A DNA stretch of 43,958 bases from Candidatus Bathycorpusculum hydrogenotrophicum. GTDB taxonomy: Archaea; Thermoproteota; Bathyarchaeia; Bathyarchaeales; Bathycorpusculaceae. Below are positions 1-43,958 of the stretch, in pieces. Numbering within the stretch: the first letter of the stretch is position 1; each line of letters opens with the position of its first letter. The stretch covers positions 1-43,958 of the forward strand of contig WRCX01000010.1 of NCBI GenBank assembly GCA_009783705.1. Direction: 5' to 3'. The position numbers were made by a program, and so were the translations under genes. The notes under the pieces are model-generated. The model ran no database searches and was not told the origin of the DNA. It was given only the letters and a program-made list of their open reading frames with translations.

Positions 1-1827
1 ACTGTAGAGGGTGTGGGTGATCTTGAGTTTGATGATTTGGTTTTTGTTGGTTGGCTTTATGATGGTGAGATTTACAATGCTGGTGACTCGTTTAGGATTT
101 TTGAAGATGTAGAGTTGGTTGCTGTTTGGGGATCTCCTAGCGCTTACGCTATTTCTTATGTGTTAAGTGGGGGCGTTAATGCGAATGGTAATCCTGTTTC
201 TTATGCGGTGGATGATCTGCCTCTTGAGATTGCGGATCCTTATCGTGCGGATTCTATTTTCTTGTATTGGATGGCCCTCTATGCTAATGGCACTGAGAAG
301 TTACTGCTGAATTCTATCATTCCACAGGATGTTAGAGGCGATATAGTGTTGACTGCTTATTGGCGTCCTGTGGCTGTGTATGATATTATCTACGAGTTGG
401 AAGGTGGGGTTAATGCACCTGATAATCCAGTTTCATACACAGTGTCGGATCTCCCGATTGCTATTGCTGATCCAACCATGGAGGGTTATGTTTTCTTAGG
501 TTGGATGGTGGAGTATGCTGATGGTAGTGTTGTTGGTCCTGTGCTTGATTTTAGTGTTCCAGTGGGTACAACGGGTAATATTATTCTGACCGCACAATGG
601 ATTGTGGTGGAGACAGAAAGTTATAGTGTGATTTATGATGGTAATGGGTACACAAGCGGTACTGTACCCGTAGATAGTAATAATCCCTATGATAGCGGTA
701 GTCAGGTGACTGTCTTGGGTCTGGGTAGTTTGAGTCGTAGTGCTCATTCTTTCCTTGGCTGGACAACAAGTCCCAATGACACGGTTGTAACCTACAGTGC
801 CGGTTCAATCTTTACTATTACAAGTGATGTGGTGTTGTATGCAGTATGGCAACAAGCTACATCACCTGAGCCTACACCAACTCAGTCTGCGCCAGTTGCT
901 CGCTATACAGTGAGTTATGTACCTGGGGCGCATGGTACTTTTACTGAAAAGACTGTACGTGGGCTTGTTTATGGTGATTTAACTCCTGCGGCGCCTATGG
1001 TGACAGGTGAAGCTGGCTGGGTTTTTGCCGGCTGGTCTCCAGTGCCAAGCGCAACCGTAAGAGGCGATGTGGTTTATGTGGCGCAGTGGGTCCAAGAGCA
1101 ACCTGCGTTGTTTACGGTGAAGTTTATGGCTTGGAATGGGGTGCTTTTGACATCTCAAACTGTACCCTGCGGCGGTAATGCAACTGCGCCGCATGATCCA
1201 ACGCGAGAAGGTTATACATTCATAGGCTGGGATCGCGACTACACCAATATAACCTCAAACCTGACTGTTACCGCTCAGTATGTTGCTGACAGTGAACCTC
1301 CCTCTCTACAAGTCTGGGCCCTTGTAAATCTAATACTGGGCATCGTAGGTCTCATACTGGCAATTATCGTAGTCATCTGTGTACTGTTAAAAAAGAAACA
1401 AAAACAAAAAAAAGAACAGGATGAACAGAAAGCGTCTGAAAGTCAAAATAGTGCAGAACACAAAAATGAACGGACTGACGATGAGAAAACAAAGAAGCAG
1501 AAACAACACCAAATACTATGGCTCTTAAGTTTCATCCTGGGCATCGCAGGCATCATTGTGTTCCTACTTACTGAGAATACAAGTCTACCCATGGCATTAG
1601 TTGACCAATGGACCATTGTAAATGCTATCATATTCATAGTAGAAATCATCGCCATCACCCTCCTAATATTTAATCGCAAAAAGAAAGACGACAGTAAAGA
1701 AGACGACAACAAAAACGATACCAACCTCTCTACAGATAGTACGTTAAACAATAGCAACATAAACAACACCAACTATTCTCTTTTGAAAAAAACATACTCG
1801 TTTAAGGGTTACTTGGCCTGTATTTGA
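1..1827 (+). CDS. Surface protein with InlB-type B-repeats, 5' partial
   Basis: The frame is open to base 1, so the gene begins upstream; the GTG at base 13 is only the first possible start codon inside the window. The visible part holds about six tandem units of roughly 70-85 residues, each with the pattern of a YxVxYxxxG strand, a GYxFxGW motif and a closing LTAxW or LxAxW. This is the Listeria/Bacteroides beta-grasp repeat (Flg_new/InlB B-repeat). After the repeats come a hydrophobic segment near residues 432-460, a very charged Lys/Glu/Asp/Asn stretch, two more hydrophobic segments near 500-560, and a polar Asn/Ser/Thr tail. Proteins of this kind are large adhesin-like surface molecules. 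The three membrane segments divided by charged linkers are unusual, because one C-terminal anchor is more common. Ligand unknown. Confidence 0.85.
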   Translation, partial: TVEGVGDLEFDDLVFVGWLYDGEIYNAGDSFRIFEDVELVAVWGSPSAYAISYVLSGGVNANGNPVSYAVDDLPLEIADPYRADSIFLYWMALYANGTEKLLLNSIIPQDVRGDIVLTAYWRPVAVYDIIYELEGGVNAPDNPVSYTVSDLPIAIADPTMEGYVFLGWMVEYADGSVVGPVLDFSVPVGTTGNIILTAQWIVVETESYSVIYDGNGYTSGTVPVDSNNPYDSGSQVTVLGLGSLSRSAHSFLGWTTSPNDTVVTYSAGSIFTITSDVVLYAVWQQATSPEPTPTQSAPVARYTVSYVPGAHGTFTEKTVRGLVYGDLTPAAPMVTGEAGWVFAGWSPVPSATVRGDVVYVAQWVQEQPALFTVKFMAWNGVLLTSQTVPCGGNATAPHDPTREGYTFIGWDRDYTNITSNLTVTAQYVADSEPPSLQVWALVNLILGIVGLILAIIVVICVLLKKKQKQKKEQDEQKASESQNSAEHKNERTDDEKTKKQKQHQILWLLSFILGIAGIIVFLLTENTSLPMALVDQWTIVNAIIFIVEIIAITLLIFNRKKKDDSKEDDNKNDTNLSTDSTLNNSNINNTNYSLLKKTYSFKGYLACI

Positions 1828-1851
1828 GCGGCGGTTAATGGAAAAAGAGTT

Positions 1852-2682
1852 CTATTTTCTCTTAAATACTCGTTTAACAGTTTCGATTTGTTCGCCAACA
1901 ACTTCAATGTTGTCAATGTTTCCCAGTCCTTTTTTGGCTGCACTTTTAATATGGCTGATTTCATGAGGATCTATACCCATAACACGGCTACATGTGGCGT
2001 CTGTTGCAACCGGATCGTTACCTGCAAAAATTAGATTCATCTTAACAGGCACTCCATCGATGGGTCCCTTACCTTCCATGGCCGTGAAACCATCGATTAC
2101 TGTTAAATGCGGCTTGAGAACCGAGTTGATGTCAACAATAACTTTACTTATACCAATGGCATGGTATTTGAATTTGAATTTATCCGGCAATAACCCAAAC
2201 ATGTTTTTCATGCCCAAGGTAACCTTGGTTGAGGAATGGGTTTTCATCTTAGCGGCACTGATAAGCGCTGATTGGGTAACTATCTGAGGAACCGTTATGT
2301 CCTTTAAGACCTCACCCCCAACAATTTTAATTTTGACTTTGTCTTCTATATGTCGCAAATTGAGGCATTTTACTCCATATCTGCTACACATTTCTGCCAT
2401 GCCGGTGGCTTCAAAGGCTTTGTCTGCATCAGTCATGGTTGCATCAGATTCAACTACAAAAATTTCCACAGGAAGTTGCTTGAGTCGCTGAATAAGCGCC
2501 TCGACCACAACAGGATCGGTTGTAGCTCCTGTATCCCATGTCATGGTTGTGATAAAATTAACCTTGATAAGCACTCTGCTAAACCCTGTCAACGCAGATT
2601 TATAATCGATTAAATCCAGAGCTCTAAAAACAGGCTCAAATCCACGTTCGCCCTCAATGATTCCAACCTTTGATGGCTCCAT
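1852..2682 (-). CDS. DUF362 domain protein
   Basis: A 276-residue protein matching the DUF362 family: an N-terminal strand, a KVNF segment followed by TGATTDP, a central AKMKTH...VTLGMKNMFG segment and a C-terminal GNDPVATDATCSRVMG motif. The last two are the most conserved parts of the family. Many relatives have a 4Fe-4S ferredoxin insert; this one has no cysteine cluster, so it is the short form. Function is not established. DUF362 proteins often lie near redox or cofactor genes, but the neighbours here (a membrane protease and surface proteins) give no such hint. The ATG at 2682 has a GAGGA a few bases upstream. It lies 46 bases downstream of the protease gene on the same strand and may be cotranscribed. 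Confidence 0.85.
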   Translation of the reverse strand: MEPSKVGIIEGERGFEPVFRALDLIDYKSALTGFSRVLIKVNFITTMTWDTGATTDPVVVEALIQRLKQLPVEIFVVESDATMTDADKAFEATGMAEMCSRYGVKCLNLRHIEDKVKIKIVGGEVLKDITVPQIVTQSALISAAKMKTHSSTKVTLGMKNMFGLLPDKFKFKYHAIGISKVIVDINSVLKPHLTVIDGFTAMEGKGPIDGVPVKMNLIFAGNDPVATDATCSRVMGIDPHEISHIKSAAKKGLGNIDNIEVVGEQIETVKRVFKRK

Positions 2683-2728
2683 AGAATCCTCTTCTCATTA
2701 CTTATGGTTGGGTGCTTTAAACGTTTAG

Positions 2729-3628
2729 CTACACCAAAAAGCCCACAGCTAACCCAAACGCTAGCCCTAAAAAAATTGGAAACGGCAAACCGGGAAAGAT
2801 GTTTTTTTTCTCCAGTACACGAAATGTGATCACTGAACCCACCATAATACCAGCGATGGAGGCGGCGGCTGCGAGAAAACTCTGGGGTTGGGAGAAACTA
2901 AAAATCATGGTGCCGGTGAGCATAGAGTAGAACACCAAATCACCCAGTCCCATTTGAATGTCTTTAAATGAAAAACTCAACCCGGGGAGTTGCTCAAGAC
3001 CTGAGGACTGTGCAATTTTACCCACCGGACCCTTATACACCGCAAATATGTCATAAATTGATAAAAACACCAAAATCAAAACTGCACTCCAAAGCGATAT
3101 AGCTGCAATGTTGTAGCTAAAAAACATACCCAACGCGCCGCCTATGCAAATAACTGTGATATTACGCACTTTGCTACCTAAGCGAAATATAGATAAAACA
3201 AAGAATGCCGTAACAGCTATCGATAGGGCGATGATCGCCACCCAGTTGGCTAAGAAGGGAACATATGCTGATAGAGCGGCAAAAAAGAAAAGCGAGGGCA
3301 ACATAGCCGCTGCTGTTAGGCACAATGTAATTGCGCCGGTTATGATGCGTTTTCGGTTGTGTTTGAGCAAAAAATAAATCACTGTAGCACCACATGCAAG
3401 CACCACCACAAAATAGAGTGCAACACCCCAGTCAGAACCAGTGGTTTCAGGCGGAATCGGAGTTACTGGCAAAGTGGGCGCTGATTGAGGCAACAATACC
3501 GAAGCGTAACCTAATCCAAAAAGCATACTTGCCAATATAGGCAAGAGATAAACTATTTGAAATTTGAATTTATCCTCCCCTACAGCGCTTTTCGGTGGCT
3601 GCTCTTGCGGATTTGGTGTCTGTGACAT
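2729..3628 (-). CDS. Presenilin/SPP-type intramembrane aspartyl protease
   Basis: This is a polytopic membrane protein of 299 residues with about nine hydrophobic segments, the length and topology of archaeal presenilin homologues (family A22, PSH). The catalytic pair is visible: Asp193 in an IYDIFAVYKGP segment and Asp230 in a GLGD motif. The third family motif, normally PAL, appears as PGLP at residues 279-282. The first 20 residues are polar and probably cytoplasmic, followed by a first membrane segment and a Pro/Thr-rich loop near 50-63. The enzyme should cleave transmembrane helices inside the membrane; in archaea a role in clearing signal peptides or membrane stubs is proposed but not proven. 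The abundance of signal-peptide and single-anchor proteins in this window offers possible substrates (inference). Confidence 0.9.
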   Translation of the reverse strand: MSQTPNPQEQPPKSAVGEDKFKFQIVYLLPILASMLFGLGYASVLLPQSAPTLPVTPIPPETTGSDWGVALYFVVVLACGATVIYFLLKHNRKRIITGAITLCLTAAAMLPSLFFFAALSAYVPFLANWVAIIALSIAVTAFFVLSIFRLGSKVRNITVICIGGALGMFFSYNIAAISLWSAVLILVFLSIYDIFAVYKGPVGKIAQSSGLEQLPGLSFSFKDIQMGLGDLVFYSMLTGTMIFSFSQPQSFLAAAASIAGIMVGSVITFRVLEKKNIFPGLPFPIFLGLAFGLAVGFLV

Positions 3629-3867
3629 TTATACGGCTCCAAACTTATGCTACTTACTGATACAGTGAGATAGTATTGGTTACAGAATAAGCTTTGTTTT
3701 TTACCCCCTCAAAGACCCTTAGTGTTGATATACAGCTACAGAAGCACTGGCACCATCTAATGCATGTCAGCAAATCCGTTATGCTACGCCAAATCGTTTG
3801 TTGCTCTGTTATGTGCCCGTCTCTATTTTGCTTCTGGTTGACGCTTGGTTGTGTCTAACGCCGGCAG

Positions 3868-4230
3868 TTATTGCGTAGACTCAGGGCCTGTTTTTTCTGT
3901 TTCGATTTCTTTGGCTATGGCTTCAACAAAAAAACTAATACGGTCTCGGGTTCTGCCAAAATCTGCCATAGAGGTTATGGTGGTTACCGGCGTTTCACCC
4001 ATTATAGACATTCGGCATGTTTTTTCATCTATCGGCACTACCTCAACGGTGAGTATTGAACCATAAGAGAGAAAAGCTCCTTTGGTTTTGATTTTTAGTA
4101 TCTGGTGAGTCTCATCTGTTTCTTGGATTTCCCACTGCAATGCTTTAACGGCCCGAGGAATAACTCTCCAAACTCTCTCAGCTGAATAGTCAATTTCAAG
4201 TTTTTCATTTTCACTGCGCAGATAGGCCAT
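3868..4230 (-). CDS. Small conserved-looking protein of unknown function
   Basis: A 120-residue soluble alpha/beta protein that I do not recognise with certainty. It has no signal peptide. The pattern (helix with VWRVIPRAVKAL, then strands WEIQETDETHQILKIKTKG, SILTVEVVPID, CRMSIMGETPVT, and a long C-terminal helix) resembles small START/SRPBCC-like or DUF1499-like folds in which a helix packs on a curved sheet, but this is only a pattern impression. The ATG at 4230 is preceded by GTGAGG about four bases away, and an AT-rich TATA-like box lies near 4276-4285, giving a short leader. It stands alone between the protease gene and a secreted protein. Confidence 0.7.
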   Translation of the reverse strand: MAYLRSENEKLEIDYSAERVWRVIPRAVKALQWEIQETDETHQILKIKTKGAFLSYGSILTVEVVPIDEKTCRMSIMGETPVTTITSMADFGRTRDRISFFVEAIAKEIETEKTGPESTQ

Positions 4231-4445
4231 GTTTCCTCACTTTCTATCTTATACCTTAGTCAAAGTTACTTAAGAGCATATAAATTGTTGGATACCATGT
4301 TTTCGTTGTCTTGGATTGTCTGTTTAATTGTTTCTGTTGTGTTTGTTGTTGTCTGATTGATCTCTGGGTATATTTTCTTTTGTTGTTGATTTAAAGTTAT
4401 ATTGTATGTTCCGATATTGTACTAATGGACAATTGGTGAATGTTT

Positions 4446-4468
4446 CGAAAGCCAAGAACTGGCTTTCG
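4446..4468. repeat. Perfect 9-bp inverted repeat with 5-base loop
   Basis: The arms CGAAAGCCA (4446-4454) and TGGCTTTCG (4460-4468) are perfect reverse complements around the loop AGAAC. The element lies 55 bases beyond the stop of the secreted-protein gene that ends at 4523 on the minus strand. It could be that gene's terminator hairpin or part of a small RNA; no long T run follows directly on the minus strand. Confidence 0.5.
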
Positions 4469-4522
4469 GTGAACGGCCTACGGCATTTTAGAGGTTGCTT
4501 CCGATTCTTAGGGAGTTCTTTA

Positions 4523-5119
4523 TTAGTGGTATTTCTGATTTTTCCACTCAATGACGGCGGGCCCATCGTAGTATAGTTGGTACCAATGTTTAGCTGGATC
4601 CATTCCATTGTGGCCCATAGTTTGGAATTCGAAGGTTAATTGAAATGTTTGTGTTTTATGTGAAGAATCCAAAGTGAAACTTCCACTGTTTTGAGTCTCA
4701 ACTGTCCCAGCACCAAAATAAATAAGCGTTCTCCAGACTCCTAGTTGGAGGCAGAATTGTGAGTATTTTATGGTTATGGGTGGTCCGCTTGTGTAGTTAA
4801 GGTCTATGGTTAGGGTTACTTTTGTTATGCCATTATTTTCCACTCGATCAATTTCTTCGTAGAGGAGTGTTAATTCGGTTTGGGGCGGGGGAGTTGTTGG
4901 TGTAGGTTCAGGGGTGATTGTGGGTGTAGGGGAAGGAGGGGGATCTGTAATTGTTGGTGTTGTATATTGTGGTGTTGTGGGTGTTATGGTTAGGGTTGGG
5001 GTTGGTGGATTGGGGGTAAGGCTGTTGTTGTTTTGAGTTGCAACAAGTAGTAAAGCAGTGAGGCTGATGACTAGACTCAGAGTTACTAACACAGAGAGAA
5101 TAACCGTTGAGGATTTCAT
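4523..5119 (-). CDS. Secreted or membrane-anchored protein with Pro/Thr stalk
   Basis: This 198-residue protein starts with a signal anchor (residues 4-27: short basic start, then a run of Val/Leu/Ser/Ile). A low-complexity Pro/Thr linker follows from about 30 to 78, and then a C-terminal domain of about 115 residues rich in beta strands. The domain pattern (strands TKVTLTIDLNYTS, YSQFCLQLGVW, SGSFTLDSS, TQTFQLTFEFQT, AVIEWKN) resembles the immunoglobulin-like DUF4352-type domains found on archaeal surface proteins. The Thr-rich stalk is a likely O-glycosylation region (inference). It stands alone, upstream of the RNase P RNA on the same strand, 151 bases away. Specific role unknown. Confidence 0.75.
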   Translation of the reverse strand: MKSSTVILSVLVTLSLVISLTALLLVATQNNNSLTPNPPTPTLTITPTTPQYTTPTITDPPPSPTPTITPEPTPTTPPPQTELTLLYEEIDRVENNGITKVTLTIDLNYTSGPPITIKYSQFCLQLGVWRTLIYFGAGTVETQNSGSFTLDSSHKTQTFQLTFEFQTMGHNGMDPAKHWYQLYYDGPAVIEWKNQKYH

Positions 5120-5270
5120 AACTCTATAGCATATTGGCTGTTAGTATTGTTTACGCTCGTACTTCTCTACCTAAATAGCAGATAGCTATTGAAAGTTTCA
5201 TAAAATCATTAGATAGAATGTTTAGTATTGTTGTGCTTACAACTGTCTTTAATTTAAACATAATATAAAT

Positions 5271-5567
5271 GGGCTGGTGTTTTGGCCATAACCCGCTTTC
5301 TGTTGTTTGTGGCATTCGGCTAATCGGGCTACCCGCGCCTCCGGCAGAGTCGTCATAGGCGACCGTTTGCCCTTTCCACATGCAGGACGGCCGTTTCACC
5401 GTTTCCAGATCGGCGGACTCTGCATCACAAATGCGTCACAGCCAATTTCCGAGTGGACGTTTCGTTTCTGCTCCGTTGCCAAACCTCTCGGTCTGTCCAG
5501 AGGACTGCATTTCTGCGTGTGAGCGGAGTTTCCTCAGTCCCTTACAGGACCGATAGCCACACACCAA
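5271..5567 (-). ncRNA. rnpB: RNase P RNA (catalytic RNA subunit)
   Basis: Read on the minus strand, the two halves of the universal P4 core are present. CR-I is GAGGAAACTCCGCTC (5535 to 5521) and CR-V is ACAGAAAGCGGGTTATGGCC (5303 to 5284). They can pair AAACTC with GGGTT and GCT with AGC, leaving the single bulge typical of P4. A long P1 closes the molecule: TGGTGT (5566-5561) and TGGCTAT (5559-5553) pair with ATGGCCA and ACACCA (5289-5283 and 5280-5275). Between these lie GAAA and GCAA-type loops (CTGGAAACGG, GGCAACGG), as in archaeal type A RNAs. The length of about 297 bases is normal. It matures tRNA 5' ends. A TATA-like CTTTATTG lies near 5602-5609. Ends are set from P1 pairing and are accurate to a few bases. 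Confidence 0.92.
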
Positions 5568-5665
5568 CTCACCAACCCAACAGAAAATACACTACGCATC
5601 CAATAAAGCTACCCACCAATCATTTACCACAAATCACAAGACACACCAACATCTGCCTACCCCGC

Positions 5666-5750
5666 TATTTATAAAAACACCCCCCTGTTCAGCGCTTGTA
5701 AAAAACAGTTTTGAGGATAGAAACCCACGAGATTTGAGCAAAGTATATAT
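5666..5750 (+). promoter_or_regulatory. Two TATA-like boxes before the flippase gene
   Basis: TATTTATAAAAAC at 5666-5678 is the stronger box and would start a transcript near 5700. GTATATATC at 5743-5751 lies 29 bases before the ATG at 5776, the distance expected for a leaderless transcript. The two boxes imply different start codons: TTG 5734 for the first, ATG 5776 for the second. Confidence 0.5.
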
Positions 5751-5775
5751 CACTAAGCTCTGGTTAGCGCTCGAT

Positions 5776-6852
5776 ATGGAACCGCCTAAACCAAAATTCA
5801 CCTACAAAACAGTCTTGTTTCCACTTTTAGGTTTAGCGGGATTTTTTATCTACATCTATTTTTTCCAAGTTGACATCATAGGTATCATCACAACAGCACA
5901 AACTGCCAATCCCCTGCTTTTTGGATTAGCTGTTGCCTGTGGTTTACTGGAAGTCTTTTTTTTCACCCTTTCCTGGCGTGTATTGACCACTCCTCTTGAT
6001 ATCAAAATGACCCTAAAAAAAGCCTGCCTCTATGTATGGTATGGCATATATGTTGACATATTGATACCTGCGGAGTCAATTAGCGGCGAAATTACCCGTG
6101 CTTATCTGCTCACCCGTGACCGCTGCGGCTCGTTCGGTAAAGCTATGGCCTCACTGTTTACTCAGCGCCTCTTGGGTATGGCCTTGAATGTTGCCGCCTT
6201 AGTCGTAGGTATTGCACTACTTGTCTTTGAAGGTCAAGGATCCGGATTTGTTTTTAATCTTATAATATTTGTTGCCACCGCCATAGCCCTCATAACTGCG
6301 GCCTCGACAGTTTTTGTTTTCAAAAAAAATTGGTTACTAAAAACAATTGAGTGGATTGTACGGGTGATCGATAAACTCTCAAGGGGTCGATGGAAACTCA
6401 ACCTCAAAGAAAAAGCACTCGAAATCACCAATCACTTTCACGAATCCATGATAGAGTACAAACGCAACCCCCGATCACTTGCAAAATCCATGATTTATCT
6501 GGTAGGTTCCTGGTTTTTTAGCTTAAGTGTCCCCTATTTAGTTTTTCAGGCGCTTGGACACCCCGTGCCGTGGAGCGTTATTTTGATTACTTCTGCAATT
6601 ATTCTAACGATAAAATCCATTCCTGTGGGAATTCCTTTTGAGGTAGGTATCCCAGAAGCCGCTATGACTACTCTTTTCTTTGCTATGGGTGTTGATGTAG
6701 CACTAAGCGCCACGGCTACTATTCTTACCCGAATCATTACCATGTGGTTCCGTTTCTTTATCGGTTTTGTTGCTCAACAGTATCTTGAACTTAAACCCGC
6801 AATAGTCAATGACACATACGATAAAACTAAAAACGAACTGACACCTACTTAG
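5776..6852 (+). CDS. LPG-synthase-like flippase-domain membrane protein (UPF0104/AglD type)
   Basis: This protein of 358 residues has about eight membrane helices and matches the lysylphosphatidylglycerol synthase TM region family (PF03706), which includes archaeal AglD-like proteins. Diagnostic parts are a polar pair of sites in the membrane, PAESISGEITRAYLL near residues 95-109, and a GSWFF...PWSVIL...IPVGIPFEVGIPEA stretch near 253-300. Family members transfer or flip lipid-linked groups; the substrate cannot be told here. I chose ATG 5776 because a TATA box sits 29 bases upstream; a TTG at 5734 would add 14 residues (MSKVYITKLWLALD), which look less typical of the family. The next gene starts within eight bases of its stop, so the two form an operon. 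Confidence 0.85.
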   Translation: MEPPKPKFTYKTVLFPLLGLAGFFIYIYFFQVDIIGIITTAQTANPLLFGLAVACGLLEVFFFTLSWRVLTTPLDIKMTLKKACLYVWYGIYVDILIPAESISGEITRAYLLTRDRCGSFGKAMASLFTQRLLGMALNVAALVVGIALLVFEGQGSGFVFNLIIFVATAIALITAASTVFVFKKNWLLKTIEWIVRVIDKLSRGRWKLNLKEKALEITNHFHESMIEYKRNPRSLAKSMIYLVGSWFFSLSVPYLVFQALGHPVPWSVILITSAIILTIKSIPVGIPFEVGIPEAAMTTLFFAMGVDVALSATATILTRIITMWFRFFIGFVAQQYLELKPAIVNDTYDKTKNELTPT

Positions 6853-6859
6853 ATTGACC

Positions 6860-7315
6860 ATGTGTAGCATTAAAATTGAACCGGCTGATCTCAAATTTAT
6901 TGATGCCTACTACCGAATTGAAACGCAATGTTTTGATAAGGAAGCTTTTAGCAAAAGCCAGTTAGTCTACTTGTTGACTGCTTATAATATCATCGCGCTT
7001 GCCGCCAAAGTGGATCTTGATGTTGCAGGGTTTATAATCGTTCAGGTGGAAACCAATGATACCGAATTTGGCCATATAATTACTCTAAGTGTAGCTCAAA
7101 AATATCGCTGTAGGCAAGTTGCTACTCAGTTGCTTGAAGAAATTGAGCGCCTCTTAAAACAGCGTGGTATAACTGAGTGTCGTCTTGAGGTCCGAGAAGA
7201 CAACTATGTTGCTATAGGTCTTTATCAGAAACTTGGCTACCAAAAAATAGGTAAGCTCAAACGATACTACGGTAACACACATGGACTATATTTCAAAAAA
7301 ATATTGCAGTTCTAG
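6860..7315 (+). CDS. GNAT-family N-acetyltransferase (RimI-like)
   Basis: This protein of about 151 residues is a complete GNAT domain. The acetyl-CoA binding segment is KYRCRQVATQLLEEIER (a variant of the QxxGxG/A loop with helix), followed by ITECRLEVREDNYVAIGLYQKLGYQKIG, the typical L-V-x-x-N-x-A-x-x-L-Y-x-x-x-G-F/Y signature of the RimI/Naa10 group. It should transfer acetyl from acetyl-CoA to an amine, probably a protein N-terminus (inference from motif). The ATG at 6860 is chosen; a TTG two codons upstream at 6854 is also possible. It follows the flippase gene almost without a gap, so they share a transcript, although no functional link is obvious. Confidence 0.88.
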   Translation: MCSIKIEPADLKFIDAYYRIETQCFDKEAFSKSQLVYLLTAYNIIALAAKVDLDVAGFIIVQVETNDTEFGHIITLSVAQKYRCRQVATQLLEEIERLLKQRGITECRLEVREDNYVAIGLYQKLGYQKIGKLKRYYGNTHGLYFKKILQF

Positions 7316-7384
7316 CATACTTTGGTGTGTGTTGAACAAATGTTTAAATGGTTTGTTGCCCCTCAGTTACTTGAGAGGCGCGAC

Positions 7385-7654
7385 ATGGGAGAATCCCGAG
7401 GAAAAAAATCGAGTGATAAAACTCCTGTTCAAACGATTGTAGTTCTTAACCGCAATACTACTTGGCGTTGTGGCAAACTTGAAAAATCCATTGTTAATCA
7501 TCTCTACAAACGACACAAGACCTTTGGCAGGCCTGGTGTATCTGTCAAAGATATTCTGCTAAATCTTGATATTACCGGCGAGAATACCGATAACTGCCTC
7601 GATGCTCTGCGCAGACTTGAAAAAAGAAACATTGTTACAATAACAGCTCTATAG
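7385..7654 (+). CDS. Small probable winged-helix protein
   Basis: An 89-residue soluble protein from ATG 7385. A GAGAGG lies six bases upstream, and a TATA-like TTTAAATGG lies near 7341-7349. The frame is open further upstream to a TTG at 7322. The first 15 residues are polar and basic, followed by TIVVLNRNTTWRCGKLEKSIVNHLYKRHKTFGRPGVSVKDILLNLDITGENTD..., which reads as a strand and three helices, then a turn and the strand NIVTITAL. This is the outline of a winged helix-turn-helix, with LDALRRLEKRNIV as recognition helix and wing. A regulatory role is inferred from fold pattern only. It lies 70 bases after the acetyltransferase gene. Confidence 0.6.
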   Translation: MGESRGKKSSDKTPVQTIVVLNRNTTWRCGKLEKSIVNHLYKRHKTFGRPGVSVKDILLNLDITGENTDNCLDALRRLEKRNIVTITAL

Positions 7655-8072
7655 TTTCCTTTTTGGAGAGCTTTTTAGCCTCTCTAACCCATTTGCCCAC
7701 AGTTTTAAGTGACACTGAGGGTTTAGTTATGGTTTTGGTCGAGGTCTGCGTTAGTTCTTCTACTGTTGTTATGCTATATTGGAGTTGGATTGCACGTTTT
7801 TGCCAATTCCTGCTATGTTAGTTAACGATAACTCGGCTGTGTGTTTTTCTGTGATTTGAGATGCTGGGGTGTTTGTGCAAGTGGTTCTAGAGTTTGGGTT
7901 AGTTGGTTAGTTGGGCTGGCGGTGTTTCCGGCGGGGTTTTAGTGGTTGGTGCTGTGGGGTTGATTTGGTTTTTTGTGTGGTGTTTCTGTGTCTGATGTGT
8001 GTGTTGGGCTGGTTGTTTGAATCTGTTGTTTTTTATATTTATTCCACGGCTCAGTAGCCAGCCCGTTTGTGT
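7655..8072. other. Convergent intergenic region with a probable terminator
   Basis: This 418-base stretch separates two genes that point towards each other. Right after the upstream stop is a T-rich run (TTTCCTTTTT, 7655-7664) followed by a bulged hairpin at 7666-7684 (GAGAGCT, loop, AGC-C-TCTC) with four T in the loop, a plausible terminator. The rest is G/T-rich on the plus strand, with many TTGG and GGTT words and few A or C. No credible gene or tRNA is seen in it. Confidence 0.5.
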
Positions 8073-9452
8073 TTATCGGAGTAACTCTTCCTCTTTTGGC
8101 GGCGGTTTAATCAATCCATGTTTCATCAAAAGTTCCGTTGTAGCTCTGGCATTTGAAATGATTGCTGAAGCACGTTCATGGAGTTCCATACGACTGGGTT
8201 TAATGCGAGCTACACCTTGATCAATAGATTTAAGTGCACAGGCCACCGCTTCGCGGGGGAACACTTCCCACTCATCCATCCGTGGCAAAATATTTGTTTC
8301 ATCCATGCCCCGCTCCTCTGCATATAATGCCAGCTCAGCGGTTGCCGCTATGCACATGTCATCGGTTATGGTTTTAGCTTTCACATCTAAAACGCCCCGG
8401 AAAATTGCGGGAAATCCCATGCTATTGTTGACTTGATTGGGAAAATCACTTCTGCCCGTAGCGATAACTCTTGCGCCTGCTTCTTTAGCTTCCCAGGGCC
8501 AAATTTCAGGGATTGGATTAGCACAGGCAAATACGACCGCATCAGAAGCCATACTTTTGATCAATTCTTTCTTTATTGTACCTGGACCTGGTTTTGAAGC
8601 CGCAACAACTGCATCGACACCTTTGAAGGCATTTTCTATACCGCCGGTTCTGTTTTCACGGTTGGTTTTTTGGGCGACATCATATTTCCATGGGTCATCT
8701 TTTTCATCAATATCTGGTCTTCCACGATGGATTACACCTTTAGTGTCCGCTAGAATAATGTTGCCTGGTTTAACGCCCCAGCGCATAAGCACATACGCTG
8801 TTCGGATGTTAGCCGCGCCTGAACCTATCAGTGTAATGAGGCTCTCTTTAGGTTTTTTACCCACCAACTTGAAGGCATTTATCAGTCCCGCCAAAATCAC
8901 CGTTGCTGTGCCCTGCTGGTCATCATGCCAAACCGGTATCTGCATCTCTGAACGTGCACTCTCAAGTATCTGAAAGCATTTAGGTTTCTCAATATCTTCT
9001 AGATTGATACCCCCAAAAGTAGGTTCTATGGTCTTGCAGATTCTAATGATTTCATCAGGATTTTTGGTGCGCAGACAAATAGGAAACGCGTCTACCCCGC
9101 CTAAATATTTGAAGAGTAATGCTTTGCCCTCCATAACCGGCATAGCCGCTTCGGGCCCAATATCACCTAACCCTAAAACACGAGTGCCATCAGTCACGAT
9201 TGCGACATAGTTCCACCGGTTAGTTAACTCAAATGATTTATCCGGATCCGCTTCAATTTGACGGCAGGTTGCTGCAACACCGGGAGTATACCAAAAGGCA
9301 AAGTCATCAATGCCTCTAATCGCACATTTGGGGATAACTTGCATTTTTCCCTCATAGAATCGGTGCATAGCTGGTGAGAGCTGAGCAGGCTTTTTGGCCT
9401 TTGCAAGCAGTTCATCAACTATTGGTTTGGTTTCTGTTTCTTTGACAACCAT
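8073..9452 (-). CDS. Malic enzyme (oxaloacetate-decarboxylating malate dehydrogenase)
   Basis: This 459-residue enzyme converts malate to pyruvate and CO2 with reduction of NAD(P). The N-terminal malic domain shows YTPGVAATCR near 53-62 with the catalytic Tyr, GLGDIGPEAAMPVMEGKA, and the metal-binding segment PVWHDDQQGTATVILA. The Rossmann domain follows with LIGSGAANIRTAYVL (GxGAA), then FACANPIPEIWPWEA and ATGRSDFPNQVNNSMGFPAIFRG, the best-conserved C-terminal motifs. There is no fused phosphotransacetylase domain, so it is the short prokaryotic form. The nucleotide preference cannot be told from sequence. The gene stands alone with its own upstream region. In an anaerobic archaeon it would connect C4 acids with pyruvate. 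Confidence 0.95.
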   Translation of the reverse strand: MVVKETETKPIVDELLAKAKKPAQLSPAMHRFYEGKMQVIPKCAIRGIDDFAFWYTPGVAATCRQIEADPDKSFELTNRWNYVAIVTDGTRVLGLGDIGPEAAMPVMEGKALLFKYLGGVDAFPICLRTKNPDEIIRICKTIEPTFGGINLEDIEKPKCFQILESARSEMQIPVWHDDQQGTATVILAGLINAFKLVGKKPKESLITLIGSGAANIRTAYVLMRWGVKPGNIILADTKGVIHRGRPDIDEKDDPWKYDVAQKTNRENRTGGIENAFKGVDAVVAASKPGPGTIKKELIKSMASDAVVFACANPIPEIWPWEAKEAGARVIATGRSDFPNQVNNSMGFPAIFRGVLDVKAKTITDDMCIAATAELALYAEERGMDETNILPRMDEWEVFPREAVACALKSIDQGVARIKPSRMELHERASAIISNARATTELLMKHGLIKPPPKEEELLR

Positions 9453-9626
9453 TATGACAACCCGATTGAAAAATATCCCTTATCTGATTCTAACCCAGCA
9501 GGTTACCCACATAACCGATTAGACTGATGTGAAGACTCTACAATAACTTGATTGGATAATTATTGGATAAATAAAAATAAATAAAAAGCAAAAAAGAAAA
9601 AGCTTTTTTCTTATTCGATTGTGGTT

Positions 9627-10184
9627 TTAATATCTGGGTCTGTAACCGCCGCCACCGCGTCGGTCGCCTCTGTCGCGTCCGCCGCCACCGCCGCCGTAGC
9701 CGCCGCCACCGCCGCGTCTATCACGACCGCCGTAGCCGCCGCCACCGCCAAATCCGCGTCCGCCGCCGCCTCTGTATGGTCTGCGTTCTTGTTCGTAGGT
9801 CTTGCTTGACACATTGTTTTCTGTGTTAACTTCTGCGTCCAAGGGTGCAGTTGCGGGTTCAAGCTTGCCGTATTTGCCGATGTTTAGGCGTATGTTGCCT
9901 TTGAAGAGAGTTACATAGCCATTTTCGATGCGAACTGTGTCGCCATCGTTGACTTTCTCGATGTTGTCATCCCAGAGAGTGAGATAAACAACGCCGGTTT
10001 CGTCGCCGATGAGTGCATCGCTGACTTTGTGGGGAGAGCCATCTCTGCCCATTGGAATTTCGCGCATTTCGGTTTTAGATACAACTTTAGCAGTAACGTT
10101 AACAGCCTTTGATTGTGGTGTTAAGTCGCCGACTTTAGCTTCTACTGGTTCCTTTTTGTTTTCGAAAAAACCTTCTACAGCCAA
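9627..10184 (-). CDS. Single OB-fold nucleic-acid-binding protein with Gly/Arg-rich tail (SSB/RPA-like)
   Basis: A protein of 185 residues. Residues about 18-112 form an OB fold of the archaeal SSB/RPA/SOSS-B type: KAVNVTAKVVSKTEMREI, the SDALIGDETGVVYLTLWDDNIEKVNDGDTVRIENGYVTLFKGNIRLNIGKYGKLE pattern is typical. The tail from about 134 to the end is almost only Gly, Arg, Asp and Tyr in RGGGG and YGGGGG blocks ending in RPRY. Crenarchaeal SSBs have one OB fold and a flexible tail, usually acidic; an RGG-like tail is different and recalls RNA-binding proteins. It should bind single-stranded DNA or RNA. The start is TTG 10184 with AGGTG nine bases upstream. Repeats of GCC/CCG codons make strong shadow frames on the other strand. 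Confidence 0.88.
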   Translation of the reverse strand: MAVEGFFENKKEPVEAKVGDLTPQSKAVNVTAKVVSKTEMREIPMGRDGSPHKVSDALIGDETGVVYLTLWDDNIEKVNDGDTVRIENGYVTLFKGNIRLNIGKYGKLEPATAPLDAEVNTENNVSSKTYEQERRPYRGGGGRGFGGGGGYGGRDRRGGGGGYGGGGGGRDRGDRRGGGGYRPRY

Positions 10185-10275
10185 TTGATTTCAACACCTG
10201 TTTTATAGTCTGAAACATACTTAGATTTTCTCTACACTTAAGTGTTTCGCTTGCCTGCACCAAGCAGCCAACGCT

Positions 10276-10286
10276 GTATATATAAA
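10276..10286 (+). promoter_or_regulatory. TATA box of a leaderless transcript
   Basis: GTATATATAAAG at 10276-10287 is centred 29 bases before the ATG at 10310, the spacing at which archaeal transcription would start at or next to the start codon. There is no Shine-Dalgarno-like sequence before the ATG, which fits a leaderless message. Confidence 0.75.
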
Positions 10287-10309
10287 GGCGGGCAACTCTT
10301 TGGACATAT

Positions 10310-11140
10310 ATGAACAAAAAATACGCCGCTTTTGCAATTATTCTCCTAACCACAATTTTAATGGCCGGCGTAATCACAACAATTCTCCACAACCCCCAAC
10401 CCACACCTACACAACCCCCAACACCAAAACCAACCACAAACAGCAACGTCATCCAATACACATACACAGTTGTAAAAACCTACCCCCATGACACCGCCGC
10501 CTTCACTCAAGGTTTAGTCTACGATAACGGCGTATTGTTCGAAAGCACCGGCGGATTTGGTGATTCCTCACTGCGCAAAGTTACCATAGAAGACGGGCGC
10601 ATCCTGCAACAACACAATCTGCCTACTTATTTCTGTGAAGGCCTAACACTTGTAAACGACACCCTTGTGCAGCTAACTTGGCAGAGCAAAATAGGCTTTA
10701 TCTACAATAAAGAAACCTTCACGCTACTTGGAAACTTTAGCTATGAAACCGAAGGATGGGGATTAACCTTTGACGGCAACAAACTTATCATGAGCGATGG
10801 CAGCTCAAAACTAATTTTTCTCGACCCCCAAACCTACCAAAAAATAGGTGAAATCAACGTCCTAGAAGGTAACACACCCATAACCAACATAAACGAACTC
10901 GAATACATAAACGGCGATATCTATGCCAACATCTGGATGACACAAAAAATCGCCATAATCAACCCGCAAACAGGCCAAATAAAAGGCTGGATAGACCTAA
11001 CCGACATCAACCAACACCCCACCACAAACCCCGACTCGGTATTAAACGGAATCGCCTACGACCAACAAACAAACCGCCTCTTTGTAACCGGAAAAAACTG
11101 GTCCAATATCTACCACATAGAAATCACACCCCTCAACTAA
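10310..11140 (+). CDS. Glutaminyl-peptide cyclotransferase family protein, membrane-anchored
   Basis: This 276-residue protein has a signal anchor (residues 5-27), a Pro/Thr linker (28-46) and a glutamine cyclotransferase-type five-bladed propeller domain (PF05096). Family landmarks are visible: YPHDTAAFTQGLVY, LFESTGGFGDSSLRKV, FCEGLTLVNDTLVQLTW, EGWGLTFDGNKLIMSDGSS, ELEYINGDIYANIW, and LNGIAYDQQTNRLFVTGKNW near the end. The enzyme would act outside the cell, turning N-terminal Gln of exported proteins or peptides to pyroglutamate. The family is known from plants and bacteria and occurs in some archaea. Codons on this gene are strongly A/C-rich in comparison with the surface-protein gene at the start of the window. 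It stands alone. Confidence 0.9.
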   Translation: MNKKYAAFAIILLTTILMAGVITTILHNPQPTPTQPPTPKPTTNSNVIQYTYTVVKTYPHDTAAFTQGLVYDNGVLFESTGGFGDSSLRKVTIEDGRILQQHNLPTYFCEGLTLVNDTLVQLTWQSKIGFIYNKETFTLLGNFSYETEGWGLTFDGNKLIMSDGSSKLIFLDPQTYQKIGEINVLEGNTPITNINELEYINGDIYANIWMTQKIAIINPQTGQIKGWIDLTDINQHPTTNPDSVLNGIAYDQQTNRLFVTGKNWSNIYHIEITPLN

Positions 11141-11243
11141 CCACCCCAAACAACCCAATCATTCAACTCTTTAGCTCTAATGTTCCTATCTGGTTGTGTA
11201 GGTTTAAATCTCCCACAATATTATCTCTCAAGGAGATGGTTGT

Positions 11244-12050
11244 GTGTCTTACGTCTTTAACATACCCCACCGCAATAACGACAAACTCAGACAAGTTATG
11301 GAAAAAGTCCGAGAAGACAAAAAACTCCAAACATATTGGCGTTGCTCAAACGTTATGGCCATTGACCGTATGGGCTACACCGACCACGGATCTACCCATG
11401 TAAAAATCGTAGCAAATATCGCACTAAAACTGCTAAGAGTTATGGTAGAGAAAAAACTCATCACACCAAGCATAGTTGAAAACTATGCCATGGACAACGA
11501 CGACGCGGAGGTCGTGGTTGTATTGGGCTCAATTATGCACGATATAGGTATGATTGTCCAACGCAAAGACCACGAAAAATACAGCGCCATTATCGCACTT
11601 ACCCTCATAGACAACCTCCTAACACCCACCTACACCCAAGAACAACGAACCATAATAACCTCAGAGGTAATGCATGCCATTGTCTGCCACGAACAACCCC
11701 TAAGTATTGAACCCAACACCCGTATCTTAACCAAAGAAGCCGGAATAGTAGGCATCGCCGACGCATTAGATATGGAAGCCGGCAGAGCCCGCATCCCTTT
11801 CCAATCCGGAAAAATCGACATCCACTCCGTCTCAGCACTCTCCATAGAAAAAGTCGAAATAGAAACACCCGAAAACGAACCAAAACCCCTCACAATAAAA
11901 ATAAAAATGTCCAACTCTGCTGGAGTCTTCCAAATCGACGAACTACTCAAACCCCGCATCCAAAAATCCGGTCTCGCCCAATTTTTCCACGTAACCGCCG
12001 AAATCACAAACGAAAAAGAAAACCGTATAATAGAAAAATTCGAAATCTAA
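11244..12050 (+). CDS. HD-domain phosphohydrolase
   Basis: This protein of 268 residues carries a complete HD metal site: the first His in DHGSTH (residues 48-52), the His99-Asp100 pair in SIMHDIGM, additional His in EVMHAIVCHE (144-149) and the last Asp in GIADALD (173-175). HD proteins hydrolyse phosphoesters, often nucleotides. The C-terminal third (about 190-268) is a strand-rich domain, with YSIEKVEIETP, PLTIKIKMSNSAGVFQIDELL and a closing VTAEITNEKENRIIEKFEI. Its substrate is unknown. The start is GTG 11244 with a strong AAGGAGATGG at 11230-11239. A TATA-like GGTTTAAATC sits near 11201. Close relatives are common in archaea as uncharacterised HD proteins. Confidence 0.9.
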   Translation: MSYVFNIPHRNNDKLRQVMEKVREDKKLQTYWRCSNVMAIDRMGYTDHGSTHVKIVANIALKLLRVMVEKKLITPSIVENYAMDNDDAEVVVVLGSIMHDIGMIVQRKDHEKYSAIIALTLIDNLLTPTYTQEQRTIITSEVMHAIVCHEQPLSIEPNTRILTKEAGIVGIADALDMEAGRARIPFQSGKIDIHSVSALSIEKVEIETPENEPKPLTIKIKMSNSAGVFQIDELLKPRIQKSGLAQFFHVTAEITNEKENRIIEKFEI

Positions 12051-12194
12051 CAACAACACACAAACTACACAAAACAATGCCCAACCTAATCTTACCCTAT
12101 CTTGAGCTGGGGCCCGTCATTTTTTGGTGCAACTTTGATTTATTCAGTTTATAATCTACCTGTGCTAAATCGCTCTCTCTACTTTGCTGGTATG

Positions 12195-12698
12195 TTAAAC
12201 GATGTATTTGTCTGTCTTTTCGAAGTCATGGACGATTTCCATAACTTTTTTGGATCCAGTTACGGTTTTTCGCGGCAGATTTTTTAGTAAAATCCAAGGC
12301 GATTTGCGGGCAAGTATGGTGGCGATGTGATTCTCTCCAAAGCTCTTTTTCGCTACCTCAACTACTTGCTGTCTCACAAGTACCTCAGAAACTTCACCTA
12401 ACGCATGCAGATACTCGTGTAAAAGCAAGTTGTAAATCAAGGCGTTAATTGTAGCTTTATCACTACAAGAAGCCTCTACGGCATCTACAAGCGTACGATT
12501 GAGAACAATATTATTGCTCCCAACAGGATAGTAAGCACCAAACTGCAACGGTAAATCATCCAAGAAAAGCATCATACTATTGCGCCGTTTACATGTTGCA
12601 TACTCGGCAGTTTCCCGAACAATCTGCCAAATCTCCGCATAACTCTTAGCACTATCCAAGTTAGCAATGAAATGGTCAGCTTCAGAGGAATTATCCAC
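12195..12698 (-). CDS. HExxH-motif protein, probable zinc metallopeptidase-like
   Basis: This 167-residue soluble protein contains LLLHEYLHALGE at residues 91-102, where His94, Glu95 and His98 form the HExxH zincin motif in a predicted helix, with acidic residues at 102 and 105 as possible third ligands. The N-terminal part has LPLQFGAYYPVGSNNIVLNRTLVD, which reads as an edge strand before the active-site helix, as in zincins. There is no signal peptide, so it should act inside the cell. I do not recognise the exact family. Start GTG 12698 with GAGAGAT four bases upstream. It converges with the HD gene and lies 146 bases before the pyrophosphatase gene's end. Confidence 0.75.
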   Translation of the reverse strand: MDNSSEADHFIANLDSAKSYAEIWQIVRETAEYATCKRRNSMMLFLDDLPLQFGAYYPVGSNNIVLNRTLVDAVEASCSDKATINALIYNLLLHEYLHALGEVSEVLVRQQVVEVAKKSFGENHIATILARKSPWILLKNLPRKTVTGSKKVMEIVHDFEKTDKYIV

Positions 12699-12845
12699 GA
12701 TATCTCTCTATACTACTCAAAACCTCCATACCTTTAAGCATTACACTGATAAAATCAATTTTTGCCTGCTTGTTTAGACAAACATTTTACTATCTTATTG
12801 AGTCTCTAATTTCTAAACAGGTGGCTGTTTGTATGTCTATATTGA

Positions 12846-13376
12846 TTATTTGAAGTGTGTGTTGAAGCGTTGCATTGCGGCTTCGACGATTTGTTTTGCT
12901 TCTTTGGCGTTTTGCCAGCCTTTGACTTTAGTCCATTTGTGTGGTTCTAAGCGTTTGTAGGTTGTGAAGAATTCTTGAATTTGGTTTAATTGGTGTTCAT
13001 GTACGTCGGTGATATCGTTGTAACCTTTGAAGCGCGCATCATTAACAAGGACTGCGAGAATTTTTTCGTCAAGACCATGTTCATCTTCTATGTGAAGTGC
13101 TCCAATTACTCGAACACGTGCAATTGCGCCAACTTCTAATGGTTCATAGGTTAAGGTCATGATATCTAGTGGGTCATTGTCTTCTGACCATGTTTGGGGA
13201 ACAAATCCATAATCTACCGGGAAAAACACTGCCGAGGGGATTATGCGGTCAAGTACAAAGGTTTCCCAATCTGAATTATATTCATATTTATCTCGTGAAC
13301 CGCTTAAAACTTCAATAACCATGTTCAGTTCAGTTGGCGGATTGTCTCCCACCGGAACTTGTTTCCAAAGATTCAT
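12846..13376 (-). CDS. ppa: Inorganic pyrophosphatase (family I)
   Basis: This 176-residue protein has the usual length for soluble prokaryotic family I pyrophosphatase. It shows the start region VGDNPPTELNMVIEVLSGSRDKYEY, the PVDYGFVPQTWSEDNDPLDIMTL segment with its metal-binding aspartates, RVIGALHIEDEHGLDEKILAV, and the C-terminal FFTTYKRLEPHKWTKVKGWQNAKEA. It hydrolyses pyrophosphate to two phosphates and pulls nucleic acid, tRNA charging and lipid synthesis forward. The DNDPLD segment has Asn where DGDPLD is usual; this Gly/Asn change should be tolerated since both aspartates are kept. The gene stands alone with ATG at 13376. Confidence 0.96.
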   Translation of the reverse strand: MNLWKQVPVGDNPPTELNMVIEVLSGSRDKYEYNSDWETFVLDRIIPSAVFFPVDYGFVPQTWSEDNDPLDIMTLTYEPLEVGAIARVRVIGALHIEDEHGLDEKILAVLVNDARFKGYNDITDVHEHQLNQIQEFFTTYKRLEPHKWTKVKGWQNAKEAKQIVEAAMQRFNTHFK

Positions 13377-13611
13377 ATAACAACCATACCCTCTCCGTTA
13401 GTCAAGAATAAAAACTTAACCACCTGCTCACACCATCCCCAACCATCAATCGCTGGTTTGTTTCTCGGTTGGTTGGGTTTTATTTTCAGAACTTGTTGAA
13501 TCTCCAGTTGTTATGTGTAAATTGTTTTAAAAAAATGGGGTTTGAGCGTTTTGGTTTGTGTTGTAACTGCTGATTGCAATTGTTGGTTGTTATGGTTTAT
13601 TGTTTGCTTGG

Positions 13612-15552
13612 TTATTGGAGTTTAATGGTTGCTGTTGGTGTCATGTTGGTTAGGTTGGTGAGTTTGATTTGTGAGTTGGAGATTGTGTAGAGATTGTTGC
13701 CGATGTAGAGGGTGCGTGTTATCCAGTCGTTTTGTGTATTATAGTATTCATAGGGGTCGCGTAGATGTCCTTGGGTGTTCAGTAATGCTGGGTTTAGATG
13801 TGTTACGGTGCCCTTGAGTGTGAAGCCGCCGTCTGTGCTGAGGCTAAATATATATGCTCCCTGCCAGACGGATTCGCCGTAGAGCCAAGAGTTGGAGGCA
13901 TCCTGTTCGGTTTGGCTGTTGATCAATGCTAACCCGACCGGTATTACCAGTAGGTTTCTTTCTTTGTTAAAGAGAAATGCATGGGGATCTGAGAGTACCA
14001 ATGACTCTGTGCCTCTGTCGCCTATACCATAACTTGTCAGTTGGATTGGTTCTCTAACGTTGGTGACATCAAAGAGGGAGAGTTTTAACCCCTGATACCA
14101 TGCAAAGTTTCCCGTGTCGGATTCAGTTGTTTCTTTGCCTATGCCGATAAGATGGTTTTCATCATAGGGATGGAGGTAGTCTGAGTATCCAGGAATTTTG
14201 AGCTCACCTAACACTTTTGGGTTGCTAGGGTTACTGAGATCAATGACAAAGAGTGGGTCTATTGTCTTAAACGTTACCAAATAGCCTTTGTCACCCATAA
14301 AGCGTGCCGCATGGAGGTTCTCGTTTGGTGCAAGACCCTCCAGTTTACCAATCACAATTAGCTCAGAGTTTAATACATAGACGTTATTGACTTGGGTTTG
14401 GGATTCAAGGTTGTAATAGTTGGTGGCTATCCGAAAATCGCCGTTGTATTCATCCATAGAATACTGATTTAAGATATTGCCAAAGACGCTTCCTTGTGAT
14501 TCACATGATAGTTGTAACCCATCAATTGCAACACGATATATTGTAGTGTACTGGCCCGCCTCTTGGTTCCATAGGGGGTATGTGACATAAAAGTTCTGAG
14601 TTGAAACATACATATTGGATGTACTGCCCATCATAACGGTCATGCTAGTTGGTTTTGATGTATAATCGGTGATGTTTAGACCGTAGAAGCTTGTGAAGCT
14701 TAAACTTGAATCATTCATATCGGTGTAGTAGATGCTGGCAGGAGAAACCTCAATTTGACAATTATCTTCATACACAACTGGTAATCTGGCTATGTTATCA
14801 TAGACCCTAGCGGGTTGACTAACAACGGTATAGACGATGTCGCCTATCATGCGGCTATTGGCATAGTTGCCGCTCAGAGTACAGTTTCGTGTCAAAATTG
14901 GTTGTGCCTTATTAGAGATATCATAGACGTTGATGCAGGTGTAATCATTACCTGGATTATATCCCCAATGTATCGGACGTATATCGTTGGGATAGTCATA
15001 TTTGTTGGCTAAAACTGCTATTTGATTGCTGTCTTGACTTAGAAACAATCCAATTGGTTGCGTTATATCATCAAGTGTAATTTTGGACACTACTGTGGGT
15101 TTTTGTGAGTTTGCATCTATAATATAAACGGTATTTATGGTACAAAATGTGTAATCATCGCTGGTTTGGGTAGTGGTTGAGGTCATATAGATGTATTGAC
15201 CATCTGTTTTAACGGCATCTAACTCATCTACTCCACTAACTTGTATATTGGTTGTCGAGTAGTCGTCACTTGGCTTGGCCCAATAAATCTCCGGTGCAGG
15301 GTACGAAGTAACCATGCTTAATGGAGTTTCCAGGGGAGTGCCATAGCCTTGGATGCTCTCTCTTTGGTTAGTGTTAGTGTTTAGGTAATCTGTGATTTCT
15401 TGCGTAGAGGAGAACGTTTTCATTGCTTGGGCGGGTGGAAAAATCAAGGGTGTTACGCCAAAGACATAGATCATAGATATGAGGACTATTGCTGAGAGTA
15501 CTGCTGTTGTTCCATAGAGCCGTGTTTTTTTCTTGATTTCTCTTTGCACCAT
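13612..15552 (-). CDS. Secreted beta-propeller domain protein (Beta_propel family)
   Basis: A 646-residue exported protein. An N-terminal hydrophobic segment (about 13-33) is a signal anchor. Most of the rest matches the Beta_propel family (PF09826), known from archaea and some bacteria: IYWAKPSDDYSTTNIQVSGVDELDAVKTDGQYIY is its diagnostic opening, repeated blades follow, and near the end come ENLHAARFMGDKGYLVTFKTIDPLFVIDLSNPSNPKVLGELKIPGYSDYLHPYDENHLIGIG and the ESLVLSDPHAFLFNKERNLLVIPV segments. The function of the family is unknown; some members have protease-inhibitor-like or surface binding roles proposed without proof. It lies 74 bases after a membrane winged-helix regulator gene on the same strand, probably in one operon. 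Confidence 0.9.
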   Translation of the reverse strand: MVQREIKKKTRLYGTTAVLSAIVLISMIYVFGVTPLIFPPAQAMKTFSSTQEITDYLNTNTNQRESIQGYGTPLETPLSMVTSYPAPEIYWAKPSDDYSTTNIQVSGVDELDAVKTDGQYIYMTSTTTQTSDDYTFCTINTVYIIDANSQKPTVVSKITLDDITQPIGLFLSQDSNQIAVLANKYDYPNDIRPIHWGYNPGNDYTCINVYDISNKAQPILTRNCTLSGNYANSRMIGDIVYTVVSQPARVYDNIARLPVVYEDNCQIEVSPASIYYTDMNDSSLSFTSFYGLNITDYTSKPTSMTVMMGSTSNMYVSTQNFYVTYPLWNQEAGQYTTIYRVAIDGLQLSCESQGSVFGNILNQYSMDEYNGDFRIATNYYNLESQTQVNNVYVLNSELIVIGKLEGLAPNENLHAARFMGDKGYLVTFKTIDPLFVIDLSNPSNPKVLGELKIPGYSDYLHPYDENHLIGIGKETTESDTGNFAWYQGLKLSLFDVTNVREPIQLTSYGIGDRGTESLVLSDPHAFLFNKERNLLVIPVGLALINSQTEQDASNSWLYGESVWQGAYIFSLSTDGGFTLKGTVTHLNPALLNTQGHLRDPYEYYNTQNDWITRTLYIGNNLYTISNSQIKLTNLTNMTPTATIKLQ

Positions 15553-15626
15553 TATACTTTCGCTCCCTTTGAACTGTGTATTATCCTGTTTTTTATGCTA
15601 ATTATGCGAACAGCTTGTTCTAACAT

Positions 15627-16073
15627 TTAGAACGGCCTCATACCCCAAACTCGGTATGCTTCATACCAGAAAATACTGCAAATAATTGCGCCAAATGAGA
15701 TTATAAAGAGGTTATCACGGGTGAAACTGTTAACCATAATCGTCAAGTATAAGCTAAAGAACAGTGTAGAGAACAATGCATAGAAGAAGTAGCGTGGGAA
15801 TAAGAGTTTACCCAGTTTTACATAGTGGCGCAGTACGCCGATTTTAACCTCACCCACCAGTATGTATTGTCCACCGACTTCTTGTTTCTCAACCAGTCCT
15901 AATTCTCGTAGTTGCTCAAGATGGTGAAATGCGATGCTGGGACTGCTAAAATGCAGTGCCCGTTGAACTTCGCGAATACCTGCGGGGTTACCGTGTTTTA
16001 GAAGATACCAATATACTTTCCACGCTTTGCCTCGCAGTGCATATTCAAGCTCTGTTTCACTGCTCCCGTTCAA
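15627..16073 (-). CDS. Membrane-tethered winged-helix transcriptional regulator
   Basis: A protein of 148 residues in two parts. Residues about 8-72 form an ArsR-like winged helix: LRGKAWKVYWYLLKHGNPAGIREVQRALHFSSPSIAFHHLEQLRELGLVEKQEVGGQYILVG, with SPSIAFHHLEQLRELGLV as recognition helix. Residues about 90-143 hold two hydrophobic segments (FFYALFSTLFFSLYLTIMV and LFIISFGAIICSIFWY). This architecture is known in archaea as a one-component membrane-bound regulator. The start is TTG 16073. It precedes the surface propeller gene by 74 bases, so it may sense or control that protein (inference). Its DNA target cannot be seen directly. Confidence 0.85.
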   Translation of the reverse strand: MNGSSETELEYALRGKAWKVYWYLLKHGNPAGIREVQRALHFSSPSIAFHHLEQLRELGLVEKQEVGGQYILVGEVKIGVLRHYVKLGKLLFPRYFFYALFSTLFFSLYLTIMVNSFTRDNLFIISFGAIICSIFWYEAYRVWGMRPF

Positions 16074-16182
16074 TCATTAAACACCCAGCCTATATTATGA
16101 CATGTTGAATATAAGTTCAAAGGTGAAAACAGGGTATTCTATGAGTGTTTCTTTAGTTTCTATATAGCTGATGCTGATTGGT

Positions 16183-16314
16183 TTAGTGTCCTGAGTGGGT
16201 GAAAAGGATTAGCTTGCCACATTTGGGACATTGGTAATAGAGTAGCTTACCTTCTCTATCATAGATTGGCTTCATTTCAACGTAGCATTCAGGGCAGAGA
16301 CGGGGAGTATTCAT
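16183..16314 (-). CDS. 43-residue zinc ribbon protein
   Basis: A short gene between the regulator and the CdvB gene, found by translating the minus strand: ATG at 16314, stop TAA at 16183. The product begins MNTPRLCPECYVEMKP and ends KLILFTHSGH. It has two CxxC knuckles, CPEC at residues 7-10 and CPKC at 29-32, separated by 18 residues, the layout of a zinc ribbon. Such small ribbons in archaea are often parts of transcription or ribosome-associated complexes, but nothing here fixes a role. Coding potential is supported by the two intact knuckles and the clean frame; no strong ribosome-binding site is seen. It lies 109 bases upstream of the regulator's start on the same strand. Confidence 0.7.
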   Translation of the reverse strand: MNTPRLCPECYVEMKPIYDREGKLLYYQCPKCGKLILFTHSGH

Positions 16315-16485
16315 ATGATCCACTCAAACTTAGCGGTTTTATGGATATAACTTTTCTGGATGCAGAGTTAGCTGGATAACCCTTTCATTTTGCTTAATTG
16401 GATTTCTGTGATGGTATCTTGTAAATCTTTTACGGTTGGTTTTGCTATTTATTTAGGGTTAATACTTCTGCTTGTAATAGAGTTT

Positions 16486-16512
16486 GACAAAAAATAAAGG
16501 AGGGGAGAGGGA
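16486..16512 (-). terminator. Pyrimidine-rich terminator after cdvB
   Basis: On the minus strand, just after the CdvB stop codon, the sequence is CCCTCTCCCCTCCTTTATTT followed by more T. A C/T tract passing into a T run is the usual intrinsic termination signal in archaea. No hairpin is needed. Confidence 0.5.
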
Positions 16513-16517
16513 AACAG

Positions 16518-17165
16518 TTAGGTGCTTGTTTTGTTTGATGTGCCTGATAATCCAGGGGGGAGGTCAGGAAAGTTGGCACTTACTCTTTGCTCTGCGACGG
16601 TTGCTGCTTCTGAGAGGATTTTTGCTGCATCTTCGTTGACGTTGTCAAAGTTTAGTGACATGCCGCTTGTTGTGCCTGCCTCAAACATAAGTCCGCTTAG
16701 CATGTTGCCGATGTCGTTTAATTCGCCTTCTGCTTCGGGGAGTACACCGCCCAATCCGTTGCGGACACTACGTAATACTCCGATGCAAGGACCTAGCATA
16801 GAGCAAACATCACCTAGTTCACTGACGGTTTTAATTCTCAATGAGATTTGATCCAAGGCGAGGCGTGCATTCATGATAATTCGGCTCATCTTGCGGATTT
16901 CTGCGAGTTCAGTGGCGTAGATGTTTGCATGTGCTTGGTCATGTTCTGTGTAGGCGGCAACGAGTTTTGTGAACAATGCTTTGTCTTTTTGGGTGAAACG
17001 TTCGTTGGCTTGGTCGAGTTTGTTGATCTGGAGGTCAAGTTGTCTGGCGGCAAAGTCTAAGCGGGGTTTTAGAGGTTGAGCTGGTTGAACTACTTCCTTT
17101 AATGAATTTACCAAATTGTTTCCTTCTGGCTTTGCTTCCCATTTTTTAGCGAAACGTTCAGACAT
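16518..17165 (-). CDS. cdvB: CdvB/ESCRT-III (Snf7-domain) cell-division protein
   Basis: A protein of 215 residues matching the archaeal Snf7/ESCRT-III family: a basic N-terminal helix (MSERFAKKWEAKPEG), a long helical hairpin (KPRLDFAARQLDLQINKLDQANERFTQKDKALFTKLVAAYTEHDQAHANIYATELAEIRKMSRIIMNARLALDQISLRIKTVSELGDV), then the amphipathic helices of the core and a polar C-terminal tail. ESCRT-III proteins polymerise on membranes and drive cytokinesis and vesicle release. The tail ends in PDLPPGLSGTSNKTST; a Pro-rich MIM2-like segment (FPDLPPGL) could bind a Vps4/CdvC MIT domain (inference). No CdvA or CdvC gene is adjacent. ATG 17165 is chosen over a TTG ten codons upstream, because AGAGGA precedes it at good spacing and the TATA box is at 17222-17232. 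Confidence 0.88.
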   Translation of the reverse strand: MSERFAKKWEAKPEGNNLVNSLKEVVQPAQPLKPRLDFAARQLDLQINKLDQANERFTQKDKALFTKLVAAYTEHDQAHANIYATELAEIRKMSRIIMNARLALDQISLRIKTVSELGDVCSMLGPCIGVLRSVRNGLGGVLPEAEGELNDIGNMLSGLMFEAGTTSGMSLNFDNVNEDAAKILSEAATVAEQRVSANFPDLPPGLSGTSNKTST

Positions 17166-17221
17166 GTAAATATCCTCTTTAATGCGATACGCCAAATGGG
17201 TTTTTATTTCTTACTAACATG

Positions 17222-17242
17222 TAGATATATATGTGCGTACGC
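17222..17242 (-). promoter_or_regulatory. cdvB TATA box with an adjacent GCGTACGC palindrome
   Basis: On the minus strand, ACATATATATCTAC (near 17221-17233) is a clear TATA box. It would start a transcript near 17200 with a leader of about 35 bases that includes the AGAGGA ribosome-binding site. Directly upstream, at the position of the BRE, lies the perfect 8-bp palindrome GCGTACGC (17235-17242), which could bind a dimeric regulator. Confidence 0.55.
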
Positions 17243-17459
17243 TACACACCGCATCTTGAGTTTTGATTGAAAATTCAACATTAATTTGCCAATATACTGA
17301 CCACTATTTCATAACTACGCCAGTTTACGCATATGTTATTTTATAAACCCACTCTGTGGAATCACCTAGGTTCACCAATATATGAGTCGTTGGTGCTGTG
17401 ATCTAGTAACTATCTGCTGGTTAGGTGTTGAGGGTAAATTTAATTGGTAAGCGGGAGTA

Positions 17460-17514
17460 GCGTGCACCCAGGTGAGGAAGAGAGAGGGGGTAAAGGGAAT
17501 CTATGGATGCACGC
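17460..17514 (-). ncRNA. Candidate hairpin RNA or terminator with pyrimidine-rich loop
   Basis: GCGTGCACCC (17460-17469) and GGATGCACGC (17505-17514) can form a 10-pair stem. On the plus strand one pair is a C-A mismatch, but on the minus strand the same position is a G-U wobble, so the structure is better as a minus-strand RNA. Its loop on the minus strand is rich in C and T and includes CTTCCTCACCT, complementary to AGGTGAGG-like ribosome-binding sites. It lies between the HAD gene and cdvB. A terminator of the HAD operon is the simpler reading. Confidence 0.35.
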
Positions 17515-17724
17515 CACACATCTTGTGGTGCTTCATTTGCTGTAGAAGGGTATTGTCTTCTTGTTTTTTAGCAACAAACTTGAAATCGTGTTGTTCTTTT
17601 AGTTTGCTTGTTCTAAGTATGGTCAAACCCTGTTCTTCCTTCAGACTTGAAGCAAATACATATTTGATTCAAAAAGTGTTTAAAGTTATGTGATTGTCAA
17701 CGCACTACTACAAATAAATAATGT

Positions 17725-18387
17725 TTATTGGCGTAGTATATAGTTTAAGATTTGTGGATCTTTTAGATTTTTTACCAGTAAATCGGGTTTTTCTAATTCT
17801 AGTTCTTTTTTGGTGTTGGTGCCTGTTATCACTGCGATGCAGTGCATGCCACCTGTTTTGGCGGCTTTAACGCCAAAGCGGGAATCCTCAAAGACTGTGC
17901 ATAGTGCCGGTGGTGTATTTAATTTCGTAGCTGTTTTTAAAAAAATTTCGGGGTTGGGCTTAGAACAGTTAACGTTGTTTGCGGTTAATACAACTTGAAA
18001 ATATTTTTCAAGGTGATTTATTTTGAGCAAATGACTTATCACCGAGTTGTTGCTCATAGTTGCTAGTGCAACCTTGATTTTGCCTCTTAGTGCTTCTAAT
18101 AGGGGTTGTGCCCCATCAAAGAGTTGAATATTGTCTGCTAATTCAATTTGAACTTCATTTTTCCGCTCAACCAAACGGGTGATTAGTGCTTCATCGACTA
18201 TGCGTTTTTTTGAGTGCAGGATTTCGCGGAAAGTGTCTGCGGCGCCTATACCAATACGTTGCTCAATATAGTCGTTTGGAATCTCTATGTTATTCTCTGA
18301 GAGCGCCTTTTGAAAAGAGGTTACAATAGCGTGGCGGGTATCTGCTAGGGTGCCGTCCCAGTCAAAAATGGCGGCTTCAAACATCAT
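17725..18387 (-). CDS. HAD-superfamily hydrolase (phosphoglycolate phosphatase-like)
   Basis: This 220-residue protein carries the four HAD motifs: motif I FDWDGTLAD with Asp9 and Asp11, motif II in VALATMSNNS, motif III Lys in VNCSKPNPEIFLK, and motif IV in TVFEDSRFGVKAAKTGGM. A helical cap sits between I and II, the class IA layout. It should hydrolyse a small phosphorylated molecule; phosphoglycolate or beta-phosphoglucomutase-like substrates are both possible. The gene starts ten bases after the stop of proC and is on the same strand, so the two are cotranscribed. No direct link with proline synthesis is evident. Confidence 0.88.
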   Translation of the reverse strand: MMFEAAIFDWDGTLADTRHAIVTSFQKALSENNIEIPNDYIEQRIGIGAADTFREILHSKKRIVDEALITRLVERKNEVQIELADNIQLFDGAQPLLEALRGKIKVALATMSNNSVISHLLKINHLEKYFQVVLTANNVNCSKPNPEIFLKTATKLNTPPALCTVFEDSRFGVKAAKTGGMHCIAVITGTNTKKELELEKPDLLVKNLKDPQILNYILRQ

Positions 18388-18396
18388 GGCTGTTCG

Positions 18397-19206
18397 CTAT
18401 TGGAGGTTGAGCTTTTCGCGTATGGTTTGGCTTTTTTTGGTTGCTTCTTCGATGGCGCGCATCAAAGCGGGGCGGATTTGGCTCTGCTCGATTTGATAGA
18501 TGGCCTCTATGGTTGTTCCGCCCGGGGTGGTAGTCATGTCTTTTATGTGGGCGGGTTCTTCATGTAGATCAACTACCAGTTTGCCTGTGCCCAAGACGGT
18601 TTGTGCTGCGCAGTTGAGTGCAATGTTTCTTGGTAACCCTACTTTTAGGCCTGCGTATGTGAGTGCTTCAATGATTATGCTCAAGTAGCCTGGTCCGCTG
18701 CCGCTGACCGCTGTGATGGCATCCATGTATTTCTCATCAACCTCATCACAGGTGCCCATCATATTGAGTAGTTTTTTGACTGTTTCTCTATCTTTGGTCG
18801 TCAAGTTTTCTGTACAGCAATAGGCGGTGTAGGAGGCTTGGACCATAGCGCAGAGATTGGGCATGATGCGCACGATTTTGCTCTCTGGTGCATATTTTCT
18901 TAAATAGTTTAGAGAAACTGTTGCTGCGACCGATATGACCAGTTTGTTCTTGATTTCTTCTTTAATCTCGCTTAGAACTTTGGCGACGTCTCCGGGTTTG
19001 ACGATGATAAATATGCTATCCGCATCTTTGGCGGCTTTGGCGTTATCTGTGTTAGTTTTGACACCCAGAGCTTCGAATTCTTTTAGTTTTTCAGCTTGAA
19101 TATCAACAGCTGTTAAGCTCGAGGGGGTAAGATTGCCTTTGAGCAGGCTTTTGATTATGGCGCCGCCCATCATTCCTGAGCCGATAACTGTGATTTTTTC
19201 AGACAT
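18397..19206 (-). CDS. proC: Pyrroline-5-carboxylate reductase
   Basis: The last step of proline synthesis: NAD(P)H-dependent reduction of pyrroline-5-carboxylate. The 269-residue protein has the usual length. It opens with a Rossmann site ITVIGSGMMGGAIIKSLL, followed by IFIIVKPGDVAKVL, SKIVRIMPNLCAMV (the RxMPN motif), ITAVSGSGPGYLSIIIEAL and DMTTTPGGTTIEAI, which are the P5CR signature. The ATG at 19206 is preferred over a GTG three codons upstream because the AAGGT ribosome-binding site lies too close to the GTG. It heads a two-gene operon with the HAD hydrolase. proA and proB are not in the window. Confidence 0.95.
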   Translation of the reverse strand: MSEKITVIGSGMMGGAIIKSLLKGNLTPSSLTAVDIQAEKLKEFEALGVKTNTDNAKAAKDADSIFIIVKPGDVAKVLSEIKEEIKNKLVISVAATVSLNYLRKYAPESKIVRIMPNLCAMVQASYTAYCCTENLTTKDRETVKKLLNMMGTCDEVDEKYMDAITAVSGSGPGYLSIIIEALTYAGLKVGLPRNIALNCAAQTVLGTGKLVVDLHEEPAHIKDMTTTPGGTTIEAIYQIEQSQIRPALMRAIEEATKKSQTIREKLNLQ

Positions 19207-19265
19207 AATCTTCACTTACCTTAGATGAGTCTGCTTTACTGTTTAAACTTTATTGCCCAAACCCA

Positions 19266-20492
19266 TTAGGGTTGGGTGGTTGCTGTTAGTTCTTTTAGTA
19301 TTTTGTGCATGATCATTGCGGATGCGTTTGTTTTTATTCCTCGGGGGTTGAAGTGTGTTGGTACTGCTTGGTAGCCTGCTTTGTGGAGTGCGTCTATGAA
19401 TGTTTGGTTGGCTGGTGCGGGTAGGTTTAGTTTGCCACTTAGTTTATCGATAACATAGTATGTTGGGGGCATGGGGGATTCTGCGCTGATCAGGGCTAGA
19501 CGTTTGGTGATTTTTGTATTGTTTTTTGTAAATATTGTTTTTTGATTTTGGATAATTAGTTGTTCTATAAATTCTGTGTTAGTGATGGGGCCTGTCCAGA
19601 GGGGTCCAGTGTAATCCATTTTTGCGCCGCATTCGGGGCATGTGGAGCAATCAAATGGTTGATGGGTGATTTCTCGGTGCATGCCGTTGCAGCAGAGTAG
19701 GAAGTAGCCCATGGTTTTGATGCTGTCGTCTGCTTTTTTTGCTCCATAGCTGATTTGGGCATAGGCTCGGATGTAGTGGTCGGTGCTGTGGCTAAATAGA
19801 ATTTGGATTCCGATGTCTTTTTTGGCTGCAATTGTTGCCATACTGCCGCAGAGGAGTCTGATTGCTATTTCATGGCAGTATTCTGAGCGAAGCGGTTTGC
19901 CGCCGTATTTGCGCAGGCAGGCTTTTGCGTGTACGCCGCACAGCGGCGCTAGATCGGTGGCGGTTGTTGCTAGAAGGCCCCTGTTTTTTAGGGCGCGGAA
20001 TGCGGAGTCTAGGTAGGGTATGGGTGTGCCAAATGGGTCGATGTCTATGATGTCAAAGCGTTTTTTTGGGGATGCATGGTTGGCTAGGGTGCGGTTGGCG
20101 TCACTGTGCTTTAGGATTATTTTGTCTTCGAGGTTGTTTAGTTTGATGTTGTGTTGGGCTAGGTGGCATGCTCGGGTGCTTATGTCACTTAATAGTACCT
20201 TGTTGACTGCGTCAACTTCTGCGGCGTAGCGGATTCCTCTTATTCCTTGGCTGGTTAGCGGTTCGCAGATGTTTATTTCATGGTCAATTATGCGTTGGTA
20301 GGTTTGGAATGTTAAAACTGAGAGGTCACGGTTAAACTCCATTACGGGGTTGTAGAATACTGGTGCTTTGGAGGGGGCATAGTTGCTTGGGGTTACGCCG
20401 TATGCTTTGAGGTCGGGAACTAAAATTTGTACTTTGCCCTCATTTATGATTTCGCTGGGAAAATCGGTGATGGTCTCAGTTTGTTGGGTCAT
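19266..20492 (-). CDS. trm1: tRNA (guanine26-N2)-dimethyltransferase
   Basis: This 408-residue SAM-dependent enzyme methylates G26 of tRNA. It opens with EIINEGKVQILVPD and APVFYNPVMEFNRDLSV, both diagnostic of Trm1. The SAM site is NICEPLTSQGIRGIRYA with a later DIS; motif IV is DIDPFGTPIPYLDSA (residues 150-164), and LATTATDLAPLCGVH follows. The C-terminal domain carries a zinc-binding set DCSTCPECG. Trm1 is a hallmark of archaea and eukaryotes. The ATG at 20492 is followed upstream by a TATA-like TTTTTTAAG near 20529-20538. It stands alone, 51 bases upstream of proC, and may be read through into the proC operon. Confidence 0.96.
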   Translation of the reverse strand: MTQQTETITDFPSEIINEGKVQILVPDLKAYGVTPSNYAPSKAPVFYNPVMEFNRDLSVLTFQTYQRIIDHEINICEPLTSQGIRGIRYAAEVDAVNKVLLSDISTRACHLAQHNIKLNNLEDKIILKHSDANRTLANHASPKKRFDIIDIDPFGTPIPYLDSAFRALKNRGLLATTATDLAPLCGVHAKACLRKYGGKPLRSEYCHEIAIRLLCGSMATIAAKKDIGIQILFSHSTDHYIRAYAQISYGAKKADDSIKTMGYFLLCCNGMHREITHQPFDCSTCPECGAKMDYTGPLWTGPITNTEFIEQLIIQNQKTIFTKNNTKITKRLALISAESPMPPTYYVIDKLSGKLNLPAPANQTFIDALHKAGYQAVPTHFNPRGIKTNASAMIMHKILKELTATTQP

Positions 20493-20750
20493 GATTGTGC
20501 CTCGTTGGTAGTATGATTGAGGGGTGTACTTAAAAAATTCGCGGTAGTTTGATGTGAGAAGGATTGGAGTGTCTGAAAAAGGTGGAGTTGGGAGTTGTCA
20601 GCGTTGTGCTGTTTTCCTCCCTGATTCCTATTTTCCGTTTTCCCCTTTCGACATGTTGAACTCGTCGATTGTTTCGATTTTGCCCTTCATGTATGTAAAC
20701 AATAATTGTGTAATTACTCTTAAGCCTTGCGTTTATGTGATAAATGAGAA

Positions 20751-20856
20751 GTGGGTGAGACCATTCCTACTCGACCGCCAGAAAAGATGTATTGTATGAG
20801 TGTGTATGAATGAATGTTGTTTGACCCAGCGGCTTTCACAGGCACTCCTCACCCAC
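20751..20856. ncRNA. Candidate structured RNA closed by a 9-bp stem
   Basis: GTGGGTGAG (20751-20759) and CTCACCCAC (20848-20856) are perfect reverse complements 88 bases apart. Inside, CCGC (20776-20779) can pair with GCGG (20829-20832), nesting a second stem. The strand is not decided; on the minus strand it would be in the leader of trm1. No known RNA family was recognised. Confidence 0.35.
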
Positions 20857-21843
20857 CCCATCCTACAACTGGAAAATTTAAAAACATTATTCCCACCAAG
20901 GAACAATCTAACAAAGACCCTATATCACAAAACGACACAACTCACCACACAACAAACCCCACTACCCAACAAACAACACACAAACACCCCAAAACCCCAA
21001 AAAATCCCAGCGACTTCACCACAATCCTCTAGACCCTGTTTAAATAGAGCCTATTTGCGTTTCCTAAATAATTTTACATCCTCAAAAGAACAAATGTACT
21101 CAAGCCTGTTTCAACTAGTTTCTGGGCTTCTTGACTGGTTTTGGTGGTTGTTGAGTGGTAGTTGTCGTCTTTGTCAAAGTTTATTTGTTGGGTATAGAGC
21201 AGGGTGTTTTGGATGTTTTTGTGGTCGGGTAGTTTCATGGTGTGTAGTATGTTTTTAGTTTTGTGGTATTCTTTGGTGGTTTTTTAGTGTTATAGGGTGT
21301 GGAAGTGTGTTTTGTGTATGTGGTCGTTTTTTAGTTTGTGTGTGATTTTTGTTTTTTGTTGGTATCTACGGTTTTTGTGGAGTGTTTTTGTGAGTGTGTG
21401 AAGGGTTTGGGGTTATTGTGTGGTAGGTTGTTTAGACTGGTGATTGGTTGTTTTGATGGTTTGATTTGTGTGGTTCGCTGTCTTTTTATGGGGGAATGTT
21501 TACGAATTGTTTTTATGAACCTATGTCTGTTCATTGTAGTATGAAGACTTCGCCGCTTCGGACTCCTGTTTCTTTAAGAAACTGAAGGAACGTTGCTGTT
21601 GTTTTGTTGCATCCCTGCGATTAGGCTGTTGAGTTCGTCTTCGGTAGGATGAACGGTATTGCAAAAACAGCAGTTTGCACTGGCATTTGTTATCTGTATA
21701 TGTCATCAGGTAGGCGGTTGTGGGGGTCGTATCCAGTTTACCCTTAGCAATCCAAGTGCAGTGACCGTGCCTAAGGAAACGCGGATCTGCGCTGGAAATT
21801 TGGGATGTTGTTTTGTTATCCTAACTCTGTATGTTCTTGTTTT

Positions 21844-21858
21844 GGAACACTCTGTTCC
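21844..21858. promoter_or_regulatory. GGAACA-CTC-TGTTCC inverted repeat before the propeller gene
   Basis: A perfect 6-bp inverted repeat with a 3-base spacer, 30 bases before the ATG at 21888. Its size and symmetry suit an operator for a dimeric repressor near the transcription start. If translation began at the upstream ATG 21831, the repeat would instead be coding. Confidence 0.4.
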
Positions 21859-21887
21859 AAGGGGAGAGTAATATTTTTCGGCTCCCT

Positions 21888-23192
21888 ATGTCTATACATA
21901 GTGGGAATTCAGCATTGCAAAACAAAACCCAGCAAAGAACAAGAGCCACTCTTTTGGTCGCAACTTTAGTGGTGCTCCTTGCCCTATTCCCCTTGCCCCT
22001 GAGTAGCTCAACTTCGACTACACAACCACCCCTATCCGCACCAGTCGAGTTGTACACCAATCTGCCTGGTGTTGTAGGCTACAGCGTATATCAACTAGAC
22101 GATGGCAGTCTAGTGCTAAACAGCATCAACCAATCATGTACTTTTCTCACAAAACTTGATACATCCCACAATTTGCTCTGGACCCGAACAATCCAAATCG
22201 AGGACGCAGACACCGTTCTGCCACGTCTGGTGGTTTGTCGTGACGGCGGCTTTGTCTTAGCCGGCCTCATCAATAACCGATATGTCCTAATGAAAACAAA
22301 CTCAGATGGGATCACACAGTGGACTCAAAGCTACACTTCAGAGGCGCCAGTGAACTATTTGATGGCCGTTATCGAGGTCAAAGAGGGGGGTTTTGCACTA
22401 GCCGCTTTTGGCGTACCCGTCGAGGACGGTCTAGGCTGGATTTGGTTCGCTCGAATTGATGCCTCGGGTAATCTGATGTGGAGTAAAAACATCATGGGAC
22501 CACTCAACACTTGTCCCTCAACCATAATAGAAACAGACCACGGTTTCACACTTTCAGCTGTAAGCTACTCGTTTGTTCCTGACCAAGCTCTCTACATGTT
22601 GCTAAAGCTAGATAAGGATGGCCAACCACTTGGAAACACCACCTACGGCGGCACAGGTTTCTATTACCAAACAGAATGCAACGGAGCCATAGCCACAAGT
22701 GACGGCGGATACCTCATGATTGGATACCTCTGGCGCAAACCCGCATGGGTTGTTAAAGTTGATGCAGACGGTGCTATGGAGTGGAACCAAACATATGGCG
22801 AAAACGGGCACGCCATCGTTGGTGCCCTCCCAACAGAGAACGGTTACCTCATGCTGGAATTCCAAAAACCCAATGCCACAGGGCTAATCATAGCTGATAA
22901 ACTTGGTGTCGTTATCTGGAACACCACCTTCCCAAATGTTACCTTGCCCGTGGGATTAGAAGCCAACTTTAACTCCCTCATACCTGCCAAAGAAGGCGGC
23001 TACTTCCTTATCGCTTCATACAACAACTCAACTTGGCTTGCCAAACTCAACTACCCCCAAGATCCTTTTCCTCTCCAATTGCTCATAGTTATCATTACGG
23101 TAGGTGCAGTTGCCGCTGTCGTCGTGTTCTTTGTGATTTGGCAAAGGAAAAGCAATGGCGGAGTGAAAGTGTTATTTGTTAATCTTCAATAG
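21888..23192 (+). CDS. Exported beta-propeller-like repeat protein with C-terminal anchor
   Basis: This 434-residue protein starts with a signal segment (about residues 22-41, LLVATLVVLLALFPLPL) and a Ser/Thr/Pro stretch. It then has about seven repeats of 40-50 residues in which a DGGFVLAG-like strand is followed by a KxDxxGxxxWxxxY strand: CRDGGFVLAG...KTNSDGITQW, TSDGGYLMIGY...KVDADGAMEWNQTYG, AKEGGYFLIAS. This is the pattern of archaeal propeller proteins of unknown function. A membrane anchor (about 400-424) and a short basic tail close it. The frame continues upstream to ATG 21831; ATG 21888 is preferred since the signal segment then follows a normal short N-terminus. Ligand unknown. 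Confidence 0.8.
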   Translation: MSIHSGNSALQNKTQQRTRATLLVATLVVLLALFPLPLSSSTSTTQPPLSAPVELYTNLPGVVGYSVYQLDDGSLVLNSINQSCTFLTKLDTSHNLLWTRTIQIEDADTVLPRLVVCRDGGFVLAGLINNRYVLMKTNSDGITQWTQSYTSEAPVNYLMAVIEVKEGGFALAAFGVPVEDGLGWIWFARIDASGNLMWSKNIMGPLNTCPSTIIETDHGFTLSAVSYSFVPDQALYMLLKLDKDGQPLGNTTYGGTGFYYQTECNGAIATSDGGYLMIGYLWRKPAWVVKVDADGAMEWNQTYGENGHAIVGALPTENGYLMLEFQKPNATGLIIADKLGVVIWNTTFPNVTLPVGLEANFNSLIPAKEGGYFLIASYNNSTWLAKLNYPQDPFPLQLLIVIITVGAVAAVVVFFVIWQRKSNGGVKVLFVNLQ

Positions 23193-23350
23193 ATACCCAA
23201 AAATCCAGACATCATATGGAAAATCAATAGGGTAATATTTTGTTGCTGACCTGACAACTGATAATAACAAAAGCAGAAAGCTGGAAACCAAAAAAATAAT
23301 AAAAGAAAAGTTGAGCAAGCTCAACTGGAATTTGCGGTTTGCTGGCTGTA

Positions 23351-24781
23351 TTATAGGTCGTAGTACATCTCAAATTCTACTGGCTGGGGTAGTTGATTAT
23401 ACTTTGCTGCCTCTTTTCGTCTCTTTTTAATCCAAATCTCAATCAACTTTTCTGGAAATACGCCGTCCATTGTCAAGAATTCATGATCGGCTTCCAAAGC
23501 ATCAAGGGATTCATCAAGAGATCGGGGCAGTTGTTTGATTTTTTGTTGTTCTTCAGGGGACAGATTGTACAGATTAAAATCATAGGGTCCATAACCTTCT
23601 TTGTGTGGATCAATTTTTTTCTGCACCCCATCAAGACCTGCCATAAGAATTGCTGAAAACGCATAATATGGGTTACAGGTGCCATCTGGATTGCGAAGCT
23701 CAAAGCGTTTTTTATTTGGTCCCTTGGCATATGCTGGGATACGAATTACGCTGCTACGATTTGCGGTTGCATATCCAATGGTTACAGGTGCCTCATAGCC
23801 TGGAACAAGCCGTTTATACGAGTTTGTGCTTGGATTGGTAAATGCACAAAGTGCTCGGGCATGTTTCAAAAGTCCGCCCATAAAATGTAGTGCCATATCA
23901 CTTAACTGTGAATAGCCCTTTTCATCATAAAACAGCGGCTCACCATTTTTAAACAGGTGCATATGTACATGCATGCCATTGCCTGCTTCGGCAAAGATGG
24001 GTTTTGGCATAAATGTGGCTGTTTTATGTTCTGCAAAGGCTGCATTTTTTACCAAATATTTGGTCATCATAGTTTTATCGGCCATTTCTAGCATTGAGCC
24101 CATTTCAACCTCGATCTCTACTTGTCCTGGACCGCCAACCTCGTGATGATGATACTTTACCAAAATTCCCTGTCTCTCCATCAACATAGAGACCCGAGAG
24201 CGAAAACCACTAAGTCTGTCCATCGGTAAGGCCATATGATATCCACCCTTCACAGGCATCTTATAGCCCAAATTCTCTCCATCATTACCGGTGTTCCAGG
24301 CTGCCTGCTCAGTATCAACAACATATCCCGAACCATTTGGCTCTACATTATAACTCACATGCTCAAACACATGAAACTCAAATTCGGGTCCAATGCGCAT
24401 CTCATCCGCAATCCCCAGACTTTTCATGTATTCCTCAGCCCGAACAGCAACGTTTCTTGGATACTGATCAAACCTGTGGTTTTTGGGCGAATCAATAACA
24501 AACACATCCCCAATCATAGCCAAAGTGGGAATTTCCGCAAACGCATCCACATAAGCGCTACTCAAATCCGGCACAAAAACCATGTCACTTTTCTCAACAG
24601 GGGCACAACCATAATTTGAACCATCAAACCCAACCCCATCCTCTAATATATCATCAGTAAAGCGATCAACGGGGATGGTTAGATGTCTCCAACGCCCCTC
24701 TAGGTCAACCATCATAAAGTCGACCATCTGAATTTCATTATCTTTACAGTACCTTCTTGCCTCTTCCATACTAGTAAACAT
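23351..24781 (-). CDS. glnA: Glutamine synthetase, type I (intact copy)
   Basis: Makes glutamine from glutamate, ammonia and ATP. The 476-residue protein has the N-terminal beta-grasp with GFDGSNYGCAPVEKSDM (latch region), the catalytic domain with metal ligands in GPEFEFHVFE (Glu133, Glu135) and HHHEVGGPGQVEIE, the NGMHVHMHLF segment with His271, the NPSTNSYKRLVPGYEAPV loop (318-333), and Arg347 in SSVIRIPAY. A Tyr at 405 in NLYNLSPEE matches the position of the bacterial adenylylation Tyr; whether it is modified here is unknown. Start ATG 24781 has GGAGAA seven bases upstream and a TATA-like TTTTTATG near 24820. The gene lies near a second, interrupted glutamine synthetase on the other strand. 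Confidence 0.95.
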   Translation of the reverse strand: MFTSMEEARRYCKDNEIQMVDFMMVDLEGRWRHLTIPVDRFTDDILEDGVGFDGSNYGCAPVEKSDMVFVPDLSSAYVDAFAEIPTLAMIGDVFVIDSPKNHRFDQYPRNVAVRAEEYMKSLGIADEMRIGPEFEFHVFEHVSYNVEPNGSGYVVDTEQAAWNTGNDGENLGYKMPVKGGYHMALPMDRLSGFRSRVSMLMERQGILVKYHHHEVGGPGQVEIEVEMGSMLEMADKTMMTKYLVKNAAFAEHKTATFMPKPIFAEAGNGMHVHMHLFKNGEPLFYDEKGYSQLSDMALHFMGGLLKHARALCAFTNPSTNSYKRLVPGYEAPVTIGYATANRSSVIRIPAYAKGPNKKRFELRNPDGTCNPYYAFSAILMAGLDGVQKKIDPHKEGYGPYDFNLYNLSPEEQQKIKQLPRSLDESLDALEADHEFLTMDGVFPEKLIEIWIKKRRKEAAKYNQLPQPVEFEMYYDL

Positions 24782-25040
24782 GTTTAATTCTCCAATAACT
24801 TACTCTGTTCCACTATGGCATAAAAACTGTTTGGGTTGGTTAGTTGGGGGAATACCCTACTTCACAACCACTTCATAGTTATGGGTACAGTTTGGGGGTG
24901 CAGGAAATTCGGGCATAAAATAGTTGGTGCATAGCGTTTTTTGTAGTGCTGTTTGCAAAACGCGCATTTGGGATCGGTGCCGCTTATCTGTAACTGCACT
25001 TTGCCGCTTCCTACTGCTCATTGTTTGGTTTGTTGTTGAA

Positions 25041-25049
25041 AAGCTTTTA
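25041..25049 (+). promoter_or_regulatory. TATA box, leaderless, of the NSUN-NIP7 pair
   Basis: AAGCTTTTA at 25041-25049 is centred 28-29 bases before the GTG at 25074, which fits a leaderless transcript and supports that internal start over the upstream part of the open frame. Confidence 0.55.
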
Positions 25050-25073
25050 TCTCCCCATAGACAAGGTTTGGCT

Positions 25074-25970
25074 GTGTCTGGTAGAGAATTCTTTCAAGAC
25101 CGTTACAGGCAACTTGGCTGGGAACTCAAAGAGGTTAATCTGCGGCAAGCTATCCGCATAAACAACACCAATGCACGTGGCAAAAACCTTGTTGAGCGTC
25201 TCAACAGCTTAGGGGTGGTTCTGCAAAAAATTCCTTTTCTCCAGTCAGGTTACTGGGTTTTGGACTCCAAAGTCTCTGCAGGTGCAACCGCTGAATACTT
25301 GCTGGGTCTCTACTCAATACAAGAAGCGGCTGCTCAAATTCCGGTGTCTCTCTTTAGCGATTTGCGTGGTAAAAGAGTGCTTGACTGTGCTGCGGCACCG
25401 GGCGGTAAAACTGTACAGTTAGCTGATGCCATGCAAAACTCGGGTGCTATTGTAGCTTTGGATGTGGATAAACGCCGCATAGCGGCAGTGGGAAACCATC
25501 TGGAGCGATGTAGCATTACAAACACTGTGGTCTATTTACTTGATGCACGCCAGGTCCCTTCTTTAAATCTGCGCTTTGATCGAATACTTGTGGATGCTCC
25601 ATGTTCTGGTAACTTTGCCGGAGACCGCGACTGGTTTAAGAATCGCACTCTAAAAGACATTCAGTGCAATGCGGCTCTTCAAAAAGACATACTCACCAAA
25701 GCCTCCGAATGCCTAAGTAACCATGGCGAATTAGTCTATTCCACCTGCTCACTTGAACCTGAAGAAAACGAACTGAACATGGATTGGGCAATAAAAAACC
25801 TCAATTTGCAAATCCAAGAAACTCATAGTAGTTATGGCCAAAACGGCTTAACAGAGGTCTTTGGCAAAAAACTAGATTCATCAGTCGCAAAATGCCTGCG
25901 GATGTGGCCAAATGAAACTCAGGGCTTTTTTGCCGCTAAACTAAAACGGAGCCAACCCCATGACCGCTAA
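25074..25970 (+). CDS. RNA 5-methylcytosine methyltransferase (NSUN/RsmB family)
   Basis: This 298-residue SAM enzyme methylates cytosine in tRNA or rRNA. It has the SAM motif VLDCAAAPGGKTVQLA (102-117), acidic ALDVDKRR, motif IV with the release Cys in VDAPCSGNFAGD (Cys177), and motif VI with the nucleophile in YSTCSLEPEENE (Cys225). The open frame extends 50 codons upstream to 24924, but that part is Cys- and Leu-rich and unlike the family, while a TATA box lies at the right distance for a leaderless start at GTG 25074. The target RNA cannot be told. It overlaps the next gene by 11 bases. NSUN-type genes next to NIP7 are a recurrent archaeal arrangement. Confidence 0.92.
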   Translation: MSGREFFQDRYRQLGWELKEVNLRQAIRINNTNARGKNLVERLNSLGVVLQKIPFLQSGYWVLDSKVSAGATAEYLLGLYSIQEAAAQIPVSLFSDLRGKRVLDCAAAPGGKTVQLADAMQNSGAIVALDVDKRRIAAVGNHLERCSITNTVVYLLDARQVPSLNLRFDRILVDAPCSGNFAGDRDWFKNRTLKDIQCNAALQKDILTKASECLSNHGELVYSTCSLEPEENELNMDWAIKNLNLQIQETHSSYGQNGLTEVFGKKLDSSVAKCLRMWPNETQGFFAAKLKRSQPHDR

Positions 25971-26436
25971 GGCAGTAACCAATTTTGTAGCGACATTTGG
26001 CGTAGATATCATCTTAAACCCTGATTTAATCGTAGAGAAAAATGGGCGTTTCTATTTGGTTAATGTTGCTCTTAGGCCTCTTATGGTTCGACCTGATTTC
26101 TTTTATGCTGGGCTTTTTTTGGGCAAAACCAAAGAAGGCAAATTTTTCCCCAGTTTTCACTTACTCTCGATTCTAGCAAAAGAGCATGCGCAGCGCATAG
26201 TTGTAGACCGGAAGGCGGCTTGGCTTTTTATATGCGGTAGACCTCTTTTTGCAAGTAGTGTGGTGCGTGTGTTTGGTTCAGCTAAGAGAAACACAAATAC
26301 TTTGGTGTTAAATGAATTTGGGGAATGTTTGGGGTTTGGCCGAATTGTGGGTGATCTGAGCGCAAAGACCTCTCGTGATGAGGTTGCGGTGCGTAATGTC
26401 TCAGATGTCGGTGATTTTCTGCGTCGTGAACGCTAA
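25960..26436 (+). CDS. NIP7-like PUA-domain protein
   Basis: A 158-residue protein in two parts. Residues 1-85 resemble the pre-PUA domain of NIP7 (YFYAGLFLGKTKEGKFFPSFHLLSILAKEHAQRIVVDRKAAWLFICGRPLF is its typical stretch), and the rest is a PUA domain with VLNEFGECLGFGRIVGD. NIP7 acts in large-subunit ribosome assembly and binds RNA through PUA. In archaea it can raise or guide RNA methylation by NSUN partners; here the two genes overlap by 11 bases, giving a likely coupled translation and a functional pair (inference from context and family). Confidence 0.9.
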   Translation: MTAKAVTNFVATFGVDIILNPDLIVEKNGRFYLVNVALRPLMVRPDFFYAGLFLGKTKEGKFFPSFHLLSILAKEHAQRIVVDRKAAWLFICGRPLFASSVVRVFGSAKRNTNTLVLNEFGECLGFGRIVGDLSAKTSRDEVAVRNVSDVGDFLRRER

Positions 26437-26522
26437 GGTGGTTGTTGCTGTTGTCTTTTTTTTGGTTGGTTTTTAGTCTTTAACAGTGTGGCTTTATACA
26501 TTATTTCAATAAATTCTCGATA

Positions 26523-26578
26523 TAGTGGACAGTTATCCATATTAGTGGACGCTAAGCTTAAATACGTTTAAAGCGGAC
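26523..26578 (+). repeat. Repeated TAGTGGAC boxes in the glutamine synthetase promoter
   Basis: TAGTGGAC occurs at 26523-26530 and 26543-26550, exactly 20 bases apart, and a related AAGCGGAC lies at 26571-26578. TATA-like sequence (CTTAAATACG, TTTAAAG) lies between the second and third box. Two-turn spacing of direct repeats around a TATA box is the usual form of an activator or repressor site. The ribosome-binding site AGGAG at 26623-26627 is downstream. Confidence 0.5.
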
Positions 26579-26633
26579 ACTTATAACCATAACATGTGAA
26601 GAACCGAGCCTAACAACCTGCAGGAGATTTAAC

Positions 26634-27998
26634 ATGAAACATTTTAAAAACCCCCTCTGGAGAGAACAAGTAACCAAAGTAATCCACCAAATCCAAGAAA
26701 ACGACATAAAATTTGTCAGGCTCCAATTCACCGATATAAACGGTTTTCTCAAAAACTTGGCCGTTAGCGCCAAAAACATTGAAAGCATCTTTGAAAACGG
26801 CCAATCCTTTGACGGCTCCTCCATAACCGGCTACCGCCCAGTCGAAGAATCCGATATGAACCTCTACCCCGACCCCTTCACCTTTGCCATCCTACCATGG
26901 CGACCCAAAGAAAAAGCCTCCGCCCGACTCATCTGCGACGTCTACACACCTCAAAACAAACGCTTCGAAGGCGACCCACGCTACATTCTCGAGCGCGCCA
27001 TCGAAAAAGCAACCAACGCCGGCTACACCTTCATCTGCGCACCCGAACTAGAATTTTTCATCGTAAAAGAAAGCGAAACAGGCGGCCTACCCACCCCCAT
27101 CGACCTAGCCGGCTACTTCGACGCCCACCCAGGAGACGTCACCGACGATCTGCGCCGAGAAATCGCCGACTACGCCGAAGCATTTGGCATAGACATAGAA
27201 ATCAGCCACCATGAAGTCGCCCTAGGACAAAACGAAATCGACTTCAAATACGGCGAAGCCCTTGAAACCGCCGACCGCGCCATAACCCTAAAAATGTGCG
27301 GCAAAGTCGTAGCAGCCCGCAACGGCTACATCACCACCTACATGCCCAAACCCTTCCAAGGCATCAACGGCAGCGGCATGCACATACACCAAAGCCTATG
27401 GAACAAAGACTACACCCAAAACCTCTTCTACGCAGAAGACACAAAAAACGACTGCCTCTCCGAACTCGCACGCAACTACATCGGCGGACAACTAATCCAC
27501 GGACGCAAAATAGCCGCTGTTCTCAACAGCTGGCCCAACAGCTAAAAACGCCTCGTCCCCGGATACGAAGCCCCCGTCTACATAGCATGGGCACACAAAA
27601 ACCGAAGCCCCCTCATACGCGTCCCCAACTTTGGCGGCAGAAAAACAGCCGCCCGATGCGAAATCCGTTGCCCCGACGGCGCAGGCAACCCTTATCTTCA
27701 ATTCGCAGTACTCCTAGCCGCCGGCTTAGACGGTATTAAAAACAAAACCGACCCCGGCAACCCCGTTGAATTAAACGTCTACCACATGAGCTACGAAGAA
27801 CGCAAACAAAGGGGCATCATATCACTGCCAGAGAACCTCAAAGAAGCCCTCGACGAACTCGAAACCAGCGAACTGATGCGCGAAACACTAGGCGAAGTCG
27901 CCTTCGAAAACTTTTTACGCGAAAAACACCGCGAATGGGACCTCTACCGCACCCAAGTCACCGAATGGGAAGTCAACCGCTACATCAAACGCCTCTAA
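26634..27998 (+). pseudogene. Second glutamine synthetase, interrupted by one in-frame TAA
   Basis: The frame from ATG 26634 encodes 303 residues and stops at TAA 27543-27545, but the same frame continues without further fault to 27998. Before the stop are the beta-grasp (SFDGSSITGYRPVEESDM), CAPELEFFIV, SHHEVALGQNEID and NGSGMHIHQSLW; after it come KRLVPGYEAPVYIAWAHKNRSPLIRVP, EIRCPDGAGNPY and a helical C-terminus. The stop replaces the Tyr of the conserved NSYKRL motif, one base from TAC or TAT. A truncated protein would lack the arginines and glutamate of the nucleotide and glutamate site. Joined, it would be 454 residues. Third positions favour C, unlike the intact copy. Alternatives are a sequencing error or readthrough. 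AGGAG precedes the ATG by six bases. Confidence 0.9.
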
Positions 27999-28109
27999 CA
28001 ACCAACCAAACCCCAAACTCATCCCTTTCCTTTATGAAACTAATTACTCCATAGTTGCCTAACTACTATCCTGCCTATCAATAGAAACCGGTTCAATCAA
28101 TAGAGCCAA

Positions 28110-29387
28110 TTAGCTTTTGATTTTTTCAGCCAACTGTTCAATTGCAACAACGCTTTGCTGACGGTTAGCTAAGTCTTTGAGCATCACTGCACCCTCTTTG
28201 AACTCTCGCTCACCCACAATAATTGCATAATCCGCTCCGCGTTTATCTGCATCTTCGAGTGCCTTTGACATTTTTCTGCCCATAACCTCAAACTCTACTG
28301 CTACCCCCGCCAAGCGAAGCTGCTGAGCAATTTTTAAAGCCTGAACCTTTAGAGCCTCAGTAATAGCAATTACAGCAACCCTCTTGACTGATTTGTCAAT
28401 TCGGACTGCATTTTGAGTCTGCAATGCAATAGCAACCCGATCAATCCCATGCGCACAACCCACCGCAGGTGTGGCCTCCCCGCCAAAAACTTCAATCAGC
28501 CGATCATAGCGTCCACCACCACCCAACGCAATATCTAACTGTGGAACATAGATTTCAAAAATCATACCCGTATAGTACTCCAATTCCCTAGCAAATGCCG
28601 GATCTACCCTAATTGTGGTATTTGTACTCTCCGTTACAAGCCCCAAAATCTCTGCTAGATTCTCAACTGCCAACTTAGCAGCCGGATACTCAGAAACGTA
28701 GGCCAGCATCTGATCAACGGTCTCACGCCAATTGTCGCCTTTAATGGCAATTAACCCCTCAAGCATACTCCGGCTTTTCTCAGAATCCACCAACTTTAAA
28801 GCAGCATCATAGTCTTTTTTATCCATCTTTTGCAAAATTGCATTCTGAGCCTTCTCATCCACCTCATCTTGGCATAAAATACCGCGAATGACCCCAATAT
28901 GGCCAACTTTGAACGCATAACCCTCAAGCCCAAGCGAGGCCATCAAACCATTAGTAAGCAACACAATTTCAGCATCTGCCTCAGGCCTAGCCGAACCCAT
29001 CAACTCAAAATTTGACTGCCAAAACTCACGATAACGTCCCTTCTGCGGCTCATCATAACGATACACCGTACCTGAGGAGAACAACCGAAGCGGCTTAGGC
29101 TCATTTCTAAGCGCAGTAGTTACCAAGCGCGCAATAGAAGCCGTAAATTCAGGCCGCAGAGCCACCTGACGCTCACCCAAATCCTTAAAGATAAACATAC
29201 GTTGCCGAATCTCCTCCCCCGACTTGGCTGAAAGCAACTCAAGAGGCTCCACATGAGGCACTATAACCTCACAAAAACCATAATACTCAGCTATTTGACG
29301 CGCTCTACCTATGATAGCTGTGAAGGCTTGAGCCTCATCACCGATAAGATCACGCATTCCCCGAACAGGCTGGAAAGACGCAGGCAT
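28110..29387 (-). CDS. hisS: Histidyl-tRNA synthetase
   Basis: A class II aminoacyl-tRNA synthetase of 425 residues, standard length. It opens with PVRGMRDLIGDEA (motif near the N-terminus typical of HisS), has motif 2 in LFSSGTVYRYDEPQKGRYREFWQSNFELMG, the histidine-A region in RELEYYTGMIFEIYVP, LGGGGRYDRLIEVFGG, and motif 3 in VGCAHGIDRVAIAL. The C-terminal anticodon-binding domain begins near 330 (KRVAVIAITEALKVQALKIAQQLR). It charges tRNA-His with histidine. ATG 29387 has AGGGAGGA a few bases upstream, and a TATA-like CTTTAAATG lies near 29420-29428. It stands alone after the interrupted glutamine synthetase, pointing the other way. Confidence 0.97.
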   Translation of the reverse strand: MPASFQPVRGMRDLIGDEAQAFTAIIGRARQIAEYYGFCEVIVPHVEPLELLSAKSGEEIRQRMFIFKDLGERQVALRPEFTASIARLVTTALRNEPKPLRLFSSGTVYRYDEPQKGRYREFWQSNFELMGSARPEADAEIVLLTNGLMASLGLEGYAFKVGHIGVIRGILCQDEVDEKAQNAILQKMDKKDYDAALKLVDSEKSRSMLEGLIAIKGDNWRETVDQMLAYVSEYPAAKLAVENLAEILGLVTESTNTTIRVDPAFARELEYYTGMIFEIYVPQLDIALGGGGRYDRLIEVFGGEATPAVGCAHGIDRVAIALQTQNAVRIDKSVKRVAVIAITEALKVQALKIAQQLRLAGVAVEFEVMGRKMSKALEDADKRGADYAIIVGEREFKEGAVMLKDLANRQQSVVAIEQLAEKIKS

Positions 29388-29530
29388 ACATATCCTCCCT
29401 CATACAGAAGCAAGTTATTCATTTAAAGCCTCCCCACACACGGCTTTGGGCTAACTTCTTAGTCTTTTTGGTTAGCTTTTTTGTCTTCAAGGGTAGATGT
29501 TGTCTCTTGTGTAGATTTTTGTGTCATGTT

Positions 29531-29549
29531 CGTTTAAAAAATTTAAACG
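29531..29549. terminator. CGTTTAAA-AAA-TTTAAACG inverted repeat
   Basis: A perfect 8-bp inverted repeat with a 3-base centre, 32 bases beyond the stop of the kelch gene on the minus strand. An AT-rich hairpin with a T run on that strand fits a terminator; an operator for hisS further downstream is less likely because the hisS TATA box is over 100 bases away. Confidence 0.4.
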
Positions 29550-29580
29550 GGCCGAACTATTGCCTTGGATAATTTCTTGC

Positions 29581-30936
29581 TTATTTTCTTCTTAGGTAGA
29601 AAAATAAAGATGCTACAATAACACCACTGACCGTTAGAACTATTATCACCACAACAGGCCCAGTTAAGAAAGACCCTAAAAGTGTAGGTTCAGAAGGAAC
29701 ACGTGAAGAAGTAATATCCTCTGTTGCAGAGGGTTGAGTATCAGGATAGCCTTGCGGATTATAAGCTACAGGTATATACTTAACATTAAACTCACCGCCT
29801 AATGTGTAGAAAACATCATCAATGACAACCATTTTGCACCCCCGAATATATGGTGCTGTATCCATGGCTTTTGCAGTTGACCAACTATCACCTATGGGAT
29901 CATAAACCCACGTAAACGGCTTCACATTGAAGAGATCTTCTTTAGCGGCTTCAATCCCTAAAACATAAACGTTCTTAGGTGCATAACCACCCGATGTCAT
30001 TATCATAGTGGCAGCATTGAAAATGGGGTTGGTGGCAAATATGTGTTCATCTGTTGTTTTGCCGTCATGCCACGTATTAGAAATCGGATCATAAATTCTA
30101 ATCCGTAACTGGGCATTAAATAGGCCCATCCAAAGAGTTTCTGTTGATGGTGTGAGTAAAAAGTCGCCTACTACTATTTGGTTATCCATCACATCTGAAA
30201 ATGCATATGTCATTGCTGTGGGCATATTGGTTTTATTTATCCATGTGTCTGTAGCTGGATTGTACATGTACATGGCACTTTGTGTTATAACAAAAAGTTG
30301 TTCGTTTACCACATGGGTTTGTAGTGGTTCTTCTTGATTGGTGAGGGGTGTTTTGGTGCTCCATTTGTCCGTAAGGGGGTTATACAGGTACAGCTCACCA
30401 TCGAGAGTTATAATGAAAATTTGTTTATTTACAACCTGTGCTTGTAGCCCTGTTTTACATAAATTGGTAAACGAGGTCTTACTCTCCCACATATCAGTAA
30501 CGGGGTCATAAACTTCAACTATGTCTAATGGGTAACGTATGGGTGGGCCTAGGGGATAAATGGTGCCATTTGCACCGCCGATGCAGTAAATTTTGCCTTG
30601 ACATGTTACAATAATAAAATTGCCTCGGGGTGTTGGCATGGGTTTTAGAGTAGTCCATGTATCTGTCACAGGATCATAACACTCAGTAGTACCCACAAAA
30701 CCCTGACCTTTGACATTTTGTTTGTCAACTAAGGGAGCACCGCTAATAGCATAAATTTTGCCATCTAAGGCAACAACCCCCAATTCAGATCGGGGATCAT
30801 TCATAGCGGTTTTTGTGCTCCAAGAATTCTCAACTAACTCTGAGGCAACTAAAACAGACCCAAAAGCTGTTATGAATGACCCACTTATGAAAAAGAAAAG
30901 CAACATGAAAGGAATAACTTTATTCATGTTTAACAT
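29581..30936 (-). CDS. Kelch-repeat surface protein with C-terminal anchor
   Basis: This 451-residue exported protein has a signal segment (about 8-30), then six kelch-type blades of 45-60 residues with ECYDPVTDTWTTLKPMPTPRGNF, VEVYDPVTDMWESKTSF, LYNPLTDKWSTKTPL, MYNPATDTWINKTNMP, IYDPISNTWHDGKT and VYDPIGDSWSTAKAM as the recurring Y-x-P-x-x-D-x-W element. A membrane segment (about 424-446) and RRK end close it. Kelch propellers bind proteins or sugars; the ligand is unknown. The start ATG 30936 has a TATA-like CTTTATC about 27 bases upstream, so the message may be leaderless. Part of the set of envelope propellers in this window. Confidence 0.9.
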   Translation of the reverse strand: MLNMNKVIPFMLLFFFISGSFITAFGSVLVASELVENSWSTKTAMNDPRSELGVVALDGKIYAISGAPLVDKQNVKGQGFVGTTECYDPVTDTWTTLKPMPTPRGNFIIVTCQGKIYCIGGANGTIYPLGPPIRYPLDIVEVYDPVTDMWESKTSFTNLCKTGLQAQVVNKQIFIITLDGELYLYNPLTDKWSTKTPLTNQEEPLQTHVVNEQLFVITQSAMYMYNPATDTWINKTNMPTAMTYAFSDVMDNQIVVGDFLLTPSTETLWMGLFNAQLRIRIYDPISNTWHDGKTTDEHIFATNPIFNAATMIMTSGGYAPKNVYVLGIEAAKEDLFNVKPFTWVYDPIGDSWSTAKAMDTAPYIRGCKMVVIDDVFYTLGGEFNVKYIPVAYNPQGYPDTQPSATEDITSSRVPSEPTLLGSFLTGPVVVIIVLTVSGVIVASLFFYLRRK

Positions 30937-31245
30937 AAGGTATCTTTTGATTTTGCCTGATAAAGTTTTTGTTAATTAGTTACGTCTAAATCTAATTTTG
31001 TTATAGCGGCGTATCAGGGCAAAATTTATTGTATGTGGTTTAAGGATCAGTCATGGGTGAGCCGGCTAATTGGTTGGTTTGTTCGTGTAGTGCTAAAGAG
31101 TGACCTGTGGAACATGCATAACACCAAAGAAAGTAAACTATTATAGAGAGTTTGCAAAGGGTCTATTGTCTGTTCGAGGTGTTCTTTTGGGAACCCTTTG
31201 TTCTCCAGAAGAAGACTATTCGACTTCAACTATAAGGTGAGTATG
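30937..31245. other. Divergent intergenic region
   Basis: This region separates the kelch gene and the LamG gene, transcribed away from each other. It holds the TATA-like box of the kelch gene near 30957-30966, a TATA-like ATTATAGAG near 31138-31146 for the LamG gene, and an inverted repeat (CAAAGGGT 31155-31162, ACCCTTTG 31193-31200) in the presumed leader of the latter. No gene is seen in it. Confidence 0.5.
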
Positions 31246-32181
31246 ATGGCACAAAAAACTCTCGTAAACGTCTTAGTGTTTTGTCTTCTAACAGTTACTC
31301 TTTTGAGCCCGATTTTTCTTACATCCGCCTCTGCTCAAAGCGGCGGTATCACCGTGGGTGAGTGGGCTATGGATCAGATCAAACCCAGTGACTCAGGAAC
31401 AATAACCCCTGACAGCACAGGCGTTAACCATGGCATCTTGGCTGGTGAGGTTGAACCCGAACTTGTCGATGGCAAATATGACAAGGCCCTCCAGTTTAAC
31501 GGCAAAAACACCGTTTATGTTCCCATCAAATTTGTCGTGGGTTTTCCACCAATGTCTCAGCCTATGTATGTGCCGATTTCACAAAACCTTGACATCCAAA
31601 AATACGTCCAAATCAGCTCTTGGGTCTATGTTCCCAGTCTATATGATGCCACCTATAACCAAATAGTCACCAAATGTAACCATCCCGATCAAGCCTGTGA
31701 TTGGCAAAACACCCTTCGCGTTCTTGGCTTATCCATACGCGCAGGCACACCTGAGAACGGAGAACAATACGTACAGGGCGCATTGAGCGGCTATGTAGAA
31801 ACTGATAGCGGCGGGTTTAATGAGATTGTAACCACCCAGTCGGTTCCGCTCAATCAATGGATTAAAGTGGAATTTCGTCGCGACACTACAGGTATGCACC
31901 TCTACTTAAACGGCGACGAACAAACCACAACTGTTCTCCACGGCGTACAAAACCCCCAAGGCAACATTGTTAATGGAACTGAATACTACTTTGGCCACGA
32001 CAGCCTCATAACCATCGACAACATAAAACTTGTTGATCTCTCACCGCCAAACGTTACCGAGGACGCTTTTGACATTGGTCCTAATATCATGATAGCTATA
32101 ATCGCAGTTGCGATCATCTTTGCTATCGCATGGTTGTTGCGCAGAGCCATCCAGCTCTGGATCATCCGCCCTAAAATCTAA
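31246..32181 (+). CDS. LamG/concanavalin-like surface protein with C-terminal anchor
   Basis: A protein of 311 residues with a signal peptide (hydrophobic segment about 5-27, ending in a TSASAQS cleavage-like site), a jelly-roll domain and a C-terminal membrane segment (about 278-297) with a basic end. The LamG pattern is visible: VGEWAMDQI...DSTGVNHGILAG...YDKALQFNGKNTVYVPI, then strands with ISSWVYVPS, IKVEFRRDTTGMHLYLNGDEQ and YYFGHDSLITIDNIKLVD at the end. Such domains bind sugars or proteins. ATG 31246 is chosen: AAGGTGA (31234-31240) lies five bases before it; an ATG directly upstream at 31243 is also possible. The radical SAM gene follows after 20 bases. Confidence 0.85.
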   Translation: MAQKTLVNVLVFCLLTVTLLSPIFLTSASAQSGGITVGEWAMDQIKPSDSGTITPDSTGVNHGILAGEVEPELVDGKYDKALQFNGKNTVYVPIKFVVGFPPMSQPMYVPISQNLDIQKYVQISSWVYVPSLYDATYNQIVTKCNHPDQACDWQNTLRVLGLSIRAGTPENGEQYVQGALSGYVETDSGGFNEIVTTQSVPLNQWIKVEFRRDTTGMHLYLNGDEQTTTVLHGVQNPQGNIVNGTEYYFGHDSLITIDNIKLVDLSPPNVTEDAFDIGPNIMIAIIAVAIIFAIAWLLRRAIQLWIIRPKI

Positions 32182-32201
32182 CTACGTTAAAGGCGCTAGC
32201 T

Positions 32202-33374
32202 GTGGGTACAACGCTAAAAATGCTCGAGTTGCAGCTCAGACAGGCCCTACTAGGACAGGGTCTAAAAGGTGAACCTAACACACCCCTTATTGTTTCCTAT
32301 GCTGTGACGCGTGCTTGCAATCTGAGTTGTATTCACTGTCACGTATCGGCAAGAGAAGCCATGTCTGATGAACTCAACCTAAAAGAAGCCAAGTTGGCCA
32401 TTGAGGAAATGCACAGTTTAGGCACTGAAGCAGTGATTTTTAGCGGCGGCGAACCCCTAATACGCAAAGATTTCGTACTCCAACTCATTGAATACTGCAC
32501 TGATCTAGGCATAATCACAGCCATGCTCTCAAATGGCTTGCTTATGACCCCTCATACAGCATTGCAGCTCCAAGAGGCCGGTTTAAAAGTCGTAGGCATG
32601 CCCATCGACTCAGTGGTTCCCGAAAAACATGACCATATCCGCAACCTACCCGGCACATTTAAAAAAACAATACAGGCCATCAAGACATGTCTTGCAATAG
32701 ATCTAGAGGTTGTTGTAACCACCATGGCTCTCAAAGACACCTACACCGAGATGCCTAAACGACTCGAATTTCTCTACGAGTTAGGTGTTGATGAAGCCGC
32801 CGTTTATGACCTTGTGCCTGTAGGCAGAGGCAAAGACGTGATGGATAACGCCATGACCATGGAACAACGCGTCAACCTCATCCGTTGGTTGCAGAGCCGC
32901 CAAGAAGACACCGAAATGACCTTCACCATGTCAGGAGGCACGCCCCTCTACCCTGAAATCGCCGCAGAGATGCACCGTAACCACGGAACCAAAGCCAAAA
33001 CCCTCCTCATTAAAGAATTCTGGATACACAACGGCATAGGATGCCACGCAGGCAACATGTACTTCAGCCTCCGACCAAACGGGGACATCTACCCCTGTAC
33101 ATTTCTACCAATAAAAGCCGGCAACATCCGCGAACAAAGCCTAACCCAAATCTGGCGCAACGCCCCAATTTTAAACACCCTGCGGCAACGACACACCCTA
33201 AAAGGAAACTGCGGCGGCTGTGAATACCGCGAGAGTTGTGGAGGATGCCGAGGCAGAGCCTATGCATGTACAGGCGACTACCTAGAAACCGATCCAGTAT
33301 GCCTTAGAGATTTAATGCGCCAAGAAGGCATTGCACCAGCAGATGTGAAACGATTTGGCTGGTGCGTAGGATAA
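32202..33374 (+). CDS. Radical SAM/SPASM enzyme, AhbC/AhbD-like
   Basis: A protein of 390 residues. The 4Fe-4S binding CNLSCIHCH (Cys39, Cys43, Cys46) follows the first strand, with SGGEPL at 81-86. The C-terminal SPASM part has GCHAG...GDIYPCTFLP, then GNCGGCEYRESCGGCRGRAYACTGDYLETDPVC, with many cysteines for auxiliary clusters. This C-terminal pattern is typical of the AhbC/AhbD heme-pathway enzymes and of related peptide-modifying enzymes. No ahbA, ahbB or precursor peptide gene is next to it, so the substrate is unclear. GTG 32202 is the start in the open frame; ATG 32220 is an alternative. It may be cotranscribed with the LamG gene 20 bases upstream. Confidence 0.85.
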   Translation: MGTTLKMLELQLRQALLGQGLKGEPNTPLIVSYAVTRACNLSCIHCHVSAREAMSDELNLKEAKLAIEEMHSLGTEAVIFSGGEPLIRKDFVLQLIEYCTDLGIITAMLSNGLLMTPHTALQLQEAGLKVVGMPIDSVVPEKHDHIRNLPGTFKKTIQAIKTCLAIDLEVVVTTMALKDTYTEMPKRLEFLYELGVDEAAVYDLVPVGRGKDVMDNAMTMEQRVNLIRWLQSRQEDTEMTFTMSGGTPLYPEIAAEMHRNHGTKAKTLLIKEFWIHNGIGCHAGNMYFSLRPNGDIYPCTFLPIKAGNIREQSLTQIWRNAPILNTLRQRHTLKGNCGGCEYRESCGGCRGRAYACTGDYLETDPVCLRDLMRQEGIAPADVKRFGWCVG

Positions 33375-33390
33375 CTGATATTTATATCAG
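33375..33390. promoter_or_regulatory. CTGATAT-TT-ATATCAG palindrome over a TATA-like box
   Basis: A perfect 7-bp inverted repeat begins directly after the stop of the radical SAM gene and contains ATATTTATAT, the best TATA candidate for the next gene, 37 bases before its ATG at 33420. It could be an operator over the TATA box, or a terminator hairpin for the gene before. Confidence 0.45.
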
Positions 33391-33419
33391 ATCAAATAAT
33401 TGCTGAAGCAGAGCAGAAT

Positions 33420-34910
33420 ATGTGTGCATATTATAGTTTCAAAAATTGGCAATCCACCACAAATGCACAGCTAAGGATACACTCGAAGTCTTGCCTCATA
33501 TATTTGACTGCCATAATCATAACAGTTATCGTTTTTAACACCTCATTTGCTGCCCTTACCACAGCCACAACCCCCACAGCAATTTCAACACTGCCCGCCA
33601 TTGGCTCATCTGATGAAACAAATACTCCAACACCTCTCTGGAACTACACAACAGACAGCAGAGTCGGAACATATGATACAAGGGCGGGTATGGTTTATAC
33701 TTCTCCGATTATTGTTCAGGGGATTCTTTATTTTGCCTCTGATGAGGGTTATGTCTATGCATTAAACGCTGCCAGCGGACCAAAAATATGGTCGACTTAT
33801 AAGGAGGGCCATTTACCGCATACGGGTGCCTCAAAGTTCCCAATAGTTTATGACAACAAAATTTTCCTAAATGGATATAGGGAAATGTATGCTCTAGACG
33901 CAAAGAGCGGTGCCATAATTTGGGAAACAATTGTAAGCCCTGGAACAACCAATAAGGTCATGGCACCTCCAGTTGTTGCAAATGGTACTTTATATATCGG
34001 TTATGAACATAGCTTTTATGCTCTAGATAGTTTTACAGGCGATATTCTTTGGATCTATGGTGTTGCTGATGTTGCTCCATCACCATTGGTTGTTGGTGAT
34101 GTTGTTTATGCGGGGTCATCTAACAAAGTTTTTGCTTTAGATGCCCAAGACATTCGAGGTGACCGTGAAATTTGGACTTATACAGTAGGATCTAAGAATA
34201 TAGATAGGGAGTCTTGTGTGTCGTCTTTTGTGTTTGGTGATGGAGTGCTTTATTTTTGTGCGGGGGATGGTAATGCGTATGCTCTTGAGGCTGACAGCGG
34301 CCAAAAAATTTGGAGCTACACCTACGCTTCTCGTCTGCCGCGCCATTATATTTCCTCGTCATCATTTCTTATAGATCCTTCTGCTCCCTCAGCGCCTATT
34401 CTTAGAGATGGGTTAATTTATATGGGTTCAAATACGGGTGAGGTTTATGCGTTAAATGCATCTGATGGGACAAAACTTTGGAACTCCACCATTGGTGCGG
34501 GGCGGTTGTCGGCACCGGCACTTTATAGTGATGTTTTATATGTTGGCTCCTCTGATGGTAATCTCTATGCCCTAAATGCTGCCAACGGCTTTGAACTATG
34601 GACTTACCCTGTTTCGTCGCCTATTTCTTGGGATTACTCTTCATGGGGTGTTGGGGGTGGTGTTGGTTCGCCTGTTGTTTGTGATGGGGTTTTGTATGTG
34701 GGTGGTGGAGATGGTGTTTATGCCTTAGAGGTTTCTCTACCAATAGATCAACCTCCCGGGGTTTCTCCACCATCTGTTCAATCCCCTTTGACACCTATTT
34801 CGCTAATTTTTGTAATATTGATAATTATGGGGGCTATAGCTATAGTTACGGTCTGTTGGTTACGGTCTGTATCCGTTAAGAACACAGAGCGCCAAAGTTG
34901 TAGCCGTTAA
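33420..34910 (+). CDS. PQQ-type beta-propeller surface protein with C-terminal anchor
   Basis: An exported protein of 496 residues: signal segment about 24-48, propeller, then a membrane helix (about 458-480) and a polar tail. The repeats are of the PQQ-enzyme/BamB type, each with a (V/L)YALNAxxGxxxWxY element: VYALNAASGPKIWSTY, MYALDAKSGAIIWETI, FYALDSFTGDILWIYG, VFALDAQ..., AYALEADSGQKIWSYT, VYALNASDGTKLWNST, LYALNAANGFELWTYP and a last VYALEV. Eight blades are likely. The residues needed for PQQ binding cannot be seen with certainty, so binding of a cofactor is not claimed. The end of this gene overlaps the end of the convergent CitG-like gene by 51 bases. Confidence 0.9.
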   Translation: MCAYYSFKNWQSTTNAQLRIHSKSCLIYLTAIIITVIVFNTSFAALTTATTPTAISTLPAIGSSDETNTPTPLWNYTTDSRVGTYDTRAGMVYTSPIIVQGILYFASDEGYVYALNAASGPKIWSTYKEGHLPHTGASKFPIVYDNKIFLNGYREMYALDAKSGAIIWETIVSPGTTNKVMAPPVVANGTLYIGYEHSFYALDSFTGDILWIYGVADVAPSPLVVGDVVYAGSSNKVFALDAQDIRGDREIWTYTVGSKNIDRESCVSSFVFGDGVLYFCAGDGNAYALEADSGQKIWSYTYASRLPRHYISSSSFLIDPSAPSAPILRDGLIYMGSNTGEVYALNASDGTKLWNSTIGAGRLSAPALYSDVLYVGSSDGNLYALNAANGFELWTYPVSSPISWDYSSWGVGGGVGSPVVCDGVLYVGGGDGVYALEVSLPIDQPPGVSPPSVQSPLTPISLIFVILIIMGAIAIVTVCWLRSVSVKNTERQSCSR

Positions 34911-35825
34911 ATCTGCAGTGGTGCCCGGGTTACAGGTATTTCCACTGTTGCGGAGTTTTTTATCAAATTCTGCGAGGCTTTCTCTACCCTCGGGGGTTTC
35001 TAAGCCGCCTATTTCTAGGCTGGTTTGGGCATCTTTGGAGATTTCTTGAGCTTTGGGTTTACCCATTTTGCGAGCAACAAATGTATCTGGACGTTCAGCG
35101 AGAATTTTTAGGAAGGTATGAACAACTGCGGTGTTGAGTGGTTTGTTTCTGAGTTGTTCTGTTAGATAGGGATAGGCTAAATCAAAAGTTATGGGGTAAT
35201 TGTTGACCCATTCATAGCAGATATCATCATAGGCGGCGGCGAGTTTAAACACCTCAAACAAACCCACATTCTCTTCTATGAGCCGTTTTTTGGAATCTGT
35301 TTGGGTAACATCCAGATCCGGTGCGCCGCCTAACCCGCTGGGACATGCAATATCGATTGCTTCATAGAGATGAACCGCATCCCACGCCGATGACGCCCTA
35401 ACCACCAAATCAAGATTTCGCCGCAGAACCGAAAAATCAAAACAAAACCTCTGCTTTGTTGGTGTCATACCCGCGGCGGTTGCAAGCGGCACAAACAGCA
35501 TCACCGTACCCAAAATAGTGTTTCCACCTCGTTGCCACATTGTAACATCTTCTGAACAAGTCTTGATTAACTCACCTATACCCAGCCTTTCAAGGTTTAG
35601 TTGTCCCTCAGCAACCATAGCTCCCCGAGAAGCCGCTTCTTGCAAACTCGGTCCAGCCGCAACCGCTGATGCCAAAAAATGTTCCACCCGGGTTTTCTCA
35701 AAGCTGGCAGTGAAACTGACGTTACCGGGTTTTTGCACACTGACTTCAAGCATCATCGCAAGTTGAAGACATTTGGCGATGTGCTGCGCTTTTTGGAGGC
35801 GGAGGAGGTCGCTCATTTGTTGCAC
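34860..35825 (-). CDS. CitG-like triphosphoribosyl-dephospho-CoA synthase family protein
   Basis: A 321-residue all-helical protein of PF01874 (CitG/MdcB). Landmarks: CLQLAMMLEVSVQKPGNVSF (the family's EV..KPGNV motif), EHFLASAVAAGPSLQEAA, GGNTILGTVMLFVPLATAAG, and NPGTTADLTATTLALCVL at the end (the GTTADL motif). CitG joins ATP and dephospho-CoA to give the precursor of the citrate lyase or malonate decarboxylase prosthetic group. Archaeal members are frequent where those lyases are absent, so the real product may differ. GTG 35825 is chosen: a TATA element centred at 35853 lies 28 bases upstream, giving a leaderless message; ATG 35816 is an alternative. It diverges from a nucleotidyltransferase gene that shares this element. 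Confidence 0.85.
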   Translation of the reverse strand: MQQMSDLLRLQKAQHIAKCLQLAMMLEVSVQKPGNVSFTASFEKTRVEHFLASAVAAGPSLQEAASRGAMVAEGQLNLERLGIGELIKTCSEDVTMWQRGGNTILGTVMLFVPLATAAGMTPTKQRFCFDFSVLRRNLDLVVRASSAWDAVHLYEAIDIACPSGLGGAPDLDVTQTDSKKRLIEENVGLFEVFKLAAAYDDICYEWVNNYPITFDLAYPYLTEQLRNKPLNTAVVHTFLKILAERPDTFVARKMGKPKAQEISKDAQTSLEIGGLETPEGRESLAEFDKKLRNSGNTCNPGTTADLTATTLALCVLNGYRP

Positions 35826-35847
35826 TCAGAGAAGGACGCCAAAGAAG

Positions 35848-35858
35848 CTTTATTAAAG
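35848..35858. promoter_or_regulatory. Symmetric TATA element CTTTATTAAAG shared by divergent genes
   Basis: CTTTA and TAAAG form a perfect palindrome around one T. Its centre is 28 bases from the GTG of the CitG-like gene on one side and 38 bases from the ATG of the nucleotidyltransferase gene on the other, so one TATA box may serve both directions. On the right side the transcript would start near AAGGATACATC, which carries the ribosome-binding site. Confidence 0.5.
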
Positions 35859-35890
35859 TATCCAAAACTTTAGCACAGCAAGGATACATC

Positions 35891-36907
35891 ATGAGGCCCC
35901 GTGAAGGCGACTTAATCAAAACCCAAAGCGGCGTAGTTTTCGACGTAAAGGGTACAACGCACCCCCCAGACAAAATCATAGCATTCCCCCGATTCATACC
36001 CTTCACACAGGGCACAAGAAAAGGTAAAGACCAACTCTACGGCAAAGTCTACAGCCTAGATGAGCGATTCAACTACCTAAAACAAAACCATCCTGACCTC
36101 ATCGTTTTTGATAGCGTTTTTGGGGAAACCCTCTGTGAAGTCTCCCTCAACCACATCATTGAGCACTACCAACCCACAGAAAAACTAACCGAACTACGAA
36201 ATGCAAAAAACCTCTCGGATCTTGAAGAAAAAGCCCTAAACTTGGCTGAGGAATTAAAAAATAATGCCAATATCCCCTGGAGTAGTATAGGTATCTCTGG
36301 TTCGATAATGGCTGCCCTAACCACCCCAGCCTCTGATATCGACCCCATCGTTTATGGCACAGAAAACAGCCAAAAAGCCTACCTCACACTCCAACAACTC
36401 CAAAAAACACCCAGCTCAGGTTTTAAACCATACACAACAACTGAGCTCCAAACCCTCTATGACTTTCGTTCCAAAGACACCCATATGAGTTTTAGTGATT
36501 TCTCAGTTGTGGAGTCCCGTAAGGCCTTTCAAGGTATGTATCAAGGCGTCGACTACTTTATCCGTTTTATAAAAGAGCCAAACGAAACCTCCCAACAATA
36601 CGGTGATATCTGCTACCAAAACAGCGGATACAGTAAAATTTATTCTACCATCACTGATGCCCAAGACGCCCTCTACACCCCCTGTACCTACAAACTTGAC
36701 AGTGTCCAAGTTCTTGAGTGTTCTCAGATGACACCGATCGAGGAAGTGGTTTCTTTCCGTGGTCGATTCTGTATGCAAGCTGAGATAGGTGAGAAAATTG
36801 AGGCTCAGGGAAAAATTGAGCGTGTAATTAATAAAAAAAGCGGCAAAGAACATTACCGCTTGATTTTAGGAAATAAACCCCAAGACTACATGATACTTTT
36901 GCGTTAA
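35891..36907 (+). CDS. Predicted nucleotidyltransferase, paralogue 1 (COG1665-like)
   Basis: A 338-residue protein with an N-terminal domain opening REGDLIKTQSGVVFDVKG-THPPDKIIAF, a helical middle, and a Pol-beta-type nucleotidyltransferase core: IGISGSIMAALTTPASDIDPIVYG, with Gly137-Ser138 and the metal aspartates Asp149 and Asp151. The C-terminal part (about 255-338) is strand-rich and ends in a probable OB-like domain (RGRFCMQAEIGEKIEAQGKIERV...HYRLILG). The substrate is unknown. Start ATG 35891 with AAGGAT six bases upstream. It shares a promoter element with the CitG-like gene; its end overlaps the end of paralogue 2 by four bases. Confidence 0.8.
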   Translation: MRPREGDLIKTQSGVVFDVKGTTHPPDKIIAFPRFIPFTQGTRKGKDQLYGKVYSLDERFNYLKQNHPDLIVFDSVFGETLCEVSLNHIIEHYQPTEKLTELRNAKNLSDLEEKALNLAEELKNNANIPWSSIGISGSIMAALTTPASDIDPIVYGTENSQKAYLTLQQLQKTPSSGFKPYTTTELQTLYDFRSKDTHMSFSDFSVVESRKAFQGMYQGVDYFIRFIKEPNETSQQYGDICYQNSGYSKIYSTITDAQDALYTPCTYKLDSVQVLECSQMTPIEEVVSFRGRFCMQAEIGEKIEAQGKIERVINKKSGKEHYRLILGNKPQDYMILLR

Positions 36908-37980
36908 CTATGCAGGGCTCTTAGTACCTGTTCATAGTAGCGGGAACAATAAGTTAGTGTAACCTGCAAATAGTTGCCCTTTAAAGATGCTACCTTCTCA
37001 AGATTGCCTTCCACTATGATTGTTTCGTCACGCTGTACTTGTTGGCGGAACTCTTCCATGTAACTAAATATACGAATAGCCTCTATGGCTTCTTTGGGTC
37101 CACTTAGAACCTCTAAGGGTTCAATGCCATAAACCGATGGAATAAAGGGTGCATCATTATCAGCTGTCACGCGGGCTTTGAGTCTAACCCAGCCTCTTTG
37201 AGTGATCTTTGTATCGGGGTCGTATTCGTTTCTGATTTCCTCCCAAGCTTTCACCGGTTCAAATTCTGCTTTGATAATTCTGCCGCTATGGGCTCTGTCA
37301 TCGTAGAAACCATAAATCATCTTGCGACGTTGGTGCCAAACAAAGTCTGGGATCGTAAAGTCTCTAAATAACCATCGTTTACCTGACATGACCTCTTCTG
37401 ATGTAAATTCATTGCTAAGTCCTGAGCTGGGATCTGCGTAGAGTTGGGCCATTGTCTGTACAATTTTTTGGTTTTGTGCTTTGCCATAAATTGTAAAGTC
37501 AATATCAGAATATTTTGGATGATGGAAATCATGTAGCATTGAACCAAACACGCCAAAGCTCATCTTAGAAACTCCGGATTTGTTTGAGACAATATCTAGT
37601 ACGCGCTCCATTGCCGACAATAGCTGATCGGTGGGGCCTTTTTTTAGCAGTTCTTGTAGTCGAGGTTGGGGTTGGCGTACTTTTCCAATGAGTTTCTCTG
37701 GAACCCCGACGATTTTAAGACCAAGCATTTCCTGATTAACTAGGTACTGGGGATACTTTTTGGTGATAAGTTTTAGGCCTTCGTCGTTGTAGAATTTATA
37801 AAACAGCTCATTTTTGCCCTCCCGCGGTGCTCTGGGATCTGTTGAGTTAAAGATTTTCGAGTTGGCATATTCCGCATCGCAGATATAGCTGGTTTGGGGG
37901 TGGTTGTATCCAAATACGCGGAAAATGATGCCTTCCTCGGTTTGGATGGCGTCGCGATCACGCAGGTTTAGATCGGCCAT
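36904..37980 (-). CDS. Predicted nucleotidyltransferase, paralogue 2 (COG1665-like)
   Basis: A protein of 358 residues with the same plan as its neighbours: N-terminal [32 protein letters not shown], Pol-beta core [26 protein letters not shown] with Gly146-Ser147 and Asp159, Asp161, and a C-terminal strand-rich part ([14 protein letters not shown]...[13 protein letters not shown]...[25 protein letters not shown]). An extra insertion lies between GS and DID compared with paralogue 1. Substrate unknown. Its ATG lies 13 bases inside the end of paralogue 3, so the two are translated from one message. Confidence 0.8.
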
Positions 37981-39008
37981 ATGTATTCTTCTTCTGAGGT
38001 AGCTGTGCCCACAACAACTTGATAGAAAACTGTACCGTCACGGTTGGATTGGACTTTCTCAAGGGTACCTGCAACTTTGATTTGCTGTCCGGTTCGAGCG
38101 ACGTTTCTATAGCAGCCAATGTTGGCGGTGACTTGGAGGGGAATTTTATCTAGGTCCACTTCTGATTGGACATCTTGAGGTTTGTACTGTGTGATTTTGT
38201 AGACTGCTGGGCGATACATTGTTTCTGTATCATCACAAACAGTTGCGGTGAACCGTACCGGTGCTAATGCTGTGTAGGTATAGTCGCCGTATTTACTCTT
38301 AATTTCCTCTGCTTTTTTGGTAGCATTGTACATCCAGATTTTACCATCATGCTTACCAACAAATCGACGCGCTGCTTCAATACGATTGCCCGCAATGTAG
38401 GATAAGGTACCGTGATTAACAAGTGTTTGTAGTGTTTGTTCAACTTGGCGGAAATTCTCTGAACCATAAACCACAAAATCAATGTCACTTTCCGGCGCAT
38501 GCATATCCAAGGCGATGGAGCCATGGATACCTAAATCCGAGTAGGGCACACCTGATTCTTTATGAACCAGATCAATGAGTTTTATGGCATGTGCTTGGAG
38601 ACTATCCGGGTTTTTGAGGTTCTGCAACCAGACCAAACGATCTTTGGGTACAAATACCTGCTCGATTCTATCTAAGGGTGATGTTATGAGTTCTTTACCT
38701 CGCGTTTGATCAAAAAACAAATAGTTTGCGAAATTTCCTCGAAACGCACCTATAAAGGTTTGATAATTTTTAGCGGTGTAGAGCTTCTCTGCACGAAATA
38801 ACTGACTGGTCAGCGGATTTGAACCAAATTTCCATGTGCGTTGCAACATCTCAACATTGAAGAGATCTTTGTATTTAGCGGGGATGTATTTGAGAAATGC
38901 AAAGACTCTATCGCTTGGATGCTCATAGCCAAACGTGTTCATGATAAACCCATCTTGGGTGACAAAGGTGTCACCATCGGCAGGAACCCAAATAGTTGCT
39001 TCTTCCAT
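37968..39008 (-). CDS. Predicted nucleotidyltransferase, paralogue 3 (COG1665-like)
   Basis: A protein of 346 residues: N-terminal [34 protein letters not shown], core [24 protein letters not shown] with Gly163-Ser164 and Asp175, Asp177, and a strand-rich C-terminus ([24 protein letters not shown]...[26 protein letters not shown]). The final domain in all three paralogues shares the G-x-L-E-K-V / G-K-I-E-R-V element, suggesting a common OB-type end. It is first in a two-gene unit with paralogue 2 and lies 122 bases upstream of the end of nrdG on the same strand. Confidence 0.8.
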
Positions 39009-39130
39009 ACGCTACACTGCAAAAATAGGATTAATAAGACCTAAAAAAGCTATTGCCACCTAACCATAGATGTGCTGATTAAGAGGTATTCTTAGTTGGG
39101 TTGTAGAGTGTAAAAATAGACGAAAAAGAG

Positions 39131-39820
39131 TTAGATTCTTAGGATGATTTTTTCTGTGTAGGGTGCGATTATTTTGGCGATTTCCTCGATTTTTTCGGGT
39201 ACATAGGGTTTGAGTGTTTGGTAGCGTTTATCAAGAGTATCTTCGGCGATAAACTGTTGAAGTGCATAAATTTTAGTGCCTTTTATCATTTCCCCGATTG
39301 CCTGTGCATCTTGTTCTGTTAGGAGCTCGGGTATGTCGGTTGTGCGAAACTCGTAGGGAACCTTGCCCCTCTTGAGTATCTCCATTGAGTGCATCAGGTT
39401 CTTTGTGTCAGAGGCACCCAGCAGATGATACTTTTCTTGGCAGGTTTTCACATCCATTGCCACATAATCCACATGTCCCAGACATTCCTCGAGTACGTCG
39501 GGGAAAAAGCCATTGGTATCTAGCTTGACTGAGAATCCGTGTTCTTTGAGTTTGGCAAGGAACTTGGGGAGTTCTCGGTGCATGCAGGGTTCGCCTCCGC
39601 TTATAACAACTGCGTCGACATGTTTTTTACGGCTCTCAAGTATTGAGAGTGCTGCGCCTTCTTGGAGAAACGGTGGTTGAGGATCGAGGGCAATTTTGTG
39701 GTTGTGGCAAAAGGGGCAACGCAGGTTGCACCCCGGTGTGAACAGTACTGATGCTACCTTATCGGGATAATCCAGCAAGCTGGTTTTTTGTAATCCGCTA
39801 AACTTCACTGAGTTGCTCAC
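39131..39820 (-). CDS. nrdG: Anaerobic ribonucleotide reductase activating protein
   Basis: A radical SAM activase of 229 residues. It opens with VKFSGLQKTSLLDYPDKVASVLFTPGCNLRCPFCHN, where the three cysteines of CNLRCPFC hold the 4Fe-4S cluster, followed by DAVVISGGEPCMH. It generates the glycyl radical on NrdD. The GTG at 39820 follows the stop codon of nrdD directly, with no gap, so translation is likely coupled. The product size is larger than the short enterobacterial NrdG, as in archaea and many anaerobes. Confidence 0.93.
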   Translation of the reverse strand: MSNSVKFSGLQKTSLLDYPDKVASVLFTPGCNLRCPFCHNHKIALDPQPPFLQEGAALSILESRKKHVDAVVISGGEPCMHRELPKFLAKLKEHGFSVKLDTNGFFPDVLEECLGHVDYVAMDVKTCQEKYHLLGASDTKNLMHSMEILKRGKVPYEFRTTDIPELLTEQDAQAIGEMIKGTKIYALQQFIAEDTLDKRYQTLKPYVPEKIEEIAKIIAPYTEKIILRI

Positions 39821-41947
39821 CTAAACTGTTAGGGGGGCTGATGCCACCACTGTTGATCTGTCAAAGGTTTTGCGTATGGCAAATTCAGCTTGTTTCCCAT
39901 CATTCCATTGGTCAACTGGGCGAAGATATCCTACAACGCGGCTATAAACTTCATTTTTTGCTCCACAGACCAGACAGGTTTTGTGTTCACCTGTGGTATA
40001 GCCGTGACTTGGGCAGATGCTAAAGGTTGGCGTTAGGGTGAAGTAGGGTAGTTTTGTATTCCAGCTGACTTTTTTAACTAATTCGGCTGCAGATTTCCAG
40101 GTGGGTAGGCGTTCTCCTATGAAGATGTGGAAGTTTGTGCCGCCTGTGTAGAGTGTTTGGAGTGTCTCTTGATGTTCGAGGGCTTCAAAGAGATCACCTG
40201 CAAAGTCTACGGGTAGTTGTGAGGAGTTGGTGTAGAAGGGTTCGGCGTGTTCTGCAATTATGTGTTTTTGGTTGGCAAATATGATGTCTCGGTAGCGTTT
40301 TCTGTCGAGGCGGGCTAGGCGGTAGGCGGTGCCTTCTGCGGGGGTGGCTTCGAGGTTGTAGATGTTGCCTGTTTCTTCTTGATAGTCTGCTATTTGTTTG
40401 CGCATGTAGTTTAGGATTTTAACTGCAAATGCTTGGCCGTCTTTTGAGGCGATGTTTTGTCCTAGGAGGTTTATGAGGGCTTCGTTTATGCCTACTATGC
40501 CGATTGTTGAGAAGTGGTTTTTCCAGTATTTGTCAAATCCTGCTTTGACGTGTCGGAGGTAGCGTTTGGAGTAGGGGTAGAGGCCGTTGTCGGTGAAGGC
40601 TTCGAGGACTTTGCGTTTGAGTTCAAGGCTGGCTTTGGCGGTTTCCATGAGGGTGTCTAGTTTTTCGAAGAATTCGTCTTCGTTTTTGGAGAGGTAGCCT
40701 ATGCGGGGGATGTTTAGGGTGACTACACCGATGCTTCCTGTTAGTGGGTTGGCTCCAAAGAAGCCTCCGCCGCGTTTGCGGAGTTCTCGGTTGTCGATGC
40801 GGAGCCGGCAGCACATGCTTCTGACATCTTCGGGGTTCATGTCGCTGTTTACAAAGTTGCTAAAGTTGGGGACGCCGTATTTGGCTGTGACTTCAAAGAT
40901 GGCTTGTGAGGTGGGTGAGTCCCAGTCGAAGTCTTTGGTGATGTTGTAGGTGGGGATGGGGAAGGTGAAGACTCTGCCTTTTGCGTCGCCTTGTTTCATG
41001 CCTTCTGCAAAGGATAGGTTTAGCATTTCTAGTTCTTTGGAAAAGTCTCCGTAGGTGTCGGTTGTGACTTTGCCGTTGTAGATGACGGCTTCGTTTTTCA
41101 TAAAGTCGGGTACGGTTAGGTCTAGGGTGAGGTTGGTGAAGGGTGCTTGGAAGCCGACTCGGGTGGGGACGTTCATGTTGAAGAAGAATTCTTGGAGTGC
41201 CTGATCGACGTCTTTTTGGGTTAGGTTGTCGTATCGTATGAAGGGTGCTAGGTAGGTGTCAAAGTTGCTAAATGCTTGTGCGCCTGCGGCTTCTCCTTGG
41301 AGGGTGTAGAAAAAGTTGACGATTTGTCCTAGTGCGGTGCGGAAGTGTTTAGCGGGTTTGCTCTCGATTTTGCCATGCACTCCGCCAAAGCCTGAGAGCA
41401 ACAGATCGTTTATGTCCCATCCAACGCAGTAGGGTCCTAGGACGCCTAGGTCGTGGATGTGGATGTCTCCTGAGAAGTGAGATGCGGCGATGTTTTCGGG
41501 GTAGATGCGTGCGATCCAGTATTTGGCTATGACGGCTGAGGAGAGGTAGTTGTTTAGGCCTTGGAGTGAGTAGCTCATGTTGCTGTTTTCTTTGACGCGC
41601 CAGTCCTCAACTTCGAGGTATTGATCTACCAAGTCTGAGGAGCTTAGTAGCGCGGCTAGTTCGCGCATGTCGTTGTGTTGTTTGCGGTAGAGGATGTAGG
41701 CTTTTGCGGTGGAGGCGTGTCCGTTTTCGATGAGGCGCTTTTCGACGAGATCTTGGACTTCCTCAACGGTTGGGACGCCATCATCCCCATAGGTTCGGTT
41801 GAGTTCAGCTACGACTTCGTCGCTGATTCTTTTAGCTTGTTCTTTATCTTTGCCGCCTACTGCTTTTACAGCTTTATAGATGGCTTGGGTGATGCGTTCT
41901 TGATCGAATGGTTCTAATTTACTGTCACGTTTTAATACGAATTTCAT
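39821..41947 (-). CDS. nrdD: Anaerobic ribonucleoside-triphosphate reductase
   Basis: A class III ribonucleotide reductase of 708 residues that makes deoxynucleotides without oxygen. The N-terminal ATP-cone (LKRDSKLEPFDQERITQAIYKAV) provides allosteric control. The glycyl radical site is Gly673 in YSRVVGYLRPVDQWNDGKQAEFAIRK near the C-terminus, just after a zinc site (CPSHGYTTGEHKTCLVC). The barrel has the active-site Cys in DVRSMCCRLRIDNRELRKRGGGFFGANPLTGSIGVVTLN. Its ATG overlaps the end of nrdR by four bases (ATGA type). It forms an operon nrdR-nrdD-nrdG. A strict anaerobic lifestyle is implied, though other classes of reductase may exist outside the window. Confidence 0.97.
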   Translation of the reverse strand: MKFVLKRDSKLEPFDQERITQAIYKAVKAVGGKDKEQAKRISDEVVAELNRTYGDDGVPTVEEVQDLVEKRLIENGHASTAKAYILYRKQHNDMRELAALLSSSDLVDQYLEVEDWRVKENSNMSYSLQGLNNYLSSAVIAKYWIARIYPENIAASHFSGDIHIHDLGVLGPYCVGWDINDLLLSGFGGVHGKIESKPAKHFRTALGQIVNFFYTLQGEAAGAQAFSNFDTYLAPFIRYDNLTQKDVDQALQEFFFNMNVPTRVGFQAPFTNLTLDLTVPDFMKNEAVIYNGKVTTDTYGDFSKELEMLNLSFAEGMKQGDAKGRVFTFPIPTYNITKDFDWDSPTSQAIFEVTAKYGVPNFSNFVNSDMNPEDVRSMCCRLRIDNRELRKRGGGFFGANPLTGSIGVVTLNIPRIGYLSKNEDEFFEKLDTLMETAKASLELKRKVLEAFTDNGLYPYSKRYLRHVKAGFDKYWKNHFSTIGIVGINEALINLLGQNIASKDGQAFAVKILNYMRKQIADYQEETGNIYNLEATPAEGTAYRLARLDRKRYRDIIFANQKHIIAEHAEPFYTNSSQLPVDFAGDLFEALEHQETLQTLYTGGTNFHIFIGERLPTWKSAAELVKKVSWNTKLPYFTLTPTFSICPSHGYTTGEHKTCLVCGAKNEVYSRVVGYLRPVDQWNDGKQAEFAIRKTFDRSTVVASAPLTV

Positions 41948-42393
41948 TTTTTCTTCACTTCCGAAATTACTCGCCTGAAATCTTCAGGCTCTTCAAATTG
42001 TTTGTAAACCGAAGCAAACCGGATGTAGGCAATCCGGTCGACTTTTTTTATGTACTGCATAATCAAGTCGCCGATTTCCTCTGATGCGACTTCCTGAGCG
42101 CCTTTTAGCATTAAGTCCTGGCGGACGTGATCTGCTAACTCGTTTATCTGTACCATGGTGACGGGGCGTTTTTCGAAGGCTTTTTGGAGTCCTCGAATTA
42201 TTTTGTTAACATCAAAGCGCTGTAATTCACCGTTTTTTTTACGAACCATGATTTCGACGGTTTCGAGATATTCGTAGGTGGTATAGCGTTTACCACAGGT
42301 GGTGCATTCTTTACGTCTGCGGGTGGTGTTCTCTGCAGAGTCCCGTGTTTCGAGGGTTTTTGAATTTTCCGAGTTGCAGTAGGGGCATCTCAT
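41944..42393 (-). CDS. nrdR: Ribonucleotide reductase regulator NrdR
   Basis: A 149-residue repressor with an N-terminal zinc ribbon (MRCPYCNSENSKTLETR...RRRKECTTCGKRYTTYEY: CxxC and CxxC) and an ATP-cone domain (VRKKNGELQRFDVNKIIRGLQKAFEKRP). NrdR reads dATP/ATP state through the ATP-cone and represses reductase genes. It is mainly bacterial and found in part of the archaea, so its location in front of nrdD in an archaeon is notable; the three genes overlap or touch. The length and the order of domains are standard. Inverted half-sites TAGTGT and ACACTA near its promoter may be its own operator. Confidence 0.95.
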   Translation of the reverse strand: MRCPYCNSENSKTLETRDSAENTTRRRKECTTCGKRYTTYEYLETVEIMVRKKNGELQRFDVNKIIRGLQKAFEKRPVTMVQINELADHVRQDLMLKGAQEVASEEIGDLIMQYIKKVDRIAYIRFASVYKQFEEPEDFRRVISEVKKK

Positions 42394-42694
42394 TTTTTAT
42401 TTGCTCTTCCTGTCTTGATGCATAGTGTTATTGACATTACATACTACACTACCGTTAGCGCATATATAACAATTTTACACATTAAACACTCAAATCCACC
42501 CCGACCCCAACACCCAAAACCGTGAAAAATACACAAAAATCCCAATATATAATACACCCGAAAAAACCTCCAAATCACCAAATCATCCCTAATTAGACAA
42601 ATATCCACCAGGTTAAAGCTTACGCAACCAAACAACTGCTTGCGAAAAAAACATAAGACAGCACACAAATAACCAATTGAAGCAAGGGTAAAAA
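42394..42694. other. Divergent region upstream of nrdR
   Basis: This 301-base stretch holds the nrdR promoter (TATA box at 42461-42470 on the minus strand, CATATATAAC read on the plus strand) and the upstream region of the beta-helix gene, with AAGGG six bases before its ATG. Bases 42480-42600 are A/C-rich on the plus strand. A frame of 98 codons on the minus strand (42444-42740) has no recognisable domain and is not called. Confidence 0.5.
42423..42451 (-). promoter_or_regulatory. Inverted half-sites TAGTGT and ACACTA near the nrdR start
   Basis: TAGTGT at 42423-42428 and ACACTA at 42446-42451 are reverse complements 17 bases apart, between the nrdR TATA box (42461-42470) and the start codon. 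Both match the ends of the bacterial NrdR box (ACACWATATATWGTGT), although the spacing is wider than in one box. An autoregulatory site is possible. Confidence 0.35.
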
Positions 42695-43647
42695 ATGCGG
42701 CTCCATAACTCAGAACTAACCATTTTTTATCACTGTTCATTGAATTTCAATCGAGTTAAGCAGCAATTTGAACCCCTTAAGAAAGCAGGCATATTTTTGC
42801 TAATTTCCACTTTACTTTGTTCAACAGTGCTTGCAAGTCAGTTTGTTGGGTTGATAAACGCTCAAGCAGGTTCCACTATAACCATCACCTCTGAGGGACA
42901 GATTGTGGGCACAGATCGGATTGAGCGGCAAGGCGATGTTTATACTTTTACAGGAGACATTTTTGGTATCATAGTAGTTGAAAAAGACAATATTACCATT
43001 GATGGCGCCGGATATACAATTAAAGGAAAAGGAAACGGAGTAGATTTAAACAGAAATTCTAAGGGTCCGTCCCTGTATATTTTTGTGATAGAGGCCATAT
43101 TTTTGCTTCCTCAAATAATAACAGTTTTATCAACAACACCTTTGAGGGAGGCGGACTAGACATCAGAAATGGAGTTTCTATAGAGTATATCGGAAATGTG
43201 ATTAAACATAACGTTTTCATCGACTGCTTTCCATCTGCAATATTCATAGATTGGGCTATGCCAAATGTTGTGACTGAAAATAATTTCATCAATAGCAAGA
43301 TAGATATTCAAATATATGGTCAGCTTGAGCTTGATAGGAATTATTGGAGCAACTACGAAGCGTTGTATCCTGATGCCAAAGAAATAGGTGACACAGGCAT
43401 TTGGGACACATCCTACGACACTGGCCCTCACGCTGGTCGTCTTCTCTTTTTCGATTCTAATCCTTTGATAAATCATATAGTCAGTGCTGGCGCCCCCGGT
43501 CGCAATGAAAAACCAACCCCTGTCCCAACGTTCTCCCCAAGCGATAAAGAACCACAACCTCCCCTAACAACGATACTAATAGTCACCATAGTGTCTGTGA
43601 CAATTGTGAGCATAAGTTTGTCGATTTACTTTAAAAAAAAGAAGTAG
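42695..43647 (+). pseudogene. Frameshifted parallel beta-helix (NosD-like) surface protein
   Basis: Two parts of one gene in different frames. The first (ATG 42695, stop 43159) has a signal segment (about residues 31-56) and the start of a NosD-type helix: GDVYTFTGDIFGIIVVEKDNITIDGAGYTIKGKGNGVDLN. Between about 43050 and 43085 the frame is lost; the first frame then runs out as FVIEAIFLLPQ. The other frame, open from 43063, gives FCDRGHIFASSNNNSFINNTFEGGGLDI, then IGNVIKHNVFID, the closing LDRNYWSNY...YPDAKEIGDTGIWD and a C-terminal anchor (about 20 residues) with KKKK end. A change of one extra base or two missing bases would join them. Sequencing error and real inactivation are both possible. 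Total about 317 residues if joined. Confidence 0.85.
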
Positions 43648-43897
43648 CCTATAAGCGCTTAAAGATACAGTGTTTACCCGGGCTGTCTAACTGCTGAACA
43701 CCTTGTTCGTGTACTTAGCATTAAATCAAATCAACATCAATACTTAGTTGTGATAGATCATGTGTGTTCAAAAGCTAAACAAACCTATGAAACGAACTAC
43801 TGCCCGATATGTTTGTTATTATGCTGTAATAAACTACATATTGCTTTGACCGCATTATAAATAAGTGTTGATTGTATATGTTAACACGTGCTTAGTT
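43648..43897. other. Intergenic region before the transposase-like gene
   Basis: Nothing gene-like was seen. TGTTAACA (43879-43886) is an 8-bp palindrome 11 bases before the ATG at 43898. An insertion-sequence end may lie somewhere in this region, but it cannot be placed since the other end of the element is outside the window. Confidence 0.4.
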
Positions 43898-43958
43898 ATG
43901 AATAAAAAGTACAGTGTTAACTTGACCAAAGATGAGCGTTGGATAATTTTTGAGACAA
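43898..43958 (+). CDS. N-terminus of a possible IS630-like transposase, 3' partial
   Basis: Only 20 codons are inside the window: ATG at 43898, beginning MNKKYSVNLTKDERWIIFET, still open at the last base. The pattern K-Y-x-V-x-L-T-x-x-E-R at the first residues is the common start of IS630-family transposases, before their helix-turn-helix. With 20 residues this is only a suggestion; a different regulator is possible. Confidence 0.4.
   Translation, partial: MNKKYSVNLTKDERWIIFET

Follow-up and report, generated by a model that had tools for sequence, protein, structure and literature searches.

The window, a stretch of 43,958 nucleotides from a contig of Candidatus Bathycorpusculum hydrogenotrophicum, was found to contain a CitG-like gene and three genes for nucleotidyltransferase-fold paralogues (NT), all four of them intact. 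The features are listed below by position and strand.

34860-35825, minus strand: CitG-like gene, 321 aa with a GTG start, PF01874
35848-35858, no strand: palindromic TATA-like element CTTTATTAAAG in the divergent spacer between CitG and NT_B, a palindrome found by script
35891-36907, plus strand: NT_B, nucleotidyltransferase-fold paralogue, 338 aa, assigned by homology to NT_A and NT_C
36904-37980, minus strand: NT_A, nucleotidyltransferase-fold paralogue, 358 aa, NTP_transf_2 above cut-off
37968-39008, minus strand: NT_C, nucleotidyltransferase-fold paralogue, 346 aa, NTP_transf_2 above cut-off and homology

NT_B and NT_A converge with a tail-to-tail overlap of 4 bp, and NT_C and NT_A overlap on the same strand by 13 bp. 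The original prediction had placed the locus at 35816-39008; its four genes were recovered, but its start was not, since CitG lies almost wholly to the left of 35816. If translated from the in-frame ATG that begins at 35816, CitG would be 318 aa long. The divergence of CitG from NT_B across a symmetric TATA-like element had also been described, and the spacer was found to contain a single palindromic element of this kind, the TTATTAA core of which was kept in 12 of 13 genus-level sequences. The element is a putative bidirectional promoter. The two further paralogues that were said to come after NT_B were found to be full-length homologues, and no citrate lyase or malonate decarboxylase gene was found in the ORF lists and the Pfam scan of the flanking genes, in agreement with the reported absence of a lyase near CitG.

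The CitG-like protein, which resembles a bacterial enzyme that makes a vitamin-like group, matched PF01874 over model positions 1-283 of 284 (E=1.4e-67; 228.8 bits against a cut-off of 27) and is thus full-length. Its conserved core, common to E. coli CitG, contained E, K-P-G, G-x-N-T, D-T and P-G-x-x-A-D, with E32, K38, G40, G114, D225, P276, G277, A280 and D281 invariant when E. coli CitG was included. Although this core and the full-length family match are shared with the triphosphoribosyl-dephospho-CoA synthases CitG and MdcB, the window protein reached 31-58 bits with the NCBIfam equivalog models, far under their cut-offs of 272-477, and so did not score as a citrate or malonate CitG or MdcB orthologue. 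The window gene further differs from CitG/MdcB in standing without citrate lyase or malonate decarboxylase genes, and its counterparts elsewhere among the archaea differ in being linked to methanopterin genes.

The three NT proteins were found to be full-length paralogues with pairwise identities of 25-26% (E 4e-23 to 7e-37), and all of them contained the nucleotidyltransferase signature G-x-x-G-S ... S-D-I-D. The Pfam model NTP_transf_2 was passed by NT_A and NT_C, whereas NT_B alone fell below it, yet is homologous to both. Among 84 aligned NT sequences, G-S followed by D-x-D was invariant in all 84, the pattern of the pol-beta-type superfamily. In the sequence alignment the presumed position of the third metal ligand was D in all 20 sequences from a second archaeal phylum and E in 10 of 11 NT_A, and it contained no carboxylate in NT_B, NT_C and the fourth subgroup, NT_D. 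The lack of an obvious third metal-binding carboxylate in the paralogues other than NT_A and the second-phylum type counts against the chemistry proposed below. In the tree, NT_A was found to be the sister group of the second phylum's single-copy enzyme (methanogens, Archaeoglobi).

MdcG is a member of the nucleotidyltransferase superfamily. No homology between NT and E. coli CitX was detectable with hhalign (probability 0.4%), and NT_B matched PRK01293, the model of malonate decarboxylase holo-ACP synthase, at a sub-threshold E=0.063. The NT proteins differ from CitX/MdcG in their length of about 340 aa, in an extra N-terminal region and in a C-terminal part that is weakly OB-fold-like in a low-confidence model. 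The three window paralogues were the only input to AlphaFold, which gave weak models (pLDDT 45 and 58), and a Foldseek search with the better of these low-confidence models returned weak matches to OB folds, all of them with E above 0.001. No mention of COG1665 was found in the literature searched.

Of the 29 genomes of the genus that carry both, 27 have CitG within 1.5 kb of an NT gene by their coordinates, and the neighbourhood is therefore far from chance. Across the phylum, an NT gene lay within 3.5 kb of CitG in 18 of the 34 families in which a CitG locus was inspected. Among 299 genomes of the phylum, 145 contained both, 138 neither and 16 only one of the two (145/4/12/138), counts taken over related species and hence not independent events. 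The sequence of PDB 3h9p, taken from a printed alignment, was the query for a scan of genome contigs. At least four families have lost CitG and NT together within the order, whose other members keep both. The conserved neighbourhood in relatives, which had been named as a check, was thus found, and the proposal that CitG and the nucleotidyltransferases form a conserved functional pair is borne out.

In several families of the phylum CitG, NT or both were found among genes for methanopterin biosynthesis. One locus (L035) contained a dihydropteroate-synthase-like gene (DHPS-like), MptG, PTPS, DUF1464, DmrX, MptE, DUF447, CitG and NT_B inside 8.7 kb. A second (L105) contained DHPS-like, MptD, MptA, MptG, DmrX, DUF1464, DUF447, MptE and CitG, and a third (L102) contained MptG, DUF447, MptE, DHPS-like, MptA (316 bits, above cut-off), MptD, NT_B and NT_D. 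The order NT_B, DUF447, DUF1464, MptD, DmrX, DHPS-like, MptG, MptE and MptA was found in L119, and NT_D, NT_B, CitG, DUF447, MptA and MptE were found in L089. Since the gene order varies among these five loci, the clustering survives rearrangement. The DHPS-like gene was present in 99 genomes, 98 of which also carry CitG and/or NT, and in nine loci an NT gene was found next to Ftr. In the window genome, MptG was located on another contig and not beside CitG and NT.

The linkage was also observed in the second archaeal phylum (L200, L201, L213 and L217). CitG overlaps DUF447 in Archaeoglobi, and in other loci of this phylum it was accompanied by DUF447, often by DmrX (dihydromethanopterin reductase; 323 bits, above cut-off), and by the DHPS-like gene. 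Among 276 second-phylum genomes both NT and Ftr were found in 204, neither in 57, and discordance in 15 (204/1/14/57). In 14 genomes Ftr was present and NT was not detected, and two of three such loci inspected carry CitG in a DHPS-like/DmrX cluster. Genomes with neither Ftr nor NT, probably haloarchaea, retain CitG, which is therefore not restricted to Ftr users. Dependence on Ftr alone was rejected, as the control Sulfolobus acidocaldarius contained matches to CitG and MptG and no Ftr. A simple dependence on MptG was rejected as well, with a marginal test in the set of relatives (p=0.053): many order-level relatives contained CitG, NT and Ftr and no MptG above cut-off, and would therefore need salvage or another enzyme.

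CitG and NT very probably belong to the methanopterin-biosynthesis pathway. The known enzymes MptA, MptD, MptE, MptG, DmrX and the DHPS-like protein TIGR00284 have gene clusters and a similar phyletic distribution in common with CitG and NT. These enzymes make the pterin and the aryl-ribosyl part and carry out the final reduction; unlike CitG and NT in the role proposed here, they have no assigned part in making the alpha-ribosyl-phosphate-hydroxyglutarate tail. The product of CitG/CitX and the methanopterin tail are alike in their alpha-ribosyl linkage and their 5''-phosphodiester. Dephospho-H4MPT, the form used by methylotrophic bacteria, lacks the ribosyl-phosphate tail. This dephospho form is named in PMC6193120, and a gene inventory of Methanothermobacter from 2011 (PMC3087415) lists as unknown about seven of the proteins for methanopterin. 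In the literature accessible, no assignment of the enzymes of the ribosyl-phosphate-hydroxyglutarate tail was found, and no publication was found in the literature searched that names triphosphoribosyl-dephospho-CoA together with methanopterin.

On the analogy of CitG followed by CitX/MdcG, it appears reasonably likely that CitG and NT carry out late steps of (tetrahydro)methanopterin synthesis and build the tail in a two-step relay. CitG would displace the adenine of ATP (or the pyrophosphate of PRPP), and the ribitol 5-OH of a dihydropterin-aminophenyl-ribitol intermediate would receive an alpha-ribofuranosyl 5''-(tri)phosphate in glycosidic linkage. NT would then take the 5''-triphosphate as a nucleoside-triphosphate-like donor and move the phosphoribosyl-pterin onto the hydroxyl of (S)-2-hydroxyglutarate with release of pyrophosphate, which would give the phosphodiester tail of methanopterin. 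This chemistry, a 5''-triphosphate donor and a hydroxyl with loss of pyrophosphate, would be common to NT and the phosphoribosyl-dephospho-CoA transferases CitX/MdcG, with the difference that the proposed NT acceptor is a small molecule. The exact chemistry is somewhat favoured; we infer what the substrates are, which step comes first and that ATP is used. In cell extracts studied by White in 1996, the ribosyl step reportedly proceeded with PRPP and not with ATP, which counts against ATP use. Also counting against the proposal are the retention of CitG in genomes with neither Ftr nor NT, the 14 genomes with Ftr and no detected NT, the separation from MptG in the window genome and the relatives that have CitG, NT and Ftr but no MptG above cut-off. 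The earlier idea of a CitG-type donor used by a nucleotidyltransferase is still the best mechanistic one; a relation to CitX was not found in the comparison above.

The two proteins may also divide the same pathway differently, a possible though less likely arrangement, in which CitG adds ribose 5-phosphate from PRPP/ATP. NT would then be a nucleotidyltransferase in the strict sense and would convert the 5''-phosphate to an activated nucleotide before 2-hydroxyglutarate is joined, or do so with a phospho-hydroxyglutarate in the manner of CofC in F420 synthesis. The classic NT signature and the D-x-D plus D arrangement kept by the second-phylum single-copy NT are consistent with this division, and methanogen extracts are said to need ATP with hydroxyglutarate, but it requires an extra transfer step or enzyme and leaves the partnership with CitG, from a family with a known triphosphate product, unaccounted for. 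It is unlikely that CitG and NT serve to make or alter a different coenzyme, such as an F420- or methanofuran-type tail, and cluster through general C1 metabolism. CofC/CofD make the tail of F420, a phosphodiester to a hydroxy acid, via a nucleotide-type donor; CitG/NT would make a tail of this kind as well, but the families are unrelated and CofD occurs separately near CitG (L200, L201 and L215). This proximity, the adjacency of Ftr to NT and the persistence of CitG without Ftr fit such a role; the densest clusters, however, are those with MptA, MptD, MptE, DHPS-like, MptG and DmrX, and the S. acidocaldarius control speaks against methanofuran.

The original prediction of an unknown protein prosthetic group or RNA modification was not upheld, as the CitG/NT neighbourhoods of other lineages are methanopterin clusters, and the acceptor is therefore most likely a small-molecule coenzyme. 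That the NT proteins attach a nucleotide-derived group made by CitG to a protein carrier or RNA is very doubtful: the family analogy with CitG/CitX and MdcB/MdcG and the weakly OB-fold-like C-terminus of a low-confidence model point that way, against the absence of decarboxylase and lyase genes from the neighbours checked, the lack of CitX similarity and the consistent methanopterin linkage. A carrier-protein prosthetic group as in citrate lyase was rejected, with no lyase or carrier genes nearby and CitX unrelated. A functionally meaningless, inherited gene order is strongly disfavoured, for, despite the relatedness of the species and the 16 of 34 families with no NT in the stretch inspected around CitG, gene orders and orientations differ, losses are coordinated and the co-occurrence extends to two phyla.

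If the role in tail synthesis is correct, CitG and the NT family would close a gap in the synthesis of methanopterin, the one-carbon carrier of methanogenesis and archaeal carbon fixation, would account for CitG genes misannotated as citrate-lyase related in many archaea and would be methanogen-specific targets. The chances appear evenly balanced for the broader reading that CitG and the unnamed NT family are the missing tail enzymes across archaea, acting on a small-molecule coenzyme by a two-step triphosphoribosyl relay of CitG/CitX type, which would imply that two distant prosthetic-group pathways share an origin. In the window's class, several methanopterin variants would be made by four NT subgroups whose active-site residues differ (DxD plus E, R, N or H). 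The window's lineage was found to have three or four NT paralogues per genome and the second phylum mostly a single copy, and the paralogues are probably subfunctionalised, for different terminal acids or as hetero-oligomers. NT_B was the group most often found beside CitG.

In the window, the PF01874-family gene (CitG) was found beside three paralogues of a nucleotidyltransferase-fold family (NT):

34860-35825, minus strand: CitG-family gene, full-length PF01874 match (E=1.4e-67)
35848-35858, CitG/NT_B spacer: palindromic element CTTTATTAAAG
35891-36907, plus strand: NT_B, nucleotidyltransferase-fold paralogue
36904-37980, minus strand: NT_A, nucleotidyltransferase-fold paralogue
37968-39008, minus strand: NT_C, nucleotidyltransferase-fold paralogue

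The divergence of CitG from a nucleotidyltransferase gene over one symmetric element, as stated in the original prediction, was borne out, and the spacer was found to contain one such palindrome. Its TTATTAA core was present in 12 of 13 genus-level sequences, and one divergent promoter serving both CitG and NT_B is plausible from this sequence. The two further paralogues claimed after NT_B were likewise recovered; NT_A, NT_B and NT_C shared 25-26% pairwise identity over nearly their full length, and all three kept G-x-x-G-S ... S-D-I-D. NT_C and NT_A were found to overlap, downstream of NrdR/NrdD/NrdG genes on the same strand. The segment directly upstream of NT_C (39131-42393) contained NrdR, the anaerobic ribonucleotide reductase NrdD and its radical-SAM activase, with which NT_C is possibly co-transcribed. 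Elsewhere in the window (26634-27739), a second glutamine synthetase gene stopped early (303 aa), followed by an overlapping ORF in another frame, and a frameshift is possible there.

The CitG-NT pair is real. The neighbourhood was found to be conserved in relatives: of the 29 genus genomes having both, 27 had CitG and an NT gene no more than 1.5 kb apart (by coordinates), and in 18 of the 34 families with a CitG locus read, CitG had an NT gene within 3.5 kb. Among 299 genomes of the phylum, scored for presence and absence on incomplete assemblies, both genes were found in 145, CitG only in 4, NT only in 12 and neither in 138 (Fisher p = 1e-64, which overstates independence because the species are related). 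Joint loss was also seen: f5, f6, f7 and f9, and thus four or more families within the order, each included some members lacking both genes and others that kept both.

Further from the window's genus, clusters for methanopterin biosynthesis were found to include CitG, NT or both:

L035, 8.7 kb: dihydropteroate-synthase-like protein (DHPS-like; TIGR00284, 357 bits, above cut-off), MptG, PTPS, DUF1464, dihydromethanopterin reductase (DmrX), MptE, DUF447, CitG, NT_B
L102: MptG, DUF447, MptE, DHPS-like, MptA (316 bits, above cut-off), MptD (PF04038), NT_B, NT_D

Similar gene sets to those of L035 and L102 were found in other families (L105, L119, L089). In family f30, which we infer to be Sulfolobaceae-like, CitG, NT and DUF1464 (kinase-like family) made up one overlapping operon (L088, 8318-10903). 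Methanopterin steps that lack an assigned enzyme may also be served by DUF1464 and DUF447, as additional candidates. Ftr, the formylmethanofuran:tetrahydromethanopterin formyltransferase, adjoined NT genes at nine loci (L034, L038, L039, L042, L043, L046, L049, L110, L118), and most relatives contained two Ftr copies. In the window organism's own genome, MptG, the DHPS-like gene and DUF447 were found side by side on a different contig (C2, locus L106). In this locus, at 6690-9780, the DHPS-like gene matched as two pieces in different frames, a frameshift or assembly error, and a FolB-FolK fusion was present near it.

The bacterial CitG product is a ribosyl 5''-triphosphate glycoside of dephospho-CoA, whose 5''-phosphate is then attached by CitX/MdcG to the hydroxyl of a serine. 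In methanopterin, the ribitol bears an alpha-ribofuranosyl unit, and the 5''-phosphate of this unit is linked to 2-hydroxyglutarate as a phosphodiester. The two structures are chemically parallel, and by this analogy CitG and NT together could make the methanopterin tail; ribosylation would come first, followed by formation of the phosphodiester with loss of pyrophosphate, the substrates and step order being those that we infer. Core residues were common to the window CitG and the E. coli enzyme, the NT signature was conserved, and family membership, gene linkage and co-distribution were observed. For methanopterin, a 2011 gene inventory of Methanothermobacter listed MptA, MptB and RFAP synthase together with some seven proteins of unknown identity (PMC3087415), which leaves room for CitG and NT.

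An ECF-transporter S-component-like gene adjoined CitG or NT_B at at least 11 order-level loci, in genomes mostly without MptG above cut-off, and adjoined the DHPS-like gene at L107 and at two loci of MptG-less genomes from one genus (L103, L117). This suggests that a methanopterin precursor may be imported and the tail added by the organisms themselves. Examples of this membrane protein were:

L032, 5410-6171
L034, 8080-8826
L043, 8723
L107, 6291-7049
L103, 3227-4039
L117, 10105

In a second archaeal phylum (methanogens, Archaeoglobi), scored likewise on incomplete assemblies, CitG was found in 266 of 276 genomes, the Ftr-less group included, and NT in 205, nearly always as a single copy. NT and Ftr were both present in 204, both absent in 57 and discordant in 15. 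The group without Ftr and NT probably consists of haloarchaea, judging by the control Haloferax volcanii, which contained CitG and no Ftr. At one such locus among those read (L215, genome G427), CitG adjoined an MJ0144-like protein and CofD. The common order at the CitG loci read was methanogenesis-marker-9/MJ0144 protein, CitG and DUF447, often with DmrX or the DHPS-like gene. In Archaeoglobi, whose loci were found with the CitG sequence printed in the alignment to PDB 3h9p as query, CitG overlapped DUF447 and each genome contained exactly one NT. Ftr and CitG without a detected NT were found in G336, G346, G356, G364, G370, G376, G382 and seven other genomes, where NT may have been lost, replaced or missed; at two loci of this kind (L200, L201) CitG was clustered with DUF447, DmrX and the DHPS-like gene.

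Profile comparison of the second-phylum NT with the window-type NT (100% probability, E=2e-53, 301 columns) places both in one family, for which no whole-protein model was found in Pfam or NCBIfam and no relative in PDB; structure models were weak (pLDDT 45 and 58). The NT tree divided the sequences of the window's class into groups A, B, C and D, the last absent from the window, with the single second-phylum enzyme as sister to group A. The presumed third metal-ligand position was occupied by D in the second-phylum NT and by E in group A; groups B, C and D had F-I-R, Y-N and S-I-H there, respectively. Group A is the likeliest direct counterpart of the second-phylum NT, and the remaining three groups may work on different substrates or as parts of hetero-oligomers.
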